Assembly (NCBI GenBank): GCA_014384675.1
Contig: JACNFK010000017.1
Coordinates: forward strand, 1-56,084
Length of the DNA: 56,084 nt
Reading direction: 5' to 3'
DNA from: Candidatus Thiopontia autotrophica
Lineage (GTDB): Bacteria > Pseudomonadota > Gammaproteobacteria > GCF-002020875
In this document: positions 1 through 56,084 of the stretch, in pieces
Position numbering within the stretch: the stretch's first letter is position 1
How the letters are laid out: every line of letters begins with the position of its first letter
Notes under the pieces: generated by a model
What the model saw: the letters and a program-made list of their open reading frames with translations, nothing else
Databases searched by the model: none
Told to the model about the DNA's origin: nothing
Program-made: the position numbers and the translations under genes

Positions 1-66
1 ATGATCTATACCCATGTGCTGAATCAGGGTGGAAAGGGGGTTCAGAGCCCACTTGATAATCTATGA
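1..66 (+). CDS. intI: Integron integrase, C-terminal fragment (gene enters from the left edge)
   Basis: The first 21 codons of the window stay open in frame 1 and end at TGA (64-66). The peptide contains IYTHVLNQGGKGVQSPLD, the C-terminal signature of integron-type tyrosine recombinases. The Tyr of IYTHV is the catalytic nucleophile that attacks the DNA at attC or attI. Everything upstream (core-binding domain, catalytic Arg and HxxR residues, the IntI-specific insertion) lies outside the window. In known integrons attI and the first cassettes lie beyond the 5' end of intI, so here they would be to the left. The stop overlaps the priA start as ATGA. XerC and XerD share the IYTH motif, but the GGxGVxSPLD tail is specific to IntI. 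A separate xerC is present at 9192-10142. Confidence 0.85.
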   Translation: MIYTHVLNQGGKGVQSPLDNL

Positions 67-2249
67 TCCTCCGTATTGCGATCCTCTCTGTTCCTCTCAG
101 AAGAGCATTTGACTATCTTCCTCCGGCAGGTGGTTCAGTGGGTGGGTATCGTCCAGGTATTCGTGTCAAGGTTCCGTTCGGGAAACAACAGCGTATCGGT
201 ATTCTGCTGGAGACTACTGCGAAGTCCGATATTCCGGAAGAGAGGCTAAAGCCTGTCACAGAGATTATTGACTCCGCTCCCCTGCTGCCGGAGTCACTCC
301 ACTCTCTGCTGTTGAGGTCGGCCAGTTACTATCACCATGCAATTGGGGAGGTCTATGAGACGGCACTGCCTGTTCCGTTGCGACAGGGGAGGTATGCCAA
401 ACAGCCTGAACAGGTTATCTACCGTATTACTGAGAGGGGAATTCAGACAGATCTGGACTCACTAAGCCGTGCCCCTCGTCAACGTCAACTGCTGGAGCGG
501 TTGCAACAGGAGAGAGAGCTCTCTGGTTCCAGCACCTTTATGCGAGAGTTGATCAAGAAGGGGTTGGTAGTCAGAGAGAGCAGGGCAGGTTATAACCAAC
601 CACCAAAAGTTGAGTCCGATGCCCCGCATCAGCTCAATGGTGAGCAGCAGCAGGCGGTTGATGTGGTTCACAAACAGATGGACGGCGCAGGCAACGACCC
701 GATCCGGCCGGTTCTGCTGGAGGGGGTGACCGGTAGCGGCAAGACTGAGGTCTATCTACAGATCATCCAGAGGGTGATTGATGACGGCAGACAGGCTCTG
801 GTTCTGGTGCCGGAGATCTCTCTTACCCCACAGACTGTACAGAGATTCAGACAGCGTTTTGATCTGCCGATTGCACTGCTCCACTCCGGGCGCAACAGCA
901 GTGAGCGCCTGGGTGACTGGCTGGCGGCAAGGGCGGGGGAGGCAAAAATCGTTATCGGTACCCGCTCTGCGGTCTTTGTTCCACTACAATCTCCGGGGAT
1001 CATTATTGTGGATGAGGAGCATGACGGCTCCTTCAAGCAGCACGAGGGCTTTCGCTACTCTGCCAGGGATCTTGCTATTTTGCGCGGAAAGCAGGAGGGT
1101 ATACCTGTACTGCTGGGCAGTGCCACTCCATCATTCGAGAGCCTGCATAACGCCGAGTCCGGAAAATACCGGAAGCTGCTTCTCTCTAGCCGTGCCGGTG
1201 GCGCCAAGCCCCCGGAAATATCCCTGATTGATGTGCGCTCGAGAAAGATGGAACACCTGCTATCCGCTCCACTCATTGAAAAGATGAGAGAGCATCTTGA
1301 ACAGGATGGACAGATCCTTATTTTTCTCAACCGCAGGGGATATGCCCCAACTCTCTTCTGCAGAGGGTGTGGCTGGAGCTCGGCCTGTCCACGCTGTGAA
1401 ATTCACTACACATTTCATCAGAAAAAAAATCGGCTGGTATGCCACCATTGCGGCGGGGAACGGCCTCGACCACCCCACTGCCCTGAATGTGGCAGCCATG
1501 AATTAACCGATATTGGCGCAGGTACAGAGAGGATTGAGGAGGCGCTACAGAAAATATTCCCGGAACACTCTGTTGCCAGAATTGATCGTGACACCACCCG
1601 TAGGCGAGGATCGATGGATGAGAAGCTGCAACAGATCCATGCCGGGGATCACCAGATTCTATTGGGTACACAGATGCTGGCCAAGGGACACCACTTTCCA
1701 AAGGTAACTCTGGTTGCCATTCTGGATGCCGATAGCGGTCTGTTTGGCTCAGATTTTCGTGCAACCGAGCAGATGGGGCAGTTGATTACCCAGGTTGCAG
1801 GCCGTGCGGGGCGAGAATCAATGAGAGGTGAGGTTGCAATTCAGACCCACAACCCGGACCACCCACTGCTTCTTACCCTGTTACAGAGAGGGTATCCGGA
1901 TTTTGCAAAACAGGCCCTGGCTGAACGCAAACTGGCTGCACTTCCCCCATACAGCCATCTCACTCTGATTCGTGCAGAATCATCAAAGCCGCAGGCTGCC
2001 ATCCACTTTCTGCAACAGGTCAGGGAGATGGCTGTCGGTCATGCCATTTCTCAGGTCGAGATCCTCGGGCCTGTTCCATCCCCAATGGAGAAACGGGCCG
2101 GGCGCTATCGAGCACAGTTGCTGTTGCAATCATCGTATCGTAAACCACTGCATCAACTGCTGGCCCCACTGATCCCGGCAATTGAATCAACCAAAGAGGG
2201 GCGAAAAGTTCGCTGGTCTGTGGATGTGGACCCGATCGATATGTTTTAA
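63..2249 (+). CDS. priA: Primosomal protein N' (replication restart helicase PriA)
   Basis: PriA is the 3'-5' DNA helicase that recognises stalled or collapsed forks and reloads the replisome. The 728-residue product has the full family length. The N-terminal fork-binding domain starts at residue 1 (VPLRRAFDYLPP). Walker A GVTGSGKTE is at about 221-229 and DEEH at 317-320. A zinc-binding cluster inserted between the helicase lobes shows CRGCGWSSACPRC, CHHCG and CPEC (about residues 435-480), followed by helicase motifs V and VI (QVAGRAGR). The ATG at 63 matches the family N-terminus and overlaps the intI stop by 4 nt (ATGA). There is no strong Shine-Dalgarno sequence, so translation may be coupled to the integrase gene. 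A Na/Pi symporter gene follows after 3 bp. Confidence 0.97.
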   Translation: MILRIAILSVPLRRAFDYLPPAGGSVGGYRPGIRVKVPFGKQQRIGILLETTAKSDIPEERLKPVTEIIDSAPLLPESLHSLLLRSASYYHHAIGEVYETALPVPLRQGRYAKQPEQVIYRITERGIQTDLDSLSRAPRQRQLLERLQQERELSGSSTFMRELIKKGLVVRESRAGYNQPPKVESDAPHQLNGEQQQAVDVVHKQMDGAGNDPIRPVLLEGVTGSGKTEVYLQIIQRVIDDGRQALVLVPEISLTPQTVQRFRQRFDLPIALLHSGRNSSERLGDWLAARAGEAKIVIGTRSAVFVPLQSPGIIIVDEEHDGSFKQHEGFRYSARDLAILRGKQEGIPVLLGSATPSFESLHNAESGKYRKLLLSSRAGGAKPPEISLIDVRSRKMEHLLSAPLIEKMREHLEQDGQILIFLNRRGYAPTLFCRGCGWSSACPRCEIHYTFHQKKNRLVCHHCGGERPRPPHCPECGSHELTDIGAGTERIEEALQKIFPEHSVARIDRDTTRRRGSMDEKLQQIHAGDHQILLGTQMLAKGHHFPKVTLVAILDADSGLFGSDFRATEQMGQLITQVAGRAGRESMRGEVAIQTHNPDHPLLLTLLQRGYPDFAKQALAERKLAALPPYSHLTLIRAESSKPQAAIHFLQQVREMAVGHAISQVEILGPVPSPMEKRAGRYRAQLLLQSSYRKPLHQLLAPLIPAIESTKEGRKVRWSVDVDPIDMF

Positions 2250-2252
2250 GAT

Positions 2253-3914
2253 GTGACAATGGAGACATGGCAGATCACTACCCATCTTCTTGGTGGGCTG
2301 GCAATTTTTCTCTTCGGGCTGGAGCAGCTGACAACAGCACTCAAGGTTGTGGCCGGAGAGCGGATGAAACTGCTGCTCTCTCAGCTCACCACAAACCGTT
2401 TTACCGGTGTTCTATCCGGCACCATCGTCACCTCAATCGTGCAATCATCATCTGTCACCACCGTATTGACAGTTGGTTTCATTACCGCCGGATTGATGAA
2501 TCTGACCCAATCTATGGGGGTGATTATGGGAGCCAATATAGGCACCACCATCACCGCACAGATTATCGCCTTCAACATTACCAAACAGGCGCTGGTGATG
2601 ATCTGGTTTGGATTCGCCCTCTTCTTCTTTGCCCAACATGAACGCATAAAGAACTATGGCACCCTGATATTTGGCCTCGGCATGATCTTCTTCGGGATGG
2701 GAATCATGTCCGATGCTATGGCCCCACTGAGAGATAACCCGTGGTTTCTTGAGCTTATCACCAGCGCAGAAAACCCCCTGATTGCCATTTTTGTGGCGGC
2801 CGGGTTTACCGCCCTTATTCAGTCCTCCTCGGCAACCACCGGAATCATTATCATCCTCGCGACCCAGGGGCTGATCACCTTGCCTATCGGTATCGCCCTC
2901 TCCTTCGGGGCAAATATCGGCACCTGTATAACGGCGGGAATTGCCGCTATCGGCAAGCCGCGCGAGGCGGTACGGGCAGCCCTGTTTCATATTCTCTTCA
3001 ATATTATTGGGGTGATGATCTGGTTTCTGTTTGTGGATGATCTGGCGTCGTGGGTAGAGCAGTTTTCGCCTATCCATACGGAACTCTCCGGACTGGAACG
3101 GCAAAGCGCAGAGGTTCCCAGGCAGATTGCCAACGCCCACACTCTATTCAATGTGGTGAATATGTTGATCTTCATCGGCTTTGTCGGGCCGATTGTCAAA
3201 CTGCTGGTGGTGCTAGTTCCTGACAAGAGACAACCCACTACCGATTACCTGGAGCATGATCTGCTCACCACACCTTCGCTTGCCCTGGCTGCAGCCGAGA
3301 GTGAGATCGAGGTCATGGGAGATCACGTTATCTCCATGCTTCGACGCAGCATGCCAGAGGCGTTGAGCGGAGACAGCTACTCGCTCCACACCCTGGCAGC
3401 GGAACAGCAACGGGTCAAAATATCACTGCTGGAGATTACAGATTATCTGCGCCGCCTCAGTAAACAGGAGCTGACTGAGCATGAGACCACAGAGATGATG
3501 CAGTGTCTGGTGGTTACCAATGAACTTGAGACCATTGGGGAGATTATCGAGAGGGGCATCACCCAGGGCGGTCTGCTGCGTCATGACGAGTTGATCAGGG
3601 TGAGTGAGGCAACCCAACAACTTCTAACCTCATTCCATCATGATATCCTCAATGCTGTACATCGATCGATACAGGCATTCCATGATCATGATCCGGATTC
3701 CGCCCTTCAGGTGATCGAGATGAAGAGCTATATCAAGGAGTTTCAGGAGCACACCGTGCACCATATGATGCGCCGGCTACAGGCAAGTGAGCCCAATCGG
3801 GTTGCGGCCTATACCCTGGAGAATAACCTTATTGACCATCTTAAACAGATCCATACAGCGGCCAGGCGAATAGCACGTCATATTCCGCACCATGGACAAC
3901 AGGATGATTCCTAA
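2253..3914 (+). CDS. Na+/phosphate cotransporter family protein with PhoU-like C-terminal domain
   Basis: The product is an inner-membrane protein of the NptA/YjbB (PF02690) family, which couples sodium to phosphate movement. Two inverted Na/Pi repeats are visible, each with the diagnostic QSSS motif (residues 64-67 and 190-193) and a following GANIGT loop. About eight hydrophobic segments fill residues 10-330. The hydrophilic remainder (about 340-550) is helical and looks like the PhoU-type domain of the longer family members. The start is GTG at 2253; ATG at 2259 is an equally good alternative. It follows priA by 3 bp. Its stop overlaps the convergent ycgN stop by 4 bp, so no terminator separates the two. 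Direction of transport and true substrate cannot be read from sequence. Confidence 0.9.
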   Translation: MTMETWQITTHLLGGLAIFLFGLEQLTTALKVVAGERMKLLLSQLTTNRFTGVLSGTIVTSIVQSSSVTTVLTVGFITAGLMNLTQSMGVIMGANIGTTITAQIIAFNITKQALVMIWFGFALFFFAQHERIKNYGTLIFGLGMIFFGMGIMSDAMAPLRDNPWFLELITSAENPLIAIFVAAGFTALIQSSSATTGIIIILATQGLITLPIGIALSFGANIGTCITAGIAAIGKPREAVRAALFHILFNIIGVMIWFLFVDDLASWVEQFSPIHTELSGLERQSAEVPRQIANAHTLFNVVNMLIFIGFVGPIVKLLVVLVPDKRQPTTDYLEHDLLTTPSLALAAAESEIEVMGDHVISMLRRSMPEALSGDSYSLHTLAAEQQRVKISLLEITDYLRRLSKQELTEHETTEMMQCLVVTNELETIGEIIERGITQGGLLRHDELIRVSEATQQLLTSFHHDILNAVHRSIQAFHDHDPDSALQVIEMKSYIKEFQEHTVHHMMRRLQASEPNRVAAYTLENNLIDHLKQIHTAARRIARHIPHHGQQDDS

Positions 3915-4342
3915 AGCTCCCCTATCAGATACTCCTCAAGATCCTCGCCACCCTGTTCCAGCATTGCAAAGCTACGAATAGAGATACCCGTATCATGGAT
4001 ACTATCCCGGTCACCACTAACCAGGGGGTGCCATCCGGGCAGTGATTTACCTTCATGTAGCAGGCGGTAGCTACAGGTTGATGGGAGCCAGTGAAACTCT
4101 GCCGTCTTCTCCACAGTCAGGTGGACACAATTTGGTACGTTGATATTACGGTTTGGGTAGTCGCTACAACTACACCGCTCAAGATCGAGTAGATTGCAGG
4201 CAATGCTGGTATAGAAGACCTCGCCACTCTCCTCATCCTCCAGCTTCTGCAGACAACAACGGGCACAGCCATCGCAGAGAGACTCCCACTCATCCGAGGT
4301 CAACTCGGCCAGGGGGTAGTGCTCCCAGAAACGTTCTCGCAC
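3911..4342 (-). CDS. ycgN: YcgN family cysteine-cluster protein (UPF0260)
   Basis: The 143-residue product belongs to the YcgN/YkgJ-type cysteine-cluster family, thought to coordinate zinc or an iron-sulfur centre; no biochemical role is established. It starts MRERFWEHYPLAEL, followed by the conserved cysteines CDGCARCC (about residues 23-30), CNLLDLERCSCSDYPNR and CVHLT. GTG at 4342 is the start, overlapping the ubiB stop by one base (TAGTG), so it is probably translated by coupling from ubiB. It is the last gene of the long minus-strand run that begins at lptM. Its own stop overlaps the convergent Na/Pi symporter gene. Confidence 0.88.
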   Translation of the reverse strand: MRERFWEHYPLAELTSDEWESLCDGCARCCLQKLEDEESGEVFYTSIACNLLDLERCSCSDYPNRNINVPNCVHLTVEKTAEFHWLPSTCSYRLLHEGKSLPGWHPLVSGDRDSIHDTGISIRSFAMLEQGGEDLEEYLIGEL

Positions 4343-5997
4343 TATTTTTCTGGCCAGGATCTAAGCAACACGATGGCACTTATCGCTGCCAGTACCGTTC
4401 CTGTTGTCAGGTAGCCGAAATTCAATAACAGGGCACTGGTAATCAACATGCTGCCACCGGCAATTGCGCTGTAGAGTGCGTGACGGTTGGTACGGAGCTC
4501 ACTACGAATTTTCTCCAGCTCGGAGGATTTCCACTCCAAAGCCAGCTTGCCATCCTGGGCCTGTTTCAACACCTCATAGATCATTCCGGGGATTTCCGGT
4601 ATCTGCTCCACCAACTCGGGTCCATGTTGTTGAACCTTCTGCTTGAACCCCTCAAACCCCTTGCGCTGCCGAATCCAGTTCTCCAGAAATGGCATGGCTG
4701 TTGCCCACAGATCAAGGTCCGGATATAACTGCTTACCAAGACCCTCAATATATAGAAGGGTCTTCTGCAACAGCACCAGTTGAGGCTGTACCTCCATCCC
4801 GAATCGTCTTCCGGTACGGAACAGTTTCAGCAACAGCAGTGCAAATGAGATCTCACTGAATGGGCGCTCAAATATCGGTTCACAGACACTACGGAACGCT
4901 GACTCCAATTCGCCAATCTGTGCCGTTGCCGGCACCCATCCTGAATCGAGGTGGAGCTGTGCAACCTTTTTATAATCACGATTGAAGAAGGCGAGAAAAT
5001 TCTCGGCAAGATAGCGCTGATCATCCTCAGTCAGGCTACCCATGATTCCGAAATCAACTGCGACATATCCAGGCTGTGCCGGATCAGAGACATCAACCAT
5101 AATATTTCCAGGGTGCATGTCCGCATGGAAAAAGTTATCCCGAAATACCTGGGTAAAGAAGATCTCTACTCCCAACTCCGAGAGTCGCTTGAGGTCTACC
5201 CCATGTTGGCGCAGAGCCTCCAGATCGCCGACCGGAATCCCATGAACCCGCTCCATCACCAGAATATTCTCTCGGGTCAGCTGCCAATCCGGCTCTGGAA
5301 CGGTCAGTACCGACTCTCCATCTGCAAAGTTGCGTCGCACTTGCGAGAGATTGGCTGCCTCACGCATCATGTCGAGCTCGTCCAGAATGATCTGCTCATA
5401 GTCTGCAACAATATGTTTGAGGTGAAGACGTCGTCCTTCAGACCAGTAGCGTTCTGCCAGAGAAGCCATCTGTTTTGCCAGCCCCAGATCCTGCCTGATT
5501 CTAGCCTCAATATCAGGCCGCACCACCTTAACTACCACATCTCTGCCATCATGGGTGCGTGCAGCATGGACCTGCGCTATGGAAGCAGAGGCCAGTGGTG
5601 TCTCATCAAAACTCTCAAAGAAGTTCTCTAGCGGGCCGCCCAGCGCCGTTGCAACAATATCCTTTGCCTCTGATCCTGGGAATGGAGGAACTGCATCCTG
5701 CAGTTTGGTCAACTCATCTGCAATATCATCCGGCAACAGGTCTCGTCGGGTTGAGAACATCTGTCCAAGTTTCACAAAGACTGGACCAAGATCCTCAAGT
5801 GCTCGACGAATCCTCTCACCCTTGACCGCGTCAACTGCGGGGCTACGATCCCTTCTTAACCAGTAAAATGGGGAGAGGTAGAGCAGAAAACGGAATGGAC
5901 GAAAGAGATGAATAGCCAGAATAATCTCATCCAGCCTATGACGTGCCAAAACACGCTGAATCACCAGTAGCCGCACTAGATGGCGAGCCCCAACCAT
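4342..5997 (-). CDS. ubiB: Ubiquinone biosynthesis regulatory ATPase/kinase UbiB
   Basis: UbiB is a membrane-anchored atypical (ABC1/ADCK) kinase-like ATPase that supports the ubiquinone biosynthetic complex. Family marks include the KxGQ motif in VKLGQMFSTRRDLLPDD (near residue 75), the Ala/Ser-rich nucleotide loop LASASIAQVH, the catalytic segment HADMHPGNIMV, and the metal-binding DFG in VAVDFGIMG. The C-terminus carries two hydrophobic helices (about residues 505-545) expected to anchor it in the inner membrane. Length 551 aa is normal. It follows ubiE after 3 bp. The ubiJ gene that usually sits between ubiE and ubiB in Enterobacteria is missing here. ycgN follows with a one-base overlap. 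Confidence 0.96.
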   Translation of the reverse strand: MVGARHLVRLLVIQRVLARHRLDEIILAIHLFRPFRFLLYLSPFYWLRRDRSPAVDAVKGERIRRALEDLGPVFVKLGQMFSTRRDLLPDDIADELTKLQDAVPPFPGSEAKDIVATALGGPLENFFESFDETPLASASIAQVHAARTHDGRDVVVKVVRPDIEARIRQDLGLAKQMASLAERYWSEGRRLHLKHIVADYEQIILDELDMMREAANLSQVRRNFADGESVLTVPEPDWQLTRENILVMERVHGIPVGDLEALRQHGVDLKRLSELGVEIFFTQVFRDNFFHADMHPGNIMVDVSDPAQPGYVAVDFGIMGSLTEDDQRYLAENFLAFFNRDYKKVAQLHLDSGWVPATAQIGELESAFRSVCEPIFERPFSEISFALLLLKLFRTGRRFGMEVQPQLVLLQKTLLYIEGLGKQLYPDLDLWATAMPFLENWIRQRKGFEGFKQKVQQHGPELVEQIPEIPGMIYEVLKQAQDGKLALEWKSSELEKIRSELRTNRHALYSAIAGGSMLITSALLLNFGYLTTGTVLAAISAIVLLRSWPEK

Positions 5998-6000
5998 ATG

Positions 6001-6747
6001 CTATTTCTTGACCCCGCGATGCAGGGCCACAATACCGCCAGTCATATTAAAATATTCGGTACGATCAAACCCTGCCTCGTCCATCATGCCTCGCAATGAG
6101 TCTTGATCAGGGTGCATACGAATTGACTCTGCCAGATATTTGTAACTACTCTCATCATTGGCAACAACCTTGCCTATAAATGGCAGGATCTTGAATGAAT
6201 AAAAATCATAGACTGATTTCAATTTCTCGTCTGTTGGCTTGGAAAACTCCAATACCAGCAATCTACCGCCCGGCTTCAGAGCCCGGTATATCGAGCGTAG
6301 TGCCTTGCTCTTGTCGGTAACATTGCGCAGACCAAAAGAGATGGTGATACAGTCAAAACTGTTCTCGGGGAATGGGATCTCTTCAGCATTGATCTGTACA
6401 TACTCCACATTACCAAGAACGCCCTCATTGATAAGACGGTCACGCCCCTTTACCAGCATGCTTGCGTTAATATCAGAGAGCACAACTCTTCCCTTGGGGC
6501 CGACAATTTTTGAAAACTGCAGGGAGAGATCACCAGTACCTCCGGCCAGATCCAGAATCTCCTGCCCCTCTCGAGCACCACTCATCTCGATAGTGAATTT
6601 TTTCCAGAGACGATGAACCCCCATCGACATCAGGTCATTCATCAGGTCATATTTATCAACAACTGAATCAAAGACTCCACGAACACGCTTGGCCTTTTCA
6701 CCAACAGCGACATCCTCGTAACCAAAATGGGTAGTCTTTTCGTTCAT
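6001..6747 (-). CDS. ubiE: Demethylmenaquinone/demethoxyubiquinol C-methyltransferase UbiE
   Basis: UbiE is the SAM-dependent C-methyltransferase of ubiquinone (and menaquinone) synthesis. I chose the ATG at 6747 ([13 protein letters not shown], 248 aa) because it matches the family N-terminus and is preceded by a GGAGAAT Shine-Dalgarno sequence. The frame stays open to 6966, but that extension overlaps the upstream DUF971 gene. Motif I is [11 protein letters not shown], and later family motifs include [10 protein letters not shown] and [14 protein letters not shown]. It lies 13 bp downstream of the DUF971 gene and 3 bp upstream of ubiB, within one probable operon. Confidence 0.96.
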
Positions 6748-6760
6748 GATATTCTCCCAA

Positions 6761-7150
6761 TCAGGTGGCCATGCGCTCTGCTGTTGTCTTGCGCTCAATT
6801 CCCTCTGCCTCAAGCCTGTCAAGGTAGTCCTGCCAATACTCATCCATCTTCTCTCCCAGCTGATATAGCCAGTCCCATGAGTAGATACCTGTATCATGGC
6901 CATCATCAAATTTGAGCGAAACTGCATAGTGGCCAACAGGATCAATCTTGTCGATGGCAACGTCAACCTTGCCTACCTGCAAAATCTCCTCGCCTGGTGC
7001 ATGTCCGCGCACCTCTGCAGAAGGGGAGTAGACCCGCAGATACTCTGCTGTGTAGTCCCATGATTTCCCATCATCATAACTTAAGGTCAATACTCGAGAC
7101 TCCCTGTCATAACGAATCTCTGTAGGTATCTGATGTGTCTGTTCACTCAT
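6761..7150 (-). CDS. DUF971 (gamma-butyrobetaine hydroxylase-like N-terminal domain) protein
   Basis: This 129-aa protein is made almost entirely of the DUF971/GBBH-like N-terminal fold (PF06155), recognisable from [20 protein letters not shown] near the N-terminus and the [16 protein letters not shown] segment. The fold binds zinc in eukaryotic gamma-butyrobetaine hydroxylases. Stand-alone bacterial members have no firm function, and some are linked to Fe-S or quinone metabolism by neighbourhood. Its position between hslU and ubiE is common in gammaproteobacteria. The start ATG at 7150 is preceded by GATAACAAGAGATT, a modest ribosome site. No catalytic hydroxylase domain is attached. Confidence 0.88.
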
Positions 7151-7235
7151 AATCTCTTGTTATCTCCATTGACCAGATAAGCTCTGATCTTTATAAAACT
7201 CCTCTAATCCTGACCACTACGCCATTACATATCCA

Positions 7236-8570
7236 CTACAGTATATAACGACTCAGGTCCTCATCTGCAGCAAGCTCTGACAAATGGTGGTCCACATAAT
7301 CTGCATCAACCACAACCGTCTCTTCTGAATGGTCAGTCGCCTCAAAGGAGATCTCCTCCAGCAGACGCTCCATAACTGTATGGAGCCGCCTTGCTCCAAT
7401 ATTTTCTGTACGCTCATTTACCTGCCATGAGAACTCTGCAATTCTATGAATCCCAGCATCCTCAAACCTGAGGTCAACACCATCTGTCTCCATCAATGCT
7501 GTGTACTGTTCGGTCAGAGACGCATCTGTCGCAGAGAGAATAAGCTTGAAGTCCTCCACGCTCAAGGCAGAGAGCTCAACCCTGATCGGCAGACGTCCCT
7601 GCAACTCTGGAATCAGATCAGATGGTTTTGAGAGGTGGAATGCTCCCGAGGCGATGAATAGAATATGGTCGGTCTTGATCATCCCATACTTTGTGCTGAC
7701 AGTACTTCCTTCCACTAACGGCAACAGGTCACGCTGCACCCCCTCTCGTGAAACCTCTCCACCACTCTGCTCCTCACTACGCCTGGCCACCTTATCAATC
7801 TCATCAAGAAAGACAATGCCATTCTGCTCCACACTATTGATAGCCTGTGACTTAATCTCCTCCTCATCGACCATCTTGTGTGACTCTTCCTCCACCAATA
7901 TCTTCAGAGCCTCTGCAACGCGCATCTTCTTGGCTTTTGGTGGTTTATTGCCCATATTCTGGAACATGCCCTGTAGTTGTGAAGTCATATCCTCCATCCC
8001 TGGAGGACCCATGATCTCTACCCCTACTGCAGGAGCAGATACCTCAATCTCAATCTCCTTGTCATCGAGGTCACCCTCTCTTAACTTTTTGCGAAACTTC
8101 TGGCGTGTTGGAGACTCCTCCTCTTCCTGTTCAGATGCTGCCCCCCTGCTCTTTACTGGTGGCAGCAGCGCATCCAATACTCTCTCCTCAGCCGCATCCT
8201 CAGCCCTGGAACGAACAGACTCAACCGCACTCTCTCGCACGTTTTTAATGGAGATATCTGCAAGATCGCGTATAATCGACTCAACATCGCGCCCAACATA
8301 ACCAACTTCGGTGAATTTTGTTGCCTCAATCTTTATAAATGGAGCGTTGGCAAGGCGTGCCAGGCGGCGCGCTATCTCAGTTTTTCCCACCCCTGTAGGA
8401 CCAATCATAAGAATGTTTTTTGGGGTAATCTCGTAACGCAACTCCTCACTAACCTGCATTCTGCGCCAGCGATTGCGCAAGGCAATAGCTACTGCACGCT
8501 TGGCTGCATCCTGTCCAATAATATGTTTATCCAATTCGGAAACGATCTCTCTTGGAGTCAACTCATTCAT
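7236..8570 (-). CDS. hslU: ATP-dependent protease ATPase subunit HslU (ClpY)
   Basis: HslU is the AAA+ unfoldase ring of the HslUV protease; it unfolds substrates and feeds them into HslV. The 444-aa product shows the N-terminal [20 protein letters not shown] segment, Walker A GPTGVGKT (57-64), an acidic I-domain insertion (about 110-245), Walker [10 protein letters not shown] (about 252), the sensor region [10 protein letters not shown], and the conserved C-terminal LSRYIL tail that docks into HslV. The gene follows hslV by 5 bp, as in nearly all proteobacteria. Confidence 0.98.
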
Positions 8571-8575
8571 CTCTA

Positions 8576-9121
8576 TTAATCCTTATCACCTAACTCTTCC
8601 GTGACCAAGCTTCGGTTGGTAAATACACAGATATCTGCCGCAATACCCATACTCTTTTCAACAATTTCCTGCGCCCCCATCTCACTGTTTTCCAACAATG
8701 CGCGTGCAGCAGAGAGCGCATAGTGGCCGCCAGATCCAATGGCAACTGCACCATGCTCAGGCTCAATAACATCACCATTTCCGGTTATCACCAGGGTTTC
8801 ATTCTCGTCTGCAACCAGCAGCAGTGCTTCCAGTTTGCGTAACATGCGGTCGGTTCTCCAATCCTTGGCTAGCTCAACAGCAGAACGAATCATATGCCCG
8901 GAATACTTCTCCAATTTTCCTTCAAAACGCTCAATCAAGGTAAAGGCATCCGCAGTGCCGCCGGCAAATCCTGCAATAACCTTGTCATGATAGAGACGAC
9001 GAATCTTGCGAGCATTGCCCTTCATCACCGTATTGCCCATAGACACCTGTCCATCACCACCAAGCACAACATGATTGTCACGCCGCACGCAGAGAATAGT
9101 TGTTCCGTGGTATTGATCCAT
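8576..9121 (-). CDS. hslV: ATP-dependent protease proteolytic subunit HslV (ClpQ)
   Basis: HslV is the proteasome-like N-terminal nucleophile peptidase. I chose ATG at 9121 ([14 protein letters not shown]): processing after the Gly would expose the catalytic Thr of TTILCVRR, as is known for family members carrying a short MEQ/DQYHG propeptide. An in-frame ATG at 9142 would add seven residues and is less likely. Conserved segments include [30 protein letters not shown], and the C-terminal [11 protein letters not shown] metal-binding loop. Length from 9121 is 181 aa. It is 70 bp downstream of xerC and 5 bp upstream of hslU. Confidence 0.97.
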
Positions 9122-9191
9122 GATCTTTTCCAGAATTTTCAAAAAAGGAGTTGGATTCTACCGCAAACTGCTGTCATCGGCATTTTTGAGA

Positions 9192-10142
9192 TTACATATC
9201 TTTACGCTTGGCAGGGGAAAACCTGCCATCACTGCTTTTCTGTTTGGCTCTTGGGTGAGCCTGATCATAAACCGCTGCCAGGTGCTGAAAATCAAGATGG
9301 GTGTAAATTTGTGTAGTACTGATGTTCTCATGTCCAAGCATCTCCTGGACAGCTCGCAGATTTCCGCTGGATTCAAGCAGGTGGCTGGCAAATGAGTGGC
9401 GCAACATATGTGGATGTACCCGGCGATCCATACCCCTCTTTCTGGCAAGCTTCTCCAGGCGTTGCTGAATTGTCCGCACAGCTATACGTTTACCACGTTG
9501 AGTGACGAAAAGTGCCTGCTCATCTTTATCAACCATCTGTTGACGAATCCGCATCCACTGCTGAATAGCCTGCTGTGCAACCCCTCCAACTGGCAGTACA
9601 CGCTCTTTGCTCCCCTTGCCTAAAACCCGAATAGTTGCATCATCAAGACTGATATCCCTGCAGTCCACACCGGCGAGCTCAGAGAGACGAAGCCCGGACG
9701 AGTAGATCAACTCAAACATTGCATGGTCACGAATTGACAGTGGATCATCTTCACTAAAGGCCAATAGACTATCCATCTGATCAACATCAAGTGTTGTCGG
9801 AAGAGGGTGATCACCCTTGGGTGCCGAGACCCCGGCTGCCGGATTGTAATCAATCCCCTGTTCACGCAGCAGGTAGCGGTAAAAAGTTCGAACTGCTGAA
9901 AGATTTCTCTGGATGGTTCGACTGGCAGCTCCACTACGGTGGCGCTGTGCCACAAAATCCCTCAGGTGATGCGATGTTAACTCAAGGAATCTGTCGCCAC
10001 GCTTCTCAATATGGCTACGAAAATGGGATAGGTCCCTGCTATATGCCTTCAGGCTGTTTGGTGAAAGTCTGCGCTCATTCTGAAGATGATTCAGAAAGCG
10101 CTCGATCCAGCTCTCCAGATCGTTATTGCTGCTCACCGTCAC
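9192..10142 (-). CDS. xerC: Site-specific tyrosine recombinase XerC
   Basis: XerC acts with XerD at dif to resolve chromosome dimers. Visible parts are the N-terminal SAM-like DNA-binding domain (FLNHLQNERRLSPNSLKAYS), the first catalytic Arg in YSSGLRLSELAGV, HMLRHSFASHLLESSG with the HxLRH box, and the nucleophile Tyr in TTQIYTHLD. The frame is open up to 10229, but family alignment favours a start near the GTG at 10142 or 10136, giving about 315 aa; both overlap the end of the DUF484 gene by 14-20 nt. In E. coli the same dapF-DUF484-xerC order occurs. It is distinct from the integron integrase at the left edge, which ends differently. Confidence 0.95.
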   Translation of the reverse strand: MTVSSNNDLESWIERFLNHLQNERRLSPNSLKAYSRDLSHFRSHIEKRGDRFLELTSHHLRDFVAQRHRSGAASRTIQRNLSAVRTFYRYLLREQGIDYNPAAGVSAPKGDHPLPTTLDVDQMDSLLAFSEDDPLSIRDHAMFELIYSSGLRLSELAGVDCRDISLDDATIRVLGKGSKERVLPVGGVAQQAIQQWMRIRQQMVDKDEQALFVTQRGKRIAVRTIQQRLEKLARKRGMDRRVHPHMLRHSFASHLLESSGNLRAVQEMLGHENISTTQIYTHLDFQHLAAVYDQAHPRAKQKSSDGRFSPAKRKDM

Positions 10143-10794
10143 AGTGACGTAGTGCCGTACTAACCAGCGATGCAAGCTGTACCAGGAAATGAGTCCCCAT
10201 CTTTTCGTGATAATACTGCTGGTCAGCACTCCCCAATGCTATCAACCCCTGCCCCCCAAACTCTCCGAGAGGCAGCAAGGCAACTGATGCGCCATGCTCC
10301 AAATCATCTCCAAAGATACTTTCACGCTGCTCTTCATCCAACTGACCGCAAAATGGGACACTGTCTTGAAGCAGTGACTCAAACAGTTTATGTGTCTGCT
10401 CATTTTCTGCATGTGGAAGCAGAATCACCACCTGCTCAATCCCAAAATGGTCCCGTAGACTCTCATACAGCGAGGCCACAATTCCATCACGACTCTCGCA
10501 ATTCAACAGCTCAAGAGTAAGACGATGCATGTTTTCACTAAGAGCATCATTTTCGCGCGCAACATGAATCAGGGTGTTGATCTCATTATTGAGACGGCCA
10601 TTTTCCTTTCTCAACTGCCCAACCTGGCGCTCAATCAGAGATACTGCAGCCCCACTTTGATGAGGCACATTAATCTTATTCAATAGCTCTGGATAGTCTA
10701 TAAAAAAGTCGTTATGTTGCTCTAGATAGGCAGCAACATCGTCACCGCTAACAGCATGAATCTCTTCATGACTAACTGATTCATGTTGACTCAT
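10123..10794 (-). CDS. DUF484 family protein (GAF-like fold)
   Basis: This 223-aa soluble protein belongs to DUF484, which is almost always located between dapF and xerC. The N-terminal half shows the family signature [19 protein letters not shown], followed by a helical or coiled segment rich in Arg/Asn/Glu (about 70-110). A GAF-like C-terminal domain includes [20 protein letters not shown] and the tail [18 protein letters not shown]. Its biochemical role is not known. The start codon overlaps the dapF stop by 4 nt, and its 3' end overlaps the xerC start, consistent with coupled translation. Confidence 0.9.
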
Positions 10795-11621
10795 AACTCA
10801 ATTACACCCTCAAATACTGTTTCTGCCGGCCCCGTCATCATAACTGGAGCATCACCACCCATCCATCTTACAGAGAGTTCTCCGCCTCTCAAACCAACCT
10901 TAACCTCACTGCTCAGCTTGCCCTGTACTATACCAGTTACAACTGCTGCACATGCACCGGTACCACAAGCCATGGTCTCTCCGGTGCCCCTCTCATACAC
11001 TCTCAGATGAATCTCTGAAGGGCTAACTACCCGCATGAAACCAACATTTACCCGCTGCGGGAAACGTTCATGTGACTCCAGTAGCGGCCCCAACCTATTA
11101 ACTGTCGCATCCTCCAGCTCATCAACGGCAAGTACCACATGTGGATTCCCCATGGATAGTACGCCCACCTTGAGAACATCACCATCTACCTCAATGTCAT
11201 ATGTGTCCGCCTGCTCATCAGCTACAAACGGGATATCTGATGGTGTAAGAATTGGAGGGCCCATATTAACTGTTACCCATCCATTATCCTGAAGCTTGAG
11301 TGTAATGATGCCACTGGCCGTCTCGACAACAATCTCGTCTTTATTGGTTAGCCCCTGGTCACGAACAAAACGGGCAAAACAGCGAGCACCATTCCCACAC
11401 TGCTCTACCTCTCCACCATCAGCATTCCAGATACGATACCGAAAATCAGCCCCCTCACTCTGTGCCGGCTCAACCAACAACAACTGATCACATCCGACCC
11501 CAAAATTACGATCTGCAAGAAAACGAACCTGCTCTGACGTTGGCTCAAAAGGCTCGCTGACCGCATTGATTACAACAAAATCATTGCCCAAACCGTGCAT
11601 TTTTGTAAAACGCAGTCTCAT
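10791..11621 (-). CDS. dapF: Diaminopimelate epimerase
   Basis: DapF interconverts LL- and meso-diaminopimelate, giving the cell-wall cross-link residue and the substrate for LysA. The enzyme is PLP-independent and uses two cysteines; both are present, in [14 protein letters not shown] and in [14 protein letters not shown]. The N-terminus [18 protein letters not shown] matches the family exactly and fixes the start. Length is 276 aa. It lies 12 bp downstream of lysA, so the last two lysine-pathway steps are produced together, and it overlaps the DUF484 gene by 4 nt. Confidence 0.98.
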
Positions 11622-11633
11622 CTCAGCCCCTCC

Positions 11634-12890
11634 TCAGAAACTATCTGGAATATGCTCACCAGCATATAGCGACTCAATGGTTTCTCGGTCTCTCACTACG
11701 ACGGCTCTCTCACCAGAGACCATCACCTCTGCAGCACGTGGACGAGAATTATAGGTTGAACTCATGACAAAACCATAAGCCCCGGATGACATTACTGCAA
11801 GCAGATCACCTGACTCCACATTCAGTTCACGATCCTTCCCCAGAAAGTCTCCAGTCTCACAGATCGGGCCCACAACATCATAGATACTCTTTTTACCAGA
11901 GGTGCGCTCCTCAACCGGTACGATATTCTGCCATGCACTATAGAGGGCTGGCCGAATCAGATCATTCATTGCTCCGTCCACAATACAGAAATTCTTCTCC
12001 TCACCCTCTTTTATAAATTCCACTTTGGTCAGCATCACCCCGCTATTTCCGACCATGGCCCGACCAGGCTCCATTATGATCTCAAGATCCCTGCCATCCA
12101 GTTTTTCTGTCACTGCTCTTACATAGGATTCAGGAGATGGTGGATTATCATGATTGTAGTCAATCCCCAGTCCACCACCCACATCGATATGGTGCAAGTT
12201 AATACCATCCTCACCAAGCTGATCTACCAGCAGCAACACTCGATCAAGCGCATCCTCAAATGGAGAGAGCTCTGTTAGCTGTGATCCAATATGGCAATCA
12301 ATACCCATAATTTTAAGATTAGACAGGGTTGCAGCAAGCCTATAGACCTCACGTGCATGATCGATAGTTATACCAAATTTATTGGACCGGAGCCCTGTTG
12401 AGATATATGGGTGAGTACCAGCATCCACATCAGGATTGACCCGCAATGATATTGGGGCACACATACCCATGTCACCAGCAACTCGATTTACCCGCTCCAG
12501 CTCTGCCTCAGACTCTATATTAAAGCAGAGAATACCTGCTTCCAGCGCCCGTTTAATCTCATCATCACGCTTTCCAACACCAGAAAACACCACTTTTCCG
12601 GCATCCCCACCAGCCTTTAATACACGCTCCAACTCTCCAACCGAGACAATATCGAAACCTGCACCCATGCTTGCCAGCAATGCCAATACCGCAAGGTTGG
12701 AGTTTGCCTTTACCGCAAAACAGACCAGATGCTCTTCACCATTAAATCCATTCTCAAATGCCTGCCACTGAGCACGAATTGCATTCTCGGAGTAGACAAA
12801 TAGTGGGGTACCATAATCTTCCGCAAGAGTTTTCATAGAGAGTGATTCTGCATAGAGAATACCCTCACGTTGTTCAAAAAATGAGTTCAT
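11634..12890 (-). CDS. lysA: Diaminopimelate decarboxylase
   Basis: LysA decarboxylates meso-diaminopimelate to L-lysine. It is a fold-type III PLP enzyme. The Schiff-base lysine is K61 in CFAVKANSNLAVL. Other family motifs are HIGSQLTELSPF, the phosphate-binding VDVGGGLGIDY, EPGRAMVGN, and the dimer-partner cysteine loop ICETGDFLG. The C-terminal GAYGFVMSSTYNSRPR closes the active site. Length 418 aa is typical. It follows the LptM-like lipoprotein gene by 8 bp. No lysine riboswitch is possible in that gap, so control must come from the promoter upstream of lptM or elsewhere. Confidence 0.98.
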   Translation of the reverse strand: MNSFFEQREGILYAESLSMKTLAEDYGTPLFVYSENAIRAQWQAFENGFNGEEHLVCFAVKANSNLAVLALLASMGAGFDIVSVGELERVLKAGGDAGKVVFSGVGKRDDEIKRALEAGILCFNIESEAELERVNRVAGDMGMCAPISLRVNPDVDAGTHPYISTGLRSNKFGITIDHAREVYRLAATLSNLKIMGIDCHIGSQLTELSPFEDALDRVLLLVDQLGEDGINLHHIDVGGGLGIDYNHDNPPSPESYVRAVTEKLDGRDLEIIMEPGRAMVGNSGVMLTKVEFIKEGEEKNFCIVDGAMNDLIRPALYSAWQNIVPVEERTSGKKSIYDVVGPICETGDFLGKDRELNVESGDLLAVMSSGAYGFVMSSTYNSRPRAAEVMVSGERAVVVRDRETIESLYAGEHIPDSF

Positions 12891-12898
12891 GTTTTTTG

Positions 12899-13258
12899 CT
12901 ATTGAGCGCGATGCTGTTCCAGAATCAGGGTTCCAAGGCGGTAACGAATCTTATTGATCTCCTTAAGTGTCTCGTCTGCCGCCTCAATCTTCTTGCTCTC
13001 TCGCAGAGAGCTCTCTTCCTGCTCCAGACTGCTCAGTCTGGTACGTAACTCCGCCATCTCCTGATGACGCTGACGAAGGCGTGTAGCCTCGTCACGTAAC
13101 TGTTGTGCCTTTACTGATGATGCCTTTGTAGCCTGTTGCTCCAACTTCTCTGCACGAATATCATCCGGCAGATAAAGATCACCTGCCTGCCCGCAACCAG
13201 AAAGTATGGTCACCACCCAAATCGACAACAACGCCATAGATAACTTTTTCATATTCAT
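12899..13258 (-). CDS. lptM: LptM/YifL-type lipoprotein with coiled-coil extension
   Basis: The product is a small outer-membrane lipoprotein. The N-terminus has a charged start, a hydrophobic stretch and the lipobox LSGC, and the lipidated Cys is followed by GQAGDLYLPDD, matching the GCGQ-G-LYLP signature of LptM (YifL). LptM assists disulfide maturation of the LptD translocon, and yifL sits just upstream of dapF in E. coli. This version is longer (119 aa from the ATG at 13258, against about 67 in E. coli). The extra C-terminal part (about residues 40-115) is rich in Arg, Glu, Gln and Leu and reads as coiled coil. ATGs at 13279 and 13252 are alternative starts; none has a clear ribosome site. 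Confidence 0.7.
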   Translation of the reverse strand: MNMKKLSMALLSIWVVTILSGCGQAGDLYLPDDIRAEKLEQQATKASSVKAQQLRDEATRLRQRHQEMAELRTRLSSLEQEESSLRESKKIEAADETLKEINKIRYRLGTLILEQHRAQ

Positions 13259-13284
13259 GGCGATAAGTATAAACTTCATAACCC

Positions 13285-13941
13285 ATGGAAACCATCTCTC
13301 ATATCACTATTGAACCCCCCTCAAAAGCATCCTCAACCGTTATATGGCTTCATGGGCTTGGGGCAGATGGTCATGATTTTGAGAGTGTGCTTCCAATGCT
13401 GGAGCTGCCCATAGATCACGCCATTCGTTTTATCTTTCCCCATGCTCCAGAGCGCCCAATCACCGTAAATGATGGAATGGTTATGCGTGGCTGGTATGAC
13501 ATCACCAGTTTTGATTTTGGTAAACGGGGAGATATTGAAGGGATAGAATCTTCCGTTGAATCAATTAGCCAGTTGATTGACAAGGAGGTGGAGTCAGGAA
13601 TATTGCCCGGAAATATTTTGCTCGCTGGTTTCTCTCAGGGAGGCGTCATCGCGCTACATAGTGCTCTGCGCCATCCACAACAACTTGCCGGAGTGATGGC
13701 CCTCTCAACATACCTTCCATACCCTGAAAAAATCCCGTCAGCCAACAATAAACATCCCGCTACCATTTTTTTTGCACATGGGGTAAACGACCCTGTAGTC
13801 CCGTATTCTGCTGGAGAGTCTGCAAAATCGTGGCTAGAGGAAAAAGGATACATAGCCAAGTGGCATCAATACGTGATGGAGCATGCTGTTTGTGCTGAGG
13901 AGATTAACGAAATCAGCAACTTTATTCAGGGCCGCCTGTAG
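13285..13941 (+). CDS. Alpha/beta hydrolase, phospholipase/carboxylesterase family
   Basis: A cytoplasmic serine esterase of the PF02230 family (bacterial carboxylesterase II / YpfH-like, related to acyl-protein thioesterases). The oxyanion segment VIWLHGLGADGHDF is near the N-terminus. The nucleophile is Ser117 in GFSQGG, with Asp169 in HGVNDPVVP and His200 in YVMEHAVCAEE completing the triad. Length 218 aa is normal. It is transcribed away from the lptM-to-ycgN run, and its ATG lies only 5-32 bp from the divergent start, so its promoter must reach into lptM. A bidirectional terminator follows at about 13957-13994. The physiological substrate is unknown. Confidence 0.9.
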   Translation: METISHITIEPPSKASSTVIWLHGLGADGHDFESVLPMLELPIDHAIRFIFPHAPERPITVNDGMVMRGWYDITSFDFGKRGDIEGIESSVESISQLIDKEVESGILPGNILLAGFSQGGVIALHSALRHPQQLAGVMALSTYLPYPEKIPSANNKHPATIFFAHGVNDPVVPYSAGESAKSWLEEKGYIAKWHQYVMEHAVCAEEINEISNFIQGRL

Positions 13942-13956
13942 GGTGTTGCCTACAAA

Positions 13957-13994
13957 GAAAAAGGGTCATCTCATGACGAGACAACCCTTTTATC
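13957..13994. terminator. Bidirectional intrinsic terminator
   Basis: AAAGGGT (13960-13966) pairs with ACCCTTT (13984-13990). Inside it, TCTC and GAGA form a second stem around an ATGAC loop. A-rich sequence on the left and T-rich sequence on the right let it serve both the esterase gene (+) and the tRNA-Thr transcript (-). Confidence 0.75.
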
Positions 13995-14030
13995 TGTCCA
14001 CTGTAAGCTGGTATGTATACAGTATCTTTA

Positions 14031-14106
14031 TGGTGCCGCCACGAGGATTCGAACTCCGGACCTACGCATTACAAGTGCGTTGCTCTACCAGCTGAGCTAT
14101 AGCGGC
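14031..14106 (-). tRNA. tRNA-Thr (anticodon TGT)
   Basis: The minus strand reads as a full cloverleaf of 76 nt with encoded CCA. The acceptor GCCGCTA pairs with TGGCGGC, the D-arm is GCTCAGCTGGTAGAGC, the anticodon stem is ACGCA/TGCGT around CTTGTAA (anticodon TGT), and the T-loop is TTCGAAT. The T-stem has an A-C mismatch at 52-62, which E. coli tRNA-Thr(UGU) shares, so it is not a sign of decay. It lies 13 bp downstream of coaX and is probably processed from the same transcript. Confidence 0.96.
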
Positions 14107-14119
14107 AAGAGCGCGCATT

Positions 14120-14875
14120 TTACTGGGAGATCGCAGAGTTGGCAACCAAAAATAGCCCATCCAAAACAAGATTTGGATCATCTTTAAACCTAAAGCGTGA
14201 GCTCTCATGTATCTGCCAGGCATCCCCTCCGGTAACCATTAATGCCACATTTTTGTTCCGAGACAAGATATCAGCTATGGCACTGTCCACACTATCTACA
14301 GAACCATCTCTATCCATTCGCAACCCCTCTTCTGTACTTCTTCCCAGAGGAAAAGTCTCAGAATACAGTTGATTAGACGGTAAATGTCGGGCTTTTGCTG
14401 CTAATTCCCGCGAACTTGCTCCAATGCCAGGAGTAATAATGCCTCCTTGATGGTTACCTTCTCCATCAACAAGGTCAATTGTTACTGCAGTTCCACAGTC
14501 CACAAGACAGAATGCTCCGTGAATTTTGTCCCAGGCCGCAATCATTCCCAGCCAGCGATCTATCCCTAGCTGTTCTGGCTTGTAGTAACCATTACTAACA
14601 TCACCAAACTTCCCTGTGGCACCAATTGATTGCACATCAACCCCCCATAATGTCTCTACAATTTTTTTAATTTGTTGCTCTCGTTGTTCTCCAGCACTAT
14701 TTGCTAGCCATACCATGGATGGCGCAATATGTTTACCCAAGATCACCGGGAGGAGAGAATCTATGTTTTCATTATCCAGCAGATCAAATCGAGAAATACC
14801 ACTTACTAATGCCCACCCCAGCTTTACCCTGCTGTTCCCTGCATCAATCAATAACCAGTGTCTCTCTTCCCTCAT
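14120..14875 (-). CDS. coaX: Type III pantothenate kinase
   Basis: CoaX phosphorylates pantothenate, the first step of coenzyme A synthesis. It is an ASKHA-fold kinase unrelated to CoaA. Visible motifs are the N-terminal phosphate loop LLIDAGNSRVKLGWA, the pantothenate-site block GIDRWLGMIAAWD, CLVDCGTAVTIDLVDGEG with the catalytic Asp, and GGIITPGIGASSRELA. Length is 251 aa. It overlaps birA by 4 nt (14872-14875), a pairing common in gammaproteobacteria. No coaA is visible in this window. tRNA-Thr follows directly. Confidence 0.96.
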   Translation of the reverse strand: MREERHWLLIDAGNSRVKLGWALVSGISRFDLLDNENIDSLLPVILGKHIAPSMVWLANSAGEQREQQIKKIVETLWGVDVQSIGATGKFGDVSNGYYKPEQLGIDRWLGMIAAWDKIHGAFCLVDCGTAVTIDLVDGEGNHQGGIITPGIGASSRELAAKARHLPSNQLYSETFPLGRSTEEGLRMDRDGSVDSVDSAIADILSRNKNVALMVTGGDAWQIHESSRFRFKDDPNLVLDGLFLVANSAISQ

Positions 14876-15861
14876 CTCTTATTCTGCTGAATACGTAGTG
14901 AGACATCGCCACTAAAATAGCGGCTAACTGCACCACCACTCTCCACCAGCAACGCTCCAAGTTGGTCAATTCCTCGCGCCACGCCTGCAACTCTTTTTCC
15001 TTCCAACTCCAACAACACATGGTGATCACGAACCATATCTAGCTGATCCCATTCGGGTGTCAACGACTCCAGCCCCTCACTCTCAAAACGGTTCAATACC
15101 TCAACAACCTCATTCAACAGAGCTGCAGCCAGCTCATTACGAGATGGAACACTATCTAGCTGCTCGGAAAGAGATGTCCATGGCTGCTTAATCCTGCCAC
15201 CAGCGGCCTGAGAAACATTAACATTCAGTCCAATGCCAATGACTGCACTGGTTGGCCCTTCCGACTCTCCTTCCAGGTCAATCAATATGCCGCCAAGCTT
15301 CTGATTCTGAAAATATAGATCGTTGGGCCATTTAAGCTGAACCCCGGAGAGCCAGCTCCTGTTCAGGACAGTAGCCATAGCAATTCCAACAACGATTCCC
15401 AGCCCACTTAACACCATTGGCCCTCCAGAAAATTTCCAGAGTAGCGACAGGTAGAGGCTTCCACCAAATGGGGATACCCACTCCTTTCCCCTTCTGCCTC
15501 TACCGGCAACTTGATGTTCGGCAAGCAAGACCGCGCCACTGCTGGCACCGTCATGGAGGTTACGCATTAGCTCACTATTGGTTGAGTCACAACTCCATAC
15601 CATATCAATATGCGGCAGGCATTGTGTCGCCTCAACAGACAACCGGGATCTGATCTCCTGCTCATCAAGAAAAGTGACTGGGGCAGAGAGCCTGTACCCA
15701 TGACGATTTTCAGAGTAGATCTCCACACCGATAGATTGCAGAGCCTGGATCTGTTTCCAGATTGCTGCACGGCTAACCCCAAGACTATCTCCTAGTGTTG
15801 TGCCGCTATGAAGCTCTCCATCCGAGAGCGTTTCAAGAAGCTGCTCCTGAATTGGAGTCAT
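14872..15861 (-). CDS. birA: Bifunctional biotin-[acetyl-CoA-carboxylase] ligase / biotin operon repressor BirA
   Basis: BirA makes biotinyl-5'-AMP, attaches biotin to the carboxylase carrier protein, and as a dimer represses biotin genes. The N-terminal winged helix (LGVSRAAIWKQIQALQ, about residues 25-45) shows that it is the regulatory two-function type. The ligase core has GRGRRGKEWVSPFGGSLYLS and KWPNDLYFQNQKLGGILID. The C-terminal SH3-like domain is present. I start it at ATG 15861 (MTPIQEQLLETLSDGELHSG, 329 aa), 7 bp after dsbA. An in-frame ATG at 15897 would overlap dsbA. No biotin operon is visible in this window. Confidence 0.96.
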   Translation of the reverse strand: MTPIQEQLLETLSDGELHSGTTLGDSLGVSRAAIWKQIQALQSIGVEIYSENRHGYRLSAPVTFLDEQEIRSRLSVEATQCLPHIDMVWSCDSTNSELMRNLHDGASSGAVLLAEHQVAGRGRRGKEWVSPFGGSLYLSLLWKFSGGPMVLSGLGIVVGIAMATVLNRSWLSGVQLKWPNDLYFQNQKLGGILIDLEGESEGPTSAVIGIGLNVNVSQAAGGRIKQPWTSLSEQLDSVPSRNELAAALLNEVVEVLNRFESEGLESLTPEWDQLDMVRDHHVLLELEGKRVAGVARGIDQLGALLVESGGAVSRYFSGDVSLRIQQNKR

Positions 15862-15868
15862 TCTGCAC

Positions 15869-16513
15869 TCAGTGGTTTGATGCCATCTCCTTGGCAACTA
15901 GGTACTCAATCACTTTGAACATCTCACGATATCCACCTGCAATCCCTGGGTCAGTCACGTATTTACCATTCACAACCACCGCAGGAACCCCCTTGATTCC
16001 AGATTTTCTGGTCATGCGAACAGCCTGCTTTACACGTGACTGCACACTGAATGAACCCCATGCTTTACGAAAATCAGCCGGTGCAACTCCATGCTCTTCA
16101 AAGAAGACCTCCATCGCCAGATCATCCCCCAACAGATTTTTTCTATTGTCATTATGAATGGCATCAAACATTGCATGATGCGTCTTATCCAGCACTCCCA
16201 GCACTCCTGCAGTATAGAATGCCTGTGCTGCAGGCGCCCAATTCTCTCTAAATATAGTTGGCTGCACTTTAAGGCTTATATTTTTTGGATTTGTATCAAG
16301 CCATCTCTGTAAAAAAGGCTCCAGATTGTTGCAGTGAGGGCATCCATACCAGAAATACTCTCGCACCTCGATTGTTCCCGGTTCGGCAACAGTTCGCATA
16401 GGCTTGCTAATTCGGGTGTACTCAACACCTTCCATATAATCTTCCGCTGTTGCGGTTACGGTTACAAACCCCATAACCACCATTGCTGTCCATGCAATCC
16501 ATCTATTTTTCAT
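15869..16513 (-). CDS. dsbA: Periplasmic thiol:disulfide interchange protein DsbA
   Basis: DsbA introduces disulfides into exported proteins. A signal peptide covers about residues 1-23 (hydrophobic core WTAMVVMGFVTVTATA). The thioredoxin-fold active site is C58-P-H-C61 within FWYGCPHCNNLEPFL, the dipeptide typical of DsbA, and the cis-Pro loop is GIKGVPAVVVNGKY. Length 214 aa fits. It lies between the cytochrome gene, from which a strong terminator separates it, and birA (7 bp). A dsbA next to cytochrome c4/c5 genes near engB-polA is also seen in Pseudomonas-type genomes. Confidence 0.97.
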   Translation of the reverse strand: MKNRWIAWTAMVVMGFVTVTATAEDYMEGVEYTRISKPMRTVAEPGTIEVREYFWYGCPHCNNLEPFLQRWLDTNPKNISLKVQPTIFRENWAPAAQAFYTAGVLGVLDKTHHAMFDAIHNDNRKNLLGDDLAMEVFFEEHGVAPADFRKAWGSFSVQSRVKQAVRMTRKSGIKGVPAVVVNGKYVTDPGIAGGYREMFKVIEYLVAKEMASNH

Positions 16514-16582
16514 TGCTTCACCCTCGGTTGTTAATGTCTAAATCTGAGACCATACAGATGATAACGGGTTCACTCTATCTCC

Positions 16583-16618
16583 ACAAAAAAAGGCCGCAGA
16601 ATCTGCGGCCTTTTTTTA
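16583..16618. terminator. Strong bidirectional intrinsic terminator
   Basis: AGGCCGCAG and CTGCGGCCT form a perfect GC-rich stem with a 3-nt loop, flanked by seven A on one side and seven T on the other. It ends the cytochrome transcript before dsbA, so dsbA needs its own promoter in 16514-16582. Confidence 0.92.
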
Positions 16619-16638
16619 TATTTACTACCAATTATTGG

Positions 16639-17694
16639 CTATAGACCAGCCTGCGCAATAATATGGTCAATAACTGCTCCAATTTCCGCATCACTCAAAG
16701 CTGTACCACCTTTTGGCGCCATTGCTGTTCCTGCTACGCCAGCTATTGCACTGGCAACCAGTCCATCACGACCACCAGCTTTTTCCAGTCTTGGGGCCCA
16801 ATTATCCTTAACCCCAATCTGAGGTGCATTTAGTGCGGGAGCCATTGGGCCGTGGCATGCGAAACAGCCTGCCTGGAATAGTGCCGCACCACCTGTTGCC
16901 GCGGAAGCTGGAGCAGCTGCAGGAGCGGGTGCTGCTTCTTTAGCAGCAGCGGCCGGGGCAGCTACTGTCTCAGCCACTACCGGCGCCTCTGGTGCAGGCG
17001 CCTCTGGTGCAGTTGTAGCGGCTACAGGGGCAGAAGCCACTACTCCATCCATTGATTGAATATAGGCAGTTACCGCAGAGATGTCACCATCTGTAAGACG
17101 ACTCGCGACATCCTGCATCATTCTATTTGGATCGTTATAACGAGCACCAGAACCAAACGCATTAAGCTGTGCCGTTGTATAGTCAGCCAGCTGGCCGGTC
17201 AACCCAGGCCAACCTGCGGAGTCATTTCCAGCCGCATCTGGTCCATGACAGGCCATACATGCGGTAACACCACGTGCCATATCTCCACCCTGGTAGAGGC
17301 TCTTACCCTTGGCTGCAAGCCCTGCATCTACAGAGCCGCCATCAGCACCAGCAGCTGTTGCATAATATGCTGCCAGGTTTGCGATATCTGCATCACTCAG
17401 GCCAAGCGCCTGGCCTGTCATCAATAGATCCTTGCGTGCGCCTGACTTGAAATCCTCCATCTGTTTTGCAAGATAGCCAGCGTTCTGTCCTGCCAGAGCA
17501 GGAACTGCCTTTGTTTTACCTGGGTTCATAGGATCAGGAAAGGCTGGATTACCATGGCCGGTAGCCCCATGACAGGCCCCACAAACAGCAGCCTTTGCCT
17601 TGCCAGCATCAACATCACCACCAGCCATCACTGTTCCAGATATTGCGAGCACAGCTGCTGCAACCAAAGTTTGCGTCAAAACGGCCTTCTTCAT
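16639..17694 (-). CDS. Triheme cytochrome c: c4-type diheme domain fused to a c5-type domain
   Basis: A periplasmic electron carrier of 351 aa. A signal peptide (MKKAVLTQTLVAAAVLAISG, cleaved after about residue 24) follows the ATG at 17694, which has an AAGGAAAG ribosome site; the frame is open further upstream without support. Heme sites CGACH (38-42) and CMACH (146-150) lie in two similar domains that together look like cytochrome c4. An Ala/Pro/Glu-rich linker (about 218-268) joins them to a third domain with CFACH (277-281) and the c5-like tract KDNWAPRLEKAGG. In Pseudomonas-type genomes c4 and c5 are separate genes near engB, polA and dsbA; here they appear as one protein. Probable partner: a terminal oxidase (inference). 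Confidence 0.88.
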   Translation of the reverse strand: MKKAVLTQTLVAAAVLAISGTVMAGGDVDAGKAKAAVCGACHGATGHGNPAFPDPMNPGKTKAVPALAGQNAGYLAKQMEDFKSGARKDLLMTGQALGLSDADIANLAAYYATAAGADGGSVDAGLAAKGKSLYQGGDMARGVTACMACHGPDAAGNDSAGWPGLTGQLADYTTAQLNAFGSGARYNDPNRMMQDVASRLTDGDISAVTAYIQSMDGVVASAPVAATTAPEAPAPEAPVVAETVAAPAAAAKEAAPAPAAAPASAATGGAALFQAGCFACHGPMAPALNAPQIGVKDNWAPRLEKAGGRDGLVASAIAGVAGTAMAPKGGTALSDAEIGAVIDHIIAQAGL

Positions 17695-17915
17695 CGATTC
17701 TTTCCTTCTTGTTAACAACAGGTACACCCTGTACTTACCAAACCCAAACCTGCCCAGCATCCGAATCCACAACATGCAAAATAGATGTTATGGTCAACGG
17801 AATATCCGCACAAATCCACATAGAATTAGCCATTATATTCGCAATCACGCCAACTTCAAACTATTCTCGCAATATCTATCCTTTCATCAATCAGAATCGA
17901 TGAAGCTTCAGCCGG

Positions 17916-17921
17916 TATAAT
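17916..17921 (+). promoter_or_regulatory. Probable -10 element for engB (leaderless transcript)
   Basis: A perfect TATAAT lies 7 nt before the engB ATG, and no Shine-Dalgarno sequence is present. Transcription would then begin at or next to the ATG. The -35 region at the usual distance is poor. Confidence 0.5.
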
Positions 17922-17928
17922 CCACAGT

Positions 17929-18519
17929 ATGAACCTTAATCAGGCCACTTTTCTAACTAGCGCACCAAACCTCTCTCGTTGTCCACAAGGGAGTATTGCC
18001 GAGGTTGCATTTGCTGGACGCTCCAACGCTGGCAAATCCAGCGCCCTCAACCGCCTAACCGGCATCAATGGTCTGGCCAGAACAAGTAAAACCCCGGGAC
18101 GCACCCAGCTAATCAACTTTTTTTCGCTGGATGAACATCACAATCTAGTGGATCTACCTGGCTATGGGTTTGCCAAAGTTCCTCTCAAGGTGCGCCAACA
18201 GTGGCAGCAGGATCTAGGGAAATACCTGCGAGAACGTGAGGCGCTGCGTGGAGTTATCGTCCTTATGGATATTCGTCATCCCATGACTGATAATGACCGA
18301 CAGATGGTAGAGTGGAGTCGCTGGAGTGGTTTTCCACTCCATATCCTGCTCACCAAGGCTGACAAGCTAAAGCGTGGGGCAGCAATGAACTCTCTACTGA
18401 AGGTGCAAAAAATCATCGATCATGAATTTCCCGGTGTTACTGCACAGATCTTTTCTGCTACCAAGGGGGCGGGGGTGGATGAGGCCCGCAGAATTATCCT
18501 GGGGTGGCTAACAGAGTAA
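17929..18519 (+). CDS. engB: Ribosome biogenesis GTPase EngB (YihA)
   Basis: EngB is an essential TRAFAC-class GTPase that acts in assembly of the 50S subunit. All G motifs are visible: G1 GRSNAGKSS (about residues 30-38), the switch I Thr in [13 protein letters not shown]3 [11 protein letters not shown]4 TKAD in [11 protein letters not shown], and G5 in [12 protein letters not shown]. The N-terminus [17 protein letters not shown] matches the family, so the ATG at 17929 is secure even though it lacks a ribosome site. Length 196 aa. It is divergent from the cytochrome gene and convergent with polA (23 bp between stops), as in many gammaproteobacteria. Confidence 0.97.
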
Positions 18520-18542
18520 AAGAGCAAAAAATCAGAGAAAAC

Positions 18543-21251
18543 TTAGTGTGCATCATCCCAGTTTGGTCCGCTACCAATATCAACTATCAGCGGCACATCC
18601 AGAACTGCTGCTGTCTCCATCTTCTTTCGCACCATAGAGATTAGCAAATCACGCTTGTCGCTCTCTACCTCAAATACCAGCTCATCGTGAACCTGCATAA
18701 TCATTTGTGCAGTGGGATTATCCTCTAATAGCGCACCATCAACAGCAATCATTGCACGCTTAATAATGTCTGCAGCTGTCCCCTGCATTGGGGCATTGAT
18801 TGCTGTTCTCTCTGCATACTGTCTGCGCTGACCATTTTTAGAGGTAATATCAGGAAGATAGAGCCTGCGCCCAAACAAGGTCTCCACATAACCCTGGTCA
18901 CGCGCCTTCTCCTGGGTCTCATCCATATACTGCCTTACTCCTGGATAACGATCAAAATAGAGATCGATGTAACTTTGTGCTGCACCACGACTAATACCCA
19001 GCTGCCTTGCCAGACCAAATGCCGACATGCCGTAGATTAATCCAAAATTAATAGCTTTTGCGCTACGACGCTGATCTGCTGTTACCTGTTGTGGATCAAC
19101 CGCAAAAACCTCCGAGGCGGTAGCTTGATGAATATCCTTCCCTTCACGAAACGCCTCCAACAACCCCGTGTCTCCAGACAGATGGGCCATAATGCGCAGT
19201 TCAATCTGAGAGTAGTCAGCTGCCACCAGCACATAGCCCTCACCTGCAACAAAGGCTTGACGAATTCGTCTTCCCTCTTTGGTTCTGATCGGGATGTTCT
19301 GCAGATTTGGATCAGATGATGATAGCCTTCCTGTCACAGCTACCGCCTGATGGTATGAGGTATGAACTCTTCCGGTTCTTGAGTTTATCTGTTGCGGCAG
19401 CTTGTCTGTATATGTTGATTTCAGCTTGCTCATGCTGCGATGCTGCAGAATCAACTGGGGCAGTCGATAGTCCTGCGCCAACTCCTGTAGCACTGCCTCA
19501 GCAGTAGAGGGCTGTCCCTTTGGGGTTTTCTTTAATATTGGTAACCCCTGCTTTTCATAAAGAATCGCCTGAATCTGCTTGGGTGAGGAGAGGTTAAATT
19601 CATCACCAGACTCAATAAAGGCTTCCTGCTCAATCTCCAGTATGCTTTTTGCCAGCTCCTGACTCTGCCGCTGCAACATTGCTACATCAATGGCCACACC
19701 ATTACGCTCAACTCTGGATAACACCTCCAGCAGAGGCATCTCAACCTCTCTGAAAAGCCTCTCCTGCTCACCCTCCAGTCTTGGCCATAGCTCCTGATGG
19801 AGACGTAGCGTCACTTCTGCATCCTCTGCTGCATATGGGGCCGCCTGCGCGACAGGAACATCATCAAATCGGAGCTGTTTTTTGCCTTTCCCTGCCACCT
19901 CCTCATAAGAGATTGTCTTGTGGCCAAGATATTTTAGTGCCAGAGAGTCCATATCATGGCGTGTTGCACTGCTGTCAATTACATATGACTCGAGCATGGT
20001 ATCGAAGGCAATTCCACGTAACTGAACTCCATGGTTGAAAAACAGGGTGGCGTCATATTTCAGATTTTGCCCAACCTTGAGCTGTGATGGATCCTCCAGG
20101 AGAGGGCGCAACTGCTCCAGAACTATCTCCCGATTCAACTGTTGTGGTGACTCAAGGTCATGGTGTGCCAGGGGAAGATAAGCGGCATGTCCGGGCTCAA
20201 CTGCAAACGACACCCCTACAAGCTCTGCCTCCATGGAACGGAGGCTTGTCGTCTCTGTATCAATTGCAAAAAGCTCTGACTGTTTTAGCCGCTGCATCCA
20301 CTCTTCCAACTGTTGCTCGGTAAAAATGGTATCAACCAGAAGATCTGTGGTTGCTTGTGAATTCTGATCTGCCGATTCACCCTGCAGACTTTCACTGCTA
20401 TCCGAGAGATCCGCAAGCCATCGCTTGAACTCCATTTCGCTGTAGAGCTGATGTAGCAGATGCTCATCAGGATCTTGTGGTACCAGATCAGAATATGTGG
20501 CCCCCAGATCAATATCACAACGAATTGTTACCAATTCACGTGAGAGTGGGAGTTGCTCAAGAGCAGCGCGTAAATTTTCCCCGGCCTTGCCACCAACCTC
20601 ATCAGCCCTGGCAATAATCTCATCCAGAGAACCAAACTGCTCAAGCCACTTCACCGCTGTCTTGGGTCCAACCTTTGATACCCCTGGTACGTTGTCCGAG
20701 GTATCACCAACCAGGGTCAGATAATCAATTATCTGATCCGGCCGCACCCCAAACTTCTCTACCACACCATCTGACCCCATCAATGTGTGAGTCATGGTGT
20801 TTATCAGGGTGACATCGGGTCCAACCAACTGAGCCATATCCTTGTCTCCGGTCGATATCAGTACTGGGACATTGTCAGCCTCAGCCTGCCGTGACAGTGT
20901 CCCAATAACATCATCAGCCTCCACCCCTTCGTGCACTATCAACGGAAGCCCCAGCGCCTCTATGATTGCATGCAGTGGGGCAATCTGGCTGCTAAGATCA
21001 TCCGGCATAGGTGGCCTGTTTGCCTTGTATTGTGGATAGAGATCATTACGAAAAGTCTTCCCTTTGGCATCAAATACAACTGCAACCTGTTGTGGCCGAT
21101 ATTCATCCAACAAACTTCTCAACATATTGATTACACCGTAGACAGCACCGGTTGGCTGGCCTTTGGAGTTGGCAAGAGGTGGCAGTGCATGAAAAGCTCT
21201 GTATAGATAAGATGATCCGTCCACCAGGATCAGTTGCGGAGATTGTGTCAT
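18543..21251 (-). CDS. polA: DNA polymerase I
   Basis: Family A polymerase of 902 aa for repair and Okazaki-fragment maturation. Three domains are intact. The 5'-3' flap nuclease spans residues 1-290 (LVDGSSYLYRAFHALPPL, GVEADDVIGTL, LVGDTSDNVPGV). The 3'-5' exonuclease has its metal residues in FAIDTETTSL, VGQNLKYDATLF and YAAEDAEVT, so proofreading should be active. The polymerase domain has SSDPNLQNIPIRT, AADYSQIELRIMAHLS, RRSAKAINFGLIYGMS and MQVHDELVFEV. It is divergent from the DUF2782-thrB pair. The start ATG is 21251. Confidence 0.98.
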   Translation of the reverse strand: MTQSPQLILVDGSSYLYRAFHALPPLANSKGQPTGAVYGVINMLRSLLDEYRPQQVAVVFDAKGKTFRNDLYPQYKANRPPMPDDLSSQIAPLHAIIEALGLPLIVHEGVEADDVIGTLSRQAEADNVPVLISTGDKDMAQLVGPDVTLINTMTHTLMGSDGVVEKFGVRPDQIIDYLTLVGDTSDNVPGVSKVGPKTAVKWLEQFGSLDEIIARADEVGGKAGENLRAALEQLPLSRELVTIRCDIDLGATYSDLVPQDPDEHLLHQLYSEMEFKRWLADLSDSSESLQGESADQNSQATTDLLVDTIFTEQQLEEWMQRLKQSELFAIDTETTSLRSMEAELVGVSFAVEPGHAAYLPLAHHDLESPQQLNREIVLEQLRPLLEDPSQLKVGQNLKYDATLFFNHGVQLRGIAFDTMLESYVIDSSATRHDMDSLALKYLGHKTISYEEVAGKGKKQLRFDDVPVAQAAPYAAEDAEVTLRLHQELWPRLEGEQERLFREVEMPLLEVLSRVERNGVAIDVAMLQRQSQELAKSILEIEQEAFIESGDEFNLSSPKQIQAILYEKQGLPILKKTPKGQPSTAEAVLQELAQDYRLPQLILQHRSMSKLKSTYTDKLPQQINSRTGRVHTSYHQAVAVTGRLSSSDPNLQNIPIRTKEGRRIRQAFVAGEGYVLVAADYSQIELRIMAHLSGDTGLLEAFREGKDIHQATASEVFAVDPQQVTADQRRSAKAINFGLIYGMSAFGLARQLGISRGAAQSYIDLYFDRYPGVRQYMDETQEKARDQGYVETLFGRRLYLPDITSKNGQRRQYAERTAINAPMQGTAADIIKRAMIAVDGALLEDNPTAQMIMQVHDELVFEVESDKRDLLISMVRKKMETAAVLDVPLIVDIGSGPNWDDAH

Positions 21252-21350
21252 AAGGGTTGTAAATATAAGTTACTACAGGAACTCTGAGTCAATTTGTCGT
21301 ATCATCATACCAATAAAGAGCCCGTTGAATAAGTCATATGGGCTGCCCTT

Positions 21351-21369
21351 TTCATGCCAACAGCATGAA
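21351..21369. repeat. 19-bp inverted repeat in the polA / DUF2782 divergent region
   Basis: TTCATGC, a 5-nt CAACA spacer and GCATGAA form a perfect inverted repeat between the divergent polA and DUF2782 genes. It could be an operator or a short hairpin; no regulator can be assigned. Confidence 0.5.
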
Positions 21370-21404
21370 CCGAAATAAACAACGTGAATATTCAAAGATC
21401 AACC

Positions 21405-21728
21405 ATGGCCCGACTATTTTTCAGCCTGTTTCTGCTTATCCAGTTTCCGCTTATCCATGCAGACCCGAATCCAGTCTCTACTACCCCTCCCGCCATGATC
21501 ACCATCACCCCGCCTGATTTACCGAAATCAATCTCGCTGGAAGATGAATTAAAGAGAGATGCTAAACCCGCAACACCAACGGGCAAACACTCTTACTTTC
21601 TAAGCGACCCAAATGAGGCTGCCTACCTGGAATTTAAACAGGATGATACATCTCCATCTCTCCAGGCCCCACGATGGGAGCTATTTCGCTGGGAATCATC
21701 AACAGATAATAACTCGGACAATCGCTAA
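21405..21728 (+). CDS. DUF2782 family small exported protein
   Basis: A 107-aa protein from the ATG at 21405; GTG at 21384 would add seven residues. The N-terminus MARLFFSLFLLIQFPLIHA is a signal peptide, probably cut before DPNP. The mature part is Pro/Thr-rich, then charged, and ends with HSYFLSDPNEAAYLEF and APRWELFRW, which resemble the DUF2782 ending (YYLIDADGDG and VPSWVLFRW in Pseudomonas). Its position also fits: DUF2782 genes sit between polA and thrB. Its stop overlaps the thrB start (TAATG). The function is unknown; a periplasmic role follows only from the signal peptide. Confidence 0.68.
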   Translation: MARLFFSLFLLIQFPLIHADPNPVSTTPPAMITITPPDLPKSISLEDELKRDAKPATPTGKHSYFLSDPNEAAYLEFKQDDTSPSLQAPRWELFRWESSTDNNSDNR

Positions 21729-22663
21729 TGTCTGTCTATACAACTGTCTCACAGGATGAGCTTGTCGAACTAATGGGGCAGTACAGTGTAGGAGAGCTAA
21801 TCTCATATGAGGGCATTCAGGCCGGAATCGAGAACACCAACTATTTTGTATCCACTACAGATGGTGAATTTGTTCTAACCATCTTTGAACAGTTGGAGTG
21901 GGAAGAGCTACCATATTTTCTCGACATTATGGCCTTTCTGGCTGAACACAAGGTGCCTAGCGCACACCCAATTGCTGACAAGAGCGGAGAATATCTTCGC
22001 AAGTTTCTTGGCAAACCAGCTGCCCTTGTTCAGCGTCTTAATGGTCGTAGCGTGGATTATCCGAATCAGGAACAATGTGCTGCACTTGGCAAGGCCCTGG
22101 GGCGAATGCACTCCATGGCTCACAACTTTAGTGGACACCGAGAGAACCCTCGCGGCATCCGCTGGTGTCGGGAGACGATTCAGATAATTGCAGAAAAAAT
22201 GGGGAGTGATGATAAACAGCTGCTTGAAGAGGAGCTACAGTTTCAATCAGTCTCAAAACGCGGCGAGCTCCCACAGGGCATAATCCATGCTGACCTGTTC
22301 AGAGATAATGCCCTTTTTGTTGGTGAACAACTAACAGGCATCATCGACTTCTATTATGCATGTAATGATGCCCTGCTCTACGATGTCGCAATAACCGTTA
22401 ATGACTGGTGTACAGGTCATGATGGATCTATCAACAGCGCCAGATATAGCTCATTTTTAACGCACTATCGCGAACAACGCCCTGTTACTGAAGAAGAATA
22501 CCAACTCTGGCCAACAATGTTGCGTGCAGCAGCACTACGTTTCTGGCTCTCCAGGCTACAAGACCTGCACTTTCCGCGCCCAGGAGAGATGACTCATACC
22601 AAAGATCCAGACGCATTTCGGCAGATCATGGTATGGCATAGAGATAATCCTCTATCACTCTGA
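21728..22663 (+). CDS. thrB: Homoserine kinase (aminoglycoside-phosphotransferase fold)
   Basis: This ThrB phosphorylates homoserine on the way to threonine. It belongs to the protein-kinase-like (APH/choline kinase) type found in pseudomonads and many purple bacteria, not the GHMP type of E. coli. Key segments are the N-terminal MSVYTTVSQDELVELMGQY, IENTNYFVSTTDGEFVLTIFE, the catalytic loop GIIHADLFRDNALF and the metal-binding DFYYACND. Length 311 aa. The ATG at 21728 overlaps the DUF2782 stop by one base, so the two are translationally linked. Threonine-pathway partners (hom, thrC) are not in the window. Confidence 0.94.
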   Translation: MSVYTTVSQDELVELMGQYSVGELISYEGIQAGIENTNYFVSTTDGEFVLTIFEQLEWEELPYFLDIMAFLAEHKVPSAHPIADKSGEYLRKFLGKPAALVQRLNGRSVDYPNQEQCAALGKALGRMHSMAHNFSGHRENPRGIRWCRETIQIIAEKMGSDDKQLLEEELQFQSVSKRGELPQGIIHADLFRDNALFVGEQLTGIIDFYYACNDALLYDVAITVNDWCTGHDGSINSARYSSFLTHYREQRPVTEEEYQLWPTMLRAAALRFWLSRLQDLHFPRPGEMTHTKDPDAFRQIMVWHRDNPLSL

Positions 22664-22884
22664 CAGCCTGTGGATAACTTTGTGTATAGAATAGATTCAA
22701 CGAATTCCTGTAGTTGAACAGAGAAAGCATGTCGTAGCTTCCTGATATATCGGACAAAAAATAATTCGATAGATAACAATGAATTACATATTATTCTGCT
22801 TTTCTAATAGATATAGAACTTATGGCGCCATCAGTTTTTTCTTGGCTCGCCAAGCTGTTGATATTGTGAATAACGCTATGAATA

Positions 22885-23778
22885 ATGAGTGAGTTACTGA
22901 AGATAGTTACCACTCAGCTTGCAGAACACCTGCGAACTGTAATGGAATACAGATCTCACGAATCAATATCTGGAGGTGATATCAACCAGACATTTATTCT
23001 GGAAACCTCCACCTCAGAACAGTTTTTTGTAAAAGCAAACAGGGCAGAGCTGCTTGACATGTTTCTGGCAGAGTTTGCTGCGCTGGAAGAGATAAAAAGC
23101 AGCAATACACTACTAACCCCATTACCAATACTTGCAGGAAGTGCTGGAGACAGTGCCTTTCTGGTAATGGATTTTATTGAGATGGCGGGAGCCTCAGAAA
23201 CATCCGAAGAGGTTCTGGGACATGGCTTGGCGGAGATGCACAAGGTTACAAAACCAAAGTTTGGCTGGGATCGTAACAACACCATAGGCTCAACAAAACA
23301 GATCAACCGACAGGAGTCATCCTGGGGGAAATTTTGGAAAGATCACCGTATTGCTCCTCAGCTCCAGTGGGCCGCACAACAAGGCGCTGCCCCCTCTATT
23401 ATTGAAAATGGTAGACAGCTACTTGCACAGATAGAGTCGATTCTTGTGGATCACAATACCATCCCATCTCTGCTACATGGAGACCTCTGGGGAGGAAACT
23501 GGTCAACCACAAAAATCGGGGATCCAATTATCTATGACCCTGCACTCTACTATGGTGATCGCGAAACCGACCTGGCAATGACAGAGCTGTTTGGTGGCTT
23601 CTCCAACCGCTTCTACAATGCCTATAATGAGAGCTGGACTCTAAGCCCAGGGTACACATCGAGAAAAGATCTCTACAATCTCTATCACATACTCAACCAC
23701 TTCAACCTGTTTGGAGGGGGGTATGGTCGACAGGCAGAGAACCTGATGGAGAGGATTTTACAAAACCGATATCAGTAA
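22885..23778 (+). CDS. Fructosamine kinase family protein
   Basis: A kinase-like protein of 297 aa in the fructosamine/ketosamine-3-kinase family (PF03881). Bacterial members phosphorylate protein-bound or free ribulosamine/fructosamine adducts, helping to remove early glycation products. Motifs are the Gly-rich start SGGDINQTFIL, the catalytic Lys in FFVKANRAELLDMF, the catalytic loop LLHGDLWGGNW and metal Asp in IIYDPALYYGDRETDLAM. The ATG at 22885 lies after a 221-bp AT-rich gap that holds no other gene. It faces adk in the same direction 174 bp upstream. The actual substrate here is unknown. Confidence 0.93.
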   Translation: MSELLKIVTTQLAEHLRTVMEYRSHESISGGDINQTFILETSTSEQFFVKANRAELLDMFLAEFAALEEIKSSNTLLTPLPILAGSAGDSAFLVMDFIEMAGASETSEEVLGHGLAEMHKVTKPKFGWDRNNTIGSTKQINRQESSWGKFWKDHRIAPQLQWAAQQGAAPSIIENGRQLLAQIESILVDHNTIPSLLHGDLWGGNWSTTKIGDPIIYDPALYYGDRETDLAMTELFGGFSNRFYNAYNESWTLSPGYTSRKDLYNLYHILNHFNLFGGGYGRQAENLMERILQNRYQ

Positions 23779-23853
23779 TTTCTTATCCGCCCATTGAAAA
23801 CCTCAACTGGCAATCAACCCCTTATTAATCCGATAATTAACCAGCTCTTGTGA

Positions 23854-24588
<735 letters not shown>

Positions 24589-24605
24589 ACAACATCTTCC
24601 TGAAA

Positions 24606-24637
24606 ACAAAAAAGCCGCTCAATGAGCGGCTTTTTTG
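24606..24637. terminator. Bidirectional intrinsic terminator after adk
   Basis: AAGCCGCTC and GAGCGGCTT pair around a 3-nt AAT loop with an A run before and a T run after. It ends adk (+). Read from the other strand it also stops transcription coming from the arsJ side. Confidence 0.92.
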
Positions 24638-24813
24638 TTGATGTGATTACAGGCGATGCCGGCTTTGACAAAACCGATGACATAGATCACGAGCAACAGG
24701 ACGCAGATCTTGGCGACGTCCATTACGAAGAAATGTAGTACAGCACCCCAGTGGCTTGCTGGTGACAAGGCCAACCCCTGATAAACGAGCAAACTGGCCA
24801 GTTGCTCAAACAA
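24619..24813 (-). pseudogene. Truncated 5' remnant of a COG0701/DUF318 permease
   Basis: Just after the arsJ stop, a frame starting at TTG 24813 (GGAG ribosome site inside the end of arsJ) reads FEQLASLLVYQGLALSPAS followed by HWGAVLHFFVMDVAKICVLL and VIYVIGFVKAGI. This matches the N-terminus of the larger COG0701 permeases, which begin with a LVYxxLGLxPxSxxGxALxFFxxDxxKI pattern. After about 53 residues the similarity ends and the frame runs into the adk terminator, stopping at 24619. A full permease has well over 300 residues, so only the first membrane helix remains. I read it as a gene cut when the module was inserted or deleted next to adk. Confidence 0.6.
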
Positions 24814-24817
24814 TGGT

Positions 24818-26029
24818 TTATTCTCCGGCAGTAGATTGGACAGAAGGAAGCGCAAAGGAAAGCATGGCAGCAGCCAACACGAAACCCGATGACAGCCACA
24901 GACAGCCCTCCAGTCCATACGTCTGGTAGATCAACCCGGATAAGACCGTGCCCGCCAGACGGCCACCGGCATTGGCCATGTAGTAAAATCCGACGTTCAT
25001 CGACACCTGGTCATGATCGGAATAGGCCAAAATCAGGTAGGAGTGCACCGCCGAATTGATCGCAAAGACAATACCGAACAGAATCAACCCTGTGACCAGC
25101 ACAGTTTCAATTGGCCAGCCCCGCTGCATTGCAATGACAATACCGGCTGGAAATACCGCCAGCACAAAAGCCAAGAATCTTGCAGTTCCTCCACCAGGCC
25201 CCTGTCCATGATGACTACGCCGCAGTAGTTTTGGTGCTGACGCCTGTACAAACCCATAACCGATGACCCAGGCTGCCATAAAAGTACCCACGCCGGTCAC
25301 TGACCAGCCAGCCACTTCCACCAGAAACACCGGCAAGGCCACGACAAACCACACATCGCGTGAACCAAACAGGAAAAAACGCGCTGCCGACAGCCAATTG
25401 ATCGCGGGCACTTTGGAAAACACCTGGGTAAACTTCGGTTTGGACGTCATCTTGCCAACACCCGAAGGCAGCATGACCGCCGTAATGATCAGCACGACAA
25501 ACAGCATGCATGCCAACACAATCAAAGCACCGCGAAAGCCGATCCATTCAAGCAATGCAGCACCCACGAAAAAACCACCGCCCTTGAGCGCGTTTTTAGA
25601 ACCGGTCAGAACGGCCACCCATTTAAACAGCTTTGACTCACCACCATCACCGGCAATAAGTTTTACCGAGGCCTTGGCAGACATCTTGTTCAGGTCCTTG
25701 GCAATGCCGGACAAGGCCTGTGCCGCCATCACATAGACCACCGATAACCAGGCATCCGGCACGGTAAGCATCGCCAGCGCTACCACCTGCATCCCCATCC
25801 CGATGTTCATTGTCAGGTTAAGACCGATGCGCGCCCCGAGCCAACCGCCGACCAGGTTGGTGACCATGCCGAAAAACTCGTAGAAGAGAAACAGCATCGC
25901 CACTTCGAACGGCGAATAACCCAGCAGGTGGAAATACAGCACTACCAGCATGCGGATGGCGCCGTCGGTAACGGTGAAGGCCCAGTAGCCCCCCGTTACA
26001 ACCAGGTAATGACGAATAGACTGTTGCAT
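24818..26029 (-). CDS. arsJ: ArsJ-type organoarsenical efflux MFS transporter
   Basis: A 403-aa, about 12-helix major-facilitator transporter. The N-terminus (RHYLVVTGGYWAFTVTDGAI) and later segments such as GIAKDLNKMSAKASVKLI, FKWVAVLTGSKNALKGGGFF and LFGSRDVWFVVALPVFL are those I associate with ArsJ. In the known pathway a dedicated GAPDH makes 1-arseno-3-phosphoglycerate, which ArsJ exports. That GAPDH gene is not beside it here. An ArsR-family regulator lies upstream on the same strand, separated by a terminator. The base composition looks more GC-rich than neighbouring genes and the module sits directly behind the adk terminator, both consistent with lateral acquisition. The start ATG 26029 lacks a good ribosome site. 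Confidence 0.82.
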   Translation of the reverse strand: MQQSIRHYLVVTGGYWAFTVTDGAIRMLVVLYFHLLGYSPFEVAMLFLFYEFFGMVTNLVGGWLGARIGLNLTMNIGMGMQVVALAMLTVPDAWLSVVYVMAAQALSGIAKDLNKMSAKASVKLIAGDGGESKLFKWVAVLTGSKNALKGGGFFVGAALLEWIGFRGALIVLACMLFVVLIITAVMLPSGVGKMTSKPKFTQVFSKVPAINWLSAARFFLFGSRDVWFVVALPVFLVEVAGWSVTGVGTFMAAWVIGYGFVQASAPKLLRRSHHGQGPGGGTARFLAFVLAVFPAGIVIAMQRGWPIETVLVTGLILFGIVFAINSAVHSYLILAYSDHDQVSMNVGFYYMANAGGRLAGTVLSGLIYQTYGLEGCLWLSSGFVLAAAMLSFALPSVQSTAGE

Positions 26030-26076
26030 GATGCGCGACTATTTATAAGCTCCTCTCCACATGAGGAACACCCAAA

Positions 26077-26111
26077 TAAAAACCGGCATCCTGACTTAAC
26101 AAGATACCGGC
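26077..26111 (-). terminator. Intrinsic terminator between arsR and arsJ
   Basis: On the minus strand, CCGGTATCTTG pairs with CAGGATGCCGG (11 bp, two G-U pairs) around a TTAAGT loop, followed by TTTTTATTT. It lies just downstream of the arsR stop, so arsR and arsJ are not simply one transcript. Confidence 0.8.
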
Positions 26112-26133
26112 TCACCCTTCTCCCAAATAACCT

Positions 26134-26490
26134 TTACGTGAAGATCAGACTGCTCTCTTTCTCTGTACAGAATATCTTCTTGATCTGAGCAATAAGAGGC
26201 ATCATCTCATCGGTTTTGACTGAGCAATATATCTTGTTGTGAACTCTTCTGGATTTCACAATTCCTGCCTTTCTGAGAACCTCAACATGTTGTGAGACAT
26301 TGCTCTGAGTTGATCCAACATGTCCCAGAATATCATTGACAATCATCTCCTCATCCCCAAGAAGACATAGAATTTTCAGCCTCATAGGGTGACTCAGTGC
26401 CTGTAGCGTAGATGCCGTTTGGGTTAACTCGTCCTTGTTGTCAAACACATCGCATTTCTGCTGTGCCTGAAGATTTGATACGTCTTGCAA
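26134..26490 (-). CDS. ArsR/SmtB family winged-helix repressor
   Basis: A 118-aa homodimeric repressor type. The helix-turn-helix is visible as ILGHVGSTQSNVSQHVEVLRK followed by the wing AGIVKSRRVHNKIYCSV. The family alignment begins at LQALSHPMRLKILCLLGDEE. The arsenite-binding CxC of classic ArsR (ELCVCDL) is not there: the equivalent stretch reads EMIVNDIL. Cys is instead found in ILCLLG, IYCSV and near the C-terminus in KIFCTEKE. The first and last of these positions resemble the two cysteines of persulfide sensors such as SqrR/BigR, so the signal could be sulfide or a metalloid. The start is TTG 26490 with a GGGGGGAG ribosome site. An inverted repeat lies upstream at 26599-26616. Confidence 0.85.
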   Translation of the reverse strand: MQDVSNLQAQQKCDVFDNKDELTQTASTLQALSHPMRLKILCLLGDEEMIVNDILGHVGSTQSNVSQHVEVLRKAGIVKSRRVHNKIYCSVKTDEMMPLIAQIKKIFCTEKESSLIFT

Positions 26491-26598
26491 AATAACACTC
26501 CCCCCTCATCTGTTTGGTACCCCTCTCCACCAAAGTTTTTAAGCTCTCCTCCAGTGGTGGGGTGAGGGTATCGTACCATTAACAGCGGGCAGACCTAT

Positions 26599-26626
26599 AT
26601 ACGTAGAAATACGTATTCTGCGGTCA
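26599..26626 (-). promoter_or_regulatory. Candidate arsR promoter with overlapping operator
   Basis: On the minus strand a TTGACC -35-like element (26621-26626) is followed by a perfect inverted repeat, ATACGTA-N4-TACGTAT (26599-26616), covering the spacer and the GTATAT -10-like bases. This layout suits autorepression by the adjacent ArsR-family protein. The spacing is slightly long (18-19 bp). Confidence 0.5.
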
Positions 26627-26637
26627 AATTGACAAAA

Positions 26638-27702
26638 TCAGCTGTGGTATTGCGCGCTCAACTCATGAACAGCATCCACAAAGACTCCAGCATTTTCAGG
26701 ATCTACGTGCTGATGAATGCCGTGACCAAGATTAAATACATGGCCCGAGCCACTACCGTATCTACCAAGTATCGTAGCCACCTCTTCACGAATACGTTCT
26801 GGTGTGCCGTAGAGTACGGATGGATCCATATTTCCCTGCAGAGCCACACGATCACCAACCTGGGCACGAGCATTGCCAATATCGACTGTCCAATCCAGAC
26901 CCAATCCATCACATCCGGTATCTGCCATTGAGTCAAGCCAGAGCCCGCCACCCTTGGTAAAGAGAATAACTGGAACCTTGCGCCCATCGTTTTCGCGAGT
27001 TAGGCCGTCTACAATCTGTTGCATATACTGCAGCGAAAACTCTTTATAGGCATCGTGTGACAGTGCGCCACCCCAGCTATCGAAGACCATTACTGCTTGC
27101 GCACCAGCAGCAATCTGGGCATTTAGATAAGCTGTCACTGACTTGGCAGTTACATCAAGAATTTTGTGCAACATGGCTGGGTCGGAGTACATCATCGCCT
27201 TGGTGATGGCGTACTCCTTGCTAGACTTTCCCTCCACCATATAGGTTGCCAGAGTCCATGGGCTACCAGCAAAACCAATCAGAGGTACCCGTCCATCCAG
27301 CTCTCTGCGAATAGTGCGAACCGCATCCATCACATACTTTAGTTCACCCTCAGGGTCTGGCATAAACAGTTTGTCCACATCAGCTGCGGTACGAACAGGA
27401 CGCTCAAAATTCGGCCCCTCACCCTCGGCAAAGTAGAGCCCAAGACCCATTGCATCAGGCACTGTAAGGATATCAGAAAAGAGAATAGCAGCATCCAGAG
27501 GGAAACGTTCCAGCGGCTGAATGGTAACCTCACAGGCCAATTCGGGATTCTTGCACAGATCCATAAAACTGCCGGCCTGGGCACGAGTTGCCTTGTACTC
27601 AGGCAGATAACGTCCTGCCTGGCGCATCATCCAAACTGGGGTAACATCTACAGGCTCATGCATCAATGCACGAAGAAAACGATCATTTTTTAGTTCTGAC
27701 AT
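26638..27702 (-). CDS. hemE: Uroporphyrinogen decarboxylase
   Basis: HemE removes four carboxyl groups from uroporphyrinogen III to give coproporphyrinogen III in heme synthesis. The 354-aa product has the N-terminal signature [16 protein letters not shown] with the substrate-binding Arg, [16 protein letters not shown] with the catalytic Asp, [17 protein letters not shown], and the C-terminal [16 protein letters not shown]. The start ATG 27702 has a strong AAGGAGG site 6 nt upstream. It is downstream of rpmE with its own leader and not tightly clustered with other heme genes; hemW is about 19 kb away. Confidence 0.98.
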
Positions 27703-27789
27703 ATATCCTCCTTAAACTACTACTTTTCTCTTCCTCTGTTTTGATGGCGATTTTACTCTACTTTGCACACATTGAATGAAGATAGAACA

Positions 27790-27828
27790 TAAAAAAAGGG
27801 CATCCCGAAGAGATGCCCTTTTTCAAAA
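27790..27828. terminator. Intrinsic terminator after rpmE
   Basis: GGGCATC (27798-27804) pairs with GATGCCC (27812-27818), flanked by A7 and T5. In the minus direction the A tract reads as the T run that terminates rpmE. Confidence 0.88.
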
Positions 27829-27846
27829 TCTGTTTCGACAGACGAG

Positions 27847-28056
27847 TTACATCTCTCCGTATTTCTGACGGAATTTGTCAACACGACCAGCTGTATCCAC
27901 AATCTTTTGCTTTCCGGTAAAGAAAGGGTGGCACTGAGAACATACGTCGATATGCAAAGTATCGTCCGCCATGGTGGACTTGGTTGTAAATGCATGACCG
28001 CAACTACAGGTTATGTCTACTTCAGTGTACTCTGGGTGAATTCCGCTCTTCATCAC
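27847..28056 (-). CDS. rpmE: 50S ribosomal protein L31, zinc-binding type
   Basis: L31 bridges the ribosomal subunits. The 69-aa protein starts [22 protein letters not shown] (the second ATG, 28053, may be the true start). It keeps the zinc-binding cysteines in CSCG and CSQC, so it is the zinc-loaded C+ form that is often swapped for a zinc-free paralogue under zinc limitation. [20 protein letters not shown] is the conserved centre. It lies downstream of rho with its own consensus promoter at 28115-28142 and a terminator at 27790-27828. Confidence 0.97.
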
Positions 28057-28114
28057 ATTATCTCAACTATTCAAATTCATTCTATTGGCCTCAAGGGGCC
28101 AAATCCGGACGCGA

Positions 28115-28142
28115 ATTATACCTAAAACAGGTGTTTTGACAA
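28115..28142 (-). promoter_or_regulatory. Sigma-70 promoter of rpmE
   Basis: On the minus strand TTGTCA (28137-28142) and a perfect TATAAT (28115-28120) are separated by 16 bp, placing the transcription start about 50 nt before the rpmE ATG. The -35 element lies only 4 bp beyond the end of rho. Confidence 0.75.
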
Positions 28143-28145
28143 CAA

Positions 28146-29402
28146 CTATCGCTTCATTGCATCGAAGAAGTCAGCATTGCTCTTGGTAGCACGCAGGCGT
28201 TCAAGCACAAATTCCATTGCTGCCAGCTCGTCCATTGGATGCAACACTTTGCGCAACAACCAGATCTTCTGTATCTCATCAGGATTGGTCAACAACTCCT
28301 CACGACGAGTGCCAGAACGGTTGATATTGATAGCCGGGAATACACGCTTCTCAGCAATACGGCGATCCAGATGGAGCTCCATGTTGCCGGTACCCTTGAA
28401 CTCTTCATAAATAACATCATCCATTCTAGACCCAGTCTCAACCAGTGCTGTTGCAATAATGGTCAGACTTCCGCCCTCCTCCACATTACGTGCCGCACCA
28501 AAGAACCTTTTTGGGCGATGCAACGCATTGGCATCAACACCACCAGTCAACACCTTTCCTGACGAGGGGGCAACTGTATTGTAGGCACGGGCCAGACGGG
28601 TAATGGAATCAAGCAAAATAACCACATCCTTCTTGTGTTCGACCATCCGTTTTGCTTTTTCGATGACCATCTCTGCAACCTGTACATGACGAGATGCCGG
28701 CTCGTCAAATGTACTGGAGACAACCTCGCCCTTTACAGAGCGCTGCATCTCGGTAACCTCCTCCGGACGCTCGTCAATTAGAAGTACAATCAGCTGCACT
28801 TCAGGATGGTTGTACTCAATCGCCTTGGCAATATTCTGAATAATTACCGTCTTACCAGCCTTTGGAGGAGATACAATCAATCCACGCTGCCCCTTGCCGA
28901 TTGGGGAGGCTAGATCTATCAATCTTGCTGTCAGATCCTCTGTACTACCGTTACCACGCTCCATAGTAAGACGGTCATTGGCATGCAGTGGTGTCAAATT
29001 TTCGAACAGGGTCTTGTTTTTGCCCTTTTCAGGTGATTCACCATTGATATTGTCTACTCTCTGGAGCGCAAAATAACGTTCTCCCTTCTTCGGAGCCCTG
29101 ACCGTACCTGTAACTGTGTCTCCCGTACGCATCCCAAAACGACGGATCTGATTGGGTGACACATACACATCATCTGGTCCCGCCAGATAAGAGCCATCAC
29201 TGGAACGCAGAAAACCAAAACCATCCTGCAAAACCTCAAGTACACCGCCAGCCTCAATGCTATCCCCGCGCTTCGCCAGCCCCTTCAGGATGGTGAACAC
29301 CAGATCCTGTTTTCTCTGACGATTTTGGACATTGATCTCGCTTGCCTGAGCGATTTCATGAAGCTCTGGAACAGTCTTGAGCTTAAGTTCTGCTAAATTC
29401 AT
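28146..29402 (-). CDS. rho: Transcription termination factor Rho
   Basis: Rho is the hexameric RNA helicase that ends transcription at C-rich sites. The 418-aa product has the N-terminal helical domain ([17 protein letters not shown]), the cold-shock-like RNA-binding fold ([16 protein letters not shown], about residues 53-68), Walker A SPPKAGKT (about 178-185), Walker [17 protein letters not shown], and the Q/R loops ending in [22 protein letters not shown]. It is the short form without an N-terminal insertion. A 152-bp leader separates it from trxA, compatible with separate or attenuated transcription. The trxA-rho-rpmE order is widespread in gammaproteobacteria. Confidence 0.98.
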
Positions 29403-29516
29403 TATGATTGATTTTCCTATATAGGATTGGTTGTGAAAGTTTGAATTAAGATTGTTTGGCTGTACCAGATAACCTCGAAGCGAGGCAAAACAGCCGGATT
29501 ATGTATGGTAAAACTG

Positions 29517-29543
29517 GTCACGGCCTGAAAGAGACAGGCCGTG
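29517..29543. terminator. GC-rich hairpin between trxA and rho (possible terminator)
   Basis: GTCACGGCCTG and CAGGCCGTGAC form an 11-bp perfect stem around a short loop just after the trxA stop. In the trxA direction it is followed by CAGTTTTAC, not a clean T run, so it may be a weak terminator or an RNA-stabilising hairpin. Confidence 0.5.
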
Positions 29544-29554
29544 ACAAAAAATAT

Positions 29555-29881
29555 CTAAATATTTTCCTCAATAAATGCAGAAAGTTGTGATTTGTTAACT
29601 GCCCCTACCTTGGTTGCCTCAACGGCACCGCCCTTATAGAGCATCAGAGTTGGAATTCCACGAATACCGAACTTTGGTGGGGTATTTGGGTTCTCATCAA
29701 TATTAAGCTTTGTTACCTTGACTCGCCCTGCATACTCACCCGCAATCTCTTCAAGTACCGGACCAATCATCTTGCATGGACCACACCACTCTGCCCAGAA
29801 ATCTACCAGCACTGGAAGCTCTGCAGCCAGCACCTCATCATCAAAGCTGTCGTCGGTAATATGGACAATATCGTCACTCAT
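29555..29881 (-). CDS. trxA: Thioredoxin 1
   Basis: General cytoplasmic protein-disulfide reductant. The 108-aa product has the classic length and the W-C-G-P-C active site at residues 31-35 within [16 protein letters not shown]. The Asp in VLVDF and the cis-Pro loop [14 protein letters not shown] are present. The start ATG 29881 has an AAAGGAG site 10 nt upstream. It is divergent from rhlB and upstream of rho, as in E. coli. A second thioredoxin-like gene is at 40097-40420, and a membrane-anchored TlpA-like one at 38315. Confidence 0.97.
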
Positions 29882-30081
29882 TGTTTGCTTGCTCCTTTAA
29901 GAAGGGATTTTTTTGGGACTGGCATCGCGGACGATGAGCCCTGTAACTGAATGTTTTGGATCTTCTGCCACCTAATAGCAGATTTAATTTCCTCTATTTC
30001 AGCTCAATCCCCCAGACAATGCAAGCCTTAATTTTCACATTCTTCAGGGTTCCATTACAGTTTCTGCTATTCTCCGCACCC

Positions 30082-31428
30082 ATGAACTCACAGAACAAAA
30101 CAAATGATAATCCTAAAGACGACAACAGATCGCATCTTTCAGATACCCTATTCTCATCTCTAAAGCTCTCTCCCGAGCTTGTCAAGGGTGTGGATGCCCT
30201 TGGCTTTGAATACTGCACTCCAATTCAGGCAGGTACATTGCCTCTGGCTCTGGAGGGAAAAGATATTGCTGGTCAGGCCCAAACCGGGACAGGAAAAACT
30301 GCAGCCTTTCTATTGGCAATCATGGATCGTCTATTAAGAAAACACCCTCCACACTGGAAAAACGTAAATCAACCACGGGCTCTTATTCTTGCTCCTACAC
30401 GCGAACTGGCAATCCAGATTCACAATGATGCGGAACAGCTCGGTAAATTTACCGAACTCAAACTTGGGCTCGCTTATGGCGGCACGGGTTATGAGCAGCA
30501 GCGCAAGGTTATCGAGAACGGTGTAGATATCCTGATTGGTACACCAGGACGCATAATCGACTACTTCAAGCAGCATGTTTTTGACCTCAAGGCGGCCGAG
30601 GTTGTAGTTATGGACGAGGCTGATCGCATGTTTGATCTTGGTTTTATCAAGGACATTCGTTTTCTTATGAACCGCGCCCCTAAACCGGAAAAACGTCAGA
30701 GCATGCTCTTCTCGGCCACTCTATCATTCCGTGTCATGGAACTGGCATACGACCATATGAACAGCCCTGAACAGATCAAAATAGAGCCTGAACAGGTTAC
30801 CGCCTCCAATGTGAACGAGGTAGTCTACTACCCGGCCAACAACGAGAAGATACCCCTGCTGATTGGTTTGATGAAGGATATGGCTCCGCACCGTAGTATT
30901 GTCTTCGTTAACACCAAATTTGAGGCTGACAAGGTATGGAGCTTCCTCGAAGGCAATGACTTTCCTGCTGCTGTACTCTCTGGCGATGTGCCACAGAAAA
31001 AACGCCAACAGCTATTAGAGAAATTTCAGAAGGGAGAGGTTCCCGTACTGGTTGCTACAGACGTTGCTGCACGAGGCCTGCATATCCCAGAAGTCAGTCA
31101 TGTCTTTAACTACGATCTGTCGCAGGATCGTGAGGACTATGTTCACCGTATTGGCAGAACTGCCCGTGCCGGTGCCAGTGGAGATGCCATCAGTTTTGCC
31201 TGTGAAAAATACTCCTTTTCACTGCCTGATATCGAAGACTATATCGACCACAAGATTCCAGTCGGAGCAATTACCAGCAACATGCTGGCTGAACTGAAGC
31301 CACCTGTCAAACGTCCATCAAGAAATCGAGGGGGAAAAGCGGGGAATCGCTCTTCCAACAATGGGTATCATGGCAAATCTCACTCAGGACATAGAAACGG
31401 GCAACGTAGACGCCCCCGGAACCGCTAG
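30082..31428 (+). CDS. rhlB: ATP-dependent RNA helicase RhlB
   Basis: DEAD-box helicase; in E. coli it feeds structured RNA to PNPase within the RNase E degradosome. I start it at ATG 30082 (MNSQNKTNDNPKDD, 448 aa); the frame is open 42 codons upstream but that part resembles no helicase. Motifs are the Q-motif GFEYCTPIQAGTLPLAL, AQTGTGKT (66-73), APTRELAIQI, DEAD (178-181), SAT in LFSATLSF and the C-terminal HRIGRTARAG. The tail (about 415-448) is Arg/Asn/Gly-rich, probably RNA-binding. It is divergent from trxA. Its terminator is at 31476-31506, inside yrfG. Confidence 0.95.
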   Translation: MNSQNKTNDNPKDDNRSHLSDTLFSSLKLSPELVKGVDALGFEYCTPIQAGTLPLALEGKDIAGQAQTGTGKTAAFLLAIMDRLLRKHPPHWKNVNQPRALILAPTRELAIQIHNDAEQLGKFTELKLGLAYGGTGYEQQRKVIENGVDILIGTPGRIIDYFKQHVFDLKAAEVVVMDEADRMFDLGFIKDIRFLMNRAPKPEKRQSMLFSATLSFRVMELAYDHMNSPEQIKIEPEQVTASNVNEVVYYPANNEKIPLLIGLMKDMAPHRSIVFVNTKFEADKVWSFLEGNDFPAAVLSGDVPQKKRQQLLEKFQKGEVPVLVATDVAARGLHIPEVSHVFNYDLSQDREDYVHRIGRTARAGASGDAISFACEKYSFSLPDIEDYIDHKIPVGAITSNMLAELKPPVKRPSRNRGGKAGNRSSNNGYHGKSHSGHRNGQRRRPRNR

Positions 31429-31433
31429 AGTTG

Positions 31434-32090
31434 TTACCTGACTGGTATTAACTCACGAAACCCGTTAATTGCATCAAAATCCTCCACACTCTTTGGAGGA
31501 TTTTTTGTGTCCGGCTGGTAAACTGCCAACAGGTGGCAAATTCCGTACTGCTGCGCCGAGCGCAACACACTGAGGCTATCATCTATCAATAGCGTCTGTT
31601 GCGGGTCAAATTGTTCATGCTCCTGTAGACGCTCCCAAAACTCCGGGTGCTCCTTTGGCAGACCAAGATCATGCGCACAGATGATCTCATCAAGATATGG
31701 ACCGAGTTCAGTTTTACGCATCTTCAGATCAAGACTTTTGCCATGAGCATTGGTCACCAATACTGCACGCCGCCCTGAATCACGTACTGCATCAAGAAAA
31801 TCACGTACATGTGGATGCTCTGCAATCAGATGGTGGACCTCCTCCTTGAGCTGGAGAATATCAAGGTCCAGCTCTCTGCTCCAGTGGTCTACGCAGTACC
31901 ACTCCAGCGTCCCTTCAATCGCCTGACAGCGCTGGTAAACCTCCTGCTTTGCCTCATGCAGTGAAAGATTCTTTTTCTCTCCATAGCGCATGGGAACATG
32001 CTCCAGCCAGAAATAATTATCAAAATGGAGATCCAGCAGGGTTCCGTCCATATCCAGAAGAACTGTTTCGATTTGTGACCAATCAACCAT
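31434..32090 (-). CDS. yrfG: HAD-superfamily GMP/IMP nucleotidase YrfG
   Basis: A HAD subfamily IA phosphatase. The E. coli homologue YrfG dephosphorylates GMP and IMP. The catalytic motif DMDGT is at residues 13-17 (VLLDMDGTLLDLHFDNYFW), motif II is LVTNAHGKSLDLKM, and motif III/IV is LLIDDSLSVLRSAQQYG. Length 218 aa. It is divergent from nudE with only 20 bp between start codons, the same pairing as in E. coli, where both gene products act on nucleotides. Its last codons contain the rhlB terminator hairpin. Confidence 0.92.
   Translation of the reverse strand: MVDWSQIETVLLDMDGTLLDLHFDNYFWLEHVPMRYGEKKNLSLHEAKQEVYQRCQAIEGTLEWYCVDHWSRELDLDILQLKEEVHHLIAEHPHVRDFLDAVRDSGRRAVLVTNAHGKSLDLKMRKTELGPYLDEIICAHDLGLPKEHPEFWERLQEHEQFDPQQTLLIDDSLSVLRSAQQYGICHLLAVYQPDTKNPPKSVEDFDAINGFRELIPVR
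31476..31506 (+). terminator. rhlB terminator embedded in the yrfG coding sequence
   Basis: AAAATCCTCC pairs with GGAGGATTTT across a 9-nt loop and runs into a T6 tract, a standard intrinsic terminator about 50 bp past the rhlB stop. The same bases encode the yrfG C-terminal region. Confidence 0.82.
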
Positions 32091-32110
32091 AGTGGGGTAG
32101 GATACTCCAT

Positions 32111-32656
32111 ATGTCTAAAAATCGAACCCCTCCAGAGATTCTGAATACCAAGATCTGTGCAAAAAGCCGCCTCTTCACTATAGAGTCGGTTGATCTTAGA
32201 TTCTCCAACGGAGTAGAGGCACAGTGGGAGAGATTGAAGAGCTCGTCTCGTGGAGCAGTTCTTATAGTACCAATGGTGGATGAGGATACCGTGCTGATGA
32301 TTCGAGAGTATGCCGTTGGGGTAGGCCGTTACGAGCTAGCCCTTCCAAAGGGGAAAATAGATGTGGGTGAATCCATTCTGGAAGCAGCCAACCGAGAGAT
32401 GATGGAGGAGGTAGGTTATGGTGCCAACAAGTTGGAGCATATTGACTCCCTTACCATTGCGCCCGGTTACCTCGGCCACACTACCCATATAGTTGTTGGT
32501 AGAGAGCTATACGAGAAGAGACTGCCGGGAGATGAGCCGGAGGAGATAGAGGTCATTCCCTGGAAACTTAGCCAATTGAATAAATTAATCGAACAAGAAG
32601 AGATGACCGAGGCTCGCACTATCGCTGCCCTGTTTATGGTTAGAGAGATGCAATAA
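32111..32656 (+). CDS. nudE: ADP compounds hydrolase NudE (Nudix)
   Basis: NudE hydrolyses ADP-ribose, NADH, Ap3A and similar ADP derivatives. The 181-aa protein follows E. coli NudE closely from its start (MSKNRTPPEILNTK, then SRLFTIESVDLRFSNGV). The complete Nudix box runs from G81 (GKIDVGESILEAANREMMEE, then VG), with the REMMEE metal-binding glutamates intact. It is divergent from yrfG across 20 bp, and its stop overlaps the cysQ start by one base (TAATG). With cysQ downstream the pair removes nucleotide by-products, including PAP from sulfate assimilation. Confidence 0.96.
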   Translation: MSKNRTPPEILNTKICAKSRLFTIESVDLRFSNGVEAQWERLKSSSRGAVLIVPMVDEDTVLMIREYAVGVGRYELALPKGKIDVGESILEAANREMMEEVGYGANKLEHIDSLTIAPGYLGHTTHIVVGRELYEKRLPGDEPEEIEVIPWKLSQLNKLIEQEEMTEARTIAALFMVREMQ

Positions 32657-33456
32657 TGAATACCCTTGAGCTACAACCACTAATTGCCCCTCTGATCTCA
32701 CTGACTCAGCGTGCCGGTGAGGGCATCTTGAAAATCTACGATGCCGGCTTCTCGGTCACTGACAAGAAGGACGACACCCCACTTACCGAGGCCGATCTAG
32801 CTGCCCACACTATCATCACCGAAGGGCTGGCACAGCTTACACCCGAGATACCTGTTCTCTCCGAGGAGTCAGATCTCATTCCGTTTGAGGAGAGAAAACA
32901 GTGGCAACGTTACTGGTTGATCGACCCCCTTGATGGCACCAGAGAGTTCATCAAACAAAATGGTGAGTTTACCGTCAACATAGCCCTTATTGAGAACCAG
33001 CGCCCAATTATTGGAGTAATTCAGGTGCCTGTTAACAAGATTCTATACTATGCATGGCGTGACGGAGGATCATGGAAACAGCTTCCCGACGAATTGCCAT
33101 CACAAATCCATGCTCGCTCTCCATCAGAAGAACAACTGGTGGTTGCAGGCAGTCGATCTCATCACAACGAGGTTATCACCGACTTCCTGGACAAGATTGG
33201 CTCACATCGCATCTTCCCCATGGGCAGCTCGCTCAAATCATGCCTGATTGCCGAAGGCAAAGCTGACCTCTATCCTCGTCTTGGGCCTACATCAGAGTGG
33301 GATACCGCTGCAGCACAGTGCATTGTTGAAGAGGCTGGTGGACAGATTACCGATACCGCAATGAATCCACTGCGGTACAACACCAAGGAGTCTCTGCTGA
33401 ACCCGCACTTCTTTGTTTTTGGAAAGGGAACGCGCAACTGGTCACGCTACCTTTAG
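32656..33456 (+). CDS. cysQ: 3'(2'),5'-bisphosphate nucleotidase CysQ
   Basis: CysQ dephosphorylates PAP (and PAPS) left by sulfotransferases and sulfate reduction, protecting RNases from inhibition. It is a Li-sensitive inositol-monophosphatase-fold enzyme. Metal residues are visible in VLSEESDL (E70/E71), IDPLDGTREFIKQNG (D90, D93) and SEWDTAAAQCIVEEAGG. Length 266 aa. The start overlaps the nudE stop, implying co-translation. Nothing obvious terminates it in 33457-33537. Confidence 0.96.
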   Translation: MNTLELQPLIAPLISLTQRAGEGILKIYDAGFSVTDKKDDTPLTEADLAAHTIITEGLAQLTPEIPVLSEESDLIPFEERKQWQRYWLIDPLDGTREFIKQNGEFTVNIALIENQRPIIGVIQVPVNKILYYAWRDGGSWKQLPDELPSQIHARSPSEEQLVVAGSRSHHNEVITDFLDKIGSHRIFPMGSSLKSCLIAEGKADLYPRLGPTSEWDTAAAQCIVEEAGGQITDTAMNPLRYNTKESLLNPHFFVFGKGTRNWSRYL

Positions 33457-33537
33457 AGATACCAGGCCGTGAGCCTGAGGAGCCTCTGAAAAAGCTTGAT
33501 GGGATGGAGATCTGATTGGGTCACGACGTGAGCTGCC

Positions 33538-33753
33538 CTAAGACTGAACAGCAGGGATTGGGCAGCAGTCATCGCCGTAGACCGCCATGACCTCTTTTAG
33601 CTCCTCCAGCATCGATTTACACTCATCAATCGACAGATTTTCACAGGGGTGAACCTCCTCTCCTGCCTCTAGCTGACGAATGATTTCACGCGTCTTTTCG
33701 CAGCCCATCTGACCAACGATCTCCAACGCTCGATCAACCTTCTTCTGATCCAT
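33538..33753 (-). CDS. Small cysteine-rich hypothetical protein
   Basis: A 71-residue acidic protein I do not recognise. It has five cysteines (positions 18, 37, 45, 63 and 64) in MGCEKTR, HPCENLSIDEC and GDDCCPIPA, no signal peptide and no membrane segment. The middle is predicted helical (IIRQLEAGEEV, KSMLEELKEVM). The pattern suggests metal or Fe-S binding, or a small partner protein, but no family match is evident. ATG 33753 is the only reasonable start. It is flanked by cysQ (convergent) and the CPA2 antiporter gene (same strand, 109 bp). Reading-frame quality and acidic composition make it more likely real than not. Confidence 0.6.
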   Translation of the reverse strand: MDQKKVDRALEIVGQMGCEKTREIIRQLEAGEEVHPCENLSIDECKSMLEELKEVMAVYGDDCCPIPAVQS

Positions 33754-33862
33754 AACTAATCTTATCCTGCTGACAAGCAGCCCTTATAAACCCAATATAA
33801 GCGAATCATTACATAAATTCTGGAACAAAAACACCCGTCCATACAACAAGATGCTCGGCTTT

Positions 33863-35254
33863 CTACGTATTGACGTCAGCTGACGTCAACCTCCACTTCA
33901 ACAGAGCAGGTCCTACCAGTGTGGTTACAACTGTCATAATCACCACGGCAGAAAAGAGCGATGGGCCAAGAACACCAAGCCCTTTTCCTATCGCTGCCAT
34001 GATAAGTGCAACCTCGCCTCGAGGAACCATGCCCGCACCAATAGCTGATCTTGATAGATGACGTTCTGCACCAAGCCCGCTGATCATCTTGCCAACAATC
34101 GCAACAATAGTCAGAGCCGAAGCAAGCAGAACAATCTCCTGATCAAGAAAAACCTCAAGCTTTACCTGCATCCCCATCAACACAAAGAAAATTGGAGCGA
34201 AGACAGCCTCAAAGGGGCGTATCTGTTCACGAATCTCATGATCAAGCCTACACTCTCTATTCTCTAAATCGCACTCTTTCATCCAGTAATTGAATTCATG
34301 GTTGCTCAGAATTAACCCTGCGGCAAAGGCCCCTACGATTGCAGAGAGGCCCACAAAATCAGCCAACCAGGAGAGGCTGGTCAGCATCAGGAACGCAATA
34401 AACAGCTCTGCCTCCCACAGATCAAGGTGGTGAAGATGCTTGATCACAGCACGAATTATCCTGGGGACCAGCAGATATATAGAGGCCAAAAACATTGCTG
34501 CCTGAATAATGGAGTAGACAATACTTGTCATATCCAGGCTGCCACGAGAGACCGCATCAATACCAATTGCCATAAGAACCAGCCCCAACACATCATCAAT
34601 AACTGCCGCACTCAAGACAACACGTGCAACCTCAGTGTTGTCTTGGTTGAGGTCATGAAAAACCCGTGCAGAAATACCAATGCTGGTGGCACAAAGCGCA
34701 ATAGCAACCAGTAGATTAGTGGTCCAGTGAGCCTGGGGCGCAAGCAACTGCATTACTCCAATACCAAAAACAAACGGTGCAATCACCCCAATCATTGCAA
34801 CCCGAAATGCCGATTTTGCCGATGCTTGCAGCTCGATTGTGGATGAGTTCAGCCCAACCGCAAAAAGCAGAAAGAGCAGGCCAATTCTGGAAAAACTATC
34901 AATAATCTGGATTACATCAGTAATTTTACCGCCCTGAGAGCTAGAGAGAATTGGTAGCATCTCATCTGCCAGCTCATCTCCAAGGGTGATCTTAAGAGCC
35001 TGTTCAAGCGTGACACCCGCATCAAGAGAGAGGTTTATTGCATTGAATACCGCGCCTGATTCACGCAAAACCGAGATCAGATCACTTCCAATCCAGTAAC
35101 CAATATTTCCAATCAACATCCCAAAGGCAAGCTCACCCAGCACAGATGGCTGATTGAGACGTTTTGCAATATGTCGCCCCAACAGAGCCAACAGCGTAAT
35201 AACTGTTAGCCCAAGAAGAACTGGAGCTACAGGATCGGTGTGGATAGATTCCAT
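33863..35254 (-). CDS. CPA2 family monovalent cation:H+ antiporter
   Basis: An inner-membrane Na+(K+)/H+ exchanger-like protein (PF00999) of 463 aa with about 12 hydrophobic segments. The N-terminus PVLLGLTVITLLALLGRHIA leads into LNQPSVLGELAFGMLIGNIG. Later segments include VVLSAAVIDDVLGLVLMAIG with the paired Asp residues typical of the ion-binding site, AIVGAFAAGLILSN, and VPRGEVALIMAAIGKGLG. There is no C-terminal RCK/TrkA-N domain, unlike KefB/KefC. A long loop (about 80-115) follows the second helix. The 3' end of the gene contains a 20-bp perfect palindrome (33870-33889). Ion selectivity cannot be judged from sequence. Confidence 0.9.
   Translation of the reverse strand: MESIHTDPVAPVLLGLTVITLLALLGRHIAKRLNQPSVLGELAFGMLIGNIGYWIGSDLISVLRESGAVFNAINLSLDAGVTLEQALKITLGDELADEMLPILSSSQGGKITDVIQIIDSFSRIGLLFLLFAVGLNSSTIELQASAKSAFRVAMIGVIAPFVFGIGVMQLLAPQAHWTTNLLVAIALCATSIGISARVFHDLNQDNTEVARVVLSAAVIDDVLGLVLMAIGIDAVSRGSLDMTSIVYSIIQAAMFLASIYLLVPRIIRAVIKHLHHLDLWEAELFIAFLMLTSLSWLADFVGLSAIVGAFAAGLILSNHEFNYWMKECDLENRECRLDHEIREQIRPFEAVFAPIFFVLMGMQVKLEVFLDQEIVLLASALTIVAIVGKMISGLGAERHLSRSAIGAGMVPRGEVALIMAAIGKGLGVLGPSLFSAVVIMTVVTTLVGPALLKWRLTSADVNT
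33870..33889. repeat. 20-bp perfect palindrome at the 3' end of the antiporter gene
   Basis: TTGACGTCAGCTGACGTCAA is its own reverse complement. It lies in the last codons of the antiporter gene (encoding LTSADVN) and may form a hairpin near the mRNA end or bind a dimeric protein. Confidence 0.55.
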
Positions 35255-35312
35255 ATCGTTTTAATCATATCGTCAATCAGACTTGGCGGCTACCACACCC
35301 TGGATTGCCAAA

Positions 35313-35352
35313 AAAGAAAACGACCTACCGGATAACCGATAAGTCGTTGTTT
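35313..35352 (-). terminator. Intrinsic terminator after tRNA-Phe
   Basis: Read on the minus strand, AACGAC and GTCGTT with inner TCGG/CCGG pairing form a hairpin followed by TTCTTTTTT, immediately downstream of the tRNA 3' end. Confidence 0.75.
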
Positions 35353-35355
35353 ATA

Positions 35356-35431
35356 TGGTGGCCGGAGGTGGAATCGAACCACCGACACGAGGATTTTCAA
35401 TCCTCTGCTCTACCAACTGAGCTATCCGGCC
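35356..35431 (-). tRNA. tRNA-Phe (anticodon GAA)
   Basis: A complete 76-nt cloverleaf with encoded CCA on the minus strand. The acceptor GGCCGGA pairs with TCCGGCC, the D-arm is GCTCAGTTGGTAGAGC, the anticodon stem GAGGA/TCCTC surrounds TTGAAAA (anticodon GAA), and the T-arm is GGTGG-TTCGATT-CCACC. It stands alone, with a terminator directly downstream. Confidence 0.97.
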
Positions 35432-35519
35432 AAAAACATGTTCTGCTCTCAATAACAGAGACTGCGAAAGGATGCGTATTGAAGCGCATCACGGAGCTCT
35501 GGTCAAGAGATTGGAGGAT

Positions 35520-36401
35520 TCATTCTGCTATCACTCTGTTCCTGCCCTCATTTTTAGCTCTGTATAACGCCTCATCTGCCCGTTTAAGCAGATCATCAAG
35601 ATCTGCATCCTCAACCATTGCAGAAACACCAGCACTGATAGTCAAGGCATCTACCGGAGAAAAATCTGTATATTCAACTGTTGAACGAACTCTCTCTGCC
35701 AACCTCATACCTCCGTCAATTGCCGTATCCGGTGCCAGCACTACAAACTCTTCCCCTCCCATTCTGTACAAACTATCTGTATCTCGCAACAGACTACTTA
35801 CAACCTCAACCAAATGAATCAGCAGTCTGTCTCCAGCCGCATGTCCGTACCGATCATTCACCTCCTTGAAGTAATCAAGATCAAACATTATCAGAGAGAA
35901 TGGGTGACGGTACCTGCGGTATCTCATCATCTCTTGGGTTGCTCTATCCTGCAGTGCCTGGCGGTTTAGTGCGCCAGTCATATTGTCGTGAATTACCAGC
36001 TCCTGCAGGTCTGTCTGGGAGCTCTTAAGATTGTCTAGCTCCTCTCGATACTCTGTAATATCTGCCGAAATGGAGCCAACACCAACCAGCTTATCCCTGT
36101 CGTCATACATGGGAAAAACTGTAGTCAGATAGCAATGCCGCCCATCAGTCAGAGTAATCTCTTCCTCAAAGGTCATCTCCCTGTTCTGCTCAACAGTCAA
36201 TTGTTCGTTTTTTCGATGACCCCTAGCAAGCTCTTCGCTGTAGGCGCCGAAATGGGGTTTCTCAAGAATATCTTCTGAATTGACCCGGAAAAGGTTTATC
36301 CACCCCTGGTTTACCCACACAAACCTACCCTTTATATCCTTGAAATAGATAACAGGTGCACTGCTGGCTCTCAGTGAATCTACAATATTCATGCTGCTCA
36401 T
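35520..36401 (-). CDS. PAS-GGDEF diguanylate cyclase
   Basis: A cytoplasmic sensor enzyme predicted to make cyclic di-GMP. I start it at ATG 36401 (MSSMNIVDSLRA, 293 aa), which has a GGAGGGG ribosome site; the frame is open to 36476. A PAS domain covers about residues 8-125 (PVIYFKDIKGRFVWVNQGWI to GSISADITEYRE). The GGDEF domain follows: LTG-like MTGALNRQAL, the metal-binding FDLDYFKEVNDRYGHAAGD, and the active site GGEEF (215-219), an accepted active variant. An RxxD inhibitory site (RDTD, 206-209) lies five residues before it, so product inhibition is expected. The ligand of the PAS domain is unknown. It lies alone between tRNA-Phe and the divergent thiS. Confidence 0.93.
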   Translation of the reverse strand: MSSMNIVDSLRASSAPVIYFKDIKGRFVWVNQGWINLFRVNSEDILEKPHFGAYSEELARGHRKNEQLTVEQNREMTFEEEITLTDGRHCYLTTVFPMYDDRDKLVGVGSISADITEYREELDNLKSSQTDLQELVIHDNMTGALNRQALQDRATQEMMRYRRYRHPFSLIMFDLDYFKEVNDRYGHAAGDRLLIHLVEVVSSLLRDTDSLYRMGGEEFVVLAPDTAIDGGMRLAERVRSTVEYTDFSPVDALTISAGVSAMVEDADLDDLLKRADEALYRAKNEGRNRVIAE

Positions 36402-36551
36402 CTTGCCCCTCCAGAAGAAGCTCGAGTCTGCATTGTCTGCCTCTTTATAGAGGTCGTCAATCAAGAAAACCACCATTCCATTGACACCACAGGTAGATCG
36501 AACGACAATCCGCGGCTGACAACAGATTCAAACAACTACCTCTGACCCACC

Positions 36552-36752
36552 ATGGTTATTCTTCTCAACGGTAAAAACCGCACCCTTCCAGACAAATCTA
36601 CAGCCGCAGACCTTATCGAGGAGCTGCAACTAACGGGAAGACGAATTGCAATAGAGATCAACCTGGAGATTGTCTCCAGAAGCGGCTACGAGACACATCT
36701 ACTACATGATGGAGACAAGGTTGAGATCGTCCACGCTATTGGTGGTGGTTAA
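36552..36752 (+). CDS. thiS: Sulfur carrier protein ThiS
   Basis: The ubiquitin-fold sulfur carrier for the thiamine thiazole ring. The 66-aa product starts [20 protein letters not shown] and ends in GG(G), the tail that is adenylated and converted to a thiocarboxylate. ThiG follows by 41 bp, as is usual in pseudomonad-like genomes. No TPP riboswitch is recognisable in the 75 bp upstream. Confidence 0.93.
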
Positions 36753-36793
36753 AGAGTAAACAGAGACAACAGAAACATCAGGAAAACAATGTT

Positions 36794-37579
36794 ATGGATA
36801 CAAATGACGGCTTTGTAATTGCTGGAAAAACATACAACTCCCGCCTGCTGGTTGGATCAGGAAAATACAAGGATCTGGAAGAGACCAGATTAGCCACAGA
36901 GGCCAGTGGGGCAGAGATTGTGACTGTCGCTATTCGCCGCTCCAATATTGGACAGAATCCTGACGAACCCAACTTGCTTGATGCCATACCCCCAGAAAAA
37001 TACACCATTCTGCCCAATACAGCTGGCTGTTTTACTGCTGATGACGCAATTCGAACCTGTCGCCTGGCGCGTGAACTACTGGACGGTCATGATCTGGTTA
37101 AACTCGAAGTTCTCGGGGATGAGAAAACCCTGTACCCGGATGTTACCGCCACACTTGAGGCAGCAGAAGTTCTGATAAAGGATGGCTTCAAGGTCATGGT
37201 ATATACAACTGATGACCCACTAATTGCCAAACGCCTGGAAGAGATGGGATGTGTAGCTGTTATGCCTCTGGCAGCCCCAATCGGCTCTGGGTTAGGAGTC
37301 CGCAACCCCCACAATATTCGACTTATTGTAGAGAATGCCAATGTACCCATTCTGGTAGATGCGGGAGTTGGAACAGCCTCGGATGCAGCCATTGCCATGG
37401 AGCTGGGCTGTGACGGTGTATTGATGAATACTGCAATTGCAGCAGCCAAAGATCCAGTCTTGATGGCATCAGCAATGAAAAAGGGAATTGAGGCAGGTCG
37501 TGAAGCATTCCTTGCTGGACGCATGCCCAAGAAAGCCTATGCTAGCGCCTCTTCTCCAATAGACGGGCACTTCATCTAA
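36794..37579 (+). CDS. thiG: Thiazole synthase
   Basis: ThiG forms the thiazole phosphate from deoxyxylulose 5-phosphate, dehydroglycine and ThiS thiocarboxylate. It is a TIM barrel of 261 aa. The Schiff-base Lys lies in [16 protein letters not shown]. Other family segments are [54 protein letters not shown] and [21 protein letters not shown] 36794 is the family start. It is in one direction with thiS and trmB, with 14 bp to trmB. Confidence 0.97.
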
Positions 37580-37593
37580 CAGGCTACACAACC

Positions 37594-38283
37594 GTGGTCT
37601 CTCCAGAAAAGCTGTTCCACATTCGCTCTTTTGTGCGCCGTGAGGGGCGTATGACCAGGAGTCAACAGCGTGCACTTGATGAGTTATGGCCCAGATTTGG
37701 TATTGATTCCGGTGACGCTATGGATCCTCCCGCCCTGTTTCAACGTAGTGCACCACTTCACCTTGAGATCGGCTTTGGTATGGGTCATGCCCTGCTGGAG
37801 CTGGCTCTGGCAAACCCCGGTTCAGACTATCTTGGAATTGAGGTACACCGCCCTGGAGTTGGACGGCTGCTGGATGAGATTGACAAAAAGGGGGTCAAAA
37901 ACATCCGTCTGCTAAAACATGATGCCATTGAGGCCATTAGTGAGCAGATTCCGAAGGGCTCCCTTGACTCGGTTATGCTATTTTTCCCAGATCCGTGGCA
38001 TAAAAAACGGCACCACAAACGCCGTATCGTGAAACCTGAATTTGTCAGAAAAATTCATAACATTCTGAAGCCTGGAGGAGTATTCCACCTGGCAACTGAC
38101 TGGGAAGAGTACTCGGAGTGGATGATGGAGATCATTAGCAATGAACCTGGTCTTGTAAATGTGGCCGGGGCTGGCAACTTCTCAATACGACCTGAATCTC
38201 GCCCAGTTACCAAGTTCGAAAAACGTGGGATAAGACTGGGTCACGGGGTCTGGGATCTGCTCTTCGAGAAGATTGAAGAGTAG
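37594..38283 (+). CDS. trmB: tRNA (guanine-N7-)-methyltransferase TrmB
   Basis: TrmB places m7G46 in the tRNA variable loop. The 229-aa product starts at GTG 37594 (MVSPEKLFHIRSFVRREGRM). The SAM-binding start is LEIGFGMGHALLELA and the family-specific active segment is FFPDPWHKKRHHKRRIVKPEF; its TD-x-E-type region is HLATDWEEYSEWMM. It follows thiG as in many gammaproteobacteria. Its 3' end runs up to the TlpA-like gene, which starts 31 bp later behind its own strong ribosome site. Confidence 0.96.
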   Translation: MVSPEKLFHIRSFVRREGRMTRSQQRALDELWPRFGIDSGDAMDPPALFQRSAPLHLEIGFGMGHALLELALANPGSDYLGIEVHRPGVGRLLDEIDKKGVKNIRLLKHDAIEAISEQIPKGSLDSVMLFFPDPWHKKRHHKRRIVKPEFVRKIHNILKPGGVFHLATDWEEYSEWMMEIISNEPGLVNVAGAGNFSIRPESRPVTKFEKRGIRLGHGVWDLLFEKIEE

Positions 38284-38314
38284 GATATACTCGTCAAAAC
38301 TTTCAAGGAGGATC

Positions 38315-38920
38315 ATGATAACCATGGAGAGAAACCGCTTTACCACTGCACTCTATCTGGTTGCACTTACTGTTGGAGCTGTTATTGCCTACAAATTGGG
38401 AGGATTATGGGTCCAGGATGAGAACCCTGGCCCTGCAGAGCAACAGTCAGCCTCGATACCGCCTCGTACTATCGACTTTCAGCTTGATGGGAATGTAATC
38501 AATGCCTGGGATATTCCAGCCTTCTCTCTGGAGGATACCAACGGGGAGTTTCATAGTCTGAGTGACTGGAAGGGTAAGGTAATAATGCTCAACTTCTGGG
38601 CTACCTGGTGCCCTCCATGCAAATATGAGATTCCTGAGTTTATTGAGTATCAGAGCCAGTATGGCGAGAATGGTTTTCAGATTATCGGTATCGGTATTGA
38701 TGATCCAAACAAGATAAAAAACTTCGCCCGCACCCTAGAGATCAACTATCCAGTTCTGCTAGCTACCAGCAGCGCAATCATGGCTGACTGGGGCAACAAT
38801 GATCAGGTTCTCCCATACTCTGTGGTTATTGATAGAGATGGTCGTATTCGCTATATTCACCGCGGTCAACTTAGCAAGCTCTCATTCGACAGTGAGATAA
38901 AACCAATTATTTTAGAGTAA
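38315..38920 (+). CDS. Membrane-anchored TlpA/ResA-like thioredoxin
   Basis: A 201-aa protein predicted to sit in the inner membrane with a periplasmic thioredoxin domain. ATG 38315 has an AGGAGG site 4 nt upstream. An N-terminal signal anchor (TALYLVALTVGAVIAYKLGG, residues 11-30) is followed by a Pro/Gln linker and a TlpA fold with LNFWATWCPPCKYEIPEF; the active site is C99-P-P-C102. CPPC is usual in TlpA-type reductases, which serve cytochrome c maturation or other periplasmic thiols. Four bp after its stop comes an SQR-like flavoprotein gene, so the two may share a transcript and a role in sulfur or thiol chemistry (inference). Confidence 0.9.
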   Translation: MITMERNRFTTALYLVALTVGAVIAYKLGGLWVQDENPGPAEQQSASIPPRTIDFQLDGNVINAWDIPAFSLEDTNGEFHSLSDWKGKVIMLNFWATWCPPCKYEIPEFIEYQSQYGENGFQIIGIGIDDPNKIKNFARTLEINYPVLLATSSAIMADWGNNDQVLPYSVVIDRDGRIRYIHRGQLSKLSFDSEIKPIILE

Positions 38921-38923
38921 AAA

Positions 38924-40066
38924 TTGATTATGGGATCAGATGAAAAAATTGTTATTCTAGGTGCTGGATTTGCTGCCCTGACTGCGGTCAAGACACTGCG
39001 CAAAAAACGTTTCAGTGGCTCCATCACCATGGTTGCTTCGCGCCCAATATTCTCCTATCTACCCAGCACTATCTGGATACCATCTGGCCTGCGCTCACGT
39101 GAGGATCTGGAGATCCCTCTGGAAAACTTTTTTGCCCGTTTTAATGTACGTTTCTTTCAGGGTAGCGTTACCGGCCTCGATGCAGAGAGCCGTCAGGTCA
39201 ATACTGATCAGTGCGCACTGCCTTATGACCGTCTACTGATTGCGAGTGGCGCCAGCTTCATCAAGAAACTACCTGGAATCAAGGAGCATGCAATTATCCC
39301 TTGTGATGGCATTCATGCTGGTGAACAAATTCGTGACCGCATCGCAGCAATGGATGGTGGATCAATCGCAATGGGGTTTGGGGGCAACCCTAAAGAGCCT
39401 GCAGGAATGCGTGGTGGGCCGGTTTTCGAGTTCCTCTACGGCATTGATACCCTGCTACGCAAACAGGGGCGACGTGATCGGTTCAAAATCACCTTCTTCA
39501 GCCCGGCCCCTGAACCCGGCAAAAAACTTGGGCCAAAAGCCGCTGGGGGGCTGTTGCGTGAGATGAAAAAACGTGGGATAGAGACTCACCTCGGGCACAA
39601 AATGAAAGGCTTCACAGAAAATTCTGTAATTACTGAAGGGGGCGAGATTGAGAGTAACCTCACCCTGTTTATGCCTGGACTAACAGGTTCCGTATGGCTT
39701 TCTGAGAGTGGTCTTCCACTATCCCCGGGGGGGTTTGTTGTTGCTGACAAGGGAGGTCGCGTCCCCGGCTTCAACAACGTCTATGTTGCGGGTGACAGCG
39801 GAAGCTTTCCTGGCCCTGAGTGGATGCCAAAGCAGGCTCATATGGCAGATCTACAGGCTGCGGCTGCAGTCAAAAATATGCTTTCGGATATGACAGGAAG
39901 CCCTGAGAATCATCACTTCAAGGTTGAGCTGATATGTATTGTTGACTCGGTCAACTCTGGAGTTCTGGTATATAGGGATATGAAGCGCGCAATAATCTTC
40001 AAGACCCGTCTCTTTCACTGGGCCAAACTTCTGTTTGAGTGGATCTATCTGCGCGGAGTTCGCTAA
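38924..40066 (+). CDS. Sulfide:quinone oxidoreductase-like FAD-dependent protein
   Basis: A 380-aa two-dinucleotide-fold flavoprotein. The FAD motif VILGAGFAALTAVKTL begins at residue 10. SQR-family features are ASRPIFSYLPSTIWIPSGLRS, YDRLLIASGASF, GPVFEFLYGIDTLLRK, and the FAD-binding VYVAGDSGSFPGPEWMPKQA. SQR enzymes oxidise sulfide using two or three cysteines. One candidate is in AIIPCDGIHAGE, but the Cys expected just before the xPxxEF block is replaced (MRGGPVFEF). It is therefore safer to call it SQR-like than SQR. The C-terminal WAKLLFEWIYLRG is amphipathic, as in membrane-attached SQRs. It pairs with the TlpA-like gene upstream. Confidence 0.78.
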   Translation: MIMGSDEKIVILGAGFAALTAVKTLRKKRFSGSITMVASRPIFSYLPSTIWIPSGLRSREDLEIPLENFFARFNVRFFQGSVTGLDAESRQVNTDQCALPYDRLLIASGASFIKKLPGIKEHAIIPCDGIHAGEQIRDRIAAMDGGSIAMGFGGNPKEPAGMRGGPVFEFLYGIDTLLRKQGRRDRFKITFFSPAPEPGKKLGPKAAGGLLREMKKRGIETHLGHKMKGFTENSVITEGGEIESNLTLFMPGLTGSVWLSESGLPLSPGGFVVADKGGRVPGFNNVYVAGDSGSFPGPEWMPKQAHMADLQAAAAVKNMLSDMTGSPENHHFKVELICIVDSVNSGVLVYRDMKRAIIFKTRLFHWAKLLFEWIYLRGVR

Positions 40067-40096
40067 GAGCCGCCCTGGCAGTCTGTCCGGGAATAG

Positions 40097-40420
40097 TTAC
40101 GGCAGGTTACGGTTTATAAAGTCCCGCACAAAAGATTCCGGTTTGGCGCCCTGAAATCGCTCCACCTCTTCCCCATCGATAAAGGCGATTACTGTTGGAA
40201 AGCCACGTGCACCAAAGCGCCCGGCAATCTTCATATTCTCATCCTCTGCCTCAAGCTTGGCAAGGATAAACTCTCCGCTATACTCCCGGTCCAAGCGCTC
40301 AAGAATAGGCTCTAGCACCTTGCAAGGACCACACCACTCTGCACTGATGTCCAGCACTACCAGATGTTTTGAGGACTCTGCAATGACTGTCTGATCGAAA
40401 TTATCGACATCAACCTGAAT
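40097..40420 (-). CDS. Thioredoxin family protein with a non-ATG start
   Basis: A thioredoxin-fold protein whose conserved part has [20 protein letters not shown] and GFPTVIAFIDGEEVERFQG. The only common start codon in frame (GTG 40357) would cut off the first beta strand and helix. Reading upstream, VDVDNFDQTVIAESSKHLVV restores a normal 107-aa thioredoxin, beginning at ATT (40418-40420) or CTG (40421-40423) just after a GGAGGAGG ribosome site in the end of the SulP gene. The CTG overlaps the SulP stop as CTGA, the same geometry as an ATGA overlap. I therefore give the ATT-start coordinate. The WCGPC site is intact, so the protein should be redox active. Confidence 0.75.
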   Translation of the reverse strand: MQVDVDNFDQTVIAESSKHLVVLDISAEWCGPCKVLEPILERLDREYSGEFILAKLEAEDENMKIAGRFGARGFPTVIAFIDGEEVERFQGAKPESFVRDFINRNLP

Positions 40421-42243
40421 CAGAAGGCCTCCTCCAGAGAATCCCGGCGTGCATTTTTCTCCTCTTCCTCTTCACCCTCAGGGGTGATGAGAGCACAATA
40501 ATTACTGCCGAAATCCTCTCCATCAAGGCGGCGGTAGATATAGTCGATAGCCATATCCTCATTGGGATGAATATTCTCTGCACCAACATGTCCAAACAGG
40601 CCTGTGCGCTGCATGACCTTGTGGATCTGCGCCTTGAGACCACTAAACACCAGAGTAATCTCATTATCCTTTAGCCGGTTAACCAACTGATGAAGCATCT
40701 CCTCACCAGAGGCATCAAGCTGATTAATGGCATCACCAACCACCAGGACATACTTTACATCCGGGCGTGCACATAACGCCTCAAGAATTGCCTCTTCAAA
40801 ATAGGAGACATTTGCAAAGTAGAGAGAGCCATCAAAACGAAGAACTACAATGCGCTTATCCTGTGGAAGATTATGGACACTGATATCGCGCAGGGTTCCA
40901 TCAGCATAGCGCCCCAGAATTGCCACACGAGGCTTCATTGTTGTATAGAGGTATAGACCAAGCGCCAACAGGGCACCAATCATAATGCCTTGATCGAGAT
41001 GGGGGGCAAACCCCAGAGTTGCAACAAATGTAACTATTGATGCTGCACCATCATGTTTATTGGCAATCCAGGTATGTTTGAATGCCTTGAAATTAATCAG
41101 GCCGATTACTGCCATCATGATTACCGCTGCCAGCACAGCCTTTGGCAGATGATATAGAAGCGGGGTCAGAAAGAGCAGGGTTATCAGCACCAGTACTGCA
41201 GTAAAGACCGAAGACATTCCAGTCTTTGCCCCTGCATTGAGGTTTACTGCAGATCGCGAGAAGGAGCCACTGGCCGGATAGGCTTGGGAGAAACTGCCCA
41301 CAATATTGGCCAACCCCTGTCCAATCAACTCCTGATTAGGGTCAACCCTATCCTTGGTCTTGGCTGCCATCGCCTTGGCGATGGAGATCGCCTCCATAAA
41401 ACCAACCATGGAGATAACAATTGCACTGGTAAAGAGAATACCAAGCACCTCAAGGTTGATGGTTGGAACCTTCATCTCCGGAAGGCCTTCAGGAATCTCT
41501 CCAACAACTGCACCCCCCATACCCTGGAAACCGATCATGTAGCTCAATACAGTAGTAATTACCACAGCCAACAGAACTCCTGGCAGTTTGGGCATAAACT
41601 TCTTGGCTCCCATCATGATGGCAAAGGCCAAAACCCCCATAAAGAGGGTCATCATATGAGTATCACCCAACTGCTGCAATACTCCCCAGATATCACCAAT
41701 AAAAAAGTCACTACGATCCTTGGTTACTCCAAAAATCTTGTTTAGCTGAGAGAGGCCAATAACCATCGCTGCTGCATTGGTAAAACCAACAATCACCGGA
41801 TGTGAAAGAAAGTTGACCACCACTCCCAATTTCAACACGCCAAGCGTTAACTGAAATAGCCCGACTAGAAGAGCCAGCAGAACGGCCAGTGGCACATAAA
41901 ACTGAACCAACTGCTCCTGATTCATTGCATCAATACTGCTCACACCTTCAGGCAGGTTGGATTGCAGTGCAGTTCCCACAGCAACAGCGGTTAACAGCGA
42001 GACCACCGCAACCGGCCCAGTCCCTAACTGTTTGGAAGATCCCCAGAGCGCGGCCACCATCACCGGCAGAAACGATGCATATAGTCCAAAGTAGGCAGGA
42101 AGCCCTGCAAGCTGAGCGTAAGCCATGGACTGAGGTATAAGTACCAGGGCAACCGTAATACCCGCTATGAGATCAGCACGAATGGTCTCTCCATTCATTG
42201 GGAACCATTTCAGAAAGGGGAGAAAACGCTGGATCATTTCCAT
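40420..42243 (-). CDS. SulP family anion transporter with STAS domain
   Basis: An inner-membrane SLC26/SulP transporter of about 607 aa from ATG 42243; GTG 42276 would add 11 residues. The sulfate-transporter signature is visible as PQSMAYAQLAGLPAYFGLYASFLP near residue 50, followed by about 12 hydrophobic segments. The cytoplasmic STAS domain occupies about residues 440-555 (RIVVLRFDGSLYFANVSYFE, VKYVLVVGDAINQLDASGEE). Substrates of the family include sulfate and, in some autotrophs, bicarbonate; the sequence alone does not decide. The thioredoxin gene overlaps its stop. No inverted repeat-type terminator separates them. Confidence 0.92.
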   Translation of the reverse strand: MEMIQRFLPFLKWFPMNGETIRADLIAGITVALVLIPQSMAYAQLAGLPAYFGLYASFLPVMVAALWGSSKQLGTGPVAVVSLLTAVAVGTALQSNLPEGVSSIDAMNQEQLVQFYVPLAVLLALLVGLFQLTLGVLKLGVVVNFLSHPVIVGFTNAAAMVIGLSQLNKIFGVTKDRSDFFIGDIWGVLQQLGDTHMMTLFMGVLAFAIMMGAKKFMPKLPGVLLAVVITTVLSYMIGFQGMGGAVVGEIPEGLPEMKVPTINLEVLGILFTSAIVISMVGFMEAISIAKAMAAKTKDRVDPNQELIGQGLANIVGSFSQAYPASGSFSRSAVNLNAGAKTGMSSVFTAVLVLITLLFLTPLLYHLPKAVLAAVIMMAVIGLINFKAFKHTWIANKHDGAASIVTFVATLGFAPHLDQGIMIGALLALGLYLYTTMKPRVAILGRYADGTLRDISVHNLPQDKRIVVLRFDGSLYFANVSYFEEAILEALCARPDVKYVLVVGDAINQLDASGEEMLHQLVNRLKDNEITLVFSGLKAQIHKVMQRTGLFGHVGAENIHPNEDMAIDYIYRRLDGEDFGSNYCALITPEGEEEEEKNARRDSLEEAF

Positions 42244-42556
42244 AAAACTATTACCGTTCAAAGGGTTACAAGGCACTCATATAACAACAAAAACACATAT
42301 CAGACGACATAGAGACGATATGGAGCAGACGAGCTTGCTGGAGTGGCGGCAGATGATACCAATCAATCCCTTGTGATTCAAGGGAATATAAGAGCATAGC
42401 GGATTCCTTATTTTGCACGATCCTCCCCAACCTCTCTCAAAGTCAGCCTGTATAGCATCCAAACCTGAATAATGTGTATGGATAAAATTCAAAACATATC
42501 AAGACCGGCCACCTACACAGTAGACAAGAGTAGTCGAACCGGGGGATCATACGGAT
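42244..42556. other. Intergenic region between the SulP and efflux-lipoprotein genes
   Basis: About 310 bp with no convincing gene. The only structure I see is an inverted repeat, TCCCTTG-N5-CAAGGGA, at 42367-42385. The region must contain the divergent promoters of the SulP gene (-) and the outer-membrane factor gene (+), but no element is clear enough to mark. Confidence 0.5.
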
Positions 42557-43939
42557 ATGAAGCTACCATTACTGATTCTTCTGGGCGGCATCCTGGGAGG
42601 CTGTGCCAGCAGCAACCAGTTGCCGCCAGACACCACAACAGCCGTCCTCATCCCTCCTGTTAGCTGGAGTGCTGTTACGGCTGAAAATGCGGTTAGGCCA
42701 GGATCGATTACAGATGAATGGCTAAAAGATTTCAACTCTCCGCAGCTTGAGCAACTTGTTGCAGAAGCCATTGCCCATAATCATGACCTGAAGATTGCCG
42801 CACTTAATTGGTATAGCGCCAATGAGACCGCCTCCATAGCATCATCCAATCTTCTCCCCACTATTGAGGGAGGCATCAGTTCCAAACGATCTCGTTCAAT
42901 CTCATCTACAGATCGTGCATCAATCAGTAACCGCCACACTCTTGATGTCTCGGCTGTCTGGGAGGTTGATCTCTGGAATAGGTTATCAAATCAGGAGCGT
43001 TCTGCTATAACCCTGACAGAGGCTGTGGCGGCTGATCTCAGAGCGGCGCGCCTCTCTCTTGCCGCCGAGGTAGCCCAAAACTGGTTTGATTCTGTGGAGT
43101 CAAAACAGCAGACAGAACTTGCTGAATATCAGCTTAATGCAGACCAACAGGCGTTGAAGGTGGTTGAGGATCGCTTTCAAAATGGACTGGTTGATGCGCT
43201 TGATCTACATCTCATAAAAATTGAGTTAACCGCATCAGAGGAGAGGCTAGCCAGCAAACGAATGGGACAGAACCTTCTATTGCGAGAATTGGAGACCCTG
43301 CTGGGTCGCTACCCTGCAGCAGAACTTACAGTCTCTGAGCCTATGCCAGAAATAGGCGGCTCTATTCCGGCAGGTCTGCCATCTGACTTGCTGAAGCGCC
43401 GCCCTGATATAGCGGCAAGCAACAAGCGTATGGTTGCGGCCGGCCTTGATGCAGAGGTTGCTGCAAAAAACCGTCTCCCCTCATTCTCCCTGACCGCCAG
43501 TGGTGGAACATCCAGTAGTGAATTAAAAAACCTGCTTGACTGGGATTTTCTGATCTGGAGCCTGCTGGGTGATCTCACTCAACCCCTATTTCAGCAGGAG
43601 AGGCTAAAGGCCGAGGAGATGCTGGAGAGAATCGAACACCGAGAGGCACTAATAAACCATGCGCAAATCATCCGGACTGCATTCAGGGAGGTGGAAGATG
43701 CGCTGGATGCCGACCACTATCAGCGCCTGAGAGTGGAGTCACTGACCCGCGCAGCCAATGAATCCCACTCTGCAGCTGTTCTGGCACTATACCGTTATCA
43801 GAACGGGCTCACCGATATCCTGACTTTGCTGGATGCGAAACAACGTGCATATACTCACGAAAGTAAACGTCTGCGAGCGGTTGCCGACCATATTAACAAC
43901 AGAATCACTCTTCACCTGGCGCTGGGCGGATCCTTTTAA
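42557..43939 (+). CDS. Outer-membrane efflux lipoprotein (NodT/OprM/CusC family)
   Basis: A trimeric TolC-like outer-membrane channel subunit, 460 aa. The signal peptide MKLPLLILLGGILGGC ends in a lipobox with lipidated Cys16. Two outer-membrane-efflux repeats (PF02321) follow; LEQLVAEAIAHNHDLKIA starts the first, and LLKRRPDIAASNKRMVAAGLDAE starts the second. LALYRYQNGLTDILTLLDAKQ is the conserved turn near the C-terminus. Such proteins dock onto RND or ABC pumps through a membrane-fusion protein. Neither a pump nor a fusion protein gene is adjacent, so its partner must be encoded elsewhere. nhaD follows after 51 bp. Confidence 0.94.
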   Translation: MKLPLLILLGGILGGCASSNQLPPDTTTAVLIPPVSWSAVTAENAVRPGSITDEWLKDFNSPQLEQLVAEAIAHNHDLKIAALNWYSANETASIASSNLLPTIEGGISSKRSRSISSTDRASISNRHTLDVSAVWEVDLWNRLSNQERSAITLTEAVAADLRAARLSLAAEVAQNWFDSVESKQQTELAEYQLNADQQALKVVEDRFQNGLVDALDLHLIKIELTASEERLASKRMGQNLLLRELETLLGRYPAAELTVSEPMPEIGGSIPAGLPSDLLKRRPDIAASNKRMVAAGLDAEVAAKNRLPSFSLTASGGTSSSELKNLLDWDFLIWSLLGDLTQPLFQQERLKAEEMLERIEHREALINHAQIIRTAFREVEDALDADHYQRLRVESLTRAANESHSAAVLALYRYQNGLTDILTLLDAKQRAYTHESKRLRAVADHINNRITLHLALGGSF

Positions 43940-43990
43940 TAAACATCCACTAGCTATAAAATAGAGAGACACCTCAAGGAATTAATAATT

Positions 43991-45433
43991 ATGAAAACCC
44001 TCTTCACCTCTCTTTTAATACTTATCTTTCCGGTATCAAGCCTGGCATCTGGACAAACCGGTGAGGCTCTTGATCTGACTGGAGAGACTATTGGAATTCT
44101 ATCCCTAATTATCTTTTCCCTTGCCTATCTCTTGGTAATGGCTGAGGAGTTTACCCACCTGAGAAAGTCCAAACCGGTACTGCTTGCAGCTGGCATTATC
44201 TGGGCGATGATCGCCACGGTCTACGCATCCCACGGTATGCCCCATGCTGCTGAAGTAGCCGTACGCCACAACTTCCTGGAATTTTCCGAGTTGATGATGT
44301 TCCTGCTGGTTGCCATGACTTATATAAATGCGTTGGAGGAGCGTCGTGTCTTCGAGGCACTACGATCCTGGCTGGTTCGCAAAGGTTTCGGATTCCGCCA
44401 GCTGTTCTGGCTAACCGGCATCCTTGCCTTCTTCATCTCCCCAATTGCTGACAATCTGACCACAGCACTGTTGATGTGTGCAGTGGTGCTGGCTGTGGGT
44501 GGTGACAACAGAAAGTTTATCCTCCTTGCCTGTATCAATATCGTGGTGGCAGCCAATGCAGGAGGCGCCTTCAGCCCCTTTGGTGATATCACCACCCTGA
44601 TGGTCTGGCAAAAGGGAATTGTCGATTTTGGAACCTTCTTCGCACTGTTCATTCCATCTGTTGTTAACTTTGTGATCCCTGCCGCAATCATGCATTTCGC
44701 TATACCTGACATGCATCCTGAGGCAAGCGATGAGGTAACAACAATGAAGCGTGGTGCCCGACGCATTATCCTGCTGTTTTTGTTGACTATCTCGACAGCG
44801 GTTAGCTTCCACAACTTCCTGCACTTGCCGCCAGTTCTGGGAATGATGACCGGCCTGGCTTATCTACAGTTTTTCGGCTACTACCTGAAAAAGACCTTCG
44901 ACAAGGATATCCCTGATAGTGGAGAGCATGGCGATCTTATGGATCCTGCCCTTCCCGCCCCTTTCGATATTTTCAACAAGGTGGCCCGTGCTGAGTGGGA
45001 TACCCTGCTCTTCTTCTATGGGGTAATCCTGGCTGTTGGTGGCCTCGGATTTATTGGTTATCTCTCTCTTGCCTCTGAGGTGATGTACGCTCAATGGGGA
45101 GCCACCAATGCCAATGTGGCTGTTGGGGTACTCTCTGCTATTGTTGACAACATTCCCGTGATGTTTGCGGTTTTGACAATGATGCCTGATATGTCGATGG
45201 GACAGTGGCTACTGGTGACACTGACCGCTGGGGTTGGCGGAAGCATGCTCTCCATCGGATCTGCGGCCGGAGTTGCGCTGATGGGGCAGGCGCGCGGAAA
45301 GTACACCTTTGTTGGCCATCTCAAGTGGACCCCGGTGATCGCTCTTGGATATGCTGCCAGTATCTGGGTCCATCTACTGGTCAATGACTCCTATTTTGCA
45401 CTCCCCGCTCTCGGGATTGCAGCAGGGGGCTAG
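43991..45433 (+). CDS. nhaD: Na+/H+ antiporter NhaD
   Basis: An inner-membrane ion-transporter-superfamily Na+/H+ exchanger of the NhaD type, 480 aa, common in marine and halotolerant bacteria. An N-terminal signal-like helix precedes GILSLIIFSLAYLLVMAEEF. Conserved segments are RKSKPVLLAAGIIWAMIA, FFISPIADNLTTALLMCAVV, NAGGAFSPFGDITTLMVWQ, and the second-half repeat SAIVDNIPVMFAVLTMMPDM and GVGGSMLSIGSAAGVALMGQ. The paired Asn/Asp-rich motifs (ADNLTT, VDNIPV) are the predicted ion sites. It is convergent with the LCIB-like gene (24 bp). Confidence 0.95.
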   Translation: MKTLFTSLLILIFPVSSLASGQTGEALDLTGETIGILSLIIFSLAYLLVMAEEFTHLRKSKPVLLAAGIIWAMIATVYASHGMPHAAEVAVRHNFLEFSELMMFLLVAMTYINALEERRVFEALRSWLVRKGFGFRQLFWLTGILAFFISPIADNLTTALLMCAVVLAVGGDNRKFILLACINIVVAANAGGAFSPFGDITTLMVWQKGIVDFGTFFALFIPSVVNFVIPAAIMHFAIPDMHPEASDEVTTMKRGARRIILLFLLTISTAVSFHNFLHLPPVLGMMTGLAYLQFFGYYLKKTFDKDIPDSGEHGDLMDPALPAPFDIFNKVARAEWDTLLFFYGVILAVGGLGFIGYLSLASEVMYAQWGATNANVAVGVLSAIVDNIPVMFAVLTMMPDMSMGQWLLVTLTAGVGGSMLSIGSAAGVALMGQARGKYTFVGHLKWTPVIALGYAASIWVHLLVNDSYFALPALGIAAGG

Positions 45434-45457
45434 TACCACCTCCCCCTATTCATAGAG

Positions 45458-46585
45458 CTATTGCTCCCCTGGAGACTCGATCACCACCTCTTCCAGATAT
45501 TCCATCTGCTGAATAGCGCCATCCAGATCAATCTGATCCGGGTTGTCGGTAGACTGCTCACTCAGTAGCTCCCATAGCTCATCTTGCTCATAGGTCACAC
45601 GAGAACCGTCACTGTCCTGAAAATAGGCGGCCCATGGAACAAACTTGGTCAACGGGAAGATCTGTCCAACCCGTGGTGAGATATCGATGTTGATCCCGGA
45701 GATAAAGAGCAGGCGCTTGCCATGATAGGCAGGATCCTGGGTGATGGTTCTGAAGGCGCGGTCAAATTCAACCTGTGAATTGATCTGTGCGGCAATCAGT
45801 GCCGGGGAGTTTGTAGTTACAATCTGTGGCATATAGGGTAGCAGATTTCTCTCCAGATGGTCGTGCCCCTCCTCTGCCTCCTGAATATTTCTCTCAAAAG
45901 AGAAGAGCTCTGCGCTCAATGCCGAACCAATTACCTGCGCCTCTCCCTCCTCCAGGAGTGAGAAACGCTCTGCAAAAGCGGCTGTTGCAAGAAACATCTT
46001 TGAGGTACTCAGTGCGCGCAGGATAAGATACTCCCCCTGCTCATCCTGTTGCACCATACTCTCCAGACACAGCACCAACCCCTCCTGGCGACGGCCATCA
46101 AGTAGCTGGTTGTCTATAGTTACCATAATCTCGCCATTACGCCGCTTCACCAGGATGTTTTCACAGGCAAAATGGTACTCGCTAAGATACCAGCTGGAGA
46201 CCCCGGCAATCTTGCCACAGTCGGAGGTAGACTCGCAGTGGCTGGTCTGTAGCCTACGATAACTACCAAACTGCTCTGTATCCGGGTCATAGCCAACGTG
46301 GCTAGCCTGAATAATTACCATATCCTGGCCATGGTGGGCATGAGGCCCGTGGCGGTCGGTTGCCACAATGCCCCCAACTCGCCCATGGTTGAATGGAAAG
46401 GTACCAAAGTGTTTGGCGATTAGAATGATGGGGAAGCCTTGGTTCTCATCCGAACAGAAGGCGCGAGAGGGCATAATCCTGCCTGGCTCAAACCCCAGCG
46501 AGAGGCAGAAATTATAGAGCCTGGGAATGAATTGACTATAGCGCGTCATGCGCTGCTCTAGCTGAAAATCTCCCACCGATCTCAT
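45458..46585 (-). CDS. LCIB-like (theta-type) carbonic anhydrase family protein
   Basis: A 375-aa soluble protein. Its N-terminal half resembles the limiting-CO2-inducible LCIB/LCIC family (PF18599), whose members include theta carbonic anhydrases with a beta-CA-like fold. Candidate zinc ligands occur in order: C44 with D46 in FCSDENQG, H96 in IIQASHVGYDP, and C123 in CESTSDCGKIAG. The stretch GRVGGIVATDRHG and the Arg/Ser-rich tract between H96 and C123 also fit the LCIB pattern. The C-terminal half (about 190-375) is acidic and less conserved. It lies 3 bp after hemW in the rph-rdgB-hemW direction and faces nhaD. A CO2/bicarbonate role is an inference from family. No signal peptide is present. 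Confidence 0.6.
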   Translation of the reverse strand: MRSVGDFQLEQRMTRYSQFIPRLYNFCLSLGFEPGRIMPSRAFCSDENQGFPIILIAKHFGTFPFNHGRVGGIVATDRHGPHAHHGQDMVIIQASHVGYDPDTEQFGSYRRLQTSHCESTSDCGKIAGVSSWYLSEYHFACENILVKRRNGEIMVTIDNQLLDGRRQEGLVLCLESMVQQDEQGEYLILRALSTSKMFLATAAFAERFSLLEEGEAQVIGSALSAELFSFERNIQEAEEGHDHLERNLLPYMPQIVTTNSPALIAAQINSQVEFDRAFRTITQDPAYHGKRLLFISGINIDISPRVGQIFPLTKFVPWAAYFQDSDGSRVTYEQDELWELLSEQSTDNPDQIDLDGAIQQMEYLEEVVIESPGEQ

Positions 46586-46588
46586 TCT

Positions 46589-47851
46589 CTATTCTCCATC
46601 TTGTTTAATATTCATAAATAGTGCCAGCAGGTCATTGAGAAACTCTCTTCCGTGGTCGGTTGCAACAACCTGCTCTCCGGTGCGTAACAGTAACCCCTCT
46701 CTGCACCCCTTTTCAACTGTTGACTCTACCCTATTCCAACTGCAACCGGTACGCTCCTCAAATTGCCTCACTGTAAACGGCTCATTTATCCGTAGTCTGT
46801 TCATCATAAACTCCAGCGGAAGATCATGTGCGGGCACAGTGTGGCGCTCTGACAACAGCCGCTCCGACCCCGCACCATCCATATAGCGCTGTGGGCTCTT
46901 CTGTCGTGATGAGCGAATAATGGCCCCATCTGCGGCCATGGTAATCTTGCTATGGGCCCCGGCCCCAATGCCGAGATAGTCCCCAAACCGCCAGTAGTTG
47001 AGGTTGTGGCGACACTCGCTCTGCTCTCTCGCATAGGCCGAGATCTCATACTGTTCAAGCCCCTCCTCCTGTAACAGCTGCTGCCCCTCCAGCTGCATCT
47101 CCCAGAGCTCCTCATCATCAGGGAGTGGTGGTGGCTGGTGACCGAATGGGGTGTTTGGCTCCATGGTGAGCTGATACCAGGAGAGGTGCTCCACGCCCAG
47201 CGCCACAGCCTGCTGCAGATCTCCCATCGCCTCCGCTCTACTCTGTTGCGGCAACCCAAACATCAGGTCCAGATTGATATTCTCAAATCCAGCCCCCCTT
47301 GCCATCTCAACTGCGGTAGCAGCATCCTCTCCATCATGAATTCGACCAATTGCCTCAAGCCTCCCATCATCAAAACTCTGGACCCCAATGGAAAGTCGAT
47401 TTACCCCTGCCTGCCGATATCCAGCAAAACGCTCTTGCTCCACTGCTCCTGGGTTAGCCTCCAGTGTAACCTCGGGCTCCGGGCCAAACGGCAGACGGGC
47501 ACGGATTCCAGACAACAGACGCTCTATCTCTTCAGCAGGAAAAAGGCTGGGGGTTCCTCCTCCAATAAAAATTGAGCGTACCGGTCGCCCCCAAACCCTG
47601 GGAAGCTCCCACTCCAGATCTAGCAACAACGCATCTACGTAGTGATCAAACGGCAGGGCATCTCCAGACGCATGTGAATTGAAATCACAATAGGGGCACT
47701 TCTGTAGACACCACGGCAGGTGGATGTAGAGCGAGAGCGGAATGACCGCAGTAAAGTTTAGCTCTGTAATAACTTGACCAGCCTCTTCAGCGCCTGCCCA
47801 CGGTGGCTCAGCCTGTTTTTCACCTCTGCAGGAAGCTCTGCCGAGCTGCAC
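46589..47851 (-). CDS. hemW: HemW heme chaperone (radical-SAM, coproporphyrinogen oxidase-like)
   Basis: HemW is a radical-SAM protein that binds heme and is thought to deliver it to respiratory enzymes; it lacks HemN activity. The Fe-S motif [13 protein letters not shown] follows [10 protein letters not shown]. Later segments are [32 protein letters not shown] and the HemN C-terminal domain. The start is unclear: the only standard codon before the domain is GTG 47851, which has a GGAG site but overlaps rdgB by 94 nt and adds about 36 residues. Family proteins start just before PLSLYIH, where only ATT codons (47770, 47743) exist. Size from GTG is 420 aa. Confidence 0.93.
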
Positions 47852-48348
47852 CCCTGCTCCGGAACAAAAAAGATCGGGTCATAGCCAAAACCATTCTCGC
47901 CCTGAGGGGCAGTCAGAATACGCCCCTCCCAGCTCCCCTGGGCAATTAGTGGGGTTGGATCCTCTGCATGTTCCATGTAGACCATCAGACACTGAAAACG
48001 TGCACTACGCTGCCCCTCCGGCACCCCATCCAGCGCCCTCAACAGTTTCTGGTTGTTAGCTGGATCATTGCCGTCGGTTCCGGCATAACGGGCAGAGTAG
48101 ATGCCCGGTGCCCCCTTGAGATAGTCCACCTCCAGACCGGAATCATCGGCAATAGCAGGCAATCCGGTATGGGCTGCCGCATTGCGCGCCTTGAGAATAG
48201 CGTTCTCGACGAAGGTAAGGCCGGTCTCCTCTGCCTCTACTACACCGAACTCTGTCTGCGGTATCACCTCCATCTCAAAGTTGGCAAGCAGCTCACCCAG
48301 CTCTTTCACCTTTCCCTTGTTGCCGGTTGCCAATATGATTTTTTTCAC
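47758..48348 (-). CDS. rdgB: XTP/dITP diphosphatase RdgB
   Basis: RdgB hydrolyses non-canonical purine triphosphates (dITP, XTP) to keep them out of DNA. The 196-aa product begins [20 protein letters not shown], the nucleotide-binding signature. Conserved segments are [29 protein letters not shown] with the catalytic Asp, GIYSARYAG, and [14 protein letters not shown]. The ATG at 48348 overlaps the rph stop by 4 nt. hemW follows, its start probably inside the end of rdgB. The rph-rdgB-hemW order is a standard gammaproteobacterial arrangement. Confidence 0.97.
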
Positions 48349-49058
48349 GCCAGAGACTCTTGTTGATGGGCAATCAACTCACCAATCCCCTGCTGTGCCA
48401 GCGCCAACATCTGCTGCATCTCATCCATGCTGAAGGGGGCCTCCTCTGCCGTCCCCTGTACCTCGATGAACTGCCCTTTACTGTTCATTACCACATTCAT
48501 ATCTGTTTCAGCGTTGGAGTCCTCAGCATAATCGAGATCAAGAACAGGTGTGCCCTGGTAAACCCCAACCGATACTGATGCAATTGGTGTTGTAATGGGG
48601 TTCTGCTCAACAGCTCCCACCTCCATCAGGTGTTGGATCGCATCAGAGAGCGCCACAAAACCACCTGTAATGGATGCTGTGCGGGTACCTCCATCAGCCT
48701 GGATCACATCACAGTCAACCGTAATCATCTGTTCACCCAGCATCTTAAGGTCAACTGCTGCTCGCAGTGAGCGTCCGATCAGGCGCTGAATCTCCATGGT
48801 GCGGCCACCCTGCTTGCCCCGTGCCGCTTCGCGCCCCATACGGCTACCAGTCGAGCGTGGCAGCATACCGTACTCCGCAGTTACCCACCCCTTGCCTTTA
48901 CCTTTTAGCCAGCGTGGAACTCTATCCTCAACCGAGGCGGTACAGATTACCTTGGTCTCACCAAACTCCACCAACACCGAGCCCTCGGCATGCTTGGTGT
49001 AATTGCGGGTGATCTTGATCTCACGCATCTGATTAGGCTCTCTTTTACTGGGTCGCAT
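48345..49058 (-). CDS. rph: Ribonuclease PH
   Basis: RNase PH trims tRNA 3' ends phosphorolytically. The 237-aa protein starts [20 protein letters not shown]. Family motifs are [71 protein letters not shown] with the phosphate-binding Arg, and the C-terminal [19 protein letters not shown]. Full length, so it lacks the frameshift known from E. coli K-12. It is divergent from yicC (72 bp) and overlaps rdgB by 4 nt. Confidence 0.98.
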
Positions 49059-49130
49059 GGGTAAACTCCTTGTATACTTTCCATCTATTGAAACGACACA
49101 TTATCCGGTAATCGGAAGCAGGGTTCAAAA

Positions 49131-50613
<1,483 letters not shown>

Positions 50614-50667
50614 TTTATATAGAATTACCGCCCTTTTCGAGCTGAACACTGACTGGAGTAATTACTG

Positions 50668-50988
50668 ATGGCACGCATTACCGTAGAAGACTGCCTGGAC
50701 AAAATTGACAACCGCTTTGATATGACCCTGATTGCCGCAGAGCGTGCACGTCAGATCGCTATGGGTGGAGAACCTATGGTGCCGGTTGATAATGACAAAC
50801 CAACTGTAATTGCCCTGCGGGAAATAGCTGAAGGTCTCATTAATCGTGACATCCTTGACCAGATCAAAGAAGCTGCCGTCGCTGCTGATGAGGCTGCCGC
50901 AGAAGAGACGAGTGAGGCTGACGAGGAGGAGGCTTCTGCTGATACCGATGTCGCAACAGTTGCAGTTGCCAAAGACGAGGCGGCTTAA
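50668..50988 (+). CDS. rpoZ: RNA polymerase omega subunit
   Basis: Omega assists beta' folding and forms part of the ppGpp-binding site of RNA polymerase. The 106-aa product begins [19 protein letters not shown] and keeps [14 protein letters not shown]. The C-terminal third (about residues 70-106) is an Ala/Glu/Asp-rich acidic tail, a little longer than in E. coli (91 aa). It lies between gmk (54 bp) and spoT (21 bp), whose products make and degrade ppGpp precursors. Confidence 0.97.
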
Positions 50989-51009
50989 CGCTTACACTTC
51001 TCTTCTATC

Positions 51010-53217
51010 ATGTTTCTGATCAGTGATCTTGTCTCCCTCCTGGAGAGCTATCTTGATCAGAAGCAGGTTAATGAAATCTATGAGGCCTATCTCTTCTCTG
51101 CAGAGGCCCACGACGGACAACACCGCGTAAGTGGTGAACCTTACATATATCACCCCATTGAGGTTGCTCGCATTTTGGCAGAGATGCGAATTGACCATAC
51201 CACCATCATCGCAGCGCTACTACATGATGTACTGGAAGATACCAACCACTCCCGAAAAGAGCTGACTGAAAAGTTTGGTGAAGAGATCACGGCACTAGTG
51301 GATGGAGTCAGTAAACTGACCCGCATGCAGATGGAGAGCCCGCAACATGCGCAGGCAGAAAATTTCCGCAAGATGATGCTGGCGATGACCAGAGACATCA
51401 GGGTTATCCTGATAAAGCTTGCTGACCGCCTCCACAATATGCGGACTCTTGATGGAATGAAAGCATACAAGCGCCGCCGTATTGCCCAGGAGACTCTGGA
51501 GATTCACGTTCCCATCGCTCATAGACTGGGAATGAACAAGGTTGCTACCGAACTAAAGAATCTCGGATTCTCAAACCTCTACCCCATGCGGGCGCGTGTT
51601 CTTGACAAAGCAGTAAGTCAGGCTCGCGGTAATCGCAAGGAGGTGCTTGATACCATCGAGACCACAATTCGCCAACGCCTGCTAGATACTAATCTGGATG
51701 CTGAGATAGCTGGACGAGAGAAACATCTCTACAGTCTATATAAAAAGATGAAGGATCAGCGCCTCCCCTTCAGTAAAATCTTTGATGTCTACGCATTTAG
51801 AATAGTTGTCTCATCAGTAGAGGAGTGCTATCAGGTGCTTGGCATTGTCCACAGCATTTATAAACCGGTTCCTGGCAAGTTCAAGGATTACATCGCAATT
51901 CCAAAGGCTAATGGCTACCAGTCACTCCACACCGTACTGTTTGGGCCACACGGTATCCCGGTAGAGATTCAGATTCGTACCCAGGAAATGCACACCATAT
52001 CCGAGGAGGGTATTGCTGCCCACTGGGAGTACAAAGAGAGTGATACATCCAATATCACTAACACCGAGAAACGGGCCCGGCAGTGGCTGCAGGACCTTTT
52101 GGATCTGCAAAAAAATACCGGTGACTCCATAGAATTTCTTGAGAGCGTCAAAATTGACCTTTTCCCTGATGAGGTCTACGTGTTTACCCCCAAGGGAAAG
52201 ATCATGGCGTTTCCTCGTGGTGCAACAACCCTTGATTTCGCCTACCGAATTCATACAGAAGTTGGAAACCATGCAATAGCTGCCGTAGTAAATCACAAGA
52301 CAGTGCCTCTTAGTAGCCAACTCTTCAACGGACAGACTGTCGAGATCACTACATCACCCGATGCCAGACCAAATCCTGGTTGGCTACAGTTTGTAACTAC
52401 TGGCAAAGCGCGCAGCAACATACGCCACTATCTTAAAAACCTGCAGCAGGATGAGGCTGTAAGGCTAGGTGAAAAACTGTTACTCAAGGCACTCTCCAGA
52501 CACAATATATCCAGGAAGCGTTTCAAGAAGATGGAGATCACCTCTCTACTGGAGAAGCTGCAGCTCGAAGACACGGATGCGCTCTATAACGAAATTGGCA
52601 TGGGTCAGAGAATGGCTGATCTAGTGGCTGGAAACCTGGTGCAGTACAAAACCAAAGAGCCCCAAAGCGACACAAAACATCCGAAGCAGAAAGGCAGGAT
52701 GGCTGCGCTGTGGAATCCTCTCTCAAGGTTCTCCCCTCTTCTCAAAAGAAGAGGCAAAAACCATGATGACCAACGCCCCCTGATGATCCGGGGAACAGAG
52801 GGGATGGTGGTTCACTTTGCAAAATGTTGTCGCCCTATCCCTGGTGATCCTATTATTGGTCACATCAGCGCCGGCAAGGGGCTGGTTATTCACCGTAACG
52901 ACTGTAAAAATGTATCCAATCTGCAGAGCCACCCTGAGCAGTGGGTAACCGTGGAGTGGTCCAAGAAAAGTGAACGGGATCTGCCTGCAGTAATCAGGGT
53001 TGATGTCACCAACAAACCTGGGGTACTGGCCACTGTTGCGGCAACCATCTCGGAGATGGGCTCTAATATCGATAATGTCACATTGGATGATCAGGACGGA
53101 CGAACCAATGCCATCACCTTTATTATTCGTGTAACCGACAGAAAGCATCTCGCTTCAATTATCCGCAAGATCAAAAAATTGCAGCCGGTTACCACCATTC
53201 AGAGAATCAATGGATAA
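51010..53217 (+). CDS. spoT: Bifunctional (p)ppGpp synthetase/hydrolase SpoT
   Basis: RelA/SpoT homologue of 735 aa with both activities likely. The HD hydrolase domain is at residues 30-150 (HPIEVARILAEMRID, ALLHDVLEDT, IKLADRLHNMRTLDGM). The synthetase domain (about 230-345) has REKHLYSLYKKMK, DVYAFRIVVSS and YQSLHTVLFGPHG. A TGS domain (about 385-445, VYVFTPKGKIMAFPRGATTLD) and a helical region follow, and the C-terminal ACT domain is at about 650-735 (VIRVDVTNKPGVLATVAATI). A basic linker (about 560-590) precedes the zinc-finger-like CCRPIPGD. Start ATG 51010. ridA follows by 18 bp. Confidence 0.96.
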   Translation: MFLISDLVSLLESYLDQKQVNEIYEAYLFSAEAHDGQHRVSGEPYIYHPIEVARILAEMRIDHTTIIAALLHDVLEDTNHSRKELTEKFGEEITALVDGVSKLTRMQMESPQHAQAENFRKMMLAMTRDIRVILIKLADRLHNMRTLDGMKAYKRRRIAQETLEIHVPIAHRLGMNKVATELKNLGFSNLYPMRARVLDKAVSQARGNRKEVLDTIETTIRQRLLDTNLDAEIAGREKHLYSLYKKMKDQRLPFSKIFDVYAFRIVVSSVEECYQVLGIVHSIYKPVPGKFKDYIAIPKANGYQSLHTVLFGPHGIPVEIQIRTQEMHTISEEGIAAHWEYKESDTSNITNTEKRARQWLQDLLDLQKNTGDSIEFLESVKIDLFPDEVYVFTPKGKIMAFPRGATTLDFAYRIHTEVGNHAIAAVVNHKTVPLSSQLFNGQTVEITTSPDARPNPGWLQFVTTGKARSNIRHYLKNLQQDEAVRLGEKLLLKALSRHNISRKRFKKMEITSLLEKLQLEDTDALYNEIGMGQRMADLVAGNLVQYKTKEPQSDTKHPKQKGRMAALWNPLSRFSPLLKRRGKNHDDQRPLMIRGTEGMVVHFAKCCRPIPGDPIIGHISAGKGLVIHRNDCKNVSNLQSHPEQWVTVEWSKKSERDLPAVIRVDVTNKPGVLATVAATISEMGSNIDNVTLDDQDGRTNAITFIIRVTDRKHLASIIRKIKKLQPVTTIQRING

Positions 53218-53235
53218 AACTCGAGAAAATAGACC

Positions 53236-53628
53236 ATGACAAACAACAAACCACAGACAATTCAAACCGACCAGGCACCACAGGCTATCGGCACCTATTC
53301 ACAGGCAGTGCGTACAGGAGAGACCGTCTACCTATCAGGACAGATTCCACTGATACCAGAGACTATGGCAATGGTTGAGGGAGATATGGAGGCACAAATT
53401 GTCCGCGTATTTGACAATCTCACCGCTGTTGCAGAGGCTGCTGGAGGCTCACTAGCCGATATCGTTAAACTTAATATCTTTCTCACCGACCTGAGCCATT
53501 TCCCACTAGTTAACGAGGTAATGGCACGCTACTTCAATACTCCCTACCCTGCACGTGCAGCTGTTGGGGTTGCGGCGCTTCCAAAAGCTGCCGGGGTAGA
53601 GATGGACGGAGTAATGGTGCTGAGCTAG
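53236..53628 (+). CDS. ridA: 2-iminobutanoate/2-iminopropanoate deaminase RidA
   Basis: RidA (YjgF/UK114 family) hydrolyses reactive enamine/imine intermediates released by PLP enzymes such as threonine dehydratase. The 130-aa protein has the family segments [39 protein letters not shown] and the catalytic Arg in [20 protein letters not shown]. The trimeric barrel length is normal. It sits in the spoT-ridA-recG order that is widespread among gammaproteobacteria, 18 bp after spoT and 9 bp before recG. Confidence 0.97.
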
Positions 53629-53637
53629 CAACCTACA

Positions 53638-55689
53638 TTGCCTGCCGTCTCCACACTAAAGGGGGTTGGTCCTCAACTCTCGAAAAGATTAGAGAAGCTA
53701 CAGATACGTGAAGTAGCAGATCTACTGTTCCATCTTCCTCTTCGCTATCAGGACAAAACCAAAATAGCCCCAATCTCTTCACTGCAACCAGGTGATGAGA
53801 GATTAATTGAGGGGGTCATTCAGGGGTGTGCCGTACGTTTTGGCAAACGCCGCTCCCTGCTCTGCACAATTGCAGGCCAGAACAGCACTCTTACCATTCG
53901 TCTTTTCCATTTCAACAAACAACAACAGATAGCCCTGAAAGAGGGTACTTCTGTTCGCTGTTTTGGAGAGATACGCCGGGGCCCATCCGGGCTTGAAATG
54001 GTTCATCCGGAATACAGGATTATTCACCCAGACAGGCCTGCCCCTGAACTTGAAAAAAACCTGACCCCCATATACCCGGCAACCGATGGGGTTCGACAAC
54101 GTACCCTGCTCTCCATAACGACGCAGGCACTTGTACGAGCTCTCCCGTTGGTTGTAGAGCTACTACCGGATATTTCACCTCTACAACATATGCCATCGCT
54201 GCAGGTGGCTCTGCAGACGCTACATCGGCCCACCGCAGAGACTCTTGCGGCACTGCCGCTATGCCGTGAACGCATTGCCTTTGAAGAGCTTCTTGCCCAC
54301 CACTTAAGTCTTCAACAGCTACGTGGCCATTACAGACAAGATCATGCCTTCGCGCTATCAACAGAGAGAAGAGTGGTGGATAGTTTTATAGAACAGCTTC
54401 CATTCTCTCTGACAAATGCACAGCAACGTGCAATCAGTGAAATTTTTCTGGACTTGCAACAACCGCATCCCATGCAGCGGCTACTCCAGGGAGACGTAGG
54501 CTCTGGAAAAACCATTGTGGCCATCTGTGCCGCACTGCATGTAACCGAATCCGGATTTCAGACCGCTCTGATGGCACCAACAGAGCTATTGGCAAGACAA
54601 CACCACAACAACATCTGTAGCCTGTTAGAGCCACTGGATATATCTACAGGATTTCTCTCGGGCAGCATGAACACAAAGGATAGAGCTGAGGTTACTGACA
54701 AAGTGATTAGTGGCAAAACCTCAATTGTTGTGGGAACACATGCACTGTTCCAGAAAACTATTCAATTCAGAAACCTTGCACTAATCATCATTGATGAGCA
54801 GCATCGCTTTGGGGTTGGGCAGAGACAGGCCCTGCAACAGAAAGGTGTTGATGAGATCACCAGTCCTCATCAGCTAATCATGACCGCAACTCCAATCCCC
54901 CGCACCCTGGCCATGACCTTCTACGCGGATCTTGACAGCACTGTTATTGATGAGCTCCCGCCCGGACGTACTCCCATTAAAACTGTCACCATTCCTGAAT
55001 TCCGTCGAGACGAGGTGCTGGAACGGGTACATGCAAACTGCAAACAGGGCCGTCAGGCCTACTGGGTGTGCCCGCTTATAGAGGAGTCAGAGGTATTACA
55101 GTGCCAGGCAGCTTCGGAAAGCGCCAAAGAGATACAGCAGCGATTCCCCGACCTTTCAGTTGGGCTGGTACATGGGCGCATGCCGCCAGCTGAAAAAGAT
55201 AAGGTTATGGGTAACTTCCATAAAGGAGATGTGCATATTTTGGTAGCAACAACCGTTATCGAGGTTGGGGTAGATGTGCCCAATGCCAGCTTGATGATTA
55301 TCGAGAATGCTGAACGGCTAGGCCTATCCCAACTCCACCAACTCAGAGGAAGAGTAGGACGTGGGGCCATCGCCAGCAGCTGTCTGTTAATGTACCGAGC
55401 ACCCCTTAGTAAAATTGCGACAGAGCGACTACAGACAATTCGGGAAAGCAGTGATGGGTTTGAGATCGCGCGCAAAGACCTGGAGATGCGTGGGCCCGGA
55501 GAGCTTCTGGGACGACGACAAACCGGAACACCTCAACTACGCATGGCTGACCTGGTACGTGATCAACACCTGATTCCAATGGTAGAAGATATTGCCAGGC
55601 AGATGCTACAAAACAGCCCTCAGGACAAGATAACCAGACTGATTAAACGCTGGATTCCTGATGCAGAGCGGTATCGCTCGACTGGTTAA
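53638..55689 (+). CDS. recG: ATP-dependent DNA helicase RecG
   Basis: RecG remodels stalled forks and Holliday junctions. The 683-aa protein starts at TTG 53638 (MPAVSTLKGVGPQLSKRLE), the family N-terminus. The wedge/OB domain occupies about residues 60-160, Walker A QGDVGSGKTIVA about 282-291, and the DEQH box in LIIIDEQHRFGVGQRQAL. Motif VI is LHQLRGRVGRG. The C-terminal RWIPDAERYRSTG corresponds to the RWMPETERY ending of E. coli RecG, so the protein is complete. Its TAA stop (55687-55689) is immediately followed by the integron cassette boundary. Confidence 0.97.
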   Translation: MPAVSTLKGVGPQLSKRLEKLQIREVADLLFHLPLRYQDKTKIAPISSLQPGDERLIEGVIQGCAVRFGKRRSLLCTIAGQNSTLTIRLFHFNKQQQIALKEGTSVRCFGEIRRGPSGLEMVHPEYRIIHPDRPAPELEKNLTPIYPATDGVRQRTLLSITTQALVRALPLVVELLPDISPLQHMPSLQVALQTLHRPTAETLAALPLCRERIAFEELLAHHLSLQQLRGHYRQDHAFALSTERRVVDSFIEQLPFSLTNAQQRAISEIFLDLQQPHPMQRLLQGDVGSGKTIVAICAALHVTESGFQTALMAPTELLARQHHNNICSLLEPLDISTGFLSGSMNTKDRAEVTDKVISGKTSIVVGTHALFQKTIQFRNLALIIIDEQHRFGVGQRQALQQKGVDEITSPHQLIMTATPIPRTLAMTFYADLDSTVIDELPPGRTPIKTVTIPEFRRDEVLERVHANCKQGRQAYWVCPLIEESEVLQCQAASESAKEIQQRFPDLSVGLVHGRMPPAEKDKVMGNFHKGDVHILVATTVIEVGVDVPNASLMIIENAERLGLSQLHQLRGRVGRGAIASSCLLMYRAPLSKIATERLQTIRESSDGFEIARKDLEMRGPGELLGRRQTGTPQLRMADLVRDQHLIPMVEDIARQMLQNSPQDKITRLIKRWIPDAERYRSTG

Positions 55690-55771
55690 CGTCGCAAATC
55701 ACCGGCGGTAAAAGGGAGAGCGAGGAACGAGCGGCGCTTTTTGCTGTCCGTGTGAATTTGCCTTGTTAGGC
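55684..55771 (-). other. attC recombination site of an integron cassette
   Basis: Read on the minus strand this is an 88-bp imperfect inverted repeat with attC architecture: R'' GCCTAAC (55771-55765), L'' GCAAATTCAC, a central variable part, L' GTGATTTGC, and R' GTTAACC (55690-55684). R'' fits RYYYAAC exactly. L'' and L' are complementary apart from one extra base, the extrahelical base typical of attC. The R' core keeps the G/TT cut site. Its last four bases AACC differ from the RRRY consensus, as expected if they belong to the flanking recG end and not to a further cassette. Confidence 0.8.
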
Positions 55772-56022
55772 TATCGCGACCAATCGCTGACGTTCAAGTT
55801 TCCTCCAGAGACATCTGCCTGGCTGCCACCTGAACCACTGCAAATGATAACTTCTGTAGGATTGCTTAAAGCAATACAGCAGAATTTTCCATTATCTTGT
55901 TGGATATTGGTTGAGAGAAGACGTTTGCTATTCATTTGTTGCCATTCCTCCATGGTATTGTATAACTCTTTCATAGAATTACTTTCAAAATAGAGCAAGT
56001 TGTGTTTATTTGCGTCAATCAT
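55771..56022 (-). CDS. Cassette-encoded hypothetical protein
   Basis: An 83-aa product that I cannot assign. It starts MIDANKHNLLYFESNSMKEL at ATG 56022 with a strong GAGGAG site 7 nt upstream. The middle contains FCCIALSNPTEVIICSG, with a vicinal Cys pair, and the C-terminus is Gly/Ser/Asn-rich. No signal peptide or membrane helix is seen. The stop TAG (55771-55773) abuts the attC R'' box, as in most gene cassettes. Composition is more AT-rich than the neighbouring genes. Cassette products are often toxin-antitoxin, resistance or orphan proteins; nothing here picks one. A lone -10 (TATAAT) in the leader may give it its own weak promoter. Confidence 0.78.
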   Translation of the reverse strand: MIDANKHNLLYFESNSMKELYNTMEEWQQMNSKRLLSTNIQQDNGKFCCIALSNPTEVIICSGSGGSQADVSGGNLNVSDWSR

Positions 56023-56055
56023 GATTTCTCCTCAATTATCGTGAATCTTGTGTCT

Positions 56056-56061
56056 ATTATA
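56056..56061 (-). promoter_or_regulatory. Possible cassette-borne -10 element
   Basis: A perfect TATAAT on the minus strand lies 34 nt before the cassette ORF start. The -35 region falls on the GTTAGG of the recombination core and is a poor match, so promoter strength is uncertain. Confidence 0.4.
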
Positions 56062-56077
56062 ATCGTACGTTCGCTTT

Positions 56078-56084
56078 GCCTAAC
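56078..56084 (-). other. Core recombination site at the 5' edge of the cassette
   Basis: GTTAGGC on the minus strand (GCCTAAC on plus) fits the G/TTRRRY core consensus and matches the R'' box at 55765-55771. It is the last sequence of the window, so the attC or attI to which it belongs cannot be seen. Confidence 0.7.

Follow-up and report, generated by a model that had tools for sequence, protein, structure and literature searches.

What a 375-residue protein encoded in the genome of Candidatus Thiopontia autotrophica does, and whether it serves the supply of inorganic carbon in this autotroph, is the question raised by one gene in the stretch of DNA analyzed here ("the window," all 56,084 nucleotides taken from contig JACNFK010000017.1 of this gammaproteobacterium). 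An earlier sequence-only reading had placed the open reading frame at 45458-46585, had taken C44, D46, H96, and C123 of its product for the zinc-site pattern of the "LCIB" or θ-class carbonic anhydrases (CAs), and had suggested, as speculation, a link to inorganic-carbon handling. The frame and all four residues are where that reading put them. The answer that we regard as probable is that the protein acts in the cytosol as a soluble zinc CA of LCIB fold and takes the place of a missing β-class CA in mostly carboxysome-free autotrophs; its location, the zinc, the catalysis, the direction of flux, and the coupling to an antiporter are what we infer in this answer.

Relationship to the LCIB family

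The open reading frame is a real gene under purifying selection. Homologs of its product occur in all six genomes of the genus, and dN/dS lies between 0.06 and 0.13 in the nine of 15 pairs of genus members for which it could be computed, synonymous sites being saturated in the other six pairs. The upstream rph, rdgB, and hemW frames overlap or abut, and the putative CA gene follows on the same strand 3 bases after the end of hemW, with GGAG located 8 bases 5′ of its ATG (Table 1). A gap of 24 bases separates it from the convergent nhaD, and no inverted repeats of at least 12 bases were found in 45430-45470, the region around this gap. Elsewhere in the window, a second sodium/proton exchanger (Na_H_Exchanger, 33863-35254) and a Na/Pi cotransporter (2253-3914) fit with sodium-based transport.

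Table 1. Positions in the window of the putative carbonic anhydrase gene, its neighbors, and the codons of its presumed active-site residues
Feature	Position	Strand	Basis
LCIB-related putative carbonic anhydrase, 375 aa	45458..46585	-	ORF with ATG start; PF18599 17.6 bits; predicted-fold match; dN/dS
hemW-like radical SAM gene, upstream, same strand	46589..47851	-	Radical_SAM and HemN_C matches
rdgB	47758..48348	-	Ham1p_like
rph (RNase PH)	48345..49058	-	Pfam match
nhaD Na+/H+ antiporter, convergent neighbor	43991..45433	+	NCBIfam NhaD_1 655 bits, cut-off 80
SulP transporter, sulfate-permease type	40420..42276	-	TIGR00815 431 bits, BicA model 133 bits
C44-S45-D46 codons, presumed zinc ligand and its Asp	46448..46456	-	C44 and D46 27/27; aligned with CSD motif of canonical LCIB
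C44 codon TGT	46454-46456	-	Hand-placed
D46 codon GAT	46448-46450	-	Hand-placed
H96 codon CAC, presumed zinc ligand	46298..46300	-	27/27; aligned with His104 of canonical L037
R111 codon, candidate for functional Arg of LCIB	46253..46255	-	27/27; G-x-x-x-R spacing, hand reading
C123 codon TGT, presumed zinc ligand	46217..46219	-	27/27; aligned with Cys128 of canonical L037
H82 codon, candidate counterpart of PtLCIB4 His88	46340..46342	-	His in 25/27

The sole Pfam family found for the protein is PF18599 (LCIB_C_CA), matched at 17.6 bits (E = 0.0025, residues 17-128 on profile positions 5-117) and thus below the curated cut-off of 25 bits. No NCBIfam family was matched, PF00484 of the β-class CAs gave no match at E ≤ 1, and a search of the organism's own genome with PF18599 at E ≤ 0.001 returned no match at that limit, as was also the case for control genomes. 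Likewise, searches of PDB sequences with the single protein and with a 27-member profile of its homologs returned no detectable match, and nothing was found when the protein was searched against a plasmid collection and viral contigs. The homologs were drawn from a collection of genome contigs (6 loci), from 6 of 37 near genomes, each belonging to the genus, and from 26 of 369 members of the class; the alignment of 27 omits the copy of G345 (L075), a long open reading frame that was compared separately. PF18599 is matched by 26 of these 27 at E ≤ 0.1, at best with 1.8e-7. The PF18599 profile, searched against 274 class members, matched in 10 genomes, one of them through a canonical protein (G120, 254.9 bits) and nine through members of the window protein's subfamily, with five of the latter above the cut-off (G103, G039, G222, G157, and G230).

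Comparison of the profile of the 27 homologs with that of four canonical LCIB sequences gave E = 9.4e-6 at an hhalign probability of 83%, pairing C44, D46, H96, and C123 with C48, D50, H104, and C128 of the canonical bacterial protein L037. The N-terminal half scored 44, where none of 60 column-shuffled controls exceeded 19.8, a difference that together with the PF18599 matches of the homologs places the LCIB resemblance beyond chance. The C-terminal half, whose score of 15.2 falls short of the 16.6 reached by the best shuffled control, shows no homology above controls and is therefore not recognized by sequence.

Two AlphaFold models point to the same family. The first, built from 7 sequences, has a mean pLDDT of 69.5 and a pTM of 0.71; the second, led by a 54%-identical homolog, has 65.5 and 0.66. 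Foldseek ranks 1-6 for the first model are all LCIB-family chains, and VIA-align places it at Z 14.0 with 5b5z_A (205 residues, rmsd 3.2), 13.8 with 5b5y_B and 6kfs, 12.8 with 5b60, and 11.9 with 5b5x and 5k5w, the next row falling to 4.8. The corresponding values for the second model are 14.4, 14.4, 13.9, 13.2, 11.9, and 11.9, the next row being the β-class CA of Haemophilus influenzae at 5.6. As predicted by both models, the fold is that of LCIB (Z 11.9-14.4), with the presumed active-site loops weak in each and residues 38-86 and 113-123 of the first model below a pLDDT of 50. Within residues 7-349 of the first model, the stretch that the matches cover, 189-209 residues are aligned, and more than 100 thus have no counterpart in the known structures.

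The LCIB-like homology proposed by the sequence-only reading is thus borne out, by a sub-threshold match to PF18599, where it might have had none, and by matches of both models, with site loops of low confidence, to PtLCIB4, LCIB, and LCIC rather than to a different fold. Because fold and motif agree with LCIB while the score remains below the Pfam cut-off, the protein is filed here as LCIB-related, in a divergent sister branch; profile comparison and predicted structure mark it as related to, but diverged from, the LCIB/LCIC (θ) CA family.

How this branch differs from the known members can be seen from individual comparisons. The predicted fold is matched best by PtLCIB4, a diatom LCIB homolog (5b5y, 5b5z, 5b60), and by 6kfs (Z 12.8-14.4 across 190-214 residues), which share the motif order CxD...H...CG, but at 11-14% identity neither the protein nor even its 27-member profile finds them by sequence; the window protein also has no T-R or N-R after CSDE and, at 375 residues, is longer. 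Chlamydomonas LCIB and LCIC (5k5w, 5b5x) share the fold of the predicted models at Z 11.9 and, like the window protein, are linked to the inorganic-carbon supply of RuBisCO, but they form a chloroplast, pyrenoid-associated complex and are reported to be inactive in purified form (PMC5876011). The canonical bacterial L037, which at the profile level belongs to the same Pfam family with its C/H/C motif aligned, is in contrast a short form (245 residues), and a PF18599 match of its strength occurs in only one of the 274 genomes. Its gene (L037:1459-2199) lies in a gammaproteobacterium, G120, that has a RuBisCO match too.

Beyond the family itself, the LCIB fold is β-CA-like (Z 5.5-5.6 for the H. 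influenzae enzyme with the second model), and β-class CAs and the window protein both have two Cys, one His, and CxD, although the latter is not matched by PF00484 and the two have inverse distributions among genomes. A β-CA-like site is also ascribed, in the paper on the DAB2 structure (PMC13144422), to DabA of DAB complexes (PF10070; Cys351, His524, Cys539, and Asp353-Arg355); unlike the window protein, DabA is membrane-coupled and has ~830-1100 residues, and in three loci it is encoded next door as a separate protein. If active, the window protein would work as an LCIB-class or β-class-like CA.

Genomic company of the family

The LCIB-related family is found in 26 of the 369 gammaproteobacterial genomes and is intact in 23. 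Excluded as broken were the copies of G073 (confined to model positions 4-60 and containing stops), G182 (in two pieces), and G267 (starting after the C44 region), and G362, with a gapped match, was retained; two further carriers, G002 and G003, lie outside the 369. RuBisCO (PF00016, a profile that also matches RuBisCO-like proteins) is present in 187 of these genomes, β-class CA (PF00484) in 240, and DabA in 83. By a statistic that ignores phylogeny, intact-gene genomes are enriched in RuBisCO (20/23 versus 167/346 others, p = 3e-4) and depleted of β-class CA (6/23 versus 234/346, p = 1e-4), the latter also within RuBisCO-positive genomes (6/20 carriers versus 112/167 others, p = 0.002). By the same statistic DabA shows no significant association (8/23 versus 75/346, p = 0.19) and its co-occurrence was for that reason rejected as statistical support, so that its adjacency in three copies stands alone. 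With the three broken carriers included, RuBisCO is found in 20 of 26 and β-class CA in 8 of 26. The genomes of the broken copies (L078 in G182, L079 in G267, and L080 in G073) have a RuBisCO match in none of three cases and β-class CA in two.

Contrasts within taxonomic families, read by hand, address in part the problem that phylogeny poses for such tests. In four families (f2, f36, f81, and f137) an intact carrier lacks β-class CA and the listed sisters without a homolog have it, one such sister in f137 being of the same genus as the carrier; f63 is similar, its carrier having a weak β-CA match only. In f110 and f154 β-class CA occurs on both sides and in f43 and f99 on neither, while f134 is opposite, with β-class CA in the carrier and missing from one of two sisters.

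When G002, G003, and the three broken cases are counted, the 28 carriers include eight with β-class CA, four with α-class CA, and three with the carboxysome marker CsoS2. RuBisCO is present in all six genomes of the genus, and searches for β-class CA, α-class CA, and CsoS2 found none of the three there; in the organism's own genome (G000), PF00484 has no match at E ≤ 0.001. A carboxysome as general partner of the family was rejected on these counts of CsoS2. Thus, of the suggestion that orthologs might track with RuBisCO or carboxysome genes, the first part holds and the second does not. The organism's own RuBisCO (G000:C24) is matched by the 459-residue PRK13475 model at 888 bits, a model that we take to be that of form II RuBisCO; CbbQ and VWA-domain genes lie downstream of it and a LysR-like gene is divergent.

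Gene neighborhoods were compared for 28 intact copies, several of them on short contigs (26 copies from 25 genomes, with two in G219, plus L005 and L006). A DAB operon, comprising dabA and three NuoL/M-like frames, is the next gene in three, convergent in G005/L003 and G002/L004 and on the same strand in G135/L059. These operons (L003:4746-12731, L004:3749-11741, and L059:5794-13628) encode a DabA of ~1,100 residues and, instead of the single DabB of the usual form, three NuoL/M-like proteins, one NuoL-like and two NuoM-like in L003. A BicA-like SulP gene is next in four others (G293/L062, G219/L065, G158/L070, and G345/L075); their products score 595-840 bits with the NCBIfam BicA model, below its cut-off of 880, versus 230-292 with the general sulP model, and that of L070 is closest (390 bits) to 6ki1, presumably the BicA structure. 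Sodium/proton antiporter genes are adjoining or one gene off in five copies, with Mrp next to G004/L001, G293/L062, and, as one partial subunit, G219/L065, and nhaD next to the G000 copy and one gene away in G003. A DAB or BicA-like neighbor is thus found for seven of the 28 copies, and for 10 once the antiporters are added; the other 18 have none of these, and their neighbors, where annotated, have unrelated functions in housekeeping, regulation, or transport.

Some individual loci may be noted. The two intact copies of G219 (L065 and L066) fall on different tree branches, one adjoining a BicA-like gene and the other not. In G312 (L074, 6960-10404) the homolog lies on the same strand between ornithine/aspartate carbamoyltransferase-like and class-III aminotransferase genes, with CsoS2 ~10 kb away on the same contig. 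A 460-residue hemN-like gene is directly upstream of the homolog in L005 (6501-9134), an echo of hemW in the window that is possibly coincidence.

The context within the window itself requires some revision. The hemW operon, in which the earlier reading had placed the gene, was rejected as functional context: hemW is upstream in only three of the six genus genomes (G000, G004, and G001), the neighbors being others in G002, G003, and G005. The SulP transporter likewise fails as evidence for bicarbonate transport and was rejected as a BicA, since it scores above the TIGR00815 cut-off of 380 and below the BicA cut-off of 880 (Table 1); the solved chain nearest to it is chloroplast sulfate transporter 4.1. 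With a SulP of the sulfate type and a hemW linkage that is not conserved, the context within the window is the weaker one; G000 has no DabA, and no DIC pump was identified in the window. The broader suggestion, a part in the inorganic-carbon handling of an autotroph, gains support from RuBisCO in the same genome and from the DAB or BicA-like genes that adjoin a quarter of the intact copies.

These neighborhoods bear on an alternative that we consider unlikely, in which the protein is an accessory of carbon uptake that binds or recaptures CO2 beside a membrane pump such as DAB or BicA and is active only in that assembly. The adjacent DAB (3/28) and BicA-like (4/28) genes are what such a role would lead one to expect, and PMC5876011 relates a comparable proposal for algal LCIB, the recapture of leaked CO2 at the edge of the pyrenoid. 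An obligate pump partner is harder to reconcile with the 18 of 28 copies that have no such transporter or antiporter neighbor and with the window, where no DIC pump was identified and the SulP is of the sulfate type, and the inverse relation with β-class CA suggests a general role.

Presumed active site

C44, D46, E47, H96, R111, and C123 are invariant in all 27 homologs, and the putative zinc motif Cys-x-Asp...His...Cys is kept, as judged by alignment, at positions homologous to those of LCIB. Two further assignments, of H82 and R111 as candidates for the catalytic His162 and Arg194 of LCIB, were made by hand. The canonical Arg is aligned by hhalign to R110 and not to R111, the residue chosen from its spacing, and H82 was equated with the His mutated in 5b5z (H88A) by counting back, ungapped, from H96 in the shared SHVG motif. 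Phe or Tyr replaces H82 in the divergent copies of G312, G345, and G362 (L074, L075, and L076), whose activity may be altered or lost; a carboxysome marker, found in three carriers, is present in G312 and G345. Three additional histidines, H67, H79, and H85, are also invariant (27/27) and lie, within residues 67-96, beside the presumed ligands, where a second metal site or a proton path is possible.

Whether conservation of this kind implies catalysis is a fair question, as a review (PMC5876011) reports that purified LCIB and LCIC are inactive, which it attributes to disordered His162/161 and Arg194/193. Together with the loss of H82 in three copies, this lends some weight to a quite improbable second alternative, that of a catalytically inactive LCIB-fold protein acting as a sensor or binder of inorganic carbon or in a structural role. 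Full conservation of the presumed zinc triad, Asp, and Arg, retention of H82 in 25 of 27 homologs, and the absence of β-class CA from most carriers all speak instead for an active enzyme. It is very improbable that the protein is a zinc enzyme with this fold but another substrate, unrelated to CO2: the subfamily has diverged (as its hhalign probability of 83% reflects), exceeds the 223-position Pfam profile by ~150 residues, and has the extra invariant H67, H79, and H85, but the association with RuBisCO, the inverse association with β-class CA, and the DAB and BicA-like neighbors are all at odds with it.

A proposed cytosolic role

The preferred reading, that of a general cytosolic CA, can be stated in mechanistic terms. 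C44, H96, and C123 would hold the zinc, D46 would activate zinc-bound water, and the side chains of H82 and R111 would assist. The enzyme would interconvert CO2 and bicarbonate in the cytosol, in the genus in place of a β-class CA, so as to provide form II RuBisCO, outside a carboxysome, with CO2 from the bicarbonate pool and ordinary carboxylases with bicarbonate. For several of the relatives, the pool would be filled by a pump encoded next door, either DAB, which would make the bicarbonate, or a BicA-like Na+/bicarbonate symporter paired with NhaD or Mrp, the antiporter expelling the sodium taken up along with bicarbonate and bringing in the proton consumed in the conversion of bicarbonate to CO2. 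A free cytosolic CA could, however, short-circuit a bicarbonate pump or waste its gradient, a consideration that would favor either recapture of leaked CO2 or restriction of the enzyme to cells with RuBisCO outside carboxysomes.

In the literature, a minireview of the inorganic-carbon toolkit counts θ-CA among the CA classes, the words LCIB and PF18599 being absent from its main text (PMC10880623), and PF18599 is applied to diatom θ-CA in PMC8119650. Searches of an open-access library found no description of a bacterial LCIB, a match in PMC7892595 being a false one to the footnote of a table, and an earlier description elsewhere is possible.

Surveys of inorganic-carbon genes that depend on Pfam cut-offs miss part of the LCIB-related branch, the window protein included, and such autotrophs would thereby be recorded as having no cytosolic CA. 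A soluble bacterial protein of LCIB type would also offer a handy test of LCIB-fold catalysis outside algae, and the neighborhoods with DAB and BicA-like genes give direct, testable predictions. More broadly, and only tentatively, since we think it rather doubtful, the bacterial LCIB branch may have repeatedly displaced β-class CA in chemoautotrophic Gammaproteobacteria, serving as the cytosolic end of a carbon-concentrating module without carboxysomes in which DAB or a sodium-driven bicarbonate symporter, a proton-returning sodium/proton antiporter, and an LCIB-type enzyme releasing CO2 for free form II RuBisCO would act together, much as in the stroma of the algal chloroplast.

Follow-up and report, generated by a model that had tools for sequence, protein, structure and literature searches.

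The locus examined here raises the question of how an integron recombination site came to lie flush against the stop codon of recG, and whether the cassette that it closes was inserted there outside an integron. The window, which is the whole stretch of DNA analysed, is the complete contig G000:C17 (56084 nt) of a draft genome of 39 contigs and 1.58 Mb, in a bin that is 98.6% complete. Near its right end, recG (53638-55689, plus strand; NCBIfam RecG, 968 bits) finishes with the codons GGT TAA, the TAA occupying positions 55687-55689. As the initial annotation had maintained, the gene is intact: the frame is full, the C-terminal residues (RYRSTG) are similar to those of relatives, and in the alignment the protein stops at the same terminal residue as in the sister genomes G002-G005. 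The closest named relatives of this recG come from uncultured gammaproteobacteria of marine origin, which carry the labels Methylophaga sp. or Gammaproteobacteria. An Rfam match to Ysr141, antisense to recG (window 54425-54684, minus strand), reached 37 bits for a gathering score of 196 and is most likely just recG homology.

The 88 bp from 55684 to 55771 are read on the minus strand as an attC site, on the basis of the fold, a covariance model and alignments to attCs of genome G140 and of a Desulfosarcina plasmid. On this strand the layout is GCCTAAC AAG GCAAATTCACACGG ... CCGGTGATTTGC GAC GTTAACC. It thus begins with an R'' box (55765-55771) that matches the RYYYAAC core consensus, continues with the L'' box (55748-55761), which was delimited by the fold and bears two of the extrahelical positions, and ends with the L' box (55694-55705), paired with L'' in the fold, and the R' box GTTAACC (55684-55690). 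The part owned by the cassette covers 55690-55771, and the six remaining positions, 55684-55689 (TTAACC on the minus strand), are the recG codons GGT TAA. Because its outer half is recG, the R' box at the junction misses GTTRRRY by one base, whereas the form expected in the excised circle, GTTAGGC, fits the consensus fully; the attribution of these outer bases to recG, and their deviation from the core, had been correctly recognized in the initial annotation.

The position of the crossover follows from the other end of the cassette. The final seven bases of the contig (56078-56084), taken on the minus strand, are GTTAGGC and complement R'' exactly; an exact heptamer of this kind has a chance probability of about 6e-5. 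Since this GTTAGGC is the cassette's own 5' core (G/TTAGGC), the TTAACC beyond the attC belongs to recG and not to the cassette, so that the G/TT crossover falls between 55689 and 55690, immediately 3' of the recG TAA, where it had been placed from the start. The cassette extends from 55690 to 56083, about 395 bp, with a G/TT crossover on both sides and one attC 3' of its ORF. This ORF (55771-56022, minus strand; 83 aa) is transcribed opposite to recG and its stop overlaps the attC edge. It is an orphan, as no relatives were found in plasmids, in viral contigs, in the genus or in 369 genomes of the class, nor in NCBIfam or PHROGs, and Pfam gave one meaningless weak match. The contig finishes on the base beside the upstream crossover. 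Such a break hints that different cells of the population carry different DNA upstream of the cassette, as would be the case for a live array, and draft assemblies do interrupt integrons in this manner (PMC9024848).

When the bottom strand of the site (the plus strand of the window) was folded as DNA, R' and R'' were paired over 6 bp plus one more, the L boxes and the inner stem were paired, and the central spacers of 2 nt remained unpaired. The bases T55747, T55751 and A55755 are extrahelical and all lie on one arm of the hairpin, which is the structure that the initial annotation had anticipated. In place, with the recG half-core, the fold reaches -15.4 kcal/mol (z -1.57; 13 of 200 shuffles equally good), and it improves to -19.4 (z -2.87; 1 of 200 shuffles equally good) when that half-core is replaced by the TTAGGC of the cassette, which is how the site would read in the excised circle. 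The opposite strand, taken with short flanks, folded no better than shuffles. No terminator-like site was found, and a simple repeat search returned no second copy.

For the covariance model, attC candidates were gathered from other gammaproteobacteria, in arrays that adjoin intI; 28 of them were aligned, the site in the window being excluded, and served to train a structured model of 51 positions (R2). A sequence-only model (R1) was dropped, its automatic structure having zero pairs. The structured model gave a single match in the window, located exactly at 55684-55771 on the minus strand (22.1 bits, E 0.0024), and elsewhere 78 sites in 29 loci, mostly beside intI and nearly all in one orientation per array. 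An unfiltered run over 55000-56084 did not report the 88-nt attC, most likely because this length exceeds the search window of a 51-position model. Over the whole genome the E value of the same match is 0.066; the model alone is thus suggestive at genome scale, and anatomy and homology supply the remainder of the case. A naive motif scan was not significant alone, with 0.2-0.5 matches per shuffled window.

Homologous sites were found in several other replicons. In addition to its alignment with integron attCs of G140, the recG attC is 80% identical over 88 bp to a site on a plasmid of Desulfosarcina sp. BuS5, including AACGTCGCAAATCACCGGC and GTGAATTTGC, the plasmid site being identical from AACGTCGCAAATCACCGGC inwards; it lies between two ORFs, just 3' of one of them, and scores with the covariance model. 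A shorter match is located between ORFs on a Nitrosococcus halophilus plasmid, and the sister genome G001 holds a close relative sharing the AACAAGGCAATT/AATTGCGACGTTAGGC frame, with a fold z of -5.96. The exact attC stem was not found in viral contigs, nor similar DNA in phages. Taken together, the fold, the covariance match and the homologues bear out the attC announced by the initial annotation, coordinates included: 55684-55771 is a genuine attC ending a small mobile gene cassette. It shares with the attCs of chromosomal integrons (59-base elements) the R''/R' and L''/L' boxes, the unpaired central spacer, the extrahelical bases on one arm, the variable inner hairpin and a cassette ORF ending at R''. 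It differs from them in that the in-place R' half-core comes from recG. Its extrahelical bases T, T and A are spaced by three, in contrast with the efficient T-N6-G type (PMC3053210).

In relatives, the ridA-recG and spoT side of the gene is conserved and the downstream side is variable, the DNA 3' of recG being different in each of five genomes of the same genus. From their translations, we take the 3' neighbours to be an XRE-type regulator in G004, a PhoH-like gene in G002, a 731-aa ORF in G005, a REP-type transposase in G001 and other genes in G003. The same 88 bp behind recG in relatives without integrons would, according to the initial annotation, speak against a cassette; they are absent from this place in all five sister genomes, and the covariance model put an attC right behind recG in 0 of 99 recG loci. 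On this last count, the idea that the recG 3' end is a recurrent insertion hotspot was rejected. The 3' flanks of the relatives are all unrelated, none carries a cassette and none could be paired with this locus as an empty site; the upstream flank of the cassette lies beyond the contig end. In another gammaproteobacterial clade, intI recurs immediately 5' of recG and in the same orientation (loci L063, L066, L072, L104 and L019/L197, with about 26 bp between the genes in L197, together with the intI loci L166 and L167), and a short intI remnant lies behind recG in L129. In G004, three near-identical copies of CTAAGTAACTCTTAG are located 3' of recG (L137, about 100-260).

An integron integrase gene is present at the opposite end of the contig, where the initial annotation had missed it. 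Positions 1-66 (plus strand) encode its last 21 codons and TGA (TIGR02249 positions 295-315, E 6.7e-5), the gene being truncated by the contig start, and its stop overlaps, in an ATGA, the start of priA (63-2249, plus strand; Pfam PriA domains). In the sister contig G004:C1 (L142 160-1554), a complete intI of 465 codons precedes priA with the same overlap; its product has about 146 extra N-terminal residues. In both genomes, judging from this arrangement of the genes, intI is apparently co-expressed with priA, which encodes the replication restart helicase. The tail is the sole integrase gene detected in the genome and lies 56 kb from recG. No second intI was found in the 98.6% complete bin, the detected one being itself just a 21-codon stub, and no integrase lies on the recG side of the cassette over 55 kb, the other side being beyond the contig end.

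The soundness of the contig was judged from gene order. The succession priA(+)..dsbA(-) cytc4(-) engB(+) polA(-), at 12-20 kb, recurs in G001 and in G049; in the latter, a single-contig genome, priA, the dsbA-engB-polA and hslUV-lysA genes and recG all lie inside 60 kb. Furthermore, the hslUV-xerC-DUF484-dapF-lysA block is kept within the genus, and priA is upstream of recG in L127. The only join without direct support is esterase-coaX (13.9-14.1 kb), unseen in five relatives; the two contig ends share no overlap. The conserved gene order speaks for a genuine 56-kb contig, and in a sound contig the recG cassette and intI-priA are two separate loci, not in cis with each other. Closing the contig as a circle through a recG-array-intI-priA integron was rejected on synteny and the lack of end overlap. 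In G004:C1 (L142, about 10700-12599), a repeat translating to SSPRVWGT/HPHGCGEH stands directly behind hslV, the contig ending inside it, and is probably a CRISPR array.

The covariance model pointed to two further sites in the genome, on contigs C33 and C24, both with genome-wide E values >0.1; they are likely rather than proven cassette sites. On C33 (L233 1-1800), an array at the contig start consists of an attC, a SpoIIAA-like ORF and an attC-like element seen by eye, and is followed by a TlpA-like ORF and hydrogenase maturation genes. This array runs opposite to the one at recG, in the direction expected for a distal end of the intI-priA integron. On C24 (L234 2519-3073; 16.5-17.1 kb), an isolated cassette-like unit lies between genes for a cytochrome and a ferredoxin: it comprises an RDD-family ORF and, 3' of this ORF, an attC whose R' has decayed, and a possible cassette start, GTTCGGC, complements the R'' GCCGAAC. 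As no more than one intI fragment is visible, some of these cassettes, at the least, are outside the integron. The sister genome G001, in which intI was not found, has an attC near a contig end (G001:C43, L235 2624-2697); the neighbouring gene is oligopeptidase-like, and no intI separates the two.

Since the recG locus is separated by 56 kb of chromosome from the sole detected intI, an off-integron insertion is the most likely origin of the junction. We propose, with a probability of roughly 0.58, that the recG cassette, or cassettes, is an IntI-made insertion at a non-integron site, of the attG type and of the SALIN/CALIN class. The junction is read directly in the DNA; the enzyme would be an integron integrase that joined the attC, folded from its bottom strand, to the G/TT at the recG stop. 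A cut directly after the TAA would leave the whole reading frame of recG, which is indeed preserved, and an off-integron insertion of the attG type would leave behind one attC, or a small group of them, with no integrase. Secondary targets of integrases need little beyond GNT (PMC10127599), and insertion into attG sites has been described (PMC12901181). At recG the G/TT triplet, which agrees with a minimal GNT/GWT motif at the crossover, is formed by the C after the TAA. Of the 50 ORF ends listed for the window, 5 have such a C after a TAA, so that targets of this type are common. On the other side, the upstream flank and the number of cassettes lie beyond the contig end, and the GTTAACC core, one base from GTTRRRY, is compatible with a flank derived from attI. 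The initial annotation had left the choice between a secondary site and the distal end of an array: the former is favoured, and gene order in G001 and G049 argues that the locus is not the distal end of the intI-priA integron.

The contig break on the upstream crossover, with its hint of a live array, leads us to keep a second integron as a serious rival, though an unlikely one. A second integron, complete and chromosomal, would then end distally with this cassette, its attI and intI lying to the right of the contig end, and the recG flank would be the old outer half of its attI. The array orientation is that of a normal integron, with the distal end at recG and the proximal end outward; the contig breaks precisely at the upstream boundary of the cassette; several genomes of the class possess two or three intI, and the clade mentioned above has intI beside recG. 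In those relatives, however, intI is upstream of recG and not 3', and the region behind recG is free of both intI and attC in all five sister genomes. In addition, the distal core GTTAACC lacks the full GTTRRRY, and the 98.6% complete bin yields no further intI, although the one detected is a stub of 21 codons.

Distinctly improbable is a single integron spanning both contig ends (recG - array - attI - intI - priA), which would imply a false join in the middle of the contig. The orientations of the right-end array and of the left-end intI fit perfectly, and the esterase-coaX junction could be the place of such a join, but the distance and orientation of priA relative to dsbA-engB-polA are kept in G001 and G049, recG is within 60 kb in G049, the contig ends do not overlap, and C33 already supplies a correctly oriented distal end for intI-priA. 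That there is no attC at all, the site being a chance hairpin or a recG terminator, is very improbable indeed: in its favour, the fold in place surpasses shuffles only slightly and the motif scan by itself also matches shuffled DNA, but the covariance match falls on the exact coordinates, an attC homologue with the same stem exists across phyla, R'' and the 5' core are exactly complementary, the ORF stop abuts R'', the genome has an intI, and no terminator-like site is present.

The insertion at recG can be compared with known off-integron events. With SALIN/CALIN, i.e. single or clustered attCs without integrase (the SALIN definition being that of PMC12690207), it shares a cassette with no adjoining integrase, as seen on the assembled side only; by default, IntegronFinder 2 asks for two attCs (PMC9024848). 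As far as the accounts of secondary and attG insertions by Recchia and Hall 1995 and Loot et al. 2024 describe them, the same precise G/TT join is found outside an integron. Within the same limits of these accounts, the recG case differs from these insertions in being natural, chromosomal, at the stop codon of a core gene and in an uncultured lineage. A broader and quite doubtful extension would be that the priA-co-expressed integrase scatters cassettes, those of recG, C24 (RDD) and C33 being independent attG insertions, with stop codons as harmless landing sites, where a TAA followed by C would give a GTTA target, and with the chromosome acting as a dispersed integron.

The event itself is of a known kind: the object is an ordinary chromosomal integron cassette of an uncultured gammaproteobacterium, and its place is slightly unusual. 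It provides a clean natural cassette boundary at which the half-core of the host is still readable, in a lineage beyond the clinical and Vibrio models. If the cassette was inserted off an integron, the locus would support the view that isolated attC cassettes arise via insertion by an integrase and not only through integron decay, and that selection retains cassettes landed behind a stop codon.
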